From Nitrospira sp. (GTDB lineage Bacteria > Nitrospirota > Nitrospiria > Nitrospirales > Nitrospiraceae), in NCBI GenBank assembly GCA_018242685.1, contig JAFEBM010000015.1, positions 1-64,000 of the forward strand: DNA of 64,000 nucleotides. Reading direction: 5' to 3'. A program made the position numbers and the translations under genes. Position 1 is the first letter of the stretch. Each line of letters begins with the position of its first letter. Of this stretch, positions 1 through 64,000 are shown in pieces. A model generated the notes under the pieces. The model ran no database searches, had not been told where the DNA came from, and was given only the letters and a program-made list of their open reading frames with translations.

Positions 1-102
1 GTGATCTCCGGACACTACTGATGCGCCATATCACTCGTGGATAGGATTCGATTTTTCTCAATGTGGTCAACGAGGCACACCGTGCGCGCGCAAGGTGGAA
101 CC

Positions 103-288
103 ATGAGTGAGTCTCGAACGCCGGACGGATCGGGTGTGGATGTCCGGTGCCACTGCGGGAAGCTGATGGCCCGCTGGCAAGGCCAGAGCTTAGTTATCAA
201 ATGTGCGCGTTGTAGGCGATTCATTAGGATTCACGCGTCCGCCATTGGCGGCAGGCCACCTGAACTGTACTCTGGTTTACATCGGTAG
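103..288 (+). CDS. Small Com-like zinc-ribbon protein
   Basis: This encodes 61 residues. Cys16, Cys18, Cys34 and Cys37 sit in a CxCGKL...IKCxRC pattern that resembles the Com-type zinc fingers of phage Mu and related small bacterial proteins. Such proteins bind zinc and some act on nucleic acid, but no function here can be proved. The ATG at 103 is preferred over an upstream in-frame ATG at 37 because a purine-rich ribosome-binding site (AAGGTGGA) ends four bases before it. It lies upstream of the iron-uptake genes, so a link to metal regulation is possible but only inferred from position. Confidence 0.6.
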   Translation: MSESRTPDGSGVDVRCHCGKLMARWQGQSLVIKCARCRRFIRIHASAIGGRPPELYSGLHR

Positions 289-410
289 CTCCTGTTGTAC
301 TCAGTCTACCCCTAGGCTGTGATTCCCTGAAGTCAGCACGTGCTGCCTGGAGTGGCGTCGAGGATAGCCCTGCGAACCCGCGCATCTGAGGTCTGCGAAA
401 CAAAGAGCCG

Positions 411-438
411 GGTGAGCTTTCTGCGTGCGTTCCCGTCT
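411..438 (+). promoter_or_regulatory. Candidate iron-starvation ECF sigma promoter (copy 1)
   Basis: GGTGAGC at 411-417, then 16 bases, then CGTCT at 434-438. The same blocks with the same 16 or 17 base spacing occur at 8650, 11341 and 60131, each upstream of an iron-related transcription unit. A CGT-type -10 is known for iron-starvation ECF sigma factors such as PvdS. Transcription would start near 445, so the PepSY gene most likely begins at the ATG at 505 and not at the GTG at 442. Confidence 0.6.
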
Positions 439-504
439 TAAGTGGATAGGTGGGTCTGTTCACACGCAGGTCAAGTTCCTCGCTACATCCAGTGGACGAC
501 CGTC

Positions 505-1734
505 ATGATTACCGACCGACTGATCACTGTCCTCCCACAGCCTGACAAGATGGGCGTCGTTGATTCTCCTGAAGCCCTCTGTCCACCCGTGCGAGCACAA
601 CATCGTTTCAAGTTGAGAAAATTTTGGCTCAAGCTCCATCTGTATCTCGGACTGTTCGGGGGCGGGTTATTTGTATTGATAAGCCTGACCGGCAGCTTCC
701 TCGTCTTCTATAAGGCTATCGATGAGTGGTTGAATCCGGCGTTGATGGTGACGAGTGGCAAGGGCACCTACCGGCCGTTGAATGAAATTGTCACGGTGGC
801 CAAGGCGGCCGGTCCTGTAGGTGGCGTGCTGGACAGCATTCAATGGCCATCGCACCGGCAGGGTGTCTTTCTCACCTGGCACAAGGTGCAAACCGACCGT
901 GCAGATGAATTCCGGTGGATTCAAGTGACCATCGACCCGTATACGGCAGCCGTGCTGACCAAGGACCGCGAATGGGGTGGGTACCTAGTTTCGTTGATTT
1001 ACAATCTGCATGCATCGCTCCTGATGGACGATTTTGGAGCGACGATCGTAGGGTTTGTCGCCATCTTCCTGTTCGTCTCGATCGGCACCGGTGTGTATCT
1101 CTGGTGGCCATGCCCTGGCAGGTTCCGTCAGGCGTTCACGGCCACGCCAGGTGGAAGTGTCATCCGCCGCCAGTACGAATGGCACCGGCTCAGCGGCTTC
1201 TACGGCGCCCCGATCCTGGGGATGCTTGCCTTCACAGGCATCTACCTGGAATTCGGAGACTATGTCATCCCAGTCGTCCGGTTCTTTTCCCCAATCCAGG
1301 AGTTCTCCCAGGAAATAGCCATGCAGTCGCTTCCGATTCCTGATGCCCAGCCATTGCCCATTGAGCAGGTTGTCTCTCTAGCTCAGCAAGTCTTCCCGAC
1401 GGGGGAGTTGCGGTATATCGGCATACCGCACGAGGACACCGATGTTTACCATCTCGCTCTGCGTCAGCCGGGTGAGGTAGGCGAGTCGAATGGCCAAAGC
1501 CAGGTATGGCTGGATCAATACAGCGGCAAAGTGCTTCGCGTTCACGATTGGAACCGGTTCACCGGCGGTGAGACCTTTCTTGCCTGGCTTTTTCCCCTGC
1601 ATAACGGTGAAGCGTTCGGCCTCACTGGACGGTGGATCGTTTTTATCGCCGGATTCATCCCACTCTTGTTATACATCACCGCGCTGCGCATGTGGTGGCT
1701 GAAACGGCAGGCGCACCGGAGACAGCTGGCCTGA
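505..1734 (+). CDS. PepSY-domain inner-membrane protein (ferric-siderophore reductase-like)
   Basis: This 409-residue protein has the PepSY_TM layout: a first membrane helix after a basic N-terminus (WLKLHLYLGLFGG), a second and third helix in the middle around YNLHAS and YEWHRLSGF, a periplasmic PepSY segment, and a last helix ending in WWLKR. Histidines at the helix ends (KLHLYL, NLHAS, EWHRL, PLHNGE) fit the haem-ligand pattern reported for FoxB-type PepSY ferrisiderophore reductases; FpvG of the pyoverdine system is another relative. The likely role is reduction of imported ferric siderophore at the inner membrane. An upstream in-frame GTG at 442 extends the frame, but it would lie at or before the transcription start predicted from the promoter at 411. 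ATG 550 is another possible start. Confidence 0.8.
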   Translation: MITDRLITVLPQPDKMGVVDSPEALCPPVRAQHRFKLRKFWLKLHLYLGLFGGGLFVLISLTGSFLVFYKAIDEWLNPALMVTSGKGTYRPLNEIVTVAKAAGPVGGVLDSIQWPSHRQGVFLTWHKVQTDRADEFRWIQVTIDPYTAAVLTKDREWGGYLVSLIYNLHASLLMDDFGATIVGFVAIFLFVSIGTGVYLWWPCPGRFRQAFTATPGGSVIRRQYEWHRLSGFYGAPILGMLAFTGIYLEFGDYVIPVVRFFSPIQEFSQEIAMQSLPIPDAQPLPIEQVVSLAQQVFPTGELRYIGIPHEDTDVYHLALRQPGEVGESNGQSQVWLDQYSGKVLRVHDWNRFTGGETFLAWLFPLHNGEAFGLTGRWIVFIAGFIPLLLYITALRMWWLKRQAHRRQLA

Positions 1735-1931
1735 TCTTCATCAAGCTCTGAGAGAAACCGGACTATGTCACCTTGCCGAAGTCTTCCCGAGCCAGACGCT
1801 CGCACTGGCTGATCGAGTCATTGTCCTGTTCTGATCGACGCCCTATTTTTTTATGGACCACCCATCCTCAAAGTGCGGACAGCGCCTCCCGCATTCGTCT
1901 ACTCACATGTGAACGAACCAGGAAGCTTTAG

Positions 1932-4406
1932 ATGGGGACGAGCACCGAGCGAGGGGATACACGCAGGTGGATCCTGCGGAACATGGTGGAATGGCTGTGC
2001 GCTCTCCTGATGATCGCGGAACCATTGGCGGCGATGAGTCTGGCGCAAGAAAGCCAGCCGGCCGAAATCGACTTCAAGATTCCAGCGCAACCGTTAGGGT
2101 CGGCCTTGAATGCCTTTGCCGTCACCAGTGGTTGGCAGGTGAGCGCGGCCAGCGACCTGACGACAGGTGTTGACTCTCCCGGTGCGATCGGTCGCTACAG
2201 CTCCGAGCAGGCGATACAGGCGATTTTGGCCGGAACTGGCCGCAGCTATCGCGTCGATGGTGTCCAGATGATCACGATCGAGCGCGCCTCCTCCGCTCCG
2301 GCGATTCCGTCGGTAGTTGATTCAAGTTCTATTTCACGGCAAGAGCAGCCAGAGCAGAAAAGCAAGAAGCCGATCAAAGTGCCGGAAATTGTGGTCAAAG
2401 ACGTGCGCCATAGTGACCAGGACACGACATCGTACACCGCTGAAAGGGTGAATACAGCCACGCGCACCGACATGCCGCTGATTCAGGTGCCGCAATCGGT
2501 TGAAGTTGTGACGCAGAAAGTCATCCAGGACCAGCGGGCCGTTCGCGTCGAACAGGCGCTACGCAATGTCAGCGGTGTGGCCTTGGGCGATGTCGGGCAA
2601 TCCGGTATCGCTGCCGATGTGGCCTATTGTCGCGGATTCCCTTGCGGATATTTCAAGAACTACCTCAGGAACGAAGACCAAAACCAAGTGCTCACATTCA
2701 GGGACATCGCCAATATTCAACGTCTCGAGGTGCTCAAAGGGCCGGCATCGGTCCTCTACGAGCGAAGCCAGCCGGGAGGCATCATCAACATCCTGACGAA
2801 GCAGCCGCAGGCGGAACGGTATGCCTCCATCGATCAAATCATCGGCAACTACAATTATTATCGAACCATGATCGATGTCACCGGACCGCTGAACGAGAGC
2901 AAGACGCTGCTCTTCCGTATCAACGGCGCCTATGAGAACACGGAGAGTTTTCGGGATGTCGTGAGGGGACAGCGGTATTTCGTGGCACCCGTCTTCACCT
3001 GGCTTGTCGGCAACAATACGACCATTACAATCGAGGGAGAATACATCCGAGATCGCCGGACCCCGGACTTCGGTATTCCAGCGATCGGACGGGGACTGGC
3101 CTCCGTCCCGGACAGCCGTTTTTTGGGCGAGCGGTTCGATACCTTTGCGATTGAGGAGAGTCGAGCCGGAGTCACGATCGACCATCGCTTCAACAGCAAC
3201 TGGCGGATCGAGAGCCGATTTAGGGCGGATCGATCGACCGCGACGGCGTATCGAACCGTTGGAGTGGCGGTATTGCCGGACAATCAGTCAATCGCGCGAT
3301 TTGTCTTCGATCAACTCGCTCCCATCTCCAGTTACTATTGGCGGAACGACGTGATCGGCAAATTCGCCACCGGGTCCATCGGGCACAATCTGTTGACCGG
3401 GGTTGAAATAGGGAGACAGCATGCGTCGTACGACCAAGCCGCGGCTCCGTTCAGTGCGATCAACATTTTCAATCCGGTCTACGGCACGGCCGCACCGGTG
3501 CTGAATCGAACCCCGTTCAGCCATGGTTTCGCGAACGCGCTCGGCTGGTACGCGCAAGACCAGATCTCGCTGTTCGATAACCTGCATGTCCTGATCGGCG
3601 CCCGCGGCGATTATTTCTATCAACACAGCAATGTCGCGGGGGTGGACACGAAAGCGGAGGACTTTGCGTTCAGTCCGCGTGTCGGCGTGACCTATCTCCC
3701 GATTCCGCAACTCGCGTTGTATGCGAACTTTACTCGGTCCTTTATTCCGAACTTCGGTCCGTTTACGGCCGCCCGGAATCAATTCGACCCGTCGATGGGC
3801 ACGCAATATGAAGTCGGGGTCAAGGCCGACATCGTGCCGGGCCGCTTGACCTCCACTGTGGCGGTTTACCGGATCACGAAGACGAACGTGCTTGCGGCGG
3901 ATCCGACTAATCCTCTCTTTTTCGTTCAGACAGGCGAGCAACGCAGTCAAGGTGTCGAGTTCGACGTGACGGCGCAACTGGCCCCGGGGTGGAAGGTCAT
4001 TGCGACCTATGCCTATACGGATGCACGCATCACGGCGGACACGACCATTCCGGTCGGCAATCGACTCCCGCTCATTGCGAGACACACCGGAAGCTTCTGG
4101 ACGACCTATGACCTACAAGGCGGTCCGTTGAAAGGACTGGGGGCCGGCATCGGTCTCTTTGCTGCGGGAGAGCGGGCCGGAGACCTCGCTAATTCATTCG
4201 AGCTGCCGGGCTATGTGCGGACTGACGCTGCACTGTACTATCGCAAGCCCGAGATCTTCACCCGGACGAACTTGATCGCTCAATTGAACGTGCGGAACCT
4301 GCTCGATCAGGAGTATTTCTATAGCGGGGGACAAGGACGAGCCTCCGCCGCGTTTCCCGGCGCGCCGGCTACCGTCCTTGGTTCAATCAAGTTGGAGTTC
4401 TACTGA
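1932..4406 (+). CDS. TonB-dependent siderophore receptor with STN signalling domain (receptor 1)
   Basis: The product is 824 residues. After a signal peptide (hydrophobic segment about 18-36) comes an STN domain at about 45-118 (IDFKIPAQPLGSALNAFA), the N-terminal signalling module of FecA/FpvA-type transducers. Next come a TonB-box region (VPEIVVKDV), a plug containing VLKGPASVLYERSQPGG, and a 22-strand barrel ending in an aromatic residue (IKLEFY), as needed for BAM-dependent insertion. It probably imports a ferric siderophore, plausibly the product of the downstream NRPS genes. AGGAAGC lies just before the ATG. It follows the PepSY gene by 197 bases and precedes a second PepSY gene by 15. 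The STN domain implies signalling through a FecR anti-sigma factor. Confidence 0.95.
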   Translation: MGTSTERGDTRRWILRNMVEWLCALLMIAEPLAAMSLAQESQPAEIDFKIPAQPLGSALNAFAVTSGWQVSAASDLTTGVDSPGAIGRYSSEQAIQAILAGTGRSYRVDGVQMITIERASSAPAIPSVVDSSSISRQEQPEQKSKKPIKVPEIVVKDVRHSDQDTTSYTAERVNTATRTDMPLIQVPQSVEVVTQKVIQDQRAVRVEQALRNVSGVALGDVGQSGIAADVAYCRGFPCGYFKNYLRNEDQNQVLTFRDIANIQRLEVLKGPASVLYERSQPGGIINILTKQPQAERYASIDQIIGNYNYYRTMIDVTGPLNESKTLLFRINGAYENTESFRDVVRGQRYFVAPVFTWLVGNNTTITIEGEYIRDRRTPDFGIPAIGRGLASVPDSRFLGERFDTFAIEESRAGVTIDHRFNSNWRIESRFRADRSTATAYRTVGVAVLPDNQSIARFVFDQLAPISSYYWRNDVIGKFATGSIGHNLLTGVEIGRQHASYDQAAAPFSAINIFNPVYGTAAPVLNRTPFSHGFANALGWYAQDQISLFDNLHVLIGARGDYFYQHSNVAGVDTKAEDFAFSPRVGVTYLPIPQLALYANFTRSFIPNFGPFTAARNQFDPSMGTQYEVGVKADIVPGRLTSTVAVYRITKTNVLAADPTNPLFFVQTGEQRSQGVEFDVTAQLAPGWKVIATYAYTDARITADTTIPVGNRLPLIARHTGSFWTTYDLQGGPLKGLGAGIGLFAAGERAGDLANSFELPGYVRTDAALYYRKPEIFTRTNLIAQLNVRNLLDQEYFYSGGQGRASAAFPGAPATVLGSIKLEFY

Positions 4407-4421
4407 CCCACAACGTGAGAG

Positions 4422-5537
4422 ATGAGGATCGAATCGTTCAAACGCTGGTATTCCGTCCACAAATGGACCAGTCTGATCTGCACCGTCTTCTTGCTGCTCC
4501 TATGTCTCACCGGCCTGCCCCTGGTTTTTCGCGATGAACTCGCCGTCTGGTTGGGTGAGACCGTCGAACCGCCCCAACAGGCGACACCCGTCGCGGTAAA
4601 TTTGCAGGGACTGGTAAACGATGCCAAGGCGCGGCTCCCGCACGACCAGGTCAAATTCCTCATTCTGGATGACGAGCACCCGGCTTGGTTCGTCACGCTT
4701 GGAGAGTCTGCGGCTTCGGTCGACAACAGTGGGAGCTACATCTACGATTCGCGGACCGGCGCCTTTCTCCATGACATCCCAATCAATGGGAGAGTCACAA
4801 ATGTCATCTTCAAACTCCACGTCGATCTGTTTGCCGGATTGCCTGGCGCCTTATTCCTCGGAGCGATGGGAATGCTGTTTGTCGCCTCCGTGGTGTCAGG
4901 AGTCGTCGTGTACGGACCCTTCATGCGAAAGTTGCGGTTCGGCATCGTGCGTCAGACCGGAAGCCGCCGCATGGCCTGGCTGGACCTCCACAATCTTCTC
5001 GGCATTGTGACCGTGCTTTGGGCCCTGGTCGTCGGCCTCACCGGTGTAATCAATACGTTGGACCGTCCGCTCTTGGCCTATTGGCAGATGAGCGAGATTG
5101 CTGGAATGCTTGCGCCGTGGAAAGACAAGCCTTTGCCGAGCGTGATCAAACCGGTGGATGATGCGGTTCGGGCGGCAGAAGCGGCGGCGCCGGATATGAT
5201 CGTGCGCTTCATCGCCTTTCCCGGAACGCCTTTCGCTGGCCTGCACCACTATATGGTGTTCATGCGGGGAGAGAGTCCGTTGACCGCCAGGCTCTTGAAA
5301 CCGGTGCTGATCGATGCGGAGACGGCACAGGTGAGCAATACCGGCAATCTACCATGGTATCTGACGGTGTTGCTGCTCTCGCAGCCACTTCACTTCGGAG
5401 ACTACGGCGGGATGCCGCTAAAAGTGATTTGGGCGCTGCTGGATGTCATCACGATTATCGTTCTGCTCACCGGGCTGTATCTCTGGTGGCAGAAGCGCAA
5501 GAGTTCCGCGGAAGACCTGTTGATGCAGACGAATTGA
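4422..5537 (+). CDS. Second PepSY-domain membrane protein
   Basis: This 371-residue PepSY_TM protein has four predicted membrane helices: about residues 17-38 (after YSVHKWTS), 140-165 (preceded by KLHVDL), 190-215 (DLHNLLG) and the C-terminal segment ending LYLWWQKRK. The histidines next to helices are conserved in position with the first PepSY protein, although overall similarity appears low. It starts 15 bases after receptor 1, so it is almost certainly cotranscribed. The likely role is ferric-siderophore reduction or related inner-membrane processing. Two PepSY proteins around a single receptor may form a pair or handle different substrates. Confidence 0.85.
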   Translation: MRIESFKRWYSVHKWTSLICTVFLLLLCLTGLPLVFRDELAVWLGETVEPPQQATPVAVNLQGLVNDAKARLPHDQVKFLILDDEHPAWFVTLGESAASVDNSGSYIYDSRTGAFLHDIPINGRVTNVIFKLHVDLFAGLPGALFLGAMGMLFVASVVSGVVVYGPFMRKLRFGIVRQTGSRRMAWLDLHNLLGIVTVLWALVVGLTGVINTLDRPLLAYWQMSEIAGMLAPWKDKPLPSVIKPVDDAVRAAEAAAPDMIVRFIAFPGTPFAGLHHYMVFMRGESPLTARLLKPVLIDAETAQVSNTGNLPWYLTVLLLSQPLHFGDYGGMPLKVIWALLDVITIIVLLTGLYLWWQKRKSSAEDLLMQTN

Positions 5538-5581
5538 GCAGCTGAGAGCGTCTTCTGGTCGGAGCCCAGCGCAGGATCTCG

Positions 5582-5776
5582 ATGAGTGTTCCGCAGACAA
5601 CCAGGCAAATCTGGGCGGCACCGATGGTGTTGGGCATTGTCAGCGCCATTGGGCTGATGTCGGCTCTCTTGGGCGACGGCATGTGGGACGCTCTATCCTG
5701 GGTGGCGCTCACCGCGCCCATTGCTGCCGTTCTGTGGTTCGTCGTACGCGCCATTTCTCACTCACGCTCTCTCTGA
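5582..5776 (+). CDS. Small two-helix membrane protein of iron-uptake operons
   Basis: The product is 64 residues and nearly all hydrophobic, with two predicted helices (about 11-30 and 37-58) separated by a short GDGMWDALSW loop. I recall similar small proteins beginning QIWAAP and containing ALLGDG downstream of PepSY and TonB-receptor genes in other bacteria, where they usually have no assigned function. The gene lies 44 bases after the second PepSY gene, and its stop overlaps the next start as TGATG, so it belongs to the same operon. A role as an accessory subunit of the PepSY reductase is conceivable but unproved. Confidence 0.7.
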   Translation: MSVPQTTRQIWAAPMVLGIVSAIGLMSALLGDGMWDALSWVALTAPIAAVLWFVVRAISHSRSL

Positions 5777-6000
5777 TGTGCTCTTGTGATCCAGATCGTA
5801 CCCCGCTCGGCCCAAGCTATGACGCCATCGAAACAGTCTCGGCGCTGGAGGCCTGTATCGGTAAGGTCCCGAGACCGATCGACTTGAAAGTCATCGATCA
5901 TCTCGATAAAGAGGCATTGCGATGGATCGCTGCGTCGCCGATGCTTTTTGTCGCATTCGGCGATGACTTGATCCTGCGCGATGTTTGCTACGCATATTAA
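5776..6000 (+). pseudogene. Truncated PPOX-type FMN flavoprotein, N-terminal remnant
   Basis: The frame opens by TGATG overlap with the previous gene and gives 74 residues. The stretch from YDAIETVSALEACIG through DLKVIDHLDKEALRWIA to ASPMLFVAFGD matches the start of pyridoxamine 5'-phosphate oxidase-family (MSMEG_1061-like) FMN proteins, which normally run to about 200 residues or more. The similarity stops at about residue 64 and the frame ends at 6000. No continuation of the flavin-binding barrel is visible in the next 600 bases in any frame. It is therefore read as a gene broken by deletion or rearrangement. The family assignment is from memory of the motif pattern. Confidence 0.65.
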
Positions 6001-6661
6001 ACTCAGCAGGGTACGTGGTCTGCAGCAAAATTGGATGCGTGTGGCGGCGGCAGCACCGGGCCTGATGAAAAATGGCCTGCAGCGCGATTACCGAAACAAT
6101 TTGTATTGAGTCGGTGGAAATAAACCTCTTCGCATAGGAATGATCGCCCACATTCCTCGGTGGGCTGGTCTAACATTTATCCTCGGCACAACCTCTTACC
6201 AGGTACGATAAAAACAGGGTTGACAACATCTCTTTTAAAATGATATTGAGAACTTATATCAAATAAGTGTCGACACATGTGAATGCCTATGCAACCTCGC
6301 AGGCTTTCGACATTCAGATTGCTGAGCAGTATTGGAAGGAGACGCACGCCTATTGAGATGAAGTTCGCGCCGTATGGAGAGGGTTGCTTAGTCGACCCGG
6401 TTCATTGAGTGTGCAACGAGGAACTGAATCGGGACGACTTGATACGAGGCTTCTCACGTTGGTCGACGACGTGAGACATAAACGCTTCGACGTACCAATC
6501 CGTAATCGCGCGTGCCCGGGACATCATCCGTGCATCGACGACCGGCCACGTGGTTAAGCTTACTGATCAGGACATTAGAACAAAGAGAAGATTGGAATAG
6601 AGGGCACTGATCGGGGGCGCGGACACAGAATATCATGTGAGAATTGTCAAAGGAGGGAAGC
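6001..6661. other. Long intergenic region between uptake block 1 and the regulatory block
   Basis: No supported gene is seen here. The stretch holds a TTGACA promoter overlapped by a Fur-box-like palindrome (6220-6261) and an 8-bp perfect inverted repeat, TCTCACGT at 6452-6459 with ACGTGAGA at 6469-6476, which has no following T-run and so is not a typical terminator. An AGGAGG ribosome-binding site at 6651-6656 serves the next gene. The part just after 6000 may be decayed remains of the flavoprotein gene. Confidence 0.6.
6220..6261 (+). promoter_or_regulatory. Fur-box-like operator overlapping a sigma-70 promoter (copy 1)
   Basis: A TTGACA -35 at 6220-6225 is followed by GATATT at 6242-6247 with 16-base spacing. 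A 21-bp partial palindrome at 6241-6261 starts TGATATTGAGAAC and ends TATCA. Against the classical Fur box, positions GATA-TGA-AA and the closing TATC match. The same arrangement is repeated at 7299-7340 with identical distances. The operator covers the -10, as expected for repression by iron-loaded Fur. Confidence 0.65.
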
Positions 6662-6829
6662 ATGAAATCAACCTGCGGAAGATGCGGAGGCTTCGTGGTT
6701 CACGAGCAAGTACTCGATTACTATCAAGCGAGTCGTAGGAGGTGTGTGAACTGCGGTTGGTGTCGCAGAGAGATTGAAGTATCGTCCAGTCGAGCCGTCA
6801 GATTGACGAATCGTGGCATCTGCAGATAA
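6662..6829 (+). CDS. Small zinc-ribbon protein
   Basis: This encodes 55 residues with two CxxC knuckles, Cys5/Cys8 (CGRCGG) and Cys28/Cys31 (CVNCGW), a typical four-cysteine zinc ribbon. The start is fixed by a perfect AGGAGG at 6651-6656, five bases before the ATG; an upstream TTG at 6644 would lie before this site. The arginine-rich C-terminal half could contact nucleic acid. It is the first gene after the Fur-type promoter at 6220, so it is probably iron-regulated. Function unknown. Confidence 0.75.
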   Translation: MKSTCGRCGGFVVHEQVLDYYQASRRRCVNCGWCRREIEVSSSRAVRLTNRGICR

Positions 6830-6863
6830 TGCCGACCATTGATCGACGAAAGGGGAAGGTACT

Positions 6864-7082
6864 GTGAAAAATACGCTATCAACCGATGGGAAGATGAAGC
6901 TGGTCCTCTGCGGGTGCGGCAAGCTTCACGTGACGTTAGGTTCCATCACGCTCCACTTCACGCGTGACGAGTTTCAGCTGTTTGCCGAAACGATACGGCG
7001 TCTTGCGGCGATCGTAGCACAACCATCTTTGGGACAAGCCTCGTTGACACCACGATCCAGTTCGAGCGAGGTCTGTCACTAG
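6864..7082 (+). CDS. Small conserved-looking protein with CxC motif, function unknown
   Basis: The product is 72 residues. The core reads LCGCGKLHVTLGSITLHFTRDEFQLFA, with Cys16 and Cys18 followed by His22, then a predicted helix to about residue 52 and a serine-rich tail. The pattern suggests a small metal-binding or adaptor protein; I cannot name the family. The GTG start is preceded by AGGGGAAGG with good spacing. It follows the zinc-ribbon gene by 34 bases and is probably in the same transcript. Confidence 0.65.
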   Translation: MKNTLSTDGKMKLVLCGCGKLHVTLGSITLHFTRDEFQLFAETIRRLAAIVAQPSLGQASLTPRSSSSEVCH

Positions 7083-7150
7083 AGGGGTGAGCGGCGCTTT
7101 GCCGGGTTGAGCTGGTGAGTATTGAGATAAGGGTAGATGGAAGATTGGGC

Positions 7151-7288
7151 ATGAGCAAACGTTACGTGCAATCTCGAGATGATCTTGCCGTAGTCATCAG
7201 TTTGGCAGCGGCGGCCGGCATCCTAGTGTCAGCTGCTGTTGCGATGTGGGTATGGTCAAGTTTCTCGGAGACCATGGTAACGTTCTAA
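7151..7288 (+). CDS. 45-residue single-helix membrane protein
   Basis: A short frame with an ATG start and a GGAAG ribosome-binding site seven bases upstream encodes a basic N-terminus (MSKRYVQSRDD), one hydrophobic helix of about 21 residues (about 13-36) and a short tail ending VTF. It is the last small gene before the second Fur-type promoter. The shape fits a small inner-membrane regulator or subunit, but there is no family evidence. It lies 68 bases after the preceding small gene. Confidence 0.5.
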   Translation: MSKRYVQSRDDLAVVISLAAAAGILVSAAVAMWVWSSFSETMVTF

Positions 7289-7298
7289 GAATAAGGAG

Positions 7299-7340
7299 TT
7301 GACAACAGCGACTATGCACTGATATTGAGAACGCCTATCA
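7299..7340 (+). promoter_or_regulatory. Fur-box-like operator overlapping a sigma-70 promoter (copy 2), upstream of the sigma gene
   Basis: TTGACA at 7299-7304 and GATATT at 7321-7326 (16-base spacing). A partial palindrome at 7320-7340 shares TGATATTGAGAAC and the closing TATCA with copy 1 at 6241. The start-to-start distance between TTGACA and the palindrome is 21 bases in both copies. It should drive the transcript that enters the sigma-factor gene and be shut off by iron-loaded Fur. Confidence 0.7.
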
Positions 7341-7535
7341 AATATGGAGTTGTAGCTGCAGAAGAATTTAAGGCCATAGATCCATGTAAGGGGATGATTC
7401 TAAGATAAACAGGCTCGCAGTTCGTGTTTCGGGCCTAGTCGTAACACTCACATAAAAAGTAGTCATCATTGGAACGAGGCCAGAGGTCGTTGAAGACCGG
7501 AGCCCAAGGTGTCGAAGGACATCTTGGGCTTTTTT
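7333..7535 (+). ncRNA. Candidate Fur-controlled leader RNA or small RNA upstream of the sigma gene
   Basis: From the start predicted for the Fur-type promoter (about 7333) to a strong intrinsic terminator ending at 7535 there are about 200 bases with no open frame that has a start and ribosome-binding site; the ATGs present hit stops within four codons. The RNA would end before the sigma gene at 7568. It could be a free-standing iron-responsive small RNA of the RyhB kind, or an attenuator whose read-through sets sigma-factor level. The exact 5' end is inferred. Confidence 0.45.
7502..7535 (+). terminator. Strong rho-independent terminator before the sigma gene
   Basis: GCCCAAGGTGTC (7502-7513) pairs with GACATCTTGGGC (7518-7529) across a GAAG loop. 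The 12-bp stem contains one G-U pair and is followed by a run of six T at 7530-7535. Only 32 bases separate it from the sigma-factor ATG, so it acts on transcripts coming from the Fur-type promoter. Confidence 0.88.
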
Positions 7536-7567
7536 GTTGAGAAAAAGTCATTTAAAGGAGATACGCG

Positions 7568-8164
7568 ATGAGGGCTCAGGGTTTGAATCTCGTCGGAACG
7601 GAGTCCGCGGTATCGAATGATGCGTGTGGTCTGGTGGGCAATTCTATAGCCCTCACGTATACACAGATTGCAAGCTTGTTTCATCAGTACCGCGAAGAAC
7701 TCACACGCAGGTTAATCGGTATGGTGAAGTCGCGCGAGACAGCCGCTGATCTTGTGCAAGATGTCTATCTGCGGCTGCTCCGACTAGGCGATCAGCATCT
7801 TGTTGAGCAACCGAGAGCCTTGCTCCACAAAATTGCCACTAATCTGGCGATCGACCATTTACGAAAAGAAAAACACAGCGTTCAAGGATTCGATTGTTTG
7901 GATACGGCCATGGCCGTACCCTGCCATGCACCTTCTCCAGAACGCGAGTTGCTCGGGAAGCAGCGGTTTCGCCTTTTTCTGCAGGCAATCGAACATCTTC
8001 CCTCCCGAACTCGTGAGGCGTTTCTGCTCTGCCGAGTGTATGGGTACTCCTATCAAGAGATTGCGGCGCGCATGAACATCTCTGAAAGCGGTGTGGAAAA
8101 GTTGCTCATGCGCGCGCTCGACAGGAGTTGCAGAGCACTGGAGGCGATAGACAATGCCGAGTGA
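7568..8164 (+). CDS. FecI-type ECF RNA polymerase sigma factor
   Basis: The product is 198 residues, with region 2 at about 37-105 (SLFHQYREELTRRL, DLVQDVYLRLLR, LHKIATNLAIDHLRK) and region 4 at about 140-190 (LPSRTREAFLLCR...YSYQEIAARMNIS). The wording is that of iron-starvation sigma factors (FecI, FpvI, PvdS group). AAAGGAG just upstream fixes the ATG at 7568. It sits behind a Fur-type promoter and terminator, next to a broken fecR and an STN-type receptor gene. The motif GGTGAG-N16/17-CGTCT found four times in this locus is its most likely promoter. Confidence 0.93.
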   Translation: MRAQGLNLVGTESAVSNDACGLVGNSIALTYTQIASLFHQYREELTRRLIGMVKSRETAADLVQDVYLRLLRLGDQHLVEQPRALLHKIATNLAIDHLRKEKHSVQGFDCLDTAMAVPCHAPSPERELLGKQRFRLFLQAIEHLPSRTREAFLLCRVYGYSYQEIAARMNISESGVEKLLMRALDRSCRALEAIDNAE

Positions 8165-8194
8165 GGAAGTCGGTCTGCCGATTCGTCACACTGT

Positions 8195-8518
8195 ATGCCG
8201 GCGATCGCTACGTCAGACCTTTGCCGACGAGACCGACTCATGCAATGGGCAGACGAATCAGAAGACATGGCTCTATCTGAGGACGGAGCCCAGCTCCGGA
8301 AGGAAGCCGTAGCGCGGGTCATTTGGTTGCATGGCGGCGGTATGTCACCGAAGGACCGGAGGGCGTTTGATGCATGGCACGCGCAAAGTCATGCGCATGC
8401 CCACATGTTTCGAACGGTCTTCACGGTATGGGACAGTGCCGAGCTGCGTGCGGCTGCCGCCGCTGCCGCGAAACCTCGATCGTCCTCATTCAACATAAAG
8501 ATAGTCTCACGCCGTTGA
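8195..8518 (+). pseudogene. Truncated FecR anti-sigma factor (N-terminal DUF4880 domain only)
   Basis: The frame gives 107 residues. Residues about 33-92 (LRKEAVARVIWLHGGGMSPKDRRAF...WHAQS...FRTVFTVWDSAELR) match the cytoplasmic N-terminal DUF4880 domain of FecR proteins. The membrane helix and the whole periplasmic FecR domain, needed to sense a loaded receptor, are missing; FecR is normally 300-odd residues and only about 200 bases remain before the next gene. No ribosome-binding site precedes the ATG at 8195. A coupled ATG at 8154, overlapping the sigma stop, lies in another frame, so a frameshift near the start is also likely. In E. coli, N-terminal FecR fragments activate FecI constitutively, so the remnant could still be functional if translated. 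Confidence 0.7.
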
Positions 8519-8649
8519 TGCGCATTCCTGATCCGATCAGCCATCAAGCTATATTCGTTCTGACACAGACCATTCTGATTCGATAAGTCGGCAGGGGCCG
8601 ATCTTCTCGGAATTCTAATCCTTCCAAATTGCCGGTTCGCTTCAGATCA

Positions 8650-8678
8650 GGTGAGGGAAAGCCTGTTGTTTTCCGTCT
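8650..8678 (+). promoter_or_regulatory. Candidate iron-starvation ECF sigma promoter (copy 2)
   Basis: GGTGAGG at 8650-8656, 17 bases, then CGTCT at 8674-8678. It shares a longer block with copy 3 (TCAGGTGAGG and TTCCGTCTA in both). It lies about 43 bases before the ATG of receptor 2, with an AGGAGG ribosome-binding site at 8705-8710 between. Confidence 0.65.
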
Positions 8679-8721
8679 ACAGGGGGGTGCGATAGAAATG
8701 AAACAGGAGGCGCTGAGCTGA

Positions 8722-11328
8722 ATGGAGCGAGGAGAGCTGGGCAATAGGGGATATACGTTACGATATCAGGAACAAAACTTACGATGGCCTTATAAGTGGT
8801 TATGGGGTCTATGCTGGGGGCTGCTGTTTTTCGTGTTCATCGTTCCGTTTGCCGACGACATATTCGCACAAGATGGCGTTCCAACAGAGCCGCAACCAAC
8901 CTCGGTCGACTTCAACATTGCCTCGCAACCGCTCGGGGCAGCTATGAACGCCTTTGCTGAAGCGACGGGCTGGCAGATCACTGTTCCGACCGAGTTGATC
9001 ACCGGTCGGACATCATCCGATATCAGCGGAAGCTACCAACCGGAACAGGCTCTCCAAGCGCTGCTGACCGGGACGGGAATGACCTATCGCGTGACCGATA
9101 CCAACGCCGTCACTCTCGTACCGGATAACGCAGTGCCTGGTGTTGCTTCGCCGCCGATCATGGAAGGGCCGGTTGCCACGCAAGAACCGTTAAGCAAACC
9201 GTTCGATGCCGCTGAGCCGAAGCCAATCAAGGTGCCTGAAGTTGTGGTGAAGGAAGTTCGAAAGCGAAAAGATCCCTATGCCGTCGACGATGCCACGAGC
9301 ACGATGCGGGTTCCCGTGTCCATCCATGACACGCCTCGATCCGTCGAGGTTGTGACGAGGCAAGTGATGGATGACCAAAAAGTCATCCGGTTCAGTGAAG
9401 CCCTGCGGAATGTGAGCGGAGTATCCCAATCCAACGATCAGGGTGGTCAGACCGGCGAATTCACGATACGCGGATTTGCATCAGAGCTGAACGTCTTTAA
9501 GAACGGCTTTCGCGACGACACTCTCAGTACACGGACGCAGCGAGACGTCATCAATCTCGAACGTATCGAAGTCGTCAAGGGCCCTCCGTCGTTTCTGTAT
9601 GGCCGCGCCGATCCAGGTGGAATCATCAATCAAATCACGAAGGCGCCGTTGAAGAATCCCTACTATTCGGCGGAAATGCTCATCGGCAACTATGGTCTCT
9701 ATCGTCCGCAGTTCGACATCGGGGGACCGCTGAATGCCAGCAAGACGCTGACGTTTCGGTTCAACGGCATGTTCGAATCAGCCGGGAGTTATCGAGATGG
9801 CGTCGAATCGACGCGCACTTTTGTCGCTCCGACGATCGGATGGGAAATCGGGCCTCGGACCACCTTACGGTTCGAAGGTGAATACCTATATAGTCGTGCC
9901 CCCATCGATCGTGGATTGGTCGCCTTCGGCACAGGCGTCGCGCCGATCCCGATCAGCCGCTTCCTGGGCGATCCGACGCGTAAACTCGAAACCAACAATG
10001 GGAAAGCCACGCTGATCCTATTACACGAGTTCAACGACATGTTTACGTGGCGCAGCGCATTCAGAGCGGCCGTGACCCACAGCCGATACTCCAGTCTGGA
10101 ATCAAATTTTTTCATCGACGAAGCCGCCGGCATTCTGAATCTGGCGCAGTATTACATCCCGACGACCACACAGAGTCACTACCTGCAGAATGAATTACAT
10201 GGAAAATTTTCCACCGGTCCCTTCAAGCACAAGACAATCGTTGGGGTCGAGTTGGGGCGCGAGGTCAATGTCGCCTCGGTATCCGGTGATTTCGGAGGAG
10301 ACACGACCACGCCAGGCGCCTTCAGCTTTATCAATATCTTCAATCCCAGCGACCGATTGTTCTTAGGGGGGCCTCTTCAAAAATTCAGCAATACTAAAAA
10401 CGTCAACGATATTCTGGGCTTCTATTTTGGAGATCACGTCAGCCTCCTGGACAATCTCCACCTGCACGGTGGTGGTCGATTTGATTACTTTAAACAAAAC
10501 TTGACCGTTCGTCCCGACGATTTTACGCCGACTCAGAGTCAGGACAGCCAAACTGATCTCGCGTTCAGCCCATCAGTTGGGTTGGCTTACCAACCCTGGA
10601 AACCCATCACGTTCTATGCCAACTATACAGAGTCGTTTGCTCCGCAAACGGCTGGGACCAGAAGCTTCACCGGGTCGCTGTTCAGTCCGGAGCGCGGAAA
10701 GGCCTATGAGGGCGGTGTCAAATTTCAATTCTTCGAGGAGCGGTTGCGGGCGACCATCGCCGGTTTTCACATCAAGAAAAGAAATGTCATCACCACTGAT
10801 CCTGTGAACGGACCACAATTTTCCGTCGCGACCGGTGAACAGCGCAGTCAAGGCATCGAGTTCGACGTGGCGGGAAGGATTTTGCCGGGATGGGATCTCA
10901 TCGCCAACTATGCCTACATCGATGCGAGGATCACCGAAGATAATACCTTTCAGATAGGAAGCCGACTGACTAATGTTCCCCTCCACCAGGGCAGCCTCTG
11001 GACGACTTATTTCCTTCAGGACGGTCCGCTCAAAGGCCTCGGTGCTGGACTCGGCATGTATGCGCAAGGGAAGCGAACCGGGGTGTTTCAATGTACGGAT
11101 CCGGCCAATTGCCAGGCACCGTTCGACCTTCCCGGGTTTGTCCGCATGGATGCCGCAGCGTATTATCGAAAACAGGAAATATTCCCCAGAACCAACTTGC
11201 TTGCAGCCCTGAACCTCACCAACGTATTGGATCAACGGCACTTTACCGGCACATTAGACGTCCGGGAGGTCGTCTATACCGGCGCGCCTTTCACGGTGAT
11301 CGGCTCTATAAAGCTTGAGTACTTTTAG
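8722..11328 (+). CDS. TonB-dependent siderophore receptor with STN signalling domain (receptor 2)
   Basis: The product is 868 residues, with the same architecture as receptor 1: signal peptide, here after an unusually long basic N-terminal extension (hydrophobic core about 31-50), STN domain at about 60-132 (VDFNIASQPLGAAMNAFA), TonB-box region (VPEVVVKEV), plug motif VVKGPPSFLYGRADPGG and a barrel ending IKLEYF. AGGAGG at 8705 supports the ATG. It lies directly after sigma and fecR genes, the usual place of a FecA-type signal-transducing receptor, and directly before the megasynthase operon, so it is the best candidate for cognate uptake of the product. Because fecR is truncated, its STN domain may have lost its local partner. 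Confidence 0.95.
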   Translation: MERGELGNRGYTLRYQEQNLRWPYKWLWGLCWGLLFFVFIVPFADDIFAQDGVPTEPQPTSVDFNIASQPLGAAMNAFAEATGWQITVPTELITGRTSSDISGSYQPEQALQALLTGTGMTYRVTDTNAVTLVPDNAVPGVASPPIMEGPVATQEPLSKPFDAAEPKPIKVPEVVVKEVRKRKDPYAVDDATSTMRVPVSIHDTPRSVEVVTRQVMDDQKVIRFSEALRNVSGVSQSNDQGGQTGEFTIRGFASELNVFKNGFRDDTLSTRTQRDVINLERIEVVKGPPSFLYGRADPGGIINQITKAPLKNPYYSAEMLIGNYGLYRPQFDIGGPLNASKTLTFRFNGMFESAGSYRDGVESTRTFVAPTIGWEIGPRTTLRFEGEYLYSRAPIDRGLVAFGTGVAPIPISRFLGDPTRKLETNNGKATLILLHEFNDMFTWRSAFRAAVTHSRYSSLESNFFIDEAAGILNLAQYYIPTTTQSHYLQNELHGKFSTGPFKHKTIVGVELGREVNVASVSGDFGGDTTTPGAFSFINIFNPSDRLFLGGPLQKFSNTKNVNDILGFYFGDHVSLLDNLHLHGGGRFDYFKQNLTVRPDDFTPTQSQDSQTDLAFSPSVGLAYQPWKPITFYANYTESFAPQTAGTRSFTGSLFSPERGKAYEGGVKFQFFEERLRATIAGFHIKKRNVITTDPVNGPQFSVATGEQRSQGIEFDVAGRILPGWDLIANYAYIDARITEDNTFQIGSRLTNVPLHQGSLWTTYFLQDGPLKGLGAGLGMYAQGKRTGVFQCTDPANCQAPFDLPGFVRMDAAAYYRKQEIFPRTNLLAALNLTNVLDQRHFTGTLDVREVVYTGAPFTVIGSIKLEYF

Positions 11329-11340
11329 ATGGGATGCTCA

Positions 11341-11368
11341 GGTGAGGAAAATGCTTCGTGTTCCGTCT
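11341..11368 (+). promoter_or_regulatory. Candidate iron-starvation ECF sigma promoter (copy 3) of the megasynthase operon
   Basis: GGTGAGG at 11341-11347, 16 bases, CGTCT at 11364-11368. It starts 13 bases after receptor 2 ends and would give a leader of nearly 200 bases before the first NRPS gene. The leader contains a nested inverted repeat, AAGGGA at 11399 with TCCCTT at 11433, and GCGG at 11406 with CCGC at 11420, which may fold. Confidence 0.65.
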
Positions 11369-11569
11369 AAGTAGTACAGAACGCTTCAGTCATCAGAGAA
11401 GGGATGCGGTCCCGCAATGCCGCTAGTTTTCTTCCCTTTGATGCAGATGGCCTTCGAGCTCACCGGCTGAAGCAACGGGAGAAACCCTACAGAGGTTCAC
11501 GACGGTTTGGGATGAACGGCAACCGGCATCCTACGATCCTGGTGTGTCTGATGCCTGAGGAAGACTCCA

Positions 11570-16945
<5,376 letters not shown>

Positions 16946-16946
16946 G

Positions 16947-19900
16947 ATGTATCGAAACGACGGCGATCAAACCAGCGAGCACGATGGATTGGACATTGCG
17001 ATCATCGGACTGGCCTGTCGTTTTCCCGGCAGTCACGATAGCACGGCATTCTGGACCAATCTCCGTGATGGAGTGGAATCCATTACCGCCTTTAGTGAGG
17101 AGGATCTGCGATCAGCGGGAGTTCAAGAACGTCTACGTCAGGACCAGAACTATGTCCGAATGCGAGGCATCATCGACGGGATCGATCTGTTCGATGCCGA
17201 TTTCTTTGGTGTGACTCCCAAAGAAGCCGAGCTGATGGATCCTCAGCACCGACTGTTTCTCGAATGTGCGTGGGAGACCTTCGAACATGCGGGCTATGAC
17301 CCGGAACGGTTCCACGGACCGATCGGCGTCTACGCTGGCTCCAGCACCAGCGGCTACCTATTCAATCTTTTTCCTCAGGGCCTGCTGTTGCAGTCGGCTG
17401 CCGATATGGCGGGGCTGCTTGGCGTGGAGAAAGATTCGCTGCCTACCCGCGTGTCCTACAAATTGAATCTGGAAGGGCCAAGCGTTGCCGTCCAAACCGC
17501 CTGTTCTACCTCCCTGGTTGCCGTCCACCTGGCCTGTCAGGGGCTGCTCGCGGGTGAATGCGACATGGCGCTGGCAGGAGGCATCTCCGTCAATGTGCCA
17601 CAAAAAGTCGGCTATTTCTATCAGAAGAGCGGAATTGCCTCTCCTGATGGGCACTGTCGGGCCTTCGACGCGGATGCGCGTGGGACGGTCGGAGGAAGCG
17701 GAGTGGGAATCGTGCTGTTGAAGCGATTGGAGGAGGCACGAGTCGACGGCGATCATATCTTGGCGCTCATCAAGGGCTCGGCGATCAATAACGATGGAGC
17801 GCATAAGGTCGGATATACCGCACCGCGAGTCGAAGGGCAGGCCAAGGTCATCCGGGCGGCGCACGTAGCGGCCAGGGTCGAGCCGAAATCGATACGATAT
17901 GTCGAAGCGCACGGTACCGGGACACCCATGGGCGACCCGATAGAAGTGGCGGCCCTCACCAAGGCATTTCGAGCCTGCACCGACAATAACGGTTTCTGTG
18001 CCATCGGATCGGTCAAGACCAACATCGGACATCTCGATGCGGCGGCAGGGATCGCAGGGCTGATCAAGACAGCCCTCGCTCTGTCGCACAAACAGATTCC
18101 TCCCAGCCTGCATTTTTCCTCTCCGAACCCGGAAATTGATTTTTCCGAGACGCCTTTTTACGTCAATACGAAACTGACCGACTGGACAACACACGACAAC
18201 CCGCTGCGTGCCGGCGTCAGCTCATTCGGTCTCGGCGGTACCAATGCGCATGTCGTCATGGAAGAAGCACCGCCGGTGGAACGTGAGCCGCATCCTGTCG
18301 ATCAACGTCCGCGACTTATCGTGTTGTCCGCTAAATCCGAGGCGGCCTTGAGCGAGATGACGGATCGATTCGTTGCGTATCTTCAGCAACATCCCACGGC
18401 TGCACTAGCGGATGTCGCCTATACGTTGCAGACCGGCCGGAGAGCATTTCTTCATCGCCGATGGGAGGTGGCCGACACCATCGAATCTGCGGCATGCGCG
18501 TTGAGTCGGCCCGATCGCGTGAAAACGATCGGCCAGGCCGGCGAGCCGAGACCGGTAGTGTTTCTGTTTTCAGGGCAGGGTTCACAGTATCGCACGATGG
18601 GCCGGGGCCTCTATGCCCAGGAACCGATATTCCGAGAGCAGGTGGACCGATGCGCAGCCCTGCTCGTTTCTCACATCGGCATGGACATCAAGTCGGTTCT
18701 GTTTGAGGAGTCTGCTGGAGACTCGGAGAAACTCAACCGCACTGCCTTTACGCAACCAGCCTTGTTCGTGCTGGAGTATGCACTTGCCAACCTCTGGATG
18801 AGCCTCGCTGTGCATCCTCAAGGCATGATCGGGCACAGCGTGGGGGAATATGTCGCCGCCTGCCTCTCAGGTGTTTTTTCTCTCGAAGATGCATTGCGAT
18901 TGATCGCGGTTCGCGGACGACTCATGCAAGGCATGCCGCCTGGTTCCATGCTGGCGGTGTCGATGTCGGAAGCTGATGCAACAGCCCTCCTGCACGAAGA
19001 CTTGGACCTCGCGGCGGTCAACGGACCGAATCAATGCGTCTTGTCCGGGCCGGAACCCAGCATCAAAAATCTGCAAGAAACACTGACGAAAAAAGATGTA
19101 CAGAACGTAAGGCTCCAAACTTCCCATGCGTTTCATTCACGCATGATGGACCCTGTCTTGGAATCCTTTAAAGCGCAGGTTGCCGGCGTCGCGCGTCATG
19201 CGCCGACTATTCCCTGGGTTTCCAACGTGACCGGCGACTGGATTGTGGCAGCCCAGGCCATGGATCCATCGTACTGGGTTGATCATTTGCGGCGGACTGT
19301 CCGCTTTACCGATGGTATCGAGACATTGTGCCGGAAGCCGGAGCGAATTCTGCTTGAAGTGGGACCGGGACGAACCTTGTGTGCATTGGCTCGGCGACAG
19401 ATCGATGGACGTCCGGTGACGGCACTGGCCTCTCTGAGCAAACCACGAGACAGTTCTCCTGCGGCATCCGAACCGTCCAGTTTTCTTGAAGCGGTCGGGC
19501 ATCTCTGGGCAACCGGCGTAGCAATCGATTGGGCCGGCTTATACCGAGGCGAACGCCCGCGGAGACTTCCCCTGCCGACCTATCCATTTGAACGCCGGCG
19601 GTTCTGGGTAGAACCGGTCAAGCCGTCTGCGACGAATCAGGATGTGGCTCCCTCCAAGAAACTAAATATCAGTGACTGGTTCTACGAACCGTCATGGAAG
19701 CGATCCAGAGCAGTTCTGTCGATTCGGCCTATTCGGGACGGCTCATGGCTGGTATTTGTCGGCGAGCGGGGAGAAGGAACCGGCATCGTCGAACAATTGG
19801 AATCAGATGGGCGGACGGTCGTGACGGTATCGGCCGGCGAGCGATACGAACGACACACGAAGGGAAGGTATTCGATACGACCAGGAGTTCGTGAAGATTA

Positions 19901-21545
19901 TCACAGGGTGATTGAGGGTTTGCGGCGACAAGACCTCTGGCCGGATCGCTTGGTGCATTGTTGGAATGTGCGCTCTCGCGATGGTTCGTTATCTGCCGAG
20001 ACTTTTCGCCGTGCCCAAGATACAGGCTTGTACAGTCTCATGTTCCTCTCCCAGGCTTTGGGAAGCAGGACATCAGCGAACGCGACATTCATGTGCATCG
20101 TGACCGCCGGGTTGCATGATGTCACAGGCGAAGAAACGTTGCGTCCGGAACTGGCTCCGATCGTGGGAGCCTGCCGGGTCATTCCACAGGAATACGTCAA
20201 TCTCACATGTCGGATGGTCGATCTCCAGGCATCGACAGCTTCTGAAGAAGTGTTGACGCAATCGGTGATTGCTCGGCTTCTTGCCGAACACCCCGTTCGA
20301 CAGGACGAATCTGTCGTTGCGTACCGGGGAGCGCATCGATGGGTCCCGACATTCCAGCCGGTGAAGCTGGACCATTCGGACGAACAGCCGGCCTTGCTGC
20401 GGACACAGGGTGTCTATCTTATCACCGGGGGGCTTGGAGGAGTCGGCCTTCAACTCGCCGACTATCTCGTCCGAACCGTCAAGGCGCGCCTTGTCCTCAT
20501 AGGTCGCTCAAAACCGACGGAAGCACAGATGCAGCGGCTGAAGACGCTCGAACAAGTCGGCGGGGAAATTCTCACCATCCAGGCGCATGTGGCCGATGAG
20601 CCGCAGATGCGTTTGGCACTGGCGCAGGCTCTGGATCGGTTCGGCGCAGTGCACGGAGTGATCCATGCCGCCGCGGTGCCGGGCGGAGGGCTGATCGATC
20701 TCAAAACCGTGGAGGCAATGGAGACTGAGTTTAGTCCCAAGGTAGGCGGCGCCTTCGTCCTCGACCAAGTGCTACGGAAAGTGCCCTTGGACTTTATCTG
20801 CTTCTGTTCCTCGTTGAATGCGCTGACCGGAGGAGTGGGACAAGTCGGTTATTGTGCCGCCAACGCTACCTTGGATGCGATGGCTCACGCGTTCTCGAAG
20901 CGTGAGTCGCGTGTCATCTCCGTGAATTTCGATCGTTGGAATCAGGTCGGTATGGCGGTGCAGGCCGAAGCTCGGCTGAAAGCTCTACAGATCGATGCTT
21001 CGGAATTCGACGGTATGGCGGCGCCTGAAGCACAGGACGTGTTCGGCCGGATATTGCACGGATGGACGTCTCCGCAAGTCATCGTGTCCGTTCGTGACTG
21101 CTCCTCCTTCGTGACGCAGAGCGCCGGAACCCCACTTACGAACGTCGTCGGCATCACCGCCAAGAGAGGAGATGCGAACCAAGAATTACTCCGTGGCAAG
21201 GCGGATCAGATAGCCGGCTCGACGATTGAGGAGCAGGTGACACTTGTCTGGCGACACATTCTCGGCGTCGAGCAGGTCGGTTTGGATGACGACTTTTTCA
21301 CGTTGGGCGGCGAATCACTGGCGGCTCTGCAGATCTTGAACCGGGTACAAGATTTTTTCGGCATGGAGGTCTCTCTCAAAAATTTTTTTGAACATCCGAC
21401 GGTCGCCGGACTCTCCGAACACATCCGGCGTCAACAAAAGGGCGGTATCACGACGGTACCGGACATTGTTCCGCTTCCTCGAAAAGCCCGCTCTCAACGG
21501 ATGAGTTCCGTCCATTCGGGTACACCAGGCCGACCGGAATCATGA
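16947..21545 (+). CDS. Type I PKS module: KS - AT - KR - ACP
   Basis: The product is 1532 residues. The ketosynthase has the complete Cys186-His322-His362 triad (TACSTSL, EAHGTGT, NIGHLDAA). The acyltransferase carries GHSVGEY with Ser631 and HAFHS at 727-731, the malonyl-CoA signature. The ketoreductase (about 1155-1330) keeps GGLGGVG and YCAAN (Tyr1302, Asn1306), and no LDD motif is seen. The ACP serine is Ser1457. There is no dehydratase or enoylreductase. It should extend the acyl-aminoacyl chain by two carbons and reduce the ketone, giving a gamma-amino-beta-hydroxy (statine-like) unit. The ATG follows the NRPS stop by one base, so translation is coupled. Confidence 0.93.
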   Translation: MYRNDGDQTSEHDGLDIAIIGLACRFPGSHDSTAFWTNLRDGVESITAFSEEDLRSAGVQERLRQDQNYVRMRGIIDGIDLFDADFFGVTPKEAELMDPQHRLFLECAWETFEHAGYDPERFHGPIGVYAGSSTSGYLFNLFPQGLLLQSAADMAGLLGVEKDSLPTRVSYKLNLEGPSVAVQTACSTSLVAVHLACQGLLAGECDMALAGGISVNVPQKVGYFYQKSGIASPDGHCRAFDADARGTVGGSGVGIVLLKRLEEARVDGDHILALIKGSAINNDGAHKVGYTAPRVEGQAKVIRAAHVAARVEPKSIRYVEAHGTGTPMGDPIEVAALTKAFRACTDNNGFCAIGSVKTNIGHLDAAAGIAGLIKTALALSHKQIPPSLHFSSPNPEIDFSETPFYVNTKLTDWTTHDNPLRAGVSSFGLGGTNAHVVMEEAPPVEREPHPVDQRPRLIVLSAKSEAALSEMTDRFVAYLQQHPTAALADVAYTLQTGRRAFLHRRWEVADTIESAACALSRPDRVKTIGQAGEPRPVVFLFSGQGSQYRTMGRGLYAQEPIFREQVDRCAALLVSHIGMDIKSVLFEESAGDSEKLNRTAFTQPALFVLEYALANLWMSLAVHPQGMIGHSVGEYVAACLSGVFSLEDALRLIAVRGRLMQGMPPGSMLAVSMSEADATALLHEDLDLAAVNGPNQCVLSGPEPSIKNLQETLTKKDVQNVRLQTSHAFHSRMMDPVLESFKAQVAGVARHAPTIPWVSNVTGDWIVAAQAMDPSYWVDHLRRTVRFTDGIETLCRKPERILLEVGPGRTLCALARRQIDGRPVTALASLSKPRDSSPAASEPSSFLEAVGHLWATGVAIDWAGLYRGERPRRLPLPTYPFERRRFWVEPVKPSATNQDVAPSKKLNISDWFYEPSWKRSRAVLSIRPIRDGSWLVFVGERGEGTGIVEQLESDGRTVVTVSAGERYERHTKGRYSIRPGVREDYHRVIEGLRRQDLWPDRLVHCWNVRSRDGSLSAETFRRAQDTGLYSLMFLSQALGSRTSANATFMCIVTAGLHDVTGEETLRPELAPIVGACRVIPQEYVNLTCRMVDLQASTASEEVLTQSVIARLLAEHPVRQDESVVAYRGAHRWVPTFQPVKLDHSDEQPALLRTQGVYLITGGLGGVGLQLADYLVRTVKARLVLIGRSKPTEAQMQRLKTLEQVGGEILTIQAHVADEPQMRLALAQALDRFGAVHGVIHAAAVPGGGLIDLKTVEAMETEFSPKVGGAFVLDQVLRKVPLDFICFCSSLNALTGGVGQVGYCAANATLDAMAHAFSKRESRVISVNFDRWNQVGMAVQAEARLKALQIDASEFDGMAAPEAQDVFGRILHGWTSPQVIVSVRDCSSFVTQSAGTPLTNVVGITAKRGDANQELLRGKADQIAGSTIEEQVTLVWRHILGVEQVGLDDDFFTLGGESLAALQILNRVQDFFGMEVSLKNFFEHPTVAGLSEHIRRQQKGGITTVPDIVPLPRKARSQRMSSVHSGTPGRPES

Positions 21546-21558
21546 GGAACGCACGACG

Positions 21559-23226
21559 ATGAGTTTGCTCCGTTTTCTGTACCGTAATTCCTGGCGACTG
21601 GTCATGCTTTCCATGGTCGCCGGCCTGATCAGCGGCCTGGCGAGCGCGGGGATTATCGCCTTTATCAATCAGGCGCTGGAGGAAAGCCGGCGTACAACGG
21701 CCCTCGGTGTGAGTTTTCTTGCAGGTGTCGTACTCGTGGTCATCACAAAGGTCTTTTCGGAGGTGGTGCTGACACGATTGGGCCAAGACATCATCGCGCA
21801 GTTGCGGCTACACCTCAGTGAACAAATCCTCCGTGCTCCGTTCCGACAGGTGCAGGAACTTGGTCGCCATCGTTTACTGGCCGCGCTCAACGAAGATACG
21901 GATGTCATTGCTCAGGCCTACGTCCAAATTCCGTTGATTTGCGTGAACGGTGCGACGGTCGTCGGATGCCTGGCGTATCTCGGATGGCTGTCCTGGCCGA
22001 TGCTGGCCATCGTCCTTGGCTTTATGATCTTCGGCGCTCTTTTGTTCCAAGCCCAGGAACAACAAGCCCTACAGTCGTTTAAGCAAGCTCGGGAAACGAG
22101 CGATACTCTCTTTCGCCATTTTCAATCGATCCTCGAGGGCATCAAAGAGCTCAAGTTGCACCGCGAACGTCGCCAGGCATTTTTGGCCACCGCTCTCCGT
22201 CCGACCGTGACTGCGTACAAACAGGACTTCGTCAAGGGCATGACGGTGTATGCCGTCGCCACAAACTGGGGGATGTTCTTGTTCTACTCGGTGATCGGAC
22301 TTGTTCTCTTTATTCTTCCTGAGTGGCTGTCGCTGACGCCTCAAGCAGTCGCGGGATCGACGCTCGTGCTCCTGTACATGATGGGGCCATTTGCCCAGAT
22401 TGTCGAAACTCTGCCCGCGGTCGGCCGCGCCGATGTCGCGCTGGAGAAGGTCGAGGCATTGGGGCTGTCGTTGGAAGCGGCCTCTGCGCAGGATCAGATC
22501 GAGAAAGGTGAAAAGATCAGAACCAATGGCGTGGACGGACTCGTCCTCAACATCGCGTGGAGGCGGCTCGAGATGGTCGGTGTGACGCATCGTTACTACC
22601 GGGAGGAGGAAGAGGGCAGTTTTTATCTTGGTCCGATCGAACTCAGCTTCACCCCCGGTGAGCTGGTATTCCTGATCGGCGGAAACGGCAGCGGCAAGAC
22701 GACGCTCGCTCTGCTCCTGTTGGGTCTCTATGTGCCGGAGTCGGGAACGATCCGTCTCGACGGGGCTCCGATCGACGAAATCAATCGCGAAAATTATCGT
22801 CAGCTTTTCTCCGTTGTCTTTTCCGATTATCACCTCTTTGACACCCTGTTCGGCTTGAACAGAACAGGTCTCGATGGACAAGCGCGCGAATACCTGGACC
22901 GGTTGCAGCTTCGCGGGAAGGTTCAGATCAGAGATGGAGAATTGTCTACACAATCACTTTCACAGGGGCAACGCAAGCGCCTGGCCTTATTGACCGCCTA
23001 TCTCGAAGACCGTCCGTTCTATGTGTTCGATGAATGGGCGGCCGATCAGGATCCGGTGTTTCGCAGAGTGTTCTATGAAGAGCTGCTGCCGGATTTGAAG
23101 GCTCGTGGAAAAACGGCACTGGTCATTACCCACGATGATCAATACTTTTCGGTCGCAGATCGATGTGTTCGGATGGATTTGGGGAAGATCATAACTGTGA
23201 CGGAAGGGGTGGGCGCATTTCGATAG
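21559..23226 (+). CDS. PvdE/SyrD-type cyclic-peptide ABC exporter
   Basis: The product is 555 residues: a fused six-helix membrane domain (1-330) and ATPase. Walker A GGNGSGKTT is at 374-382, the signature LSQGQ at 467-471, Walker B and Glu in YVFDEW, and the H-loop in VITHDD. The DEWAADQDPVFRRVFY stretch is characteristic of the family that includes PvdE and SyrD. PvdE moves the acylated pyoverdine precursor from cytoplasm to periplasm. Here it probably exports the assembled acyl-peptide so that the neighbouring acylase can act on it. GAGGA overlaps the end of the PKS gene. Confidence 0.92.
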   Translation: MSLLRFLYRNSWRLVMLSMVAGLISGLASAGIIAFINQALEESRRTTALGVSFLAGVVLVVITKVFSEVVLTRLGQDIIAQLRLHLSEQILRAPFRQVQELGRHRLLAALNEDTDVIAQAYVQIPLICVNGATVVGCLAYLGWLSWPMLAIVLGFMIFGALLFQAQEQQALQSFKQARETSDTLFRHFQSILEGIKELKLHRERRQAFLATALRPTVTAYKQDFVKGMTVYAVATNWGMFLFYSVIGLVLFILPEWLSLTPQAVAGSTLVLLYMMGPFAQIVETLPAVGRADVALEKVEALGLSLEAASAQDQIEKGEKIRTNGVDGLVLNIAWRRLEMVGVTHRYYREEEEGSFYLGPIELSFTPGELVFLIGGNGSGKTTLALLLLGLYVPESGTIRLDGAPIDEINRENYRQLFSVVFSDYHLFDTLFGLNRTGLDGQAREYLDRLQLRGKVQIRDGELSTQSLSQGQRKRLALLTAYLEDRPFYVFDEWAADQDPVFRRVFYEELLPDLKARGKTALVITHDDQYFSVADRCVRMDLGKIITVTEGVGAFR

Positions 23227-23301
23227 AGGTATCGCTGTCGGTACACGGCAATCGGCTCGATCGCCGTGAGGTTGTCGCACTTGTGATGGAAGGAGCGCGT
23301 C

Positions 23302-24708
23302 ATGACCGTTCATGTGGATGAGATGAGGAAGATGTTCCCGACGAAGCCGCACTCTGTGGTGGAGGAACGAGAACACAATCCATATCTGAAGCGACAGGCG
23401 GGACGGGAATCGAACGCCCGCAGTTATCCAAGACGGCTGCCGTTGGCGCTCAGCAAAGCCAAGGGCATCTATGTACAGGATACCGACGAGCGGACGTACA
23501 TCGATTGTCTCGCCGGCGCCGGCGCGCTGACGTTGGGCCACAACCACCCCGTCGTATTGGACGCCATCCAGCGATTGCTGCAGGAAGGGGTCCCCTTCCA
23601 GACGTTGGATCTGACGACACCGGTGAAAGACCGCTTTGTCGATGCGCTCTTCGGCGCATTGCCGAAAGCGTTCGCAGAAGACGCGCGTATCCAGTTTTGC
23701 GGACCCTCCGGAGCCGATGCCGTTGAGGCTGCCGTCAAACTGGTGAAGACCGCGACCGGTCGGCGAACGATTCTGTCGTTCCACGGCGCCTATCACGGGA
23801 TGACACACGGCGGTTTGGCGCTCACCGGCCATCTGGAGCCGAAAGCTGCTGTGAGTGGTCTGATGCCGGATGTCCAGTTCCTTCCGTATCCGTACGATTA
23901 TCGTTGCCCGTTCGGCGTCGGCGGTGAGGAGGGGCATCGGCTGTCCAGCACCTATATCGAGCGGTTACTCGACGATCCGAACAGCGGTGTTGTGTCACCG
24001 GCTGGTGTGATCTTGGAAGTGGTTCAGGGTGAGGGCGGTGTGATTCCGTCACCTGATGCCTGGCTTCGGGACATTCGCCGGATTACCAAGGAACGCAACA
24101 TTCCATTGATCGTCGATGAGATTCAGACCGGTCTGGGACGCACCGGTTCGTTGTTTGCGTTCGAACGTGCCGGAATCATCCCCGACGTGGTGGTGCTGTC
24201 CAAGGCGATCGGAGGCGGTCTGCCGTTGAGCGTGGTGGTGTATCGAGTCGAACTGGATCAGTGGCAGCCGGGAGCGCATGCCGGGACGTTCCGCGGAAAC
24301 CAGATGGCCATGGCTGCGGGGGCGGCCACCATTGAATTCGTCCGAACCCATCGTCTCGATCAGCAAGCTCAGATCATGGGAGAGCGTCTTTTGTCGCATC
24401 TGCATCAGGCTCAGGCATCGTTACACAGTTTCGGCGACGTACGGGGGCGCGGTTTGATGATCGGTGTCGAGATTATCAATGCCTACGGACGTCCCGACGC
24501 TCAAGGAGCCTATCCCGCGGCTCCTGAGCTTGCGCGAAAGATTCAGTCGCATGCCCTCAATCGCGGTCTCATCCTCGAATTGGGCGGACGCAACGGCAGC
24601 GTTGTGCGATTTCTGTCGCCGCTCATCGTCACAGCTGAGGAAGTGGATACGATTGCGTCCATCTTCTGCGAAGCAGCTCGAGCCGCGGAGCAAGAGTCAC
24701 GTTTATGA
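23302..24708 (+). CDS. L-2,4-diaminobutyrate:2-oxoglutarate aminotransferase (PvdH/EctB-like)
   Basis: This is a class III PLP aminotransferase of 468 residues. LAGAGALTLGHNHP, FCGPSGADAVEAAVKL, FHGAYHGMTHG and DEIQTGLGRTG are the family blocks, and the PLP lysine is Lys301 in VLSKAIGGG. The length and the region after the start resemble PvdH. It converts aspartate semialdehyde to 2,4-diaminobutyrate (Dab). No ectA or ectC is nearby, so the Dab is for peptide synthesis, in agreement with four adenylation domains downstream carrying a Dab-like code. GAAGGAG precedes the ATG, and its stop overlaps the next start as ATGA. Confidence 0.9.
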   Translation: MTVHVDEMRKMFPTKPHSVVEEREHNPYLKRQAGRESNARSYPRRLPLALSKAKGIYVQDTDERTYIDCLAGAGALTLGHNHPVVLDAIQRLLQEGVPFQTLDLTTPVKDRFVDALFGALPKAFAEDARIQFCGPSGADAVEAAVKLVKTATGRRTILSFHGAYHGMTHGGLALTGHLEPKAAVSGLMPDVQFLPYPYDYRCPFGVGGEEGHRLSSTYIERLLDDPNSGVVSPAGVILEVVQGEGGVIPSPDAWLRDIRRITKERNIPLIVDEIQTGLGRTGSLFAFERAGIIPDVVVLSKAIGGGLPLSVVVYRVELDQWQPGAHAGTFRGNQMAMAAGAATIEFVRTHRLDQQAQIMGERLLSHLHQAQASLHSFGDVRGRGLMIGVEIINAYGRPDAQGAYPAAPELARKIQSHALNRGLILELGGRNGSVVRFLSPLIVTAEEVDTIASIFCEAARAAEQESRL

Positions 24709-27134
24709 AGCGTGTCATTCGTTCATTGATCGTCGTCTTCCTCGTTCTGGCTGCAGGAGTCGTCTATCTCGTGTCGATGGTTCGGGCTTCATTGCCGGTG
24801 TTGGACGGCCAGTCGGACATGCCTAGCCTGCACGAGCAGGTCATGGTCACCTCGGATGCCTTTGGGATCCCGACGATTACGGGTCGTTCGCGAGAAGACG
24901 CGAGCCGCGCCCTCGGTTATGTCACCGCGCGTGATCGTCTTTTTCAGATGGACTTGCTGCGGCGTACCGCTGCGGGACGGTTGGCCGAGGTGTTCGGTGA
25001 GACGATGCGTCACACCGATCTTAAGCAACGCACGTTTGGATTCAGCGGGACAGCCGGAGCTATTGCGGCGCGGTTGCCTCGGGATCAGCGGGATGTTCTG
25101 GAGGCCTTCACGGAAGGAGTGAACGACTATCTGACTCAGATGAAGACGCCACCGTTCGAGTTCTTACTACTCGGATACGAACCGGAGCGTTGGAGAGGAG
25201 AGGACAGTCTGCTGATCTTGCTGGCGATGTTCCAGATGCTGAACGGGGCCGAAGAAGAGGAACGGATGCGGACGGTGATGGGACAGGCGTTGCCTTCCGA
25301 AGTCGCCACGTTTCTCCTCCCGGAGACTGATCCTTATACGGAGGCGTTGTTGAATGGGGAGTCCCATATTTCTGCGCGTTCGCCCATTCCTGTACGGGCA
25401 TTGACCGCTCTCAGACGGCCTGTCGATCAGATGCAGGTTCGGCGGACGGCCATGGTTCGCATGGGCAGGAGTGGATTGGGTTCGAATGGGTGGGCAGTCC
25501 ATGGAGCCAAGACAGTGGACGGCCGAGCCGTTCTCGCAAATGACATGCACTTGGATCTGGCTGTTCCCAATATCTGGTACCGTGTCCAACTTCGATACGA
25601 ACAGATCGAAGTGACCGGTGTCGTGGTGCCCGGCATTCCGATCGTCGTTGCGGGCGCAAACGGTTTTGTGGCCTGGGGTGTAACCAATGTCGAGGGAGAT
25701 TTTTTGGATCTCGTACGACTGGAGATCAATCCTGCCGATTCGAACGAGTACCGGACTCCGGGCGGATGGAAGCGGTTCACGGATAGGCGGGAAGTCATCA
25801 CCGTGAAGGGCGCGCAGGATTCCGTGGCGGAGTTCAAAGAGACGATTTGGGGTCCGGTGTCACAGGATCCTCTGTTGAAGGGGCCTGTGGCCGTTCGCTG
25901 GACCGCACTCGATCCGGAAGCCGTTGATCTCGGTCAGCTTGCTATGGATCGGGTCCGGTCGGTGAGCGAGGCCATCGCGGTGATGAACCGTGCCGGCGGT
26001 CCTGCAAACAACATCATCCTTGCCGACAGAGACGGTCATATTGCCTGGACCTACACTGGGAAAATTCCAGTACGCCGAGGATTTGACGGGTCGGTCAGTG
26101 TTTCTTGGGCAGATGGCCGCGCTGGTTGGGCGGGATATGTGTCTCCGCAGGCGTTCCCTAAAATCTCAGATCCTCCGTCAGGATACCTTGTCAGTGCGAA
26201 TCAACGCATGCTGGCTGCCTCCTATCCTTACGTAGTCGGCCATTCCTTTGCCAACGGGTATCGTGCGTTCAGAATTTCTCAGCGACTGGGGCCTATGACG
26301 AAGATTCGAGAGCGGGACCTGTTTGAGCTGCAACTGGATTCGACAAGTCAGTTCTATGAGTTCTATCGGCGCCTCGCGCAAGAGGTGTTGACCGATACGG
26401 TGATTCAACGGACACCATCTTTGGCGAAAGCCCGTCACGCTTTCGAAGCCTGGAACGGAAGGGCCGATGCCGACAGCCGTGGTTTCGCGTTGGTGGTTCA
26501 TTTTCGCGACGTGCTTTCACGGTCTGTGCTCACGCCGTTCTTGTTCTCTTGTCGGGAACGAGACGCGCAGTTCAGCTATGATGGCGATCTGGACACCCCG
26601 CTACGTGAACTCCTGACGACGCAAATCCCCGAGCTGAATCCGGATCCTGATCGTTTCTCCGGTTGGCCGGAGTTCCTTCTGAACGCGGTGGATCAAACTG
26701 TCCGGGAATTGGAAGAGGAACATCCTTCTGTTTCACTGACCGAGCTCACTTGGGGACAACTGAATCGTGTAAGGATAGAGCATCCTCTCGCCGGGGCACT
26801 GCCAGGACTGGGGTACATCCTCAACATGCCGGATGAACCTGCCTCCGGATGCGGGCAGTGCGTTCGGGTGATGCAGGACGGCCTCGGAGCGAGTCAGAGG
26901 CTCGTGGTGTCCCCCGGCCGGCAAGGCGATGGTATTCTCCATATGCCGGGCGGACAGTCCGGGCATCCCTTCTCACCTCACTATCGGGATCAGCAACATT
27001 ACTGGAGTGATGGGCTGCCGCTCCCATTCTTGGCCGGGACACCGGTCCATACGCTGACGCTGGTTCCACGCTCGCGAACGGCACAGATGGTTGTGGAACA
27101 GAAGCCGATCCGGCCAACGTCGATTACACCATGA
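24705..27134 (+). CDS. Penicillin-acylase-family periplasmic hydrolase (PvdQ-like)
   Basis: This Ntn-hydrolase precursor has 809 residues. An N-terminal hydrophobic segment (about 6-28) sends it to the periplasm. The alpha part contains [16 protein letters not shown]. Autocleavage is expected before Ser260 in GSNGWAV, the N-terminal nucleophile of the beta chain, followed by ANDMHL. PvdQ, the best known relative in siderophore clusters, removes the fatty acid from the exported pyoverdine precursor. Paired with the FAAL loading domain and the PvdE-like exporter, the same role is likely here. It might alternatively hydrolyse acyl-homoserine lactones, as PvdQ also can. ATGA overlap with the aminotransferase gene shows tight cotranslation. 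Confidence 0.9.
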
Positions 27135-27157
27135 CACCTATCCAAGGAGGAGGAACG

Positions 27158-27400
27158 ATGAACAGCGAAGAACGCGAAGACATGACTGTGTACAAGGTCG
27201 TCGTGAATCATGAAGAGCAATACTCGATCTGGCCATCCTACCGTGAGAATCCGTTGGGCTGGAGAGACGAGGGGAAAACCGGACTCAAGGCCGACTGTCT
27301 GGCCCATATCGCGGAGGTTTGGACCGATATGCGCCCGTTGAGTTTGAGGAAATGGATGGCTGAACAGGCAAACGCAGAAAAACCGGCATCCTCATGCTGA
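27158..27400 (+). CDS. MbtH-like NRPS accessory protein
   Basis: The product is 80 residues with the full family signature: [39 protein letters not shown]. MbtH-like proteins bind adenylation domains and are often needed for their folding or activity. The ATG at 27158 is chosen because AAGGAGGAGG lies just before it; an upstream ATG at 27131 overlaps the acylase stop and adds ten unlikely residues. It presumably serves all eight amino-acid A domains of the locus. Confidence 0.95.
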
Positions 27401-28161
27401 CCGTTTCACGCGTATCTCCATGGATCGTCATTCCTCGGCCGGTCAACTCGGGAATGCGTTTAATCTGTTTTCCCTATGCGGGCGGGGGAGCCTCGGTATT
27501 TCGAAGCTGGGCGGACAATGAGTTCTTGTCGGATATCGAAATCTGTATCGTCCAGCTTCCAGGGCGGGAGACCAGAATCACCGAGCCGCCTGTCAGTAAT
27601 TTGCATCGGTTGGTGCGAATGTTGTGCGAGGCGTTGGAACCTTATCTCGATCGACCGTTCGCCTTTTTCGGTCACAGTATCGGTGCACTGGTGAGTTTTG
27701 AATTGGCACGCGAGTTGCGCCGGGTCCGGGGAATCGAGCTGAGCCATCTGTTCGTGTCCGGTTGCCCTGCTCCACATCTTCAGGATTCAGAGCGGATCTG
27801 TGATCTGCCTGACGACGAATTTCTTGAACGGGTGTGTCGATTCAACGGCACTCGGCCGGAAGTCCTCAATCATCCTGAACTGATGCAATTGATGACTCCT
27901 GCGCTCCGCGCCGACTTTTCGCTCCGCGATCGATACGCCCACCGTGAAGAGTTGCCGCTGAGCTGTCCTATCACTGCCTTCGGTGGGATGAGCGATACAC
28001 ATGTGGACGGTCTGATGTTGCGGGCTTGGCTGCGGCATTCTCACGAGCGATTCCAAGTGTGGTTGTTTCAAGGGGACCATTTCTTCCTGCGGAGCGCGCA
28101 AGAACCGCTGCTGGAGGTGCTCTCCTCGGCGTTATCTCGACATCGAGAGGTTGCACGATGA
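27394..28161 (+). CDS. Type II thioesterase
   Basis: This alpha/beta hydrolase of 255 residues has [14 protein letters not shown] near the start, the nucleophile Ser95 in GHSIGA and the catalytic His229 in GDHFF. This is the free-standing GrsT-like editing thioesterase that clears mis-primed or stalled carrier domains during nonribosomal synthesis. It overlaps the MbtH gene by seven bases, which points to translational coupling. A second, integral thioesterase releases the product in the last synthetase. Confidence 0.92.
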
Positions 28162-28218
28162 CGGTGACGGCCACACTCACAGAACAATTCATCGTATTGA
28201 TGCATGTGGAGGAGTCTG

Positions 28219-29244
28219 ATGCACGCCGATCACAATAATACTGCGTCAACCTCCGTCGAGGAACCATGTGGGGAGACGGTCGGTCAGGCGGCTTGCCGGG
28301 TGAGCTGCTTGACTCCGGATACCCAACTTCCCCTCGTGGTCAGTCCCACAGATAAACATTCGTTGGCTGAATACCGAGACGCTATTAAGCAGATGGTGAG
28401 TACGCATCTTTCGACCGTCGGGGGATTGCTGTTTAGGGGATTTCCTATTGAATCGGCGACTGACTTCGAAACATTGGTCAAGATGCTCTCGCCTGCCTTG
28501 GCCTCCTACGAATTTGGATCGACGCCACGGTCGCAGGTCCACAATCAGATTTATACGTCGACGGAATATCCTCCCCATCAGCACATCCCCCTGCATAACG
28601 AACAAGCCTACACCACTGAATGGCCGATGAAAATTTGGTTTTATTGCGCGCAGGTATCGCCGGAAGGAGGCTATACGCCGATCGCCGACAGCCGCGAGGT
28701 GTATCGGCACATTCCAATCCGCATTCGAGAGCGCTTCCTCGCGGAGGGTGTGATGTATGTGCGGAACTACGGGAATGGGCTGGATGTCCCGTGGAACAAG
28801 GTGTTCAACACGATGGATCGCAGGGTCGTTGAACAATATTGCCGGTCAACCGGCATTGAGTACGAATGGAAGGCGGACGGAGAATTGCGTACCAGACAGG
28901 TCTGCCAAGCGGTCTCCGTCCATCCACGGACTCGGGAAACAGTCTGGTTCAATCAGGCTCATCTGTTCCATGTATCGAATCTAGAACCGGCCGTGAGAGA
29001 GGCACTGCTGTCCTTTGTCAATGAGGAAGATCTGCCTCGGCAGGCCTTCTACGGGGACGGGACACCGATCGAATCGACGGTGCTGGACGAAATCCGGGAC
29101 GTCTATCAATGCCATGCCGTCCAGTTCCCTTGGCAGAGGGGCGACGTGTTGATGTTGGACAATATGTTGGTGGCGCATGGGCGCACGCCGTTCAGGGGCC
29201 CGAGAGAAATTCTGGTAGCGATGGCCGAATCGAGCAAGAGCTGA
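28219..29244 (+). CDS. Free-standing SyrP/TauD-type Fe(II)/2-oxoglutarate beta-hydroxylase
   Basis: The product is 341 residues. The iron-binding triad is visible as His126-x-Glu128 (LHNEQAY) and His320 (LVAHGRTPF), with a conserved arginine region after it (GPREILVAM). The closest named relative by pattern is SyrP, which hydroxylates aspartate held on a carrier domain; related enzymes make beta-hydroxyaspartate in siderophores. Two Asp-coding modules lie downstream, and a second hydroxylase of the same family is fused to the synthetase ending at 52609. ATG 28219 is chosen over 28204 because GGAGG lies six bases before it. Confidence 0.85.
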   Translation: MHADHNNTASTSVEEPCGETVGQAACRVSCLTPDTQLPLVVSPTDKHSLAEYRDAIKQMVSTHLSTVGGLLFRGFPIESATDFETLVKMLSPALASYEFGSTPRSQVHNQIYTSTEYPPHQHIPLHNEQAYTTEWPMKIWFYCAQVSPEGGYTPIADSREVYRHIPIRIRERFLAEGVMYVRNYGNGLDVPWNKVFNTMDRRVVEQYCRSTGIEYEWKADGELRTRQVCQAVSVHPRTRETVWFNQAHLFHVSNLEPAVREALLSFVNEEDLPRQAFYGDGTPIESTVLDEIRDVYQCHAVQFPWQRGDVLMLDNMLVAHGRTPFRGPREILVAMAESSKS

Positions 29245-29246
29245 CG

Positions 29247-32200
29247 GTGAAACCGAGATATTCTCACGCATTCATCACCGGCGCCATGGAGCCGGCCGCG
29301 ACTCCATCTGCTCCATCGAATGCAGACATCTTTCCAGCGAGCTTCGCGCAGCGGAGATTGTGGTTTCTCTCCCAGCTGGAACCGGACAGCGCCTCGTACA
29401 ATACGGCATTGGCGGTACGGCTGCAGGGCTTGCTCAACCGAGCGGCACTGGCGCAGAGCCTCAACGAAATCGTCCGGCGGCATGAAGTCCTCCGCACGAC
29501 ATTCGATGAGATGGACGGCGAGTTGGTGCAAGTCATTGCCGAAGATCGACCGATGGATTTGCCGGTGGTGGATTTCAGTCTCGATCCGCCGTCCGAGCGT
29601 CAGGCCTCGGCAACCGCGGCGGCGCGGGCGGAAGCTCATCGTCCGTTCGATCTTCGCACCGGGCCCTTGATGCGCGTGTGCCTGCTCAAACTTGAACTAC
29701 AGGAGCATCTGTTGGTCATCACGCTGCATCATATCGTCTGTGACGGGTGGTCGTCGCAGATTCTTGCGCGGGAATTCGTGACTCTCTATGAAGCGTTCGA
29801 TGCAGGCCTGCCGTCACCGCTGCCTCCGTTACTGATTCAATATGCGGATTACGCGGTCTGGCAGCGCGAGTGGCTGCAAGGATCAGTGGTTGAGGAACGG
29901 CTGGCCTATTGGAAAGAGAAATTGAAAGGAAGACTGCCGGTCCTAGACCTGCCGACGGACCGTCCGCGTCAGGCCGTGCAGAGCGACCGAGGCGCCCGCC
30001 TTTCCTTTTCGTTGTCGCGAGTCCTGACCGATCGGCTGCACGCGCTGAGTCGCCGGCAAAGTGCGACGTTGTTCATGACACTGGCGGCGGCCTTCCAGGT
30101 ATTTCTGATGCGGTACAGCGGCCTCGACGATTTTTGCCTCGGCACGCCGGTCGCAAACCGGCCGAAACGGGAGACGGAGTCATTGATCGGCTTCTTCGCC
30201 AATACGCTCGTCCTGCGGGCGGACCTCTCGGGCAATCCGACATTCACCGATCTGTTGGCGCGCGTACAGGAAACGGTCCTGGGCGCCCAGGCTCATCAAG
30301 ATTTGCCATTTGAGCAACTGGTGGAGGCCCTTCAGCCGGTCCGGGCGCTCAACCATACTCCGCTGTTTCAAGTGATGTTTGCGCTGCAGACCTCACTCGC
30401 CAAGACGCTGACCATCACTTCGCTGGAGGTCAGCGCGATGGAGTTGGACGCGGGGGGAGCCAAGTTCGATCTGTCACTCGACATGACGGAAGACGAAACC
30501 GGACTGGACTGCGCGTTTGAGTACAACCAGGATCTCTTCGATCAGAAAACTGTGGGCAGGATGGCAATCCATTTGCAGCAGCTCCTAGAAAGCATCGTCG
30601 ATAACCCGCAGGCTCATCTCAGTGAAATCGCCATACTGACGGCGGCTGAGCGTCGGAAGACCCTGATCGAGTGGAACGATACGGCGGTACCGGATGCCGC
30701 CGACGGTCAGGTGGCCCGTCTCTTCGAAGCGCAGGCGGCGCGATCGCCTGAGGCCGTGGCCGTTGCCTGTGACGAAGAAACACTCAGCTATCGTGATTTG
30801 AACGACCGCGCTGATCGAATTGCCCGCGCGCTTTCGATTGCCGGTGTCGGCTGCGAGACCATTGTTGCCGTGCTTGCCGACCGGAGCATCGACTACGTGG
30901 CGATGGTGATCGGCCTGTGGAAGTGCGGAGGAGTGTACCTGCCGCTCGACCCCGGTCACCCGCCGTCACGATGGACGTCCATTCTCGAAGCGAGCCGGGC
31001 TTCAATCGTGCTGACGACGGAGGCTTGGGTATCGAAGGTAAAGAGCACGATCGCCCAACTGCCGGAATCGTTGCGTCCTGTGGTGCTCACAGTCGAGGCC
31101 TGTCGCTCCGAGGAGCAGGCTCTGTCTCAAAATCGAGCTACTTGGCCGTCTGCGAAGCTGGCCTATGTGATTTACACGAGTGGGTCGACCGGTGTCCCGA
31201 AAGGGGCGATGGTGACGGAGCGAGGGCTGGTCAATCATCTTCGAAGCAAGATCGCTATGCTTCGGCTTGGCCCGACCGATATCATCGCGCAAACCGCCTC
31301 CCAGGGATTCGATATTTCGATCTGGCAGCTCACGGCGGCGCTCCTCTGCGGCGCCCGCACGCTCGTCGTGCCTGACGAAATAGCCCACGATCCGGAGCAA
31401 CTGCTCCACTATGTCGTCTCGCAGAAAGTGACTGTCCTCGAAACAGTGCCCGCGTTGCTGCAAGGCATGCTTGACAGCGCCGATGCGGACGGAGCCGACA
31501 CGCCGACGTTGGCTCAGCTGCGATGGCTGCTGCCTACCGGTGAGGTGCTGCCTCCTGCCCTGATCCACCGATGGTTTGAGCGATACCGCCACGTGCCGTT
31601 AGTCAACGCCTACGGGCCGGCCGAATGCGCCGACGATGTCGCCATGGCGGAGATCACGACTCCGCCGGATGACACCTCTGTCCATTCTCCGATCGGCAAA
31701 CCCATCGCCAACCTTCGTAGCTATGTCGTGGACGACTGGCTGGAACCGGTGCCCATCGGCGCCTCGGGCGAACTATGCATCGCGGGAGCCGGCGTCGGTC
31801 GCGGCTATCTCCACGATCCAGCCAGAACAGCCGAGGCGTTCGTGCCTGATCCATTTTCCAATGAACCGGGCGCGCGGCTCTATCGGACGGGCGACCGTGT
31901 CCGTCATCGGCCGGACGGGACGATGGAGTTTCTCGGACGCCGGGATCATCAAGTCAAAATCCGTGGCGTGCGTATCGAGTTGGGCGAAATCGAGTTGCGT
32001 CTGCAGGCCCATCCAAGCATTCGTGAAGCGGCGGCCGTCGTGCGCCAGGACTATCCGGGACAGAAACGATTGGCGGCCTATGTGGTGCCTCGTGGCGGTG
32101 CGTCATGCGATTCCGATGTTCTCATCAGGCTGCTGCGCGAGCAATTGCCGGAACCGATGGTCCCCTCGGTGATCGTCACGCTCCAGGCGTTGCCGCGCAG

Positions 32201-35200
32201 CGCCAACGGCAAGATCGACCGGCAAGCTTTATCTCAGCCGGAACAGGGGGCGATGAAGGGATGGACGGCGCCTCGCACCGCGACGGAAGCGCAGTTGGCT
32301 GCGGTCTGGGCCGAGGTATTGGGGGTAGAACGTGTCGGTGTCCATGACAACTTTTTCGAGCTTGGAGGAGACTCTATCCTCAGTTTACAGGTTATCTCGC
32401 GAGCCAAGGCGTACGGTCTGCCGCTCACGCCGCGGCATCTGTTTCAACACCAGACGATCGCCGAATTGGTTGAGGCCGCAGGCGACAGGATTGAAGTGGC
32501 CTTTTCTCAGCCGAAGTCCGGCGTCCGAGCTCAGAGGCCGACCGATTCAGCCCTGCTCGAAGCAGTGCGGCGATTATATCCCGGAGCCGAAGATGCTTAC
32601 CCGCTCACACCCGTGCAGCAGGGACTACTGTTTCACAGCCTGTACGAACCGCAGTCCGGGGTCTACATCGAGCAGCTGAGTTGCCTCCTCCGTGGCCGGC
32701 TGGACCATGCTGCCTTCCTCCAGGCCTGGCGGATGGTGATCGCGCGATCGACGCCGCTTCGCACTGCGTTCATCTGGCAGGAACTCGATAGGCCCATGCA
32801 GGTTGTGTTGTCCGGCGAGATGCCGCCCATCACCGAGCTGGATTGGCGCGACGCGCCCGAACCCAACCAGCGAGAACGTCTAGAGGAATTTCTCAGGAAC
32901 GATCGGCTGAAGGATTTCGACCTGGCAAAGCCGCCGCTCATGCGCCTTGCCTTCATCCGCGTTGGGAACGACGAACGCTACTTGGTCTGGACACATCATC
33001 ACATCGTACTCGACGGCTGGTGCCTGCCCCTTATTCTGAGCGATCTGTTTGCCTGCTATGCCTCTTCCAGAGGTGGACCGGATCCGGCCGAATCGCAGTT
33101 ACAACCTTATCGCGACTACGTCGAGTGGATTCTCTCTCAAGACCAGACGGCGGCAGAACAATACTGGCGCAAGATCTTGGCGGGCATCACGTCAACCACG
33201 CCGCTGCCGGCGGATCGCTTGTCGGACGGCGCGCAGTCGGATGGCTACGGCATGCATCGCCTGACGATCTCAGCCGCCAGGACATCGGCCCTTCAGTCCT
33301 ATGCCTCCAAGGAACGTGTCACGATCAATACGTTGGTGCAGGGAGCGTGGGCGTTGTTGCTGAGCCGTTACAGCGGCGAGGAAGAGGTGCTGTTCGGCAC
33401 GACAGTGTCAGGGCGGTCCGCGGATGTTCCGGGCATCGAGACGATGCTCGGACTGTTCATCAATACGCTGCCGCTCCGAGTCACAGTGTCACCGGACGCC
33501 GTTTTGCAGGATTGGCTGCGGGGATTGCTGCAGCAGAACGCCGAACTACGTCAATACGAGCATACCTCCCTTGCGCAGATACAGAACTGGAGTCAGCTGC
33601 CGCGGGGCAACCGGCTCTTCGACAGTCTCCTGGTCTTCGACAACCATCCGACAGACGAAACACTGGACGACGGCGGCGCTGGGCTGACCGCTCAGGATGT
33701 CCATTTAGAGGGGCAGACCAATTATCCGTTGACGGTCAACGTCGTACCGGGCGAATCGCTTTGTTTTCTCTTGTCCTATCAGAAGAAGCGCTTTTCTCCT
33801 GAACTCGTGGGACGTATCGCGGAACATCTGGACGTGGTGCTGGCCCAGTTGGTCGCGCAGCCGGAGACACGTCTGGCGGCGATCGGATTGCTGGGGGCTG
33901 AGGAGCGGCAGCAGGTGGTGGAGGAGTGGAACGCGACGAAGCGAGGTTATTCCACACGCGCGACGGTGCCGGAGCTGATCTACCATTGCGTACAGCGTAC
34001 GCCGCAAGCAGTCGCTGTGCGACTGGACGAGCAAACGTTGAGCTACGAGGCACTGTGGCGCCGTAGCGCGGCAGTGGCGGCCGAGCTGCGGCGGCAGGGT
34101 GCCGGTCCCGATGTACTGGTGGGAATCTGTGCCGAGCGTTCGCTGGAATTGGTCGTGGGCCTCATGGGCATTTTGCAAGCGGGCGGAGCGTATGTTCCGA
34201 TCGATCCAAGCTATCCGTCCGATCGGATCGCCTATATGTTGGCCGATGCGGCGCCGGCAGTATTGCTGACGCAGCCAGGCTTGAGGGGGCAGCTGCCGCC
34301 GTTCGTGGGCCGGTGTCTGGAATTGTCCGCTGTGGCACCGGAGGAGTCCGAAACCGCATGTCTTCCACCCACCCCGGTACGGCTCGATCATCTCGCGTAC
34401 ACGATTTATACGTCCGGGTCCACCGGGCGACCCAAAGGGGCCGGCAACACTCATGGAGGCCTGCTCAATCGGCTGCAGTGGATGCAGGAATATTTCGGTC
34501 TCACGCCGGCTGACCGCGTGCTGCAGAAGACGCCCTTCAGCTTCGATGTGTCAGTCTGGGAGTTTTTCTGGCCTTTGATGACCGGAGCGGAGTTAGTGCT
34601 GGCCCAGCCGGACGAACACAAGGATGGATTGCGGCTCAAGGAGCGGATCATCCGGCAGGGAATCACGACGCTGCATTTCGTGCCGCTGATGCTGCAAGCG
34701 TTTCTGGAGACACCGGGAGTGGAGGCCTGTGCGGATACGTTGCGACGGGTGATCTGCAGCGGTGAAGCGCTAGGAGCACCGGTCCAACGGCAGTGCTGGA
34801 TGCGGCTGCCGGGGGTGGAGCTGCACAATCTCTATGGGCCGACGGAAACGGCGATCGATGTCACGGCGTGGTCGTGCAATCCGAAAGCTCCAGTCGATCC
34901 AGTGCCGATCGGCCGACCGATCGCCAATACGCAGATCTATCTGTTGGACCGGCGCGGTGAGCCGGTGCCGGTGAGGGTATCGGGGGAGCTGTACATCGGC
35001 GGTGTGAATGTGGCGCGGGGCTACCACCAGCGACCGGCGCTGACGGCGGAGAAATTTGTCCCCGATCCATTTAGCGCGGAGCCGGGTCGGCGTATGTACC
35101 GGACAGGTGATCTTGCTCGGTACCGGCAAGACGGCGCGATCGAGTATTTGGGCAGATTGGACTATCAAGTAAAGATTCGGGGAGTGCGGATCGAACTGGG

Positions 35201-35822
35201 CGAGATCGAGAGCTGCCTGCAGCGACATCCGGACCTTCAGGAATCAGTCGTCGTGGTGCAGGAGACAGCGGCGGGAAGCAAACGGCTGGTTGGATATGTG
35301 GTGTGTAAGGCCGGCCATGAGATGGAGAGTGAGATGATCCGGCAATGGGTGGGAGCCCAGCTGCCGGAGGCATTCGTTCCGAGCGTCGTGCTGTCGCTGG
35401 CAGCGCTGCCGCTGACACCCAACGGCAAGGTTGATCGCAAGGCGCTGCCGATGCCCGATCTACAGGCGCAGCGGACGCAGACTTACGAAGAGCCGGTCAC
35501 GGAGTCCGAGCGAGTCTTGGCTGCGATTTGGGAAGAAGTGCTCGGCCAACCCCGCGTGGGCCGATTCGATAACTTTTTCGAGCTCGGTGGCGATTCGATC
35601 AATACGCTGCAAGTGCTGGCCCGTGCCCATCAGTGCGGCTTGAAATTGACCCCCAAACAATTGTTCGAGCATCCAACAGTGGCGGCCGCCGCAGCCGTGG
35701 CGATGCCGACAGAGATGATTTCCGAAGAGGAAATACAGGCAAAAGAGATGGAAAACAATAGGCTCGTGGACATCGAGCTGTCCGACGAAGACATGAGCAA
35801 TCTGCTGGAAGAATTAAAATAG
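29247..35822 (+). CDS. NRPS: C - A(Dab) - T - C - A(Ser) - T
   Basis: This two-module synthetase has about 2191 residues. The first C domain has HHIVCDG at 161-167. The first A-domain code read by eye is DIWELTADDK, matching diaminobutyrate, and its carrier is Ser1043. The second C domain (HHIVLDG at 1251) belongs to the LTPxQxGLLFH subclass. The second A domain reads DVWHISLIDK, the serine code, with carrier Ser2117. It should receive the reduced polyketide chain from the PKS and add Dab then Ser. The open frame extends upstream into the hydroxylase gene; the GTG at 29247 is chosen because it directly follows that stop, though its ribosome-binding site is weak and ATG 29286 is possible. The tail after the last carrier is acidic. 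Confidence 0.92.
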   Translation: MKPRYSHAFITGAMEPAATPSAPSNADIFPASFAQRRLWFLSQLEPDSASYNTALAVRLQGLLNRAALAQSLNEIVRRHEVLRTTFDEMDGELVQVIAEDRPMDLPVVDFSLDPPSERQASATAAARAEAHRPFDLRTGPLMRVCLLKLELQEHLLVITLHHIVCDGWSSQILAREFVTLYEAFDAGLPSPLPPLLIQYADYAVWQREWLQGSVVEERLAYWKEKLKGRLPVLDLPTDRPRQAVQSDRGARLSFSLSRVLTDRLHALSRRQSATLFMTLAAAFQVFLMRYSGLDDFCLGTPVANRPKRETESLIGFFANTLVLRADLSGNPTFTDLLARVQETVLGAQAHQDLPFEQLVEALQPVRALNHTPLFQVMFALQTSLAKTLTITSLEVSAMELDAGGAKFDLSLDMTEDETGLDCAFEYNQDLFDQKTVGRMAIHLQQLLESIVDNPQAHLSEIAILTAAERRKTLIEWNDTAVPDAADGQVARLFEAQAARSPEAVAVACDEETLSYRDLNDRADRIARALSIAGVGCETIVAVLADRSIDYVAMVIGLWKCGGVYLPLDPGHPPSRWTSILEASRASIVLTTEAWVSKVKSTIAQLPESLRPVVLTVEACRSEEQALSQNRATWPSAKLAYVIYTSGSTGVPKGAMVTERGLVNHLRSKIAMLRLGPTDIIAQTASQGFDISIWQLTAALLCGARTLVVPDEIAHDPEQLLHYVVSQKVTVLETVPALLQGMLDSADADGADTPTLAQLRWLLPTGEVLPPALIHRWFERYRHVPLVNAYGPAECADDVAMAEITTPPDDTSVHSPIGKPIANLRSYVVDDWLEPVPIGASGELCIAGAGVGRGYLHDPARTAEAFVPDPFSNEPGARLYRTGDRVRHRPDGTMEFLGRRDHQVKIRGVRIELGEIELRLQAHPSIREAAAVVRQDYPGQKRLAAYVVPRGGASCDSDVLIRLLREQLPEPMVPSVIVTLQALPRSANGKIDRQALSQPEQGAMKGWTAPRTATEAQLAAVWAEVLGVERVGVHDNFFELGGDSILSLQVISRAKAYGLPLTPRHLFQHQTIAELVEAAGDRIEVAFSQPKSGVRAQRPTDSALLEAVRRLYPGAEDAYPLTPVQQGLLFHSLYEPQSGVYIEQLSCLLRGRLDHAAFLQAWRMVIARSTPLRTAFIWQELDRPMQVVLSGEMPPITELDWRDAPEPNQRERLEEFLRNDRLKDFDLAKPPLMRLAFIRVGNDERYLVWTHHHIVLDGWCLPLILSDLFACYASSRGGPDPAESQLQPYRDYVEWILSQDQTAAEQYWRKILAGITSTTPLPADRLSDGAQSDGYGMHRLTISAARTSALQSYASKERVTINTLVQGAWALLLSRYSGEEEVLFGTTVSGRSADVPGIETMLGLFINTLPLRVTVSPDAVLQDWLRGLLQQNAELRQYEHTSLAQIQNWSQLPRGNRLFDSLLVFDNHPTDETLDDGGAGLTAQDVHLEGQTNYPLTVNVVPGESLCFLLSYQKKRFSPELVGRIAEHLDVVLAQLVAQPETRLAAIGLLGAEERQQVVEEWNATKRGYSTRATVPELIYHCVQRTPQAVAVRLDEQTLSYEALWRRSAAVAAELRRQGAGPDVLVGICAERSLELVVGLMGILQAGGAYVPIDPSYPSDRIAYMLADAAPAVLLTQPGLRGQLPPFVGRCLELSAVAPEESETACLPPTPVRLDHLAYTIYTSGSTGRPKGAGNTHGGLLNRLQWMQEYFGLTPADRVLQKTPFSFDVSVWEFFWPLMTGAELVLAQPDEHKDGLRLKERIIRQGITTLHFVPLMLQAFLETPGVEACADTLRRVICSGEALGAPVQRQCWMRLPGVELHNLYGPTETAIDVTAWSCNPKAPVDPVPIGRPIANTQIYLLDRRGEPVPVRVSGELYIGGVNVARGYHQRPALTAEKFVPDPFSAEPGRRMYRTGDLARYRQDGAIEYLGRLDYQVKIRGVRIELGEIESCLQRHPDLQESVVVVQETAAGSKRLVGYVVCKAGHEMESEMIRQWVGAQLPEAFVPSVVLSLAALPLTPNGKVDRKALPMPDLQAQRTQTYEEPVTESERVLAAIWEEVLGQPRVGRFDNFFELGGDSINTLQVLARAHQCGLKLTPKQLFEHPTVAAAAAVAMPTEMISEEEIQAKEMENNRLVDIELSDEDMSNLLEELK

Positions 35823-35830
35823 GAGACGGA

Positions 35831-38800
35831 GTGGCAAAGTCCGCATTACCCGAGCACATCGACTCGATTTATCCCCTCTCTCCGATGCAGGAGGGGATGC
35901 TGTTTCATACGCTCATGAATCCCGGCACCGGGATTTATTTGATGCAGAACCGATATCTCCTCGCGGGCGACCTGAATTATGACGCGTTCGTGCGAGCCTG
36001 GGATTTGGTGCTCGACCGGCATCCGGTGCTCCGGACCTCGTTCGTGTGGAAGAACCAGAAGCGCCCCTTGCAAGCGGTGCACAAACGGGTAGATGTGCCG
36101 ATTGTATCGCTGGATTGGAGAGGCCGGACTCGTTCCGAACAGATCGCGCGGCTGGACGCCGAGCTGGAAGCCGAACTCCGCGAAGGATTCGATTTCGCCA
36201 AAGCGCCGCTCATGCGGCTGTGGCTGATCCGGTTGGCGGATGACCGGTATCAGTTCGTGCACAGCTTCCATCACATTCTGCTCGACGAATGGTGCATTTC
36301 CCTCCTTCTGATGGATTTCCTCGGACACTACGGATCGCTTGTGCGAGGGGAGGGGCTCACGCGCGAGAAGCCGCGTCCTTATCGGGACTATATCGCCTGG
36401 TTGCAGAAACAGGACATCAATGCCGCGGAGTCCTTCTGGCGCGGATACCTCACAAACTTTCCCACGCCGACGCCGCTGTCGTACGACCGACTGCCTGAAG
36501 GTCTTGCTGACCAGAATGAGAACGCGGCGGATCATTGCCTGTACCTGAGTGCCGAAACGTCTGCGACGTTGGTGGATCTGGCCCAGCGGCATCGTCTGAC
36601 GGTGAACACGTTCTTTCAAGGCGCCTGGGCGCTGTTGCTCAGCTACTACAGCAGCGAGCGCGAGGTGCTCTTTGGCGTCACGGTGGCCGGCCGTCCCACC
36701 GAACTGCGGGGCGTCGAGTCGATCCTCGGCCTGTTCATCAATACGTTGCCGCTTCGAGTCTCTATGCAGCCGGACCGTTCTCTGATGGAGTGGCTGAAGG
36801 ACCTATTGGCCGAGAACGTGCTGGTGCGGCAGTACGACTATGCACCGCTCGTCCAGATGCAGCGATGGAGCGAGGTGCCGCGAGGGGAGGCATTGTTCCA
36901 CAGCCTGTTCGTCTTCGAGAACGCGCCGGTGGATCGGGAACTTTGCGAGGGACGGATTATTTTCAAGGGCGAAGAAGAGCAGTACCGAGTCCACACGAAC
37001 TATCCGTTGACCGTCATGGGATGGCCGGGACGAGAACTGGGGCTCAAGATTTCTTACGACAAGCGGCTGTTCGACGCCGATACGACCAGCCGCATGATCA
37101 GGCATCTCAAGAGGCTGCTCGAAGCGATGGCTGAACGGCCGACTGCTCGGCTCGCCGACCTATCGCCGCTGAAACAGGATGAGCGGCGACAACTATTGAC
37201 CGAATGGAATCCTGAGGTCGAGGCTGCCGGCGAGGAACAGTCCGAAAGCCTGCAACGGTTGTTCGAGGACCAGGTCGAGCGTTGTCCGGATGCTGTGGCT
37301 GTCGAGTGTCTCGAAGAGAAGGCGACCTATCGGGAACTGAATCGGCGGGCCAATCGTGTCGCTCATGTATTAGCCGAAGCGGGTGTGGGCCCCGATACGA
37401 TCGTGGCGCTGCTGGACAATCGCAGTATCGATCTGTTGACGATGATCCTGGGAGTGTTCAAGGCAGGCGGCGCCTATCTGCCGCTCGATCCGCACCATCC
37501 TCTGTCGCGCCTGACGCAGATTCTGAAGCTGAGCCGTTCCCCAGTCGTGCTCACGTCACAGGATTATCTCGCCCGGCTTCAGAGAGCTGTTGCGCAGATC
37601 GATGAAGCCTCACGCCCATGGCTCATGCCGATCGAACAGATTCTCGATGAAGTCGGCCGCGAAGATAATCCAGGCGATCAAGGACAATCCGAACATCTGG
37701 CCTATGTCATCTATACATCCGGTTCCACCGGAGTGCCGAAGGGAGCGATGGTCACAAGGCGCGGCATGCTCAACAATATCAGGAGCAAGGTGTCGGGATT
37801 GGCGCTCGAGCCGACCGACATCATCGCGCAGACCGCCTCGCAATGTTTCGACATTTCTGTCTGGCAGTTTCTGACGGCGCTGACGTGCGGAGCAAGGACG
37901 AACATCGTTCCCGACGATATATCGCGCGATCCCTTTCATCTGCTCACGCACCTCGAACGGCGGGACATCACGATCCTCGAAACTGTGCCGGCTCTCCTCC
38001 AAGGTCTGTTGGAGGCAGCGTCGGAAGCAGGATCCGGTACCGCACCTCGACTTGAAAAGCTCCGGTGGGTACTGCCGACCGGCGAAACCCTACCGCCGAT
38101 GGTATGCCGCCAGTGGTTGGCCCGTTATCCAGCAATACCATTATTAAACGCGTACGGCCCGGCGGAATGCGCCGACGATGTGGCCGTCCATCCCATCCTC
38201 GAGCCACCGGCGGCCGATACGACGCATATGCCGATCGGCCACCCGATCGAAGGGATCCGTCTGCACATTTTGAACGCCTGGTTGGAGCCCGTGCCGCCTG
38301 GGGTTCCCGGGGAGTTATACGCGGCGGGAGTCGGGGTCGGCCGCGGGTATTTACAAGACCCTGCTCGCACCGCCGAGGTCTTTCTGCCGGACCGGTTCGG
38401 TTCCGAGCCGGGCGCGCGGATGTATCGGACCGGTGATCTGGCCCGCTCTCGGAGAGATGGAGCCATCGAATTCGTGGGACGCGTCGATCAGCAGATTAAA
38501 CTGCGCGGATTTCGGATTGAACTGGGTGAGATCGAAACGCATCTATTGTCGAGTCCGCTCATACGGGAAGCGGCCGTGCTGCTGCATACGGACTCGCGTG
38601 GGGAAAAACGATTGGCGGCCTATTTCGTCGGTCGTGAGAAAGAAGGCCTGAACGTATCGACCTTGCGCGACCTCTTACAGGCCCAGCTCCCTGAGTACAT
38701 GGTGCCGACGGCGTTTGTGCCGTTGTCGATGTTGCCGCGCACGCCGAACGGGAAAATCGACCGTCTCGCGCTGGAGGCATTGGATCTGGGCGATCAATTC

Positions 38801-41800
38801 GCCCGTCTCTATACGGCGCCCCGCACGGCGACGGAGGAAATTCTTGCAGGCATCTGGTCCGATGTGCTGGGTGTCGAGCAAGTCGGTGCCCACGACGATT
38901 TCTTCGAATTGGGCGGCCATTCGCTGCTGGCGACGCAGATCATGTCGCGGCTCCGCAGCACGTTCCACGTCGAGCTTTCACTGCGGACTGTGTTCGAATC
39001 CACGAGCATCGCGGCCTTGGCCGCAGCCGTGGATCGCGCGAGGAAAGACGGCGCGGCCACCCAGTCGCCACCGTTGGTACCGGTCGCCCACACCGGCCCG
39101 CTGCCTACGTCCTTCGCTCAACAGCGTCTCTGGTTCCTCGCGCAGCTGGAGCCGGACAGCCCCTTCTACAATTTGCCGGCCGGGTTCCGCCTGCGGGGCA
39201 AGTTGGATGTCGATCTGTTAACGGCCGGTCTTAACCAGGTGATCGCGCGGCACGAAGCCTTGCGGACGGTGTTCCAAGAAACTGATGGGCAACCGGCGCA
39301 GATCGTGCTGCCTTCGGTGACGATCGAAATTCCCGTCGTGGATCTTCGCGATGTTCCAGCGGAGGAGCGGCCGGCCCTGTTGATCAAGCAGACCAAGTCG
39401 GAAGCACAGCGTATTTTTGATCTCACAGGCGGACCCTTGGTGCGTGCGCGAGTCTGGCGCATCGAGGAAGAAGAGTATGTGCTGCTGATGACCCTGCATC
39501 ACATCGTTTCCGACGGCTGGGCGATGGACGTCTTGATCAGGGAATTGGTGACGTACTATCAGGCCGGTTTGTCGGGACAGCCGGCCGCGCTGCCGCCGTT
39601 GCCTATCCAGTATGCCGACTATGCGGTCTGGCAGCGTGACTGGATGCAGGGGGCTGTTCTGGAGACTCAGCTCGCCTATTGGAAAAACCGTTTGGGAGAT
39701 GCGCCTGCCGCATTGGAGTTGCCGACCGATCGACCTCGTCCCACCGTGCAGACCTATCGTGGCGCATGTTGCGAATTGGTAGTACCCGGCGAGTTGTTGC
39801 AACAGATCACGGCCTTCAGCCGCCGGCACGGTCTCACTTTATATATGACGCTGCTCACGGCCTTCACGGCGCTGCTGCATCATTACAGCGGCCGAACCAG
39901 CATTCTTGTCGGCAGTCCTGTTGCGAACCGGCTCCGGATCGAGGTGGAAGAAATTATCGGGCTCTTCGTCAACACGCTCGTGTTGCGAACGGATATTCCG
40001 GACAACCCGCGCTGGATCGACCTGTTGGATCGGGTGAGGAGAGAAGTCCTGGACGCTCAAACTCATCAAGATCTCCCTTTTGAGCATCTGGTGGACGCGC
40101 TGCAGCCGGAACGAAACTTGAGCCATTCTCCGCTCTTTCAGGTCATGTTCACCGTGCAGACACCGGCGGAACAATCCATGGAGACGCCGGGACTTCAAGT
40201 GGACAACATGGAGATCGATCCAGGTACCGCGCTTTTCGACTTGTCGTTGGACATGGTGGTCGCGCCCAACCGGCTGTCCGGTTCCTTCGAATACAATACG
40301 GACCTTTTCGATGAGCGCACCGTCAGACGTTTTGCGGATGGTTTTCTGGAAATTCTGACTTTCATGGTCGGCAAACCGGAAGGGCGAGTACAGGATGTGC
40401 CTCCCGTGACGGAACGCGAGCGTCGTCTGCAACTTGTCGACTGGAACAATGTTCCCGGTCCCGATTTGACGCTTGACTATGTCACCCGATTCGCCGCGCA
40501 GGTCGAGCGGACGCCGGAATCGCCAGCGGTTGTTTGTCGTAAGCGGAGTTGGAGCTATCGAGAACTCTATCGACGGGCGGGCAAGACATCGGCTGCCTTG
40601 GCGGCGGCCGGAGTCGGGCCGGACTCGGTCGTGGCAGTGCTGGGAGAACGGAGCCCCGCGCTGCTGGCGATGATTCTCGGCGTTTTGGAGGCGGGAGGTG
40701 CTTATCTGCCGTTGGATCCGCGGCATCCTCAACAACGCATGGTACAGATCCTGAAACTGAGCCGCCCGCTCATTCTGTTGGTGACTCGGGAATGGGAAGC
40801 AAGGGCCGCAGATCTGTTGAATGAGCTTCCCGCGGACAGGCAGCCGCGGCTATTGATCATCGAACAGGTGATGGACCAGGACATCGAGCTTGCAGATCCC
40901 AGGCCGAAGCGCCCGGCCGGACGCTTGGCCTATCTCATCTATACATCCGGTTCGACCGGCACGCCTAAAGGCGTGATGATCGAGCAGGACGGCATGCTCA
41001 ACAATATTCTCTACAAACTGAAGAGTCTGGAGATGACGGCAGACGATGTCGTCGCGCAGACCGCCTCGCAATGTTTCGACATCTCTGTCTGGCAGTTTCT
41101 CACGGCCTTGTTGTGCGGGGCGAGAGTGCACATCGTTCCGGACGATGTGGCCCATGATCCGACGGCGCTGCTGTATCACTTGGACGAGACCGGCATCACC
41201 ATCATCGAGCCGGTTCCAGCGGTGCTGCAGGGCTTTCTTACCATTGATGACGACGTGCCTGCGTTGGCCAGGGTGCGATGGGTGTTGCCGACGGGCGAGG
41301 CTCTTTCCTCAGCTCTCTCTCGTCGATGGTTCGCGCGCTACCCGACTATTCCATTGATGAACGTGTACGGACCGGCCGAATGCTCGGACGACGTGGCTAC
41401 GCATGTGATTTGTTCGCCGTCGGACGATGCGGATCGTCCAGTCCCGATCGGGCGGCCCGTGCCCGGCCTCTGCCTCTACATTTTGAATCGACATCTGACT
41501 CCCGTGCCGGTCGGCACAGCCGGCGAACTCTGCGTCGGAGGAGTCGGAGTGGGGCGCGGCTATCTCCGGGATCCCGAGCGGACAGCGGCGGCCTTCGTGC
41601 CGGATCCCTTTGGATCGGACGCGGGAGCAAGGTTGTATCGCACGGGAGACCTTGCCCGCTATCGGAAAGACGGCACGATCGAGTTTGTGGGGCGCGCGGA
41701 TCATCAAGTAAAGATCCGTGGCTATCGCATCGAGCCGGGTGAAATCGAAGCCAAATTGCTGGAGCAGCGGGCGGTTCTGGAAGCCGTGGTGATGGTACGG

Positions 41801-43702
41801 GAAGATCAGCCTGGGCAGCGCCGGTTGGTTGGTTACGTGACACCGGATGGCCCGGAAACGTTGGATCTCCAAGAAGTGCGGCGCCGACTCCAAGACACGT
41901 TGCCGGAATATATGGTTCCGAGTTCCTTCGTCGTTCTGGACACCTTGCCGCGAACCGCGAACGGAAAAATCGACCGCAGAGCGTTGCCCGTGCCGGACCT
42001 TGCCGGACAGGAGGAGCGGTCCTACCAGCCTCCGGCTACGCCGGCAGCGGCGGCACTCGCGAAAATTTGGGAAGAAGTGTTGGGGTTGTCGCAGGTCGGC
42101 ACGCAGGAGAACTTTTTCGAACTGGGCGGTGATTCCATCGTAAGCCTACAAGTGATTGCCCGGGCTAAACAGGTCGGACTGATGCTCAGCCCCCGCCAGA
42201 TCTTCCAACATCAAACTGTGGCCGAACTTGCGGCGGTGGCTGGACAGGAAGCGGTGGTCGTGCTGGAGGCGGAGCAGGGAGCGATCACGGGGGAGGCAGC
42301 ATTGACACCCATTCAATGGGCCTTTTTCGAATTGCCGCTGGCCAATCCACACCACTGGAATCAATCGGTCTTGCTGGAAGCGAAAGAGCCGCTCGTGGAA
42401 TCCGCCTTGGAGACTGCGGTGGCGACGCTCATCGCTCATCATGACGCGCTGCGGCTTCGATTTGTCCGGTCGAGCGACGGTTGGCGCCAGTCGCATGCGC
42501 CGATTCCGCCGGGGCCCTTTGTCCGCCGGGTGAACCTGGCCACGCTATCCGATTCGGAACGCCGTGCGTCGTTCGAAGCGGAGACCACACGGTGGCAAGG
42601 GAGCTTGAACATTTCGGAAGGACCACTTGTGCAAGTGGTCTGGTTCGAAATGGGGAAAGCTTCGTCTGATCGGCTGCTGATTGCGGTGCATCATCTCGCA
42701 GTGGACGGCGTTTCTTGGAGAATCCTTCTGGAGGATCTGCAGACCGTCTATCGACAGACATTGGAAAACCGTCCGACACACTTGCCGCCCAAAACGACTT
42801 CCTTCCGCGAGTGGGCCGAACGGCTACGCCGATATGGCGAGGCCGAAGTCATGAACGATCCGTCGTCGGCCGTCTGGCTGACGGTCCAAGAGGAGGGATC
42901 CATCGTGCTGCCTGCAGACGATCCAGCCGGCAGCGATCGAGAGGCGGTGGCCGAGACGCTGGCGGTGTCGTTAGACGACCGGGACACGCAGGCGTTGTTA
43001 CATGAGGTATCTGCCGCATACGGAACGCAGTTCAACGATGTCCTGTTGACGGCGTTGGCGCAGACCCTCAGCCGATGGACGGGCCTCGGGCGTGTGACGG
43101 TCGATCTCGAAGGGCATGGGCGAGAGAACTTGTTTCCTGAGCTGGACGTCTCGCGCACGGTCGGATGGTTCACCAGCGTCTTCCCCATAACCTTGGACGT
43201 GACGCGCTCGGAGTCGCCAGGAGAAGCGCTCAAGACGGTGAAGGAACAACTGCGGAAAATTCCAGGCAGCGGTATCGGTTACGGCATCGTTCGGTATCTG
43301 ACGAAGGAGGGCCTCGATGCAGTCAAGACGCTCCCTGCGGCGCGAGTCCCGGTGGGATTCAACTATCTCGGACAGTTCGATGCGGTAGCCACGGACGAGT
43401 CGCCCTTCGTTCTGTCTGCGGAATCGGTCGGCAAGGAACATGATCCCCGCAATCCGATGGAATACGAGCTGGATATCAATGCGTCGGTCGTGAACGGACG
43501 CCTGGAAGTCATGTGGACATACAGTCGTGAGCGCTATCGTCCCGGCACGATCACATCTCTGGCGACGGCATATGTAAAAAATTTGCAGATGTTGATCGCG
43601 CATTGCCTGTCTGCCGATGCCGGCGGCTATACGCCGTCCGATTTTCCAAATGTGGAATTGGAGCAGGACGCGTTGGATGCGATCTTGGAGCAAATGAGCT
43701 GA
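35831..43702 (+). CDS. NRPS: C - A(Dab) - T - C - A(Dab) - T - E
   Basis: The product is 2623 residues. The first C domain is of the LSPMQEGMLFH subclass with HHILLDE at 147 (the usual Gly is Glu). A1 reads DIWELTADDK (Dab), carrier Ser1031. The second C domain is SFAQQRLW type with HHIVSDG at 1223. A2 reads DIWELTVDDK, a Dab-like code with one change, carrier Ser2102. It ends with an epimerisation domain (HHLAVDG at 2287; GFNYLGQFD near the end), so the second Dab should be D-configured. The GTG start has TAGGAG close upstream. The two A domains share long, nearly identical nucleotide stretches, for example around 37840 and 41070, suggesting duplication or gene conversion. Confidence 0.93.
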   Translation: MAKSALPEHIDSIYPLSPMQEGMLFHTLMNPGTGIYLMQNRYLLAGDLNYDAFVRAWDLVLDRHPVLRTSFVWKNQKRPLQAVHKRVDVPIVSLDWRGRTRSEQIARLDAELEAELREGFDFAKAPLMRLWLIRLADDRYQFVHSFHHILLDEWCISLLLMDFLGHYGSLVRGEGLTREKPRPYRDYIAWLQKQDINAAESFWRGYLTNFPTPTPLSYDRLPEGLADQNENAADHCLYLSAETSATLVDLAQRHRLTVNTFFQGAWALLLSYYSSEREVLFGVTVAGRPTELRGVESILGLFINTLPLRVSMQPDRSLMEWLKDLLAENVLVRQYDYAPLVQMQRWSEVPRGEALFHSLFVFENAPVDRELCEGRIIFKGEEEQYRVHTNYPLTVMGWPGRELGLKISYDKRLFDADTTSRMIRHLKRLLEAMAERPTARLADLSPLKQDERRQLLTEWNPEVEAAGEEQSESLQRLFEDQVERCPDAVAVECLEEKATYRELNRRANRVAHVLAEAGVGPDTIVALLDNRSIDLLTMILGVFKAGGAYLPLDPHHPLSRLTQILKLSRSPVVLTSQDYLARLQRAVAQIDEASRPWLMPIEQILDEVGREDNPGDQGQSEHLAYVIYTSGSTGVPKGAMVTRRGMLNNIRSKVSGLALEPTDIIAQTASQCFDISVWQFLTALTCGARTNIVPDDISRDPFHLLTHLERRDITILETVPALLQGLLEAASEAGSGTAPRLEKLRWVLPTGETLPPMVCRQWLARYPAIPLLNAYGPAECADDVAVHPILEPPAADTTHMPIGHPIEGIRLHILNAWLEPVPPGVPGELYAAGVGVGRGYLQDPARTAEVFLPDRFGSEPGARMYRTGDLARSRRDGAIEFVGRVDQQIKLRGFRIELGEIETHLLSSPLIREAAVLLHTDSRGEKRLAAYFVGREKEGLNVSTLRDLLQAQLPEYMVPTAFVPLSMLPRTPNGKIDRLALEALDLGDQFARLYTAPRTATEEILAGIWSDVLGVEQVGAHDDFFELGGHSLLATQIMSRLRSTFHVELSLRTVFESTSIAALAAAVDRARKDGAATQSPPLVPVAHTGPLPTSFAQQRLWFLAQLEPDSPFYNLPAGFRLRGKLDVDLLTAGLNQVIARHEALRTVFQETDGQPAQIVLPSVTIEIPVVDLRDVPAEERPALLIKQTKSEAQRIFDLTGGPLVRARVWRIEEEEYVLLMTLHHIVSDGWAMDVLIRELVTYYQAGLSGQPAALPPLPIQYADYAVWQRDWMQGAVLETQLAYWKNRLGDAPAALELPTDRPRPTVQTYRGACCELVVPGELLQQITAFSRRHGLTLYMTLLTAFTALLHHYSGRTSILVGSPVANRLRIEVEEIIGLFVNTLVLRTDIPDNPRWIDLLDRVRREVLDAQTHQDLPFEHLVDALQPERNLSHSPLFQVMFTVQTPAEQSMETPGLQVDNMEIDPGTALFDLSLDMVVAPNRLSGSFEYNTDLFDERTVRRFADGFLEILTFMVGKPEGRVQDVPPVTERERRLQLVDWNNVPGPDLTLDYVTRFAAQVERTPESPAVVCRKRSWSYRELYRRAGKTSAALAAAGVGPDSVVAVLGERSPALLAMILGVLEAGGAYLPLDPRHPQQRMVQILKLSRPLILLVTREWEARAADLLNELPADRQPRLLIIEQVMDQDIELADPRPKRPAGRLAYLIYTSGSTGTPKGVMIEQDGMLNNILYKLKSLEMTADDVVAQTASQCFDISVWQFLTALLCGARVHIVPDDVAHDPTALLYHLDETGITIIEPVPAVLQGFLTIDDDVPALARVRWVLPTGEALSSALSRRWFARYPTIPLMNVYGPAECSDDVATHVICSPSDDADRPVPIGRPVPGLCLYILNRHLTPVPVGTAGELCVGGVGVGRGYLRDPERTAAAFVPDPFGSDAGARLYRTGDLARYRKDGTIEFVGRADHQVKIRGYRIEPGEIEAKLLEQRAVLEAVVMVREDQPGQRRLVGYVTPDGPETLDLQEVRRRLQDTLPEYMVPSSFVVLDTLPRTANGKIDRRALPVPDLAGQEERSYQPPATPAAAALAKIWEEVLGLSQVGTQENFFELGGDSIVSLQVIARAKQVGLMLSPRQIFQHQTVAELAAVAGQEAVVVLEAEQGAITGEAALTPIQWAFFELPLANPHHWNQSVLLEAKEPLVESALETAVATLIAHHDALRLRFVRSSDGWRQSHAPIPPGPFVRRVNLATLSDSERRASFEAETTRWQGSLNISEGPLVQVVWFEMGKASSDRLLIAVHHLAVDGVSWRILLEDLQTVYRQTLENRPTHLPPKTTSFREWAERLRRYGEAEVMNDPSSAVWLTVQEEGSIVLPADDPAGSDREAVAETLAVSLDDRDTQALLHEVSAAYGTQFNDVLLTALAQTLSRWTGLGRVTVDLEGHGRENLFPELDVSRTVGWFTSVFPITLDVTRSESPGEALKTVKEQLRKIPGSGIGYGIVRYLTKEGLDAVKTLPAARVPVGFNYLGQFDAVATDESPFVLSAESVGKEHDPRNPMEYELDINASVVNGRLEVMWTYSRERYRPGTITSLATAYVKNLQMLIAHCLSADAGGYTPSDFPNVELEQDALDAILEQMS

Positions 43703-43714
43703 CTTGGAGCAGAC

Positions 43715-46700
43715 ATGAGAAAAAAAAAGGACATCGAGTCAATCCACTATCTCTCTCCGCTCCAGGAGGGACTGCTCTTCCATGCTGTGTCCGACACGAA
43801 CACGGATCCATATTTCACACAGACCGGTTTCGTCATCGAGGGAGAGCTGGATCTCGATCCGTTCGAGCAGGCATGGCAAAAGGTGATGGAACGTCATCCG
43901 ATCCTTCGAACCGGCTTCGTCTGGGACAGCGTCAAACAGCCTATGCAGGTTGCGCGGCGCGGCATGCGGGTCCCGCTGCAGATCCTTGACTGGCGGACCT
44001 GCAATGGCCGGCAGCGGGATGAAGCTTTGGCGCGGTTTCTGAGCGACGATCGTCGGAAGCCGTTCGATTTGCTGACGCCGCCCATGATGCGGCTCACACT
44101 GATCCGAATCGAAGACAATTGCTGGTATTTCATCAACAGCCACCACCATATCCTGTTGGACGGTTGGAGTGTGGCGCTGCTGCTCAAGGACGTCTTGACC
44201 TATTACGACGCACTGACGAATAAGCGGCTGCCGGTATTGTCACCTGTGAGGCCTTACTCAGAATATCTGAGCTGGCTGCAGAGGCGTAATCTGGATGCGG
44301 CTGAGACATTCTGGCGAACGAGCCTGACGGGTTTCACGACGCCGACCGCGCTGCCCCTGGAGTCGCCGCAATGCGTGGCTTTGGAAGAACTGAAATCCCT
44401 CCCGTACGCGGAGCAGGAAGTGCGGCTGTCGAAGGCAGAAGTCGAAACATTGACCGCTGCCGCCAAGCGCCATCGGCTCACCTTGAACACGTTGGTGCAA
44501 GGGGCGTGGTCGATCTTGTTGCACCGATGCACCGGGGATCGGGAGGTGCTTTTCGGCGCGACGGTCTCCGGCCGGCCGGCGGAGCTCCCCGGTTCGGATG
44601 TCATGGTCGGACTGTTCATCAATACGCTGCCGGTGCGGGTTTCCATCCCTCCCGACGCGAAGCTAGGGGACTGGCTTGGCTCGCTGCAGGAACAGAATAG
44701 CCTCCTGCGGCAATACGAATGGACGCCTCTGTCAAAAATCCAGCGCTGGAGCGATGTGCCGGGCGGTCAGCCGTTGTTCAACAGTATCGTTGTCTTCGAA
44801 AGCTATCCCGAAGACGAAAGCGATACGGATCAGCTCGGTTTGCGAATCACTCCTATGGCACCTCACTGGCAGGATGCCGAGTATGTCTTGACGGCAGGGC
44901 GCAACAACTACCCGTTATCACTGATGGTCGAGCCTGCTGCGCAAGTGCGGTTGATTCTCTCCTATGCACGTGAGCGGTTTGCACATAAAGACATCACGCG
45001 TCTCCTTGGTTACTACCGCACGTTATTGATGGCGATAGCGGAGCGGACAGAAATTCGTTTGGAGGAACTGTCTCCGCTGAGCGACGCGGAGCGAAGCCGC
45101 CTTCTGACGGACTGGAACCGCACCACGGTTCTCGTGGATGGAGCATGTGTCCACGAACGGATTGAGCGGGTGGCGCATGAACAGCCGGCTGCCGTGGCCG
45201 TCGTCTATGAGGGGGAGTCTTTGACCTATGGAGAACTAGACTCCCGAGTGGACCAGCTTGCGAGGTATTTACAGAAGCTCGCGGTCGGTCCTGACGTGCG
45301 GGTCGGTCTCTGTGTGGAGCGATCGCTCGACTTGATCGTCGGATTGCTTGGGGTGCTCAAGGCAGGCGGCGCGTATGTAGCGCTGGACCCGAAGCTTCCG
45401 AAAGAACGGTTGGCTTTTATGCTGTCGGACAGCGGCGCACGGGTGGTCCTCATGCAGGCCGCATCCGGCGAGCTGTTCCAGGAATCGGATGTGCGGCAAG
45501 TCTATCTGGATCGCGATTGGGAGAAAATCTCGACAGGAGCTTATCAGCCGCTGCAGCGGGACGTGCGACCTGAAAATTTAGCTTACGTCATCTACACCTC
45601 CGGTTCAACTGGACGACCAAAGGGCGTCGCCGTCGAACATCGTCAGGTCGTCAACTACGTGTCCGGGCTCCTGGCCCGCCTCTCACTCGATCAGAAGGCC
45701 AGTTTCGCGACCCTGTCCACGGTCGCGGCAGATCTCGGCAACACCTCGATCTTTGGTTCACTCTGTTCCGGTCGCACGCTTCACGTGCTGTCGGTCGATC
45801 GGGGGTTCGATCCCGATGCCGTCGCGGAGTACATGGCCACCAACCGGATCGACGTGATGAAAATCGTACCGAGCCATCTGGCAGGGCTGCTGGAAGCAGG
45901 ACGATCGGAGCAGGTGCTTCCACAGCGTTGCCTGATCCTCGGCGGCGAAGCAGTTCATAGCAGCCTTGTCGAACGGATCCGAGCGCTCGCACCGGACTGT
46001 GAGATCATCAACCATTACGGACCCACGGAAACGACGATCGGAGTGCTTACCCATCGAATCGAGGCGGAATTGAATCGGCACACGGTCATTCCCATCGGAC
46101 GGCCCTTGGCGAACAGCCAAGTCTTCATTTTGAATCCGGACGGTCAGCCGACGCCGGTCGGTGTTTCCGGCGAGTTATGTATCGGCGGTGATGGGCTGGC
46201 GAGGGGTTATCTCGATCGGCCGGACCTGACTGCGGAGCGGTTTGTGCCCAATCCGTTCAACGGGCGGGCCGGGGGGCGTCTGTACCGCACTGGTGATCGT
46301 GGGCGGTATCGACCGGATGGCACTGTCGAATTTCAAGGCCGCGTGGACAATCAAGTGAAGGTGCGGGGATTCCGAATCGAGTTGGGCGAAATCGAAACGC
46401 AGTTGCGGAACGATGGCCAAGTGAAGGACGCCGTGGTGGTCGTGCGCCCCGAGGCCGACGGCACGAAACAACTTGTCGCTTATGTCGCAGCCCCGGCCGA
46501 TCTTGATCTGGATTCGGTTCGATCCCGTCTCGCTGTCCATTTGCCGGACTATATGATTCCTTCGACCATTACCGTGCTGGAGGCACTTCCTCTGACTGCC
46601 AACGGCAAGATTGATCGAGCGGCGCTTCCCGACCCGGAACAGGCACAGACACCACGGAACGGTACCTACGTCGCGCCCCGGAGCGATATCGAAACGACGC

Positions 46701-49700
46701 TTGCCCAAATCTGGGCGGATGTCCTTCATCTGGATCGTGTGGGCATTCACGACAACTTCTTTTCGATCGGCGGCGATTCGATCCGCAGCCTTCAAGTCGT
46801 CGCGCGCGCACACAAGTCCGGCATCAAGTTGACGCCCAAACATCTATTCGAGCATCCGACTGTGGCGGCGGCTGCGGCCGTGGCGGCGACCGCGCGTGCT
46901 GAGGCTGCCGGGGGCTCCGTGACGAAGGATTATTCTTTGAGTGGGCTTGAACCGGCCGAGATCGAGGCCTTATTCCCTGACAGGAGCGCGATCGAAGATC
47001 TCTATCCATTGACCCCGATGCAGGAAGGCATGCTGTTCCATACGCTCTTGAATCCCGGTTCCGGCATGTATCTCATGCAGCAGCACTACACGTGGAACGG
47101 GCCCTTGAAACTCGACCGGCTCGTCGAGGCCTGGGGGCGGGTCATCGACCGGCACCCTATTCTGCGAACCGCCTACATTTGGAAAGATCTGAAGCGGCCG
47201 CTGCAGGTCGTACAGCGCCGAATCGATCTCAAAGAAGCCGTTTACGCGCTGGACTGGCGCGACTCTTCCGCTGCCGAGCAAAAGGACCGTCTTATCCGCA
47301 CGCTTGAGACGGAATTGGCCGAGGGATTCGACATGAGCCGGGCACCGCTCATGCGGATTCGATTGATCCGGACCGGCGAGGAGTCTTACCACATCGTCAG
47401 AAGCTTCCACCATATCTTGACCGACGACTGGTGCTTCTCGATTCTGATGATGGAAGTGTTGTCGTACTACGAGGCGTTGCTGGAAGGCCGCTCGATCGAC
47501 TTGCCGTCGCCGCGTCCCTATCGTGACTACATCGCCTGGCTTCAACGCCAGGACCTCGGCGCGGCCGAAACCTTTTGGCGCAAGGAGCTGGAGGGTTTCA
47601 GCGATCCGACCTCTCTCGGTGTCGAGCGCATATCGTCGCCGCGCCAGGAAGCGGTCTCCGAAGTCGGTGATGAATTCGGCGAGTTATCGGAACAGGTGAC
47701 TGAACGGCTGACCACGCTCGCTCAGCAACAGGGGCTGACGCTGAACACGTTCCTGCAGGGCGCGTGGGCGCTGCTGCTCAGCCGTTACAGCGACTCCAAC
47801 GATATCGTGATGGGCGTGACCGTTGCCGGGCGTCCGACGGAGCTCGAGGGCGTGGAGTCCATCGTGGGACTGTTCATCAACAGTTTGCCGTTGCGGGTAC
47901 AAATCACCCCGAGTGCTCCGGTGCTTGGATGGCTCAAGGGCCTGCTGGCAGCCAATTACCGTATCCGACAATACGAATATCCGCCGCTCGTGCAGATTCA
48001 ACAGTGGAGCGAGATTCCGAAAGGACAGGCGCTGTTCAAAAGCCTGGTCGTCTTCGAAAACGCGCCGGTCGATCCACGGCTTGGCGAGCAAGTCGGAGAG
48101 GTGAGTCTGGAGTTCGACCACGACCGTGTCCACACGAATTACCCGATGACGGTGGTCGCCTATCCCGGCCCGCGATTGGGCATGCGTCTGTCGTATGACC
48201 GGCGGTTGTTCGAGCCGGAGGCGGTGCGCCGAATGGTAGGACACCTCAGCCACCTGCTTGAAGCCATGGCGATGCAACCGGAGACGCGCCTCTGCGATCT
48301 GTCTCTTTTGAGTACTGAGGAACGGACGCAACTGCTTGTGGAATGGAATAGGACCACCGCCGAGCGGCCGGAAGAGAAAGGATTCGCCGAATTATTCGAG
48401 GTCCAGGTGAAGCGGACTCCGGCTGCGGTTGCGGCAATCGACGATGAGCGGAGCATCACCTATCAGGACTTGAATCGCGCCGCCAATCGCGTTGCTCATG
48501 CGTTGCGCCGGCGCGGCATCGGGCCGGACCGAATCGTGGCGCTGCTTCATACACGCGGTATCGACCTGTTGATTATGATTCTCGGCGTCTTGAAGGCCGG
48601 CGGCGCCTACCTGCCGCTGGATCCTCATCATCCGTCCGCGCGGGCGGCGCAGATTCTGGAAACCAGCCGTACCGCGCTGCTGCTGACGGTACGAGAGTAT
48701 GCAGCCTCGGCCGAGGCTGCTATCGCTGCCGCTCCAGAGTCCACGACGCCACTTGTTCTGTTAGATCTCTTGATGAAGGAGACAGGCGCCGACGACAACC
48801 CGCCGCGTCTGGGTACGTCCGCGAAACTGGCCTACGTCATTTTTACCTCCGGTTCGACCGGCGCCCCGAAGGGTGCGATGGTGGAAGAGCGGGGGATGGT
48901 CAACCATCTCCTCAGCAAGATTCCCGCGCTGAGCCTGTCTGAATCGGACGTCATCGCGCAGACCGCGTCGCACTGTTTCGACATCTCGGTCTGGCAGTTC
49001 CTGACGGGCCTACTCTGCGGCGCCTGCATCCGGATCCTCCCCGACGATCTCGTGCGCGATCCACAGCGGCTCCTCCGAGAAATCAAGCGGTCAGGAATTA
49101 CGGTGTGGGAAACGGTGCCGTCGCTCCTTGTCGCCGGACTGGATGGGCCGGTCGTACCGTTGTCTTCCCTGCGATGGCTGTTGGCGACGGGAGAAGCAGT
49201 GACGCCCGAGTTATGTCGGCTCTGGTTCAGCCGCTATCCATCGATTCCCTTGATGAATGCCTACGGTCCAGCGGAGTGTTCGGACGATGTTGCGGTGCAT
49301 GCGGTGACTGGTTCGCTTCCCGAGGGAGCGACCCACGTGCCGATCGGCCGGCCGATCCCTCATCTCCAGCTCTATGGGTTGGACGGGAACGGAGAACCGG
49401 TGCCTCTCGACGTGGCGGGTGAACTCTACATCGGCGGCATCGGTGTCGGGCGAGGCTATCTTAACGATCCTGCGAAGACCGCCTCTGCTTTCGTGCCTGA
49501 TCCGTTTGCAACCGAACCGGGCCTGCGTCTGTACCGCAGCGGCGATCTGGCGCGGTTTCGTTCCGACGGCACGCTGGAGTTTTTGGGACGGCGGGATCAT
49601 CAGGTCAAGATTCGCGGTTATCGCATTGAATTGGGAGAAATCGAAGCGCGAGTGGTTCAACATCCACAGGTGCAGGAAGCCGTCGTGACGGTCGAGGAAG

Positions 49701-52609
49701 ACCGGCCGGGAAACAAGAGACTGATTGCCTACGTTGTCAGTGAAAGTTGTGTACGCAACGCCGCAGCCATCCGATCGTTCGCGGCCGAAACGCTGCCGGA
49801 CTACATGGTTCCTTCCGTGGTGATGTTCCTGGACGCGCTGCCGCTGACGCCGAACGGGAAGATCGATCGGAAGGCCTTGCCGACACCGGGAGACGGTGAG
49901 CTATCGCCCCACGACGGTGCGCCCTGCTCCGCGGTTGAAGAGATTCTGGCCGGGATCTGGGCAGAAATTCTCGGGGTCAAGCATGTCGGTGTCCACGACA
50001 ACTTCTTCGAACTCGGAGGCCATTCGCTCCTCGCGACGCAGGTCGTGTCCCGGATCCGTACCTCGTTCCAAATCGAGCTGCCGCTTCGAAGCCTTTTCGA
50101 GGCCCCAACGGTCGAGGCTCTGAGTGTCGTTATCGAGCAGGCCGATTCCGGTCGAGAAGAGACGCCGTTGGTGCCACTTGCGCCGGCCGAACGGCGCGGA
50201 CCGCTCGCGCTGTCCTTCGCTCAGCAACGGCTGTGGTTTCTGTCGCAGATGGAACAGGAAGGCTGGTCCTACAACCTACCGTTTGCCCTACGGCTGTCCG
50301 GTGCGCTCGATCACGCCGCCTTGTTGCACAGTTTCGAGCGGGTGGTCGCCAGACACGACACGCTGAGGACCACATTCCACGAGAGCGACGGCGAACCGGT
50401 GCAAGTCATCGGCGCGACGAGAGACTTTGCTTTGCCGCTTGATGACCTGAGCGGGCTGCCGGGAGACCGGTGGGAGAAGGCAATACGTAAAGCCGCCTCA
50501 ATGGAGGTCCGGCGACCGTTTCTGTTGGATCAGGACCGACCCATTCGCGCACGGTTGCTCCGTCTGGCCGAGCGGGAACATGTCCTGCTCGTCACGCTTC
50601 ATCATATCGCCGCGGATGCTTGGTCGATGACATTATTGGCCAACGAGGTCGCGGTCTTCTATCAGGCCGAGATTGGACGGGCAGGTAATACGGCCGACGC
50701 TCTGCCGCCATTGTTGGTGCAGTATGCGGATTTTGCCCATTGGCAACGGCAGTGGCTGCAAGGACCGGTGTTGGACGCGCATCTGGCCTACTGGAAACAG
50801 CGATTGGGCGTCAACCCGCCGGTCTTGAAATTGCCGACGGACCGGCCGCGTCCCGCCGTGCAGTCGTTCGGGGGCGCTCGTCACCTCTTTGCCGTCCCTG
50901 ATGAGCACGCCGATCGACTGCGCGCGCTGAGCCGCAAACAGGGCGTGACCCTGTTCATGACGCTCTTGGCGGCGTTCAACACGCTGCTCTTTCGCACGAC
51001 CGGACAGGAAGACATCTTGATCGGCACCGACGTGGCCAACCGCAATCGTCAAGAGACCGAAGGCTTGGTGGGATTCTTCGTCAATCTCCTGCCGCTCCGC
51101 AGCAATCTCGGTGGCAATCCCACGTTTCTAGAGCTGCTGACCCAGGTGAGGCGGACGGCCTTGGAGGCCTATGCGCACCAAGACCTGCCGTTCGAAAAGA
51201 TCGTGGAAGCGCTGAAGCTCAAGCGCGATCTGGGAAGCAACCCGCTGGTTCAAGCGCTCCTGGTGCTGCAAAACGCGCCGCCGCCGTCCATGGAGTTGCC
51301 GGGGTTGGAAGTCGGCGCGCTTGAGTTTGAAAGCGAAGTCGCAAGGTTCGATCTCGGATTGTTCATGGAAGACGCCGAGGAAGGCCTGACCGGCCTCTGG
51401 AAATACAGTACGGATCTCTTTGATGCCTCCACAATCGCCTCCCTATCGGAACGGTTCGTGACGCTGCTCGGAAACGCAGCCGCCCATCCGGAGGCACAAT
51501 TGTCCGTGATCGAGATCCTGTCGCCTGCGGAAAAGGAGTCTGCCATGATCGAATCCAAGCAACGAGCGGAGAACAAGTTCAAGCGGTTCAAAAGCATTCA
51601 ACCGAAGGCGGTGCACCTTGCACAGCGAACCCTGGTCGAGCGGAGGTATCTCGAATCGGATCAGCCTCTGCCGCTGGTCTTGCAGCCTGCGGTCGAGGAC
51701 GTGGATCTGGCCGCCTGGGCGCAGGACAACCGGACGACAGTCGAACAGGCATTGTTCGCACACGGAGCCATCCTGTTCCGAGGGTTCGCTCTTAAGGGTG
51801 CCGAGGATTTCGAGCAAGTCGCTCAGGCCTTGTGCCCCTCACTATTCGGCGAATACGGTGATTTGCCGCGCGAGAAAGCCGGGCGCCACCTCTATGGATC
51901 CACACCCTATCCGGCCGACAAGACGATTCTCTTTCACAACGAAAGCTCTCATCTGCACCGCTGGCCGTTGAAACAATCGTTTTTTTGCGTGCAGGCGGCG
52001 CAAGAGGGCGGGGAGACGCCTATCGTGGACTGCCGGAAAATGTGCGAACGTCTGCGGCCTGAGCTTCGCGAAAAAATTGAAAAGCAGGCATTGATGTACG
52101 TGAGGAATTTCACGCCGGGATTCGACGTAAGCTGGCAGGGCTTTTTCCACACCGAAGACAAGGCTGCCGTCGAAGAGACGTGCCGGCAGCACGGTGTTGA
52201 ATGGGATTGGACGCTGGACGGAGGGCTACGGACCAGACAAATCTGTCCGGCGATCGTCAAGCATCCGAGAACCGGCGACCGGGTATTCTTCAACCAAATT
52301 CAACTGCATCACATTTCGTATCTGGAGCCGGCGGTCCGGAATTCTCTGGTCGATATGTTGGGCATCGAACGGGTGCCGCGCAACGTCTACTTCGGGGACG
52401 GCTCTCCGATCGATGACGAGACGGCGGCGGAAATCGGCGAGCTCTACGAGCGGACGTCGGTGCGGTTTCCTTGGCGGAAAGGAGATCTGCTCATGCTCGA
52501 TAACATGCTGGTGGCCCACGCCCGTTCGCCGTTCGTCGGTCCGCGGAAGATCGTCGTGGCCATGGGGGAGATGATCAATCAACGGGATGTGCATGCAGTG
52601 AGCGCGTAG
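43715..52609 (+). CDS. NRPS: C - A(Asp) - T - C - A(Dab) - T - C fused to a SyrP/TauD-type hydroxylase
   Basis: The product is 2964 residues. The first C domain (LSPLQEGLLFH, HHILLDG at 144) follows the epimerase of the previous protein and fits a D-donor type. A1 reads DLTKIGHIGK, an aspartate code, carrier Ser1022. The second C domain has HHILTDD at 1232 (Gly changed to Asp). A2 reads DIWELTADDK (Dab), carrier Ser2104. A third C domain follows (HHIAADA at 2296). From about 2620 to the end there is a Fe(II)/2-oxoglutarate hydroxylase with His2741-x-Glu2743 (FHNESS) and His2935 (VAHARSPF). The last C domain has no A-T partner in this protein; the module is completed by the next gene, whose first A domain also codes for Asp. 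The fused hydroxylase is therefore placed to act on that Asp. Confidence 0.93.
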   Translation: MRKKKDIESIHYLSPLQEGLLFHAVSDTNTDPYFTQTGFVIEGELDLDPFEQAWQKVMERHPILRTGFVWDSVKQPMQVARRGMRVPLQILDWRTCNGRQRDEALARFLSDDRRKPFDLLTPPMMRLTLIRIEDNCWYFINSHHHILLDGWSVALLLKDVLTYYDALTNKRLPVLSPVRPYSEYLSWLQRRNLDAAETFWRTSLTGFTTPTALPLESPQCVALEELKSLPYAEQEVRLSKAEVETLTAAAKRHRLTLNTLVQGAWSILLHRCTGDREVLFGATVSGRPAELPGSDVMVGLFINTLPVRVSIPPDAKLGDWLGSLQEQNSLLRQYEWTPLSKIQRWSDVPGGQPLFNSIVVFESYPEDESDTDQLGLRITPMAPHWQDAEYVLTAGRNNYPLSLMVEPAAQVRLILSYARERFAHKDITRLLGYYRTLLMAIAERTEIRLEELSPLSDAERSRLLTDWNRTTVLVDGACVHERIERVAHEQPAAVAVVYEGESLTYGELDSRVDQLARYLQKLAVGPDVRVGLCVERSLDLIVGLLGVLKAGGAYVALDPKLPKERLAFMLSDSGARVVLMQAASGELFQESDVRQVYLDRDWEKISTGAYQPLQRDVRPENLAYVIYTSGSTGRPKGVAVEHRQVVNYVSGLLARLSLDQKASFATLSTVAADLGNTSIFGSLCSGRTLHVLSVDRGFDPDAVAEYMATNRIDVMKIVPSHLAGLLEAGRSEQVLPQRCLILGGEAVHSSLVERIRALAPDCEIINHYGPTETTIGVLTHRIEAELNRHTVIPIGRPLANSQVFILNPDGQPTPVGVSGELCIGGDGLARGYLDRPDLTAERFVPNPFNGRAGGRLYRTGDRGRYRPDGTVEFQGRVDNQVKVRGFRIELGEIETQLRNDGQVKDAVVVVRPEADGTKQLVAYVAAPADLDLDSVRSRLAVHLPDYMIPSTITVLEALPLTANGKIDRAALPDPEQAQTPRNGTYVAPRSDIETTLAQIWADVLHLDRVGIHDNFFSIGGDSIRSLQVVARAHKSGIKLTPKHLFEHPTVAAAAAVAATARAEAAGGSVTKDYSLSGLEPAEIEALFPDRSAIEDLYPLTPMQEGMLFHTLLNPGSGMYLMQQHYTWNGPLKLDRLVEAWGRVIDRHPILRTAYIWKDLKRPLQVVQRRIDLKEAVYALDWRDSSAAEQKDRLIRTLETELAEGFDMSRAPLMRIRLIRTGEESYHIVRSFHHILTDDWCFSILMMEVLSYYEALLEGRSIDLPSPRPYRDYIAWLQRQDLGAAETFWRKELEGFSDPTSLGVERISSPRQEAVSEVGDEFGELSEQVTERLTTLAQQQGLTLNTFLQGAWALLLSRYSDSNDIVMGVTVAGRPTELEGVESIVGLFINSLPLRVQITPSAPVLGWLKGLLAANYRIRQYEYPPLVQIQQWSEIPKGQALFKSLVVFENAPVDPRLGEQVGEVSLEFDHDRVHTNYPMTVVAYPGPRLGMRLSYDRRLFEPEAVRRMVGHLSHLLEAMAMQPETRLCDLSLLSTEERTQLLVEWNRTTAERPEEKGFAELFEVQVKRTPAAVAAIDDERSITYQDLNRAANRVAHALRRRGIGPDRIVALLHTRGIDLLIMILGVLKAGGAYLPLDPHHPSARAAQILETSRTALLLTVREYAASAEAAIAAAPESTTPLVLLDLLMKETGADDNPPRLGTSAKLAYVIFTSGSTGAPKGAMVEERGMVNHLLSKIPALSLSESDVIAQTASHCFDISVWQFLTGLLCGACIRILPDDLVRDPQRLLREIKRSGITVWETVPSLLVAGLDGPVVPLSSLRWLLATGEAVTPELCRLWFSRYPSIPLMNAYGPAECSDDVAVHAVTGSLPEGATHVPIGRPIPHLQLYGLDGNGEPVPLDVAGELYIGGIGVGRGYLNDPAKTASAFVPDPFATEPGLRLYRSGDLARFRSDGTLEFLGRRDHQVKIRGYRIELGEIEARVVQHPQVQEAVVTVEEDRPGNKRLIAYVVSESCVRNAAAIRSFAAETLPDYMVPSVVMFLDALPLTPNGKIDRKALPTPGDGELSPHDGAPCSAVEEILAGIWAEILGVKHVGVHDNFFELGGHSLLATQVVSRIRTSFQIELPLRSLFEAPTVEALSVVIEQADSGREETPLVPLAPAERRGPLALSFAQQRLWFLSQMEQEGWSYNLPFALRLSGALDHAALLHSFERVVARHDTLRTTFHESDGEPVQVIGATRDFALPLDDLSGLPGDRWEKAIRKAASMEVRRPFLLDQDRPIRARLLRLAEREHVLLVTLHHIAADAWSMTLLANEVAVFYQAEIGRAGNTADALPPLLVQYADFAHWQRQWLQGPVLDAHLAYWKQRLGVNPPVLKLPTDRPRPAVQSFGGARHLFAVPDEHADRLRALSRKQGVTLFMTLLAAFNTLLFRTTGQEDILIGTDVANRNRQETEGLVGFFVNLLPLRSNLGGNPTFLELLTQVRRTALEAYAHQDLPFEKIVEALKLKRDLGSNPLVQALLVLQNAPPPSMELPGLEVGALEFESEVARFDLGLFMEDAEEGLTGLWKYSTDLFDASTIASLSERFVTLLGNAAAHPEAQLSVIEILSPAEKESAMIESKQRAENKFKRFKSIQPKAVHLAQRTLVERRYLESDQPLPLVLQPAVEDVDLAAWAQDNRTTVEQALFAHGAILFRGFALKGAEDFEQVAQALCPSLFGEYGDLPREKAGRHLYGSTPYPADKTILFHNESSHLHRWPLKQSFFCVQAAQEGGETPIVDCRKMCERLRPELREKIEKQALMYVRNFTPGFDVSWQGFFHTEDKAAVEETCRQHGVEWDWTLDGGLRTRQICPAIVKHPRTGDRVFFNQIQLHHISYLEPAVRNSLVDMLGIERVPRNVYFGDGSPIDDETAAEIGELYERTSVRFPWRKGDLLMLDNMLVAHARSPFVGPRKIVVAMGEMINQRDVHAVSA

Positions 52610-52614
52610 AAGCC

Positions 52615-55600
52615 ATGCAATCAAACGTTGATATTCAAGGATTCCGGCTTTCTCCCCAACAAAAGCGCCTGTGGGCGCTTCAGCAGACGTTCGGAACCGC
52701 CTGTGCGCAGGGAACGTTGGTGATCCGGGGCGCGCTGGACTGCGCCCGCCTCGAACGGGCTGTGGACGCTGCGGTGGCCAAGCACGAAGCGTTTCGAACC
52801 TTGTTCTGTAGAGAGTCAGGCGTAAAAGTTCCGTTGCAGGTGATCGCTGAGGAGAGCAAGCCCGCGTGGAAGACCATCGAGCTACAGGCGGAAGACTCGG
52901 CGACACAGGTGGCGAAGCGGAATGAGTTGCTGGAGGACGATCGCCGCCAAAGGATCGACTGGGAGCAGGGCCCCTTGGTCCGCTGCACCCTCTGCCGGCT
53001 GTCGGACCGCGAGCATTGGCTCCTCATCAGTCTTCCTGCCATGTGTGCCGATGCTCGGACGCTTCATAACTTAGCCGGGGAAATCGCCGCCGGTTACGGC
53101 GCCGTGGGACGGCATGAACCGGACGAGGAGCCGGTCCAGTACACGCAGTTTGCGGAATGGCAGAATGAGTTGCTCGCGGAGGAGGATGCGGCCAAGGGTC
53201 GGCAGTTCTGGCGAGAGGTGCTGGACGATCCGGCTCCGATTATCTTGCCATTCGAGCAAATGGGAGAAAAGACAGCCGGCTGGCGGACTGAAACTCTTGT
53301 CTGGAATCTGGATACAGAAGTCGTTGCATCGTTGCTGGCCCTATCCACACGGCATGAGACGCTGATCGAAGCGTTGATATTGGCGGCCTGGCAGACCGTG
53401 CTCTGCCGAGTGGGCGGCCGCCGAGAATATCTCATGGCTCTGCTTAGCGACGGGAGAAAGTACGACGAGCTGGATCGGGGGATGGGACTGTTTGCCAAAT
53501 GGGTTCCTCTACGGTGCCGGGTCGATCCGGACCAATCATTTCAGGAACTGGCTACTGAGGTCACGACCGATCAGCAGCACCTGCGTGAGTGGCAGGAGTA
53601 CTTCATGTGGGACAGCGCGGCGGAAGAGATCTGCTCTGCGGCGACGGAGTTGGTGGGATTTGAGTTTGAGACGGTGGAACCGCTCGCACATACCGTAGAC
53701 GTTGTCTTCTCATTTGAGCCGGCGGCTGTCCGGTTCGAACCGCTCAAGCTGATCTTAAGCTGTATGAGAAGGAATCAGTTGATTCAATTGCGTTTGCAGA
53801 CGGATCCTGGACTGGTTCATTCGGCGGCGCTTCCGATCCTAAGCGAGGCCTTGACTGCACTACTTACTGCCGCAGCAACGCAACCGGAGACCAGTGTCGG
53901 GCTGCTGCCCTTGCTGGGCGAATCGCAACGGCGCCGATTGCTGCAAGCAGGCCGCAGCGCTATCCATTCGCGCTCAGCCGGTCGATCCCTTCAGCACCTC
54001 TTCGAAAGCCAAGCAGCGGCGCGGCCCGATGCGATCACCGTTGTGTGCGGTGATTGCCGCCTGACCTATGCCGAGTTGAATGCCAAAGCCAACCAAATCG
54101 CGCATGGTCTGAACCGGATGGGAGTCGAGCGAGGCGATCTGGTGGGATTATGTGTCGAGCGCTCAGTCGAAATGGTGGCGGGATTGTTGGGCGTGCTCAA
54201 AGCCGGTGCGGCCTACGTACCGCTCGATCCGGACAATTCTCCAGCGCGTCTGACGTTCGAAGTCTCGCAGGCCGGGATCGCTGTCATCCTGACGCAGGAG
54301 AAATGGCGGCAGCGGCTGCCTGCCACCTCGACATCGGCGCGTTGTCTGGATTTCCACGACTGGACCTTCGCGGAGGAGCCATCACACAATCCAAATCAGT
54401 CGGTTCACCCGATGGAATTGGCCTATGTGATCTATACCTCCGGATCCACCGGCGTCCCGAAAGGCGTCGCCGTTACCCATCTGGGAGTGTTGAACTACAC
54501 AGACTTCATCCGTCGTGTCTTAGGGGCGGAGGCGGACCTGAATTATGCGACTGTTTCGACACTCGGCGCTGATCTCGGCAACACCGTGATCTTTGCTTCA
54601 CTCGCGTCAGGCGGATGCCTGCATGTAATTGGATACGACCGGGCCACCGACGGACGGAAGTTCGGGGACTATTGCGCGAAGCATCCGATCGACGTGCTGA
54701 AGATAGTGCCTGTCCATCTCCAGTCGTTGCTCGCTACGGCGGAGGGCTCCGAGGTGCTGCCCAGGCGGCTGCTTGTGCTCGGCGGGGATGTCTTGTCTCA
54801 CGCGCTTGCCGACCAAGTGACGGCGTCCGGCCGCTGCCGCTTGTTGAACCATTATGGGCCGACGGAGACCACGATCGGGTGTCTGACCTTCCCGGTCGAT
54901 CTGCATCATGAAGCCGCAATGCTTTCCGCAACTGTGCCGATCGGCTGGCCGATCGACAACGCGGAAGCCTATATTCTGGACGAGCAGCTCGATCCGGTGC
55001 CGGTCGGTGTGCCGGGTGAACTCTATCTCGGCGGGGCGGGGCTGGCACGTGGTTATCTTGGACGGCCCGATCTCACGGCCCAACGGTTCGTACCCCATCC
55101 TCTGACGTCTGAACCGGGGAACCGTCTCTACAAAACGGGTGATCTGGCTCGTGTTCTTCCTGACGGGATGATCGAGTTTCTCGGGCGAACCGATTTTCAG
55201 ATCAAGCTCCGGGGTTACCGCATTGAATTGGGCGAGATTGAGGCGCGTCTTATCGAACATCCCGGCATTCAACAAGCGGTGGTGACGGCGCGTGAGAACG
55301 GTGCCGGTGAAAAATATCTCGTGGCCTACATTGTGTCGCGTGATTCTTCCGCTGAGCCTGCGGGATGGCGTGAGTTTTTGAAGGAGTGTTTGCCGGATTA
55401 TATGATTCCCACCGCGCTGGTCTGTCTGCCGGCGCTGCCGTTGAATCAGAACGGAAAAGTCGATCGGGCGCTCCTGCCGGATCCTGAGGCTTATCTGGCG
55501 TCGAACCGCCGCTATGTAGCGCCGCGCAATCCGGCGGAAGAAATGTTGATAGGCATCTGGGAGACCATTCTGAAGCGGGACCGGATCGGGATTCGTGACA

Positions 55601-58600
55601 ACTTCTTCGATCTCGGCGGACATTCGCTGCTGGCGACGCAAGTGATGGCACGGGTTCGCTCGGCCTTTCGTGTGGAATTGCCGCTGCGGACCATCTTCGA
55701 GGCAACGACGGTGGCCCAACTGGCGGAAGCGGCTGAGAGGGCCAAGGCGGAAGGACATTATGGCGACCCTGCCCCGCCCATTGTTCCGTCGGTCCGCAGC
55801 GGACCCGTACCACTTTCGTTTGCCCAGCAGCGCTTGTGGGTTCTGACCCAATTGGAACCGGACAGCGTTGCATACAATATTCCCATCGCTTTGCGCGTCA
55901 AGGGCCCGCTCAATCTCGATGCGCTGCAACATAGTTTCAACGCAGTCGTTCATCGGCACGAGGCATTGCGCACGGTCTTTCAAACGGTTGCGGGTGTGCC
56001 GGTGCAGGTTGTGGCCGAGTCTGTGACCCTCTCCGTGCCTCTCGTCGACCTCCGGCATCTGGCGGCAGAGGCCAGGGAGGAAGCGGCCATGAGGTTGGCT
56101 ACAGTGGAGGCGCAGCGGCCGTTTGATCTTCGATACGGGCCGTTACTCCGTGTGAATCTCATGAGGATGGATGAAGGCGAACATGTGCTGCTGCTTACGT
56201 TGCACCACATCGTCTCCGATGCCTGGTCGGCGCAAGTCTTGGTCCGCGAGGTCACGTCGCTGTATGCCGCGTACGTCGCTGGAGAACGGTCCCCGTTGCC
56301 CGATCTCCCCTTGCAATATGCGGATTTTTCCCAATGGCAACATGCCTGGATGGCCGGCACAGTGCTGGAACGGGAATTGGCGTATTGGAAGACCGCTCTC
56401 GGTGGGGATCTGCCGATCTTGAACCTTCCGACCGACCGGTCGAGACCGGTCCTCCAATCATCGCGAGGGGCATTGGTGACGAGGCTTATGCCACGTGACA
56501 TCTCGAGCGCGGTCGCCGCGTTAGGCCGCCGGATGGACGCAACGCTCTACATGACGCTGCTGGCGGGATTCGTCCTATTGCTCCTTCGCTGGACGGGCCA
56601 GCGGGATCTGATCGTCGGAACGCCGATCGCGAATCGGACCCGCAAGGAACTGGAGTTGCTGATCGGATTTTTCGTGAACACCTTGGCCATCCGCACGCAG
56701 ATCCCAAAAGGTGCGACGGTTGCCGACGTGATCCGACGGGTGCGGACGTCTTGCCTGGAGGCCTACTCGCATCAAGACACGCCGTTCGAGAAATTGGTGG
56801 AAGTTCTTCAGCCGAAGCGGGATGTCGGGCGATCGCCGATCTTCCAGGTGATGTTCGACCTGCAAAACGCCCCTGCCGCTGAGTTGAATGTGTCCGATCT
56901 CGATTTCGCTCCGCTCGAAATCGAGAATACGGCGGCGAAGTTTGATTTGTCGATGACCGTGCAAGAGATGGAGACAGGGCTGTCTGTGTCCATCGAATAC
57001 AATAGCGATCTCTTTGATGAGGCGACGATCACAAGCATGCTGGGTCAGTACGAACGTCTTCTCGCGGGGATGGCGGCTGAGCCTCAGGGCGAGGCCGAGC
57101 GTATCTCTTTGCTGAGTCAGGAAGAGCGTGAGCACATCCTGTTGGGGGGGCGTGCGGTACCGATAACCGATCCTGTCGGATCCGTACATGAAATGATCGA
57201 GCGTCAAGCACAACGGATTCCAGACGCCACAGCGATACAGTGGGAAAATCGGACACTTTCCTATCGAGAATTGAATGCGAAGGCTAATCAACTGGCCAGA
57301 TACCTGCGCGGGCAGGGCATCGGACCGGAGCAGCGGGTGGGAATCTGCATGGAGCGGTGCCCTGAAATGGTCGTGGCACTCCTGGGGATTCTGAAGGCCG
57401 GCGGAGCCTACGTGCCGATCGATCCCAGTTATCCTGGCGACCGCCAGAAGAGGTTGGGGATTGATGCCGATCTGAGTCTGGTGGTGACCCACGGTTCCTG
57501 TATGGAGAATCGGGAAGGCTATCCGTTTACGATCCTGCCCTATGACCGTATCCAGAACGACGCGACGGTTCTCAGCCAGGACAATCTCGAATCACGCATA
57601 GCTCCGTATCAGGCCTGCTACATCATTCATACGTCCGGTTCGACAGGAAAGCCCAAGGGAGTGATCGTCTCGCACCAAGCCGTCTCGCTTCATGTGGCGG
57701 CGGCCGCGGCACAATACGGCATCCGCATGTCGGATCGGATTCTTCAATTTGCATCGTTGAGCTTCGATGTTGCAGCCGAAGAACTGCTGTGCGCGTTGTT
57801 TCGAGGGGCGACGATCGTGTTGCAGCCCTGCAGGCTATTCGAGACGATTCCCGCCTTTCTGGATTTTCTCCACCGAGAGCGTATCAGTGTTGCGGGGTTG
57901 CCGGCGTCATATTGGCAACAGTGGATGGCGGAAGCGGATGAACCGGGACGAGACATCCCGGACCACCTGCGGATGCTTATTGTCGGGAACGAAGCCGTCT
58001 CAGCGGAAGATCTCGCCGTCTGGAAAAAGAAAGCGGACAGCCGCGTCCGTTGGTTGAATGCCTATGGGCCCACGGAAGCCACCATTACGGCCACGACGTA
58101 CGAAGCCGATCGAGCGCACATCTCGACCGGAACGGGAATCGTTCCGATCGGCCAACCTCTTTCAGGGCGCTTGATCTATATCCTGGACGAAGCGCTCGAA
58201 CCGGTTCCGTTCGGCATGCCGGGCGAACTCTATGTCGGCGGAGACAATCTGGCACGTGGCTATCTCCATGGTCCCGCTCAGACCGCGGTCTCGTTCTTGC
58301 CAGATGCATTCCGTGGTACACCGGGCAGTCGAATGTACCGAACAGGAGATCGTGCCAGACTCCGTGCCGACAATGTGATCGAATTCCTTGGTCGAATCGA
58401 CGATCAAATCAAAGTGCGCGGGTTTCGGGTCGAGCCAGGCGAAATCGAGGCGGTATTGAGACGGCATCCGGATATTCAAGAGGCCGCCGTTGTCGTTCGA
58501 AAGAATCTTGAAGATCGTGACATGCTTGTGGCCTATGGCCTACTTCGATTGGGGCACAATGGTGAAAGTGCTTCTCTACGTCAATGGATTGGACGGTCGC

Positions 58601-59814
58601 TTCCCGGGTACATGGTGCCCTCGGTTGTTGTCGTACTCCATGACTTCCCTCGGACGGCAGGAGGAAAGGTCGACCGGTCCGCGCTTCCGGCGCCTGAATG
58701 GTCGACTGTCAATCGGCAGACGTATGTGGCTTCTCAGACGCCCTTGCAGAAGACGTTGGCGGACATCTGGTGCAAGGTGCTTGCGGTTGACCGGATCGGC
58801 ATCCATGACAACTTTTTCGATCTCGGCGGACATTCCCTGCTGGCCGTTCAGCTGCTCTCTCATGTGCAGAAAGTCGTCGAAACGCCGCTTTCCCTGATGG
58901 ACCTCTTTCAGTCGCCGACGGTGGAACGGTTGGCCCTATTGATCGAGAACGGCGGTCGAGAAAGCGAATCCGGAATGGTCTGTCTGCATAGCGGCGAGTC
59001 TCTCGCTCCACTCTACTGCTTTGATCCGACCGGCACGCATGTTCAGGCGTACAGGCCTCTCGCCGTTTCGCTCGAAGGCGATCGGCCGGTCTGGGGGCTC
59101 TCGCTCAGCCACATTTTTTTCGGCACGTGGCAGGAACTTTCGATTGAGGCCATCGCTCAACGGCATGTGCGCCTGATGCGTGAGCGGCAGCCAAAAGGAC
59201 CATACTATCTGGTGGGGTGGTCGAACGGCGGTGTACTGGCTGTCGCCGCTGCGCGGCAGTTGGAACAGTGGGGAGAACAGGTTGCATTCCTTGCTGTACT
59301 GGATACCCAGCCGGACATGGCGGTCTATGAGTCGGAGGATCCGACGCCGGTCGATGAAGTGTTGGCCTATATCAGGCGCGAATGTCAGCAGACGTTCAAT
59401 GCCATTCCGGAGAAAGTCCGTGATGAGTTTTGGAAACGGCTCGAGGAGCTTCCTGAAGATGGGAGGTTGGAGTATGCCATTCGTTGGGCACAAGAGCGGG
59501 ATTTCCTCTCGAGCGAGGAAGCCGCAGCGTCGATCGGCAGCCTCAAGATCGGTTATGCCTTGGCCAGAGCTGCGGCTCTTTTCATGAAATCTGTCCGGAG
59601 CTGTCCGATCCACAGTCCAGTCCACGCCTGGTGGACAACGAATACAATCGCGCGCCATGGAAGTGCTCCAATGGACTGGGGTCAGTACACGACCGGGGTC
59701 GTGTCGGTCGAAATGGTAGTCGGCGACCATATGGATGCAGTCCAGAGCATTCAAGTCCATCAGCAGATCGGTGAAATTCTGTCGCGACTGGACAGGGTTT
59801 CGCTGGGTCGTTGA
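52615..59814 (+). CDS. Terminal NRPS: interface-like C-superfamily domain - A(Asp) - T - C - A - T - TE
   Basis: The product is 2399 residues. The first domain (about 8-440, RLSPQQKRLWALQQ) has the condensation fold signature, but the catalytic HHxxxDG is PAMCADA at 141-147, so both histidines are lost. This is what is expected of the interface domains that accompany siderophore beta-hydroxylases. The next A domain reads DLTKVGHIGK (Asp), carrier Ser1004. Then come a normal C domain (HHIVSDA at 1197), an A domain with FDVAAEE and an unassigned code DVEGLVAITK, carrier Ser2074, and a thioesterase with Ser2203 in GWSNGG and a GDH near the end. The TE releases the finished chain, by hydrolysis or cyclisation. 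Confidence 0.93.
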   Translation: MQSNVDIQGFRLSPQQKRLWALQQTFGTACAQGTLVIRGALDCARLERAVDAAVAKHEAFRTLFCRESGVKVPLQVIAEESKPAWKTIELQAEDSATQVAKRNELLEDDRRQRIDWEQGPLVRCTLCRLSDREHWLLISLPAMCADARTLHNLAGEIAAGYGAVGRHEPDEEPVQYTQFAEWQNELLAEEDAAKGRQFWREVLDDPAPIILPFEQMGEKTAGWRTETLVWNLDTEVVASLLALSTRHETLIEALILAAWQTVLCRVGGRREYLMALLSDGRKYDELDRGMGLFAKWVPLRCRVDPDQSFQELATEVTTDQQHLREWQEYFMWDSAAEEICSAATELVGFEFETVEPLAHTVDVVFSFEPAAVRFEPLKLILSCMRRNQLIQLRLQTDPGLVHSAALPILSEALTALLTAAATQPETSVGLLPLLGESQRRRLLQAGRSAIHSRSAGRSLQHLFESQAAARPDAITVVCGDCRLTYAELNAKANQIAHGLNRMGVERGDLVGLCVERSVEMVAGLLGVLKAGAAYVPLDPDNSPARLTFEVSQAGIAVILTQEKWRQRLPATSTSARCLDFHDWTFAEEPSHNPNQSVHPMELAYVIYTSGSTGVPKGVAVTHLGVLNYTDFIRRVLGAEADLNYATVSTLGADLGNTVIFASLASGGCLHVIGYDRATDGRKFGDYCAKHPIDVLKIVPVHLQSLLATAEGSEVLPRRLLVLGGDVLSHALADQVTASGRCRLLNHYGPTETTIGCLTFPVDLHHEAAMLSATVPIGWPIDNAEAYILDEQLDPVPVGVPGELYLGGAGLARGYLGRPDLTAQRFVPHPLTSEPGNRLYKTGDLARVLPDGMIEFLGRTDFQIKLRGYRIELGEIEARLIEHPGIQQAVVTARENGAGEKYLVAYIVSRDSSAEPAGWREFLKECLPDYMIPTALVCLPALPLNQNGKVDRALLPDPEAYLASNRRYVAPRNPAEEMLIGIWETILKRDRIGIRDNFFDLGGHSLLATQVMARVRSAFRVELPLRTIFEATTVAQLAEAAERAKAEGHYGDPAPPIVPSVRSGPVPLSFAQQRLWVLTQLEPDSVAYNIPIALRVKGPLNLDALQHSFNAVVHRHEALRTVFQTVAGVPVQVVAESVTLSVPLVDLRHLAAEAREEAAMRLATVEAQRPFDLRYGPLLRVNLMRMDEGEHVLLLTLHHIVSDAWSAQVLVREVTSLYAAYVAGERSPLPDLPLQYADFSQWQHAWMAGTVLERELAYWKTALGGDLPILNLPTDRSRPVLQSSRGALVTRLMPRDISSAVAALGRRMDATLYMTLLAGFVLLLLRWTGQRDLIVGTPIANRTRKELELLIGFFVNTLAIRTQIPKGATVADVIRRVRTSCLEAYSHQDTPFEKLVEVLQPKRDVGRSPIFQVMFDLQNAPAAELNVSDLDFAPLEIENTAAKFDLSMTVQEMETGLSVSIEYNSDLFDEATITSMLGQYERLLAGMAAEPQGEAERISLLSQEEREHILLGGRAVPITDPVGSVHEMIERQAQRIPDATAIQWENRTLSYRELNAKANQLARYLRGQGIGPEQRVGICMERCPEMVVALLGILKAGGAYVPIDPSYPGDRQKRLGIDADLSLVVTHGSCMENREGYPFTILPYDRIQNDATVLSQDNLESRIAPYQACYIIHTSGSTGKPKGVIVSHQAVSLHVAAAAAQYGIRMSDRILQFASLSFDVAAEELLCALFRGATIVLQPCRLFETIPAFLDFLHRERISVAGLPASYWQQWMAEADEPGRDIPDHLRMLIVGNEAVSAEDLAVWKKKADSRVRWLNAYGPTEATITATTYEADRAHISTGTGIVPIGQPLSGRLIYILDEALEPVPFGMPGELYVGGDNLARGYLHGPAQTAVSFLPDAFRGTPGSRMYRTGDRARLRADNVIEFLGRIDDQIKVRGFRVEPGEIEAVLRRHPDIQEAAVVVRKNLEDRDMLVAYGLLRLGHNGESASLRQWIGRSLPGYMVPSVVVVLHDFPRTAGGKVDRSALPAPEWSTVNRQTYVASQTPLQKTLADIWCKVLAVDRIGIHDNFFDLGGHSLLAVQLLSHVQKVVETPLSLMDLFQSPTVERLALLIENGGRESESGMVCLHSGESLAPLYCFDPTGTHVQAYRPLAVSLEGDRPVWGLSLSHIFFGTWQELSIEAIAQRHVRLMRERQPKGPYYLVGWSNGGVLAVAAARQLEQWGEQVAFLAVLDTQPDMAVYESEDPTPVDEVLAYIRRECQQTFNAIPEKVRDEFWKRLEELPEDGRLEYAIRWAQERDFLSSEEAAASIGSLKIGYALARAAALFMKSVRSCPIHSPVHAWWTTNTIARHGSAPMDWGQYTTGVVSVEMVVGDHMDAVQSIQVHQQIGEILSRLDRVSLGR

Positions 59815-60234
59815 CGGTCGATCCATTACGTCACGGCAGCCGACGGTAAGCCACATGATTGCGTGTCGAGGGCTCGTAAGGAGCCATAGGCAGTACAATC
59901 CTGATACCATCGAGAAGTTCAAGATCGTGATCAATGCCTATCGGGTGTTCGGATTCTAGGAAACGCTCAAGGAGATTATTCTCTACCTCCTGAGTCGGCA
60001 TCACAAGATTTCACCCATCAGCTACTGAAGTCTTTGGCGCGAGAATAGCCGAGCCGCTAGGCCGGCGTTTATGGTCGCAGGCATCCTGCTGCCTCTCAAC
60101 ACCGTCTGCTCTATACGGAATAAATCAGCAGGTGAGGTTTCCGTCCGGTTTATTCGTCTTCTCTACGACTGGGACTGGTGTGCCCGTCCGACCACCATGG
60201 GACAAGATCCTACGGCCAGAATTGACTGACGAAT
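59815..60234. other. Intergenic region between the NRPS operon and the RND genes
   Basis: No supported gene lies here; open frames crossing it are short and lack ribosome-binding sites. The one clear signal is the fourth copy of the ECF-type promoter motif at 60131-60159. I see no convincing intrinsic terminator for the long biosynthetic operon. Confidence 0.6.
60131..60159 (+). promoter_or_regulatory. Candidate iron-starvation ECF sigma promoter (copy 4) of the RND operon
   Basis: GGTGAGG at 60131-60137, 17 bases, CGTCT at 60155-60159. The first transcribed base would be near 60166, about 70 bases before the adaptor ATG. A nearer CCGTC at 60141 has only a few bases of spacing and is not the -10. 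Confidence 0.6.
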
Positions 60235-61305
60235 ATGAAGTCGAAAGGTTCCACCGTCGCCATCGGGGTCGCTCTGCTGGTCGTCCTCATCATTGGAATC
60301 AGGCTGGGTGGCCGGTCAACCAGCGAGTCATCGACTGCCGCCCCAGCGTCTGAGCAGCATACTTTGGTGGAAGTCTCGCCCGTCATCGTCGGTTCAATGA
60401 CAGAATCGATCCAGGCCGTGGGCACGCTGGAGGCGATCGCGTCGATCATGGTGAGACCCGAGATCGCCGGCGTCATTCACCGGATCCATTTTCAAGACGG
60501 ACAGATGGTCGAACGTGCGGCGCCACTGCTGGAATTGGATCCCGAGGAACTCCAGTCGCAAGTCAATCAAGCGACGGCGGAGGAGAAAATGGCGCTGGTG
60601 ACCTATGAACGGCTGAAGCGGATTGCCGACCAGCAGACCGCCATTGTTCCGGCTCAACAGATGGACGAAGCCAGGATGGCTTGGCACGCGGCTGCGGCGA
60701 ACAGTCGCTTATACGCGGCTCGTCTGAAGAAAGCCGTCATCCGTGCCCCGTTCAGCGGGACGTTGGGGCTTCGGCACGTCTCGGTCGGCGATTACCTTCA
60801 GCCGGGTCAGGACATCGTCAATCTGGAGGACCTACGCAATCTCCATGTGGATTTCAAAGTCGCGGAAGTGTGGTTGAGCCGCCTGCATGCCGGCCAGCCG
60901 CTGATTGTGACGACGGATGCCTTCCCGAATACGGCGTTTGAGGGACAGGTCACGGCGATCGATCCGAGAATCGATGCCGTCAATCGAACTGTGGCGGTGC
61001 GCGCGGTGATCCCGAATCCGGCTGGTACCCTCCGGCCTGGGCTCTTCGTCACCGTCCGGTTGACCGTGGGGGAAGATCCTCGTGCGCTGCTCATTCCGGA
61101 AGAAGCCGGGTTTCTTCGACAGGATAAGGCCATGGTGTTTCAGGTCGAAGAACGGACCGCCAGGCTGAAAGAAGTCACGTTAGGCATGCGTGAACGAGGA
61201 ATGGTCCATGTACGCGCAGGATTGAAAGAAGGGGATGTTGTGGTCAGGACCGGAACCCACAAGCTGCACGACGGCGCGCTCGTCTCAATCAAATCATCCG
61301 AGTAA
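60235..61305 (+). CDS. RND periplasmic adaptor (membrane fusion protein)
   Basis: The product is 356 residues. An N-terminal hydrophobic segment (about 8-24) anchors or exports it. It then shows the adaptor order: barrel-sandwich half (VRPEIAGVIHRIHFQDGQMV), a short helical hairpin (about 105-160), the second half (IRAPFSGTLGLRHVSVGDYL) and a beta-barrel/membrane-proximal part ending GTHKLHDGALVSI. It links an RND permease to an outer-membrane channel. The permease starts 55 bases downstream. The iron-type promoter at 60131 suggests secretion of the siderophore, or recycling, as its job. Confidence 0.9.
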   Translation: MKSKGSTVAIGVALLVVLIIGIRLGGRSTSESSTAAPASEQHTLVEVSPVIVGSMTESIQAVGTLEAIASIMVRPEIAGVIHRIHFQDGQMVERAAPLLELDPEELQSQVNQATAEEKMALVTYERLKRIADQQTAIVPAQQMDEARMAWHAAAANSRLYAARLKKAVIRAPFSGTLGLRHVSVGDYLQPGQDIVNLEDLRNLHVDFKVAEVWLSRLHAGQPLIVTTDAFPNTAFEGQVTAIDPRIDAVNRTVAVRAVIPNPAGTLRPGLFVTVRLTVGEDPRALLIPEEAGFLRQDKAMVFQVEERTARLKEVTLGMRERGMVHVRAGLKEGDVVVRTGTHKLHDGALVSIKSSE

Positions 61306-61360
61306 CGGCAAGCCGTCTTGCCGATAGAAGTGTGTCCTCTCAGTACTATTCAGAGTAAGC

Positions 61361-64000
61361 ATGAGCCTTTTCGAAACCTGTATTCATCGTCCGGTGTTCG
61401 CGATCGTCATGACGCTGCTGCTGGTGTTGTTCGGACTCTTGAGTTTCCTGAGATTGCCCGTTCGCGAGTATCCCGACATCAAACCGCCGATCGTTTCAGT
61501 CCGAACGGTATACCAGGGAGCCAGCGCATCCGTCGTCGAGTTGGACGTGACCACACCGCTCGAGGACGCGCTCAGCGGTATCCAAGGACTCCGGACGATC
61601 ACCTCTGCCAGTCGCGAAGAAGTGTCGTTGATCACCATGGAATTTGAATTGAAACGAGACCTGGATGGGGCAACCAACGATGTCCGCGATCGGGTTTCTC
61701 AGATCCGTCCGGTGTTGCCGTTGGGAATTCTTGAACCCCATGTCGAAAAAGCCGCTGCGGAGAATACAGAAGTTCTGTGGCTTACCGTGTCCAGCGATCG
61801 CCATTCTGAACTGGAAATGTCGGACATCGCCGATCGATTCATCAAGACGCGGCTGGCCATGATCCCCGGAGTGTCGGCGACGTATCTCGACGGTGAACGG
61901 CGCTATGCCATGCGGATTTGGTTGGATCCCGATCAACTCGCTGCGCGTCGCCTGACCGTTGAGGACGTGGAAGAGGCGATCCGCAACCAGAATGCCTCGA
62001 TTCCGGCCGGGCGGATCGAGGGCGATCAGATGGAATTCGGCGTATCGCTGAAGGGCACTCTGCAGTCGCCAAGACAATTCGAATCGCTCATCGTGGCGTA
62101 CCGCGAAGGCTATCCGGTTCGTCTGGAAGATGTGGCGCGTGTGGAACTGGGCGCGGAGGATACCCGCAAGCTGGTGCGATTCAACGGCAAGCCCTCACTG
62201 GGGATTTCCGTGTCTCGCCAGTCTAAGGCGAATACCTTGGCCGTGGCGCGTGCCGTCAAAGAGCAACTGCCGTCCATCTCGGCGGGACTGCCGGACGGTA
62301 TGAACCTGACCATGGCGTGGGACAGCGCGACTTCGATTGAACGGTCTCTGGATGAAGTGTATGTAGCCTTGGGCCTGTCGTTGCTTCTTGTCGTGATGGT
62401 GATCTTCCTTTTCCTAGGTAGTACACGAGCGACGCTCATCCCGGCTGTTGCAATTCCAGTCTCGATTATCGGGACCTGCACGATCATGGCGGTCACGGGG
62501 TGTTCGCTGAACGTCCTGACCTTGTTGGGGCTTGTGCTCGCCGTAGGCCTCGTGGTGGATGATGCCATCATCGTCCTCGAGAATATTCATCGTCGGATCG
62601 TCGCCGGCATGCCGCCGGAGCGGGCGGCCATCGAGGGCACCAACGAAATCGCCTTTGCCGTCGTGGCGACCACCATCTCGCTTGTCACCGTATTCGTCCC
62701 CATCGCGTTTCTGACCGGCATTGTCGGCCAACTGTTTGCGGAATTGGCCATTGCAGTCGCATCGGCTGTGCTCTTGTCCGGCTTCGTGGCGCTGACCTTA
62801 ACACCGATGATGTGTGGGCGGTTGCTTCGCCATGACATTGGGTTGAGCAGGTTTCGATTTGCCGCACGATTGGCGGACGATGTGGGGCAACGTTATCGCC
62901 GTGGATTAGCATGGGCCATGAACGCCCGGCTGGCCATTGTGCTCGTGGCGATCGGAGCGAGCCTGGCGAGCCTGTCCATCTTGAATCGACTCCCCTCCGA
63001 ATTAGCGCCTCTCGAAGATACGGGATGGTTTTCCGGCTTCCTCACCGCGCCGCAAGGCGCCACCCTTCGGTATACCGATACCTATGCCAAAGAATTGGAA
63101 GCGTTGCTCAAGACGGTCCCTGAGATTACCCATACGTATACGATGGTGGCCCTCGGTGACCGTCCAACGAGGGTCAACCGCGCCGAGAGTTGGGTCACGT
63201 TGAAGGATTGGAATGAGCGCGCCAAGAGTCAGCAGGAGATCGTCGCCGGCCTGAATCAAGAACTTGGCAAGCTGGCCGGTGTGAAGGCGTATCTGTTGAA
63301 TCCGTCTTCCATTGGCGAATGGGTGGAGAAGACGCCGGTGCAGTTTGTCATCGGCGGATTGGACTATCAGGAGTTGCAACATACCGCCGACAAACTGGTC
63401 GCACGGCTGGCCAACCATCCCGGATTTGTGACGCCCGGACTGGATGCTTCGCCGGATACGCCGCACGTGACCATTGAAACGCATCGCGACAAGAGCGCCG
63501 ACCTCGGAGTGTCTGTTGTCTCCATCGGGCGGACGTTGGAGACCTTGCTCAGTGGAAGACCGGTGAACACGTTTATGCAGAATGGCCGTCAGTACAAGGT
63601 GATCGTGAAAGTCGACGATCGGCATCGTGAAAAGCCATCGGATATCAGCCGGCTCTATGTGCGGGGGAACGGCGGCGCATTGGTCCAGCTCAACAATATC
63701 GTCACGGTCAAGGAAGTCCCGGTGCCGGAAGCGTTGAACCATGTCGATCGCATGCGTGCCGTCACCATCAGCGCGGGGTTGGCCGATGGCTTTACGCTGG
63801 GGCAAGCCTTGAACTATCTAGATGAAACGTCACGCGATATCATCAAGCCGGGTATGCGGACGGCGTATGCCGGAGAATCCAAGACATTCGCGGAAAGCAA
63901 TCGCAACCTGTATCTGACCTTCGTGTTGGCGCTGGCGGTCATCTTCTTGGTGCTCGCGGCGCAGTTCGAGAGTTTCCGGCATCCTTGGACGATCCTGCTC
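61361..64000 (+). CDS. RND efflux permease (partial, cut by window end)
   Basis: From the ATG, 880 residues are open to the last base of the window; complete members have about 1030. It begins FETCIHRPVFAIVMTLLLVLFG, the first helix of HAE1-type permeases, has PAGRIEGDQMEF in the periplasmic porter part, and carries the proton-relay Asp400-Asp401 in GLVVDDAIIVLEN, matching AcrB Asp407/Asp408. The second half opens with helix 7 near 62925 and ends in the helix-8 region (FVLALAVIFLVLAAQFESF). With the adaptor it should form a tripartite pump that needs a TolC-like channel, not seen here. Substrate is not proved; location points to the NRPS product. Confidence 0.92.
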   Translation, partial: MSLFETCIHRPVFAIVMTLLLVLFGLLSFLRLPVREYPDIKPPIVSVRTVYQGASASVVELDVTTPLEDALSGIQGLRTITSASREEVSLITMEFELKRDLDGATNDVRDRVSQIRPVLPLGILEPHVEKAAAENTEVLWLTVSSDRHSELEMSDIADRFIKTRLAMIPGVSATYLDGERRYAMRIWLDPDQLAARRLTVEDVEEAIRNQNASIPAGRIEGDQMEFGVSLKGTLQSPRQFESLIVAYREGYPVRLEDVARVELGAEDTRKLVRFNGKPSLGISVSRQSKANTLAVARAVKEQLPSISAGLPDGMNLTMAWDSATSIERSLDEVYVALGLSLLLVVMVIFLFLGSTRATLIPAVAIPVSIIGTCTIMAVTGCSLNVLTLLGLVLAVGLVVDDAIIVLENIHRRIVAGMPPERAAIEGTNEIAFAVVATTISLVTVFVPIAFLTGIVGQLFAELAIAVASAVLLSGFVALTLTPMMCGRLLRHDIGLSRFRFAARLADDVGQRYRRGLAWAMNARLAIVLVAIGASLASLSILNRLPSELAPLEDTGWFSGFLTAPQGATLRYTDTYAKELEALLKTVPEITHTYTMVALGDRPTRVNRAESWVTLKDWNERAKSQQEIVAGLNQELGKLAGVKAYLLNPSSIGEWVEKTPVQFVIGGLDYQELQHTADKLVARLANHPGFVTPGLDASPDTPHVTIETHRDKSADLGVSVVSIGRTLETLLSGRPVNTFMQNGRQYKVIVKVDDRHREKPSDISRLYVRGNGGALVQLNNIVTVKEVPVPEALNHVDRMRAVTISAGLADGFTLGQALNYLDETSRDIIKPGMRTAYAGESKTFAESNRNLYLTFVLALAVIFLVLAAQFESFRHPWTILL

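Follow-up and report, generated by a model that had tools for sequence, protein, structure and literature searches.

The stretch of DNA analysed in this work (hereafter the window, 64,000 nucleotides) carries two adjacent NRPS genes, here called N3 and N4, whose open reading frames (43715-52609, 2964 aa, and 52615-59814, 2399 aa) were both found as the original prediction had described them. The features on which the following analysis is based are listed below.

28204-29244, + strand: second, stand-alone TauD hydroxylase, located ahead of a normal C domain (TbH-like by tree)
43715-52609, + strand: NRPS N3, C-A(Asp)-T-C-A-T-C-hydroxylase, the hydroxylase being fused at its end (Pfam, HMM architecture)
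50186-51535, + strand: last C domain of N3, with an intact HHIAADA (50600-50620), expected to serve the Asp module on N4 (HMM, motif)
51575-51613, + strand: basic linker motif KFKRFKSIQPKAV leading from the C domain to the hydroxylase (sequence; modelled as a helix, then a low-confidence loop)
51638-52606, + strand: putative fused Fe(II)/alpha-ketoglutarate Asp beta-hydroxylase domain, TauD/SyrP type (Pfam TauD, motif, tree)
52607-52614, + strand: N3/N4 protein junction, stop TAG plus AAGCC (5 nt), then ATG, with the docking tail absent on both sides
52615-59814, + strand: NRPS N4, interface-A(Asp)-T-C-A-T-TE (Pfam, HMM architecture)
52615-53937, + strand: putative interface domain of condensation fold, with LPAMCADA for HHxxxDG (PAMCADA at 53035-53055) (HMM, alignment, trees, homologue fold)
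54007-55563, + strand: adenylation domain, code DLTKLGHIGK, read as Asp (HMM, code reading)
55501-55716, + strand: carrier (T) domain, predicted bearer of the Asp to be hydroxylated (HMM envelope)

According to Pfam, N3 contains three Condensation, two AMP-binding and two PP-binding domains and a terminal TauD domain (2658-2949, 1.5e-48), and N4 two Condensation, two AMP-binding and two PP-binding domains and a Thioesterase; the combined architecture obtained with HMMs is C-A-T-C-A-T-C-H // I-A-T-C-A-T-TE, where H and I stand for hydroxylase and interface domain. The hydroxylase and the interface domain thus lie at the facing ends of two proteins, as had been anticipated. It was also noticed, by reading the sequences, that the window carries TonB receptors, a FecI-like sigma factor, a fatty-acyl ligase and PKS genes; this gene content is consistent with a lipopeptide siderophore.

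The expectation that the protein ending at 52609 finishes with a C domain and a fused SyrP/TauD-type hydroxylase is borne out by both domains. Indeed, the two H and the D of the C-domain motif are invariant across 58 homologues, and the HxE...H triad of the hydroxylase (HNE at 51935-51943 and the distal His codon at 52517-52519) is conserved in both its parts. In the hydroxylase tree the N3 enzyme falls among fused enzymes of Nitrospirota, Pseudomonadota and Sorangium, in a clade of 38 rows (SH-aLRT 96) that is separate from that of the stand-alone TbH-like enzymes (99). Being fused and paired with an interface domain, it differs from the stand-alone TbH_Asp type, and the comparison with NCBIfam returned no family of the IBH_Asp/CyanoBH_Asp type above the cut-off. 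We suggest that it is probably a fused interface-type Asp beta-hydroxylase, IbH_Asp-like, whose finer subtype would be either IbH_Asp or CyanoBH_Asp. A recent survey (2026) counted 16 NRP-metallophore regions in Nitrospirota (PMC12971057). The closest named relatives of the N3 hydroxylase belong to Nitrospira sp. (91% identity), and a match at E <= 1e-30 is present in 22 of 296 Nitrospirota genomes.

The domain that opens N4 was predicted to be a condensation-superfamily member with PAMCADA in place of HHxxxDG, followed by an Asp A domain, and both the motif and the code agree with this. In the alignment LPAMCADA occupies the same columns as HHIAADA, so that both His are lost and the Asp is kept, whereas the remaining C domains of the window carry HHxxxD. 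Interface domains are characterised by a position ahead of an Asp (or His) A domain and by a partner hydroxylase, and the N4 domain agrees in both respects. The same loss was found in all the related domains, both His being missing and the motif Asp invariant in 114/114 (consensus LPALCAD). In the FastTree phylogeny, where interface domains were labelled by position alone, 109 positional interface domains and five other HH-less N-terminal domains form one clade (SH 0.999) that contains no HH-bearing C domain. IQ-TREE, run on a 76-row subset, placed the N4 domain in the interface-type clade (100/100), apart from every C and E domain tested. Hence the domain does not group with catalytic C domains, the outcome that had been named beforehand as refuting the prediction, and its assignment as an interface domain, i.e. 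an HH-less member of the condensation superfamily with a clade of its own, is supported by motif, alignment and phylogeny.

Two other readings of this domain have to be considered. It might be a degenerate yet working C domain, with the fused hydroxylase merely lying nearby, and the retention of the condensation fold and of the motif Asp would fit this idea. Nevertheless, all 114 relatives lack both His, N3 already ends with an intact C domain that can serve the same Asp, and the clade is a separate one, which makes a working C domain very improbable. The other reading regards the N4 domain as akin to the X domain of glycopeptide synthetases and as calling another oxygenase. The glycopeptide X domain, too, has a condensation fold with a dead catalytic site and brings an oxygenase to a substrate carried on T, so that both would recruit oxygenases in principle, and the condensation fold found in the predicted model of an interface-domain homologue has the teicoplanin X domain (4tx2/4tx3) among its matches. 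However, the X domain recruits P450s, belongs to a terminal module and bears the motif HRxxxDD (PMC11546977), whereas the N4 domain has LPAMCADA and a TauD enzyme as its conserved partner, and in sequence resembles ordinary C domains more closely than X domains; the domain trees took in C, E and interface-type domains, and it is on motif, sequence and partner that we consider an X-like domain, too, highly unlikely. We therefore retain the interface reading.

The distribution of this arrangement was examined in loci gathered from Nitrospirota, plasmid records and named genome contigs, in which C, hydroxylase, A and T domains were located by means of HMMs. Fused C-hydroxylase proteins numbered 97, and in each of the 93 whose downstream sequence was visible the next NRPS protein opens with an HH-less condensation-type (interface) domain (93/93, about 88 distinct loci after dropping five known duplicates); as the loci were collected through their resemblance to fused hydroxylases, the rule is claimed for that clade only. 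The layout occurs in Nitrospirota, Cyanobacteria, Proteobacteria, Myxococcota and others, and the 64 loci with all four domains complete make up 46 groups at 85% hydroxylase identity. An additional survey yielded two further split cases, and no in-line fusion of hydroxylase and interface domain was found in the 95 fused cases. Among the other N-terminal C-type domains of the surveyed loci, 105/115 bear HH and 10/115 are HH-less; the comparison of 93/93 with 10/115 gives a Fisher p of about 3e-48, a value that is not phylogeny-corrected and overstates independence, the loci being related. The absence of both His in 114 relatives and the recurrence of the pairing in 93/93 loci imply that the association is not due to chance. 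The split at the protein boundary is, then, the constant layout of the fused-hydroxylase clade, the present locus being no special case. Wherever the code was read, the interface-A module that follows the fused hydroxylase shows an Asp code. As for stand-alone hydroxylases, the domain that follows is an interface domain in 29 cases, a normal C domain in 15 and an A domain in four.

On the whole, it is very probable that the locus represents an interface-dependent Asp beta-hydroxylation module of a Nitrospira-lineage lipopeptide siderophore synthetase, which is split over two proteins at the position usual for such modules. According to this reading, the N4 A domain would load Asp onto the N4 T domain, and the interface domain, a dead condensation domain of the same chain, would present Asp-S-T to the hydroxylase, which may reach it from the N3 end by means of the helix and the flexible linker. 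The beta-hydroxylation is predicted to be 3S, following a rule published for fused enzymes (cited in PMC12628792), and the product is predicted to be L-threo because the module is without an E domain. After hydroxylation, the last, intact C domain of N3 would join the upstream peptide to beta-OH-Asp. The loading, the target and the dead catalytic site follow from the sequence; the order of the steps, the stereochemistry and the docking of the hydroxylase on the interface domain are what we infer.

This reading places the locus among known systems. Reitz et al. 2019 (PNAS) reportedly described IbH_Asp as a fused TauD-type Asp hydroxylase working with an HH-less condensation-superfamily domain located before an Asp A domain; the module in the window has the same parts, in this case in Nitrospirota. 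Thus, interface-dependent Asp beta-hydroxylases are already known as a kind, of which the window holds a further, Nitrospira-lineage example. The names IbH_Asp-type hydroxylase and interface domain are in use (PMC12971057, PMC12230676), and antiSMASH 8 offers profiles for Asp hydroxylases and interface domains with reference to Reitz et al. 2019 (PMC12230676). The closest parallel is perhaps the cyanochelin B synthetase of Leptolyngbya sp. NIES-3755 (AP017310.1, BAU16013 // BAU16012), which shows the same split with 17 nt between the genes: a C-hydroxylase ends one protein and an HH-less domain-A(Asp)-T opens the next, as in the window, the two fused hydroxylases being 60% identical. Its cluster, unlike the window, lies on a cyanobacterial plasmid. 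Cyanochelin B has been isolated and contains beta-OH-Asp, and its NRPS-fused hydroxylase was placed before the L-threo-beta-OH-Asp module (PMC12628792). In potashchelin, a TauD domain is fused to a C domain at the end of PtcB, and the Asp of the adjacent module was proposed as its target (PMC7100376). According to published descriptions, potashchelin PtcB/PtcC, taiwachelin and cupriachelin share with N3 a TauD domain behind C at the protein end, proposed to act on the neighbouring module (PMC7100376, PMC8949500), although the PtcB hydroxylase ends a loading protein and that of N3 an elongation protein. For cupriachelin the hydroxylation was described on the T domain, and TauD domains were reviewed as always neighbouring Asp-selective A domains and acting on T-bound Asp (PMC8949500).

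A remaining question is whether the junction itself forms the hydroxylation complex, as was originally proposed. In our reading the hydroxylase would dock physically on the interface domain, and it can be asked whether the pair also represents the docking system of N3 and N4, aligning the two proteins and positioning the substrate. This would extend the preferred explanation, and three findings speak for it. The residues that follow the hydroxylase at the protein end have a median of 2, compared with 37.5 for T-ended proteins and 34 for C/E-ended proteins that precede another C-type start, and the interface domains of the surveyed loci begin about 8-9 residues past the likely Met; in the window, tails that look like docking peptides occur at the N1/N2 and N2/N3 junctions but not at N3/N4; and in-line fusions are absent from the 95 cases. 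Since docking tails are missing at hydroxylase/interface junctions, the contact between the two domains may also link the proteins. On the other side, AlphaFold2 provided no confident placement of the domains. The pair modelled was that of a homologous locus whose genes lie in the same frame, with the single TAA read as Gly to give an artificial tether, and rows from plasmid records were left out of the alignment; the model reached a pTM of 0.64, with the domains at pLDDT 92 and the linker unordered, and the control, the C-hydroxylase of the window, a pTM of 0.57. As these values are near or below the 0.58-0.66 that we estimate for two well-folded but unplaced domains, neither model can be regarded as a confident docking. 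Moreover, mirror-tree distance correlations indicate that C, H, I and A co-evolve as one cassette, with no excess of the H-I correlation over the other C-H-I-A pairs; in several cyanobacteria 0.5-3.3 kb of other sequence separate the hydroxylase gene from the interface gene; and five loci of Acidobacteria have stand-alone members of the fused-hydroxylase clade that do not adjoin an interface domain. The pTM, the correlations, the intervening sequence and the Acidobacteria loci all weigh, to some extent, against the preferred explanation as well. Lastly, the interface, A or T domain may instead dock on the upstream C domain. Hence, of the original proposal, conserved adjacency and missing docking tails are in agreement with a complex at the junction, whereas the check for a predicted contact did not provide a confident placement. 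That the pair doubles as a docking system seems to us a real possibility, somewhat short of an even chance. Even more tentatively, it might be suggested that the break is obligatory, the two domains never sharing one chain, and the tails absent because the non-covalent contact itself docks the proteins and so couples hydroxylation to the transfer from one synthetase protein to the next.

The present analysis places a complete interface-type Asp hydroxylation module, as we read it, in a genome of the Nitrospira lineage (nitrite oxidisers), the siderophores of such genomes being little described, and it provides about 90 natural examples in which the hydroxylase/interface boundary is a protein boundary where docking tails are missing. 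We did not find a universal break of this kind, with missing docking tails, stated in the literature searched; it may be reported in Reitz et al. 2019. Should the proteins be held together by the contact of these two domains, the junction would represent a natural site for linking or exchanging synthetases along with a hydroxylation step, and a system in which the role of interface domains could be tested directly.

Finally, the first A domain of N3 shows an Asp code identical to that of the A domain behind the interface domain (in cyanochelin B the codes of the beta-OH-Asp modules are DLTKLGHVGK and DLTKFGHVGK). On this basis, the fused hydroxylase might target the Asp of N3 module 1 rather than that of N4. 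This appears unlikely, given that the stand-alone hydroxylase at 28204 is available for that module and that the surveyed fused enzymes precede an interface-A module; we thus continue to assign the fused enzyme, as a prediction, to the Asp of N4. The hydroxylase at 28204-29244 belongs in the tree to a clade facing normal C or A domains, and its probable partner is the other Asp module, that of N3 A1. It faces a normal C domain, whereas CcsK, the stand-alone hydroxylase of the cyanochelin B system, faces an interface domain.

The hydroxylase fused to the end of the NRPS protein N3 (43715-52609) is accompanied in the window by a second enzyme of this type, belonging to the TbH-like clade of separate hydroxylases:

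28204-29244, stand-alone TauD hydroxylase

Because this enzyme is present and the first A domain of N3 carries an Asp code, the sequence suggests a siderophore with two beta-OH-Asp residues, whose stereochemistry possibly differs from one to the other. As regards the other building blocks, four A domains within 29109-52609 share near-identical DIWEPGADDK-type codes, for which Dab is perhaps the substrate, and one A domain of the same region has a Ser-like code. An aminotransferase is also encoded:

23302-24708, similar to diaminobutyrate aminotransferase

In N3, the linker joining the C domain to the hydroxylase embeds a basic motif, K-F/L-K-x-I-K-P/R-K:

51575-51613, basic motif, 3' of the C domain

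This pattern, which was defined post hoc, after inspection of the data, occurs in 53 of the 92 fused C-hydroxylase linkers (from many loci) and in 11/25 tails of C-ended proteins preceding a stand-alone hydroxylase; it is rare in other C/E tails (3/49) and absent from the C-A linkers (0/275).

Among the surveyed loci, the C-hydroxylase and interface genes are separated by other sequence of about 0.5-3.3 kb in L042 (where it is a methyltransferase gene), L074, L085, L086, L092, L094, and L099. In L146, retrieved by the Sorangium-centred phylum search, the hydroxylase and a carrier domain form a single protein (H-T), a combination that no other surveyed locus showed. Lastly, the Acidobacteriota loci L101, L104, L109, L117, and L122 harbor hydroxylases of the fused clade that are stand-alone and have a normal C domain after them. 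Two of these loci, L109 and L117, also encode an interface-A-T protein upstream of the hydroxylase, separated from it by other sequence.
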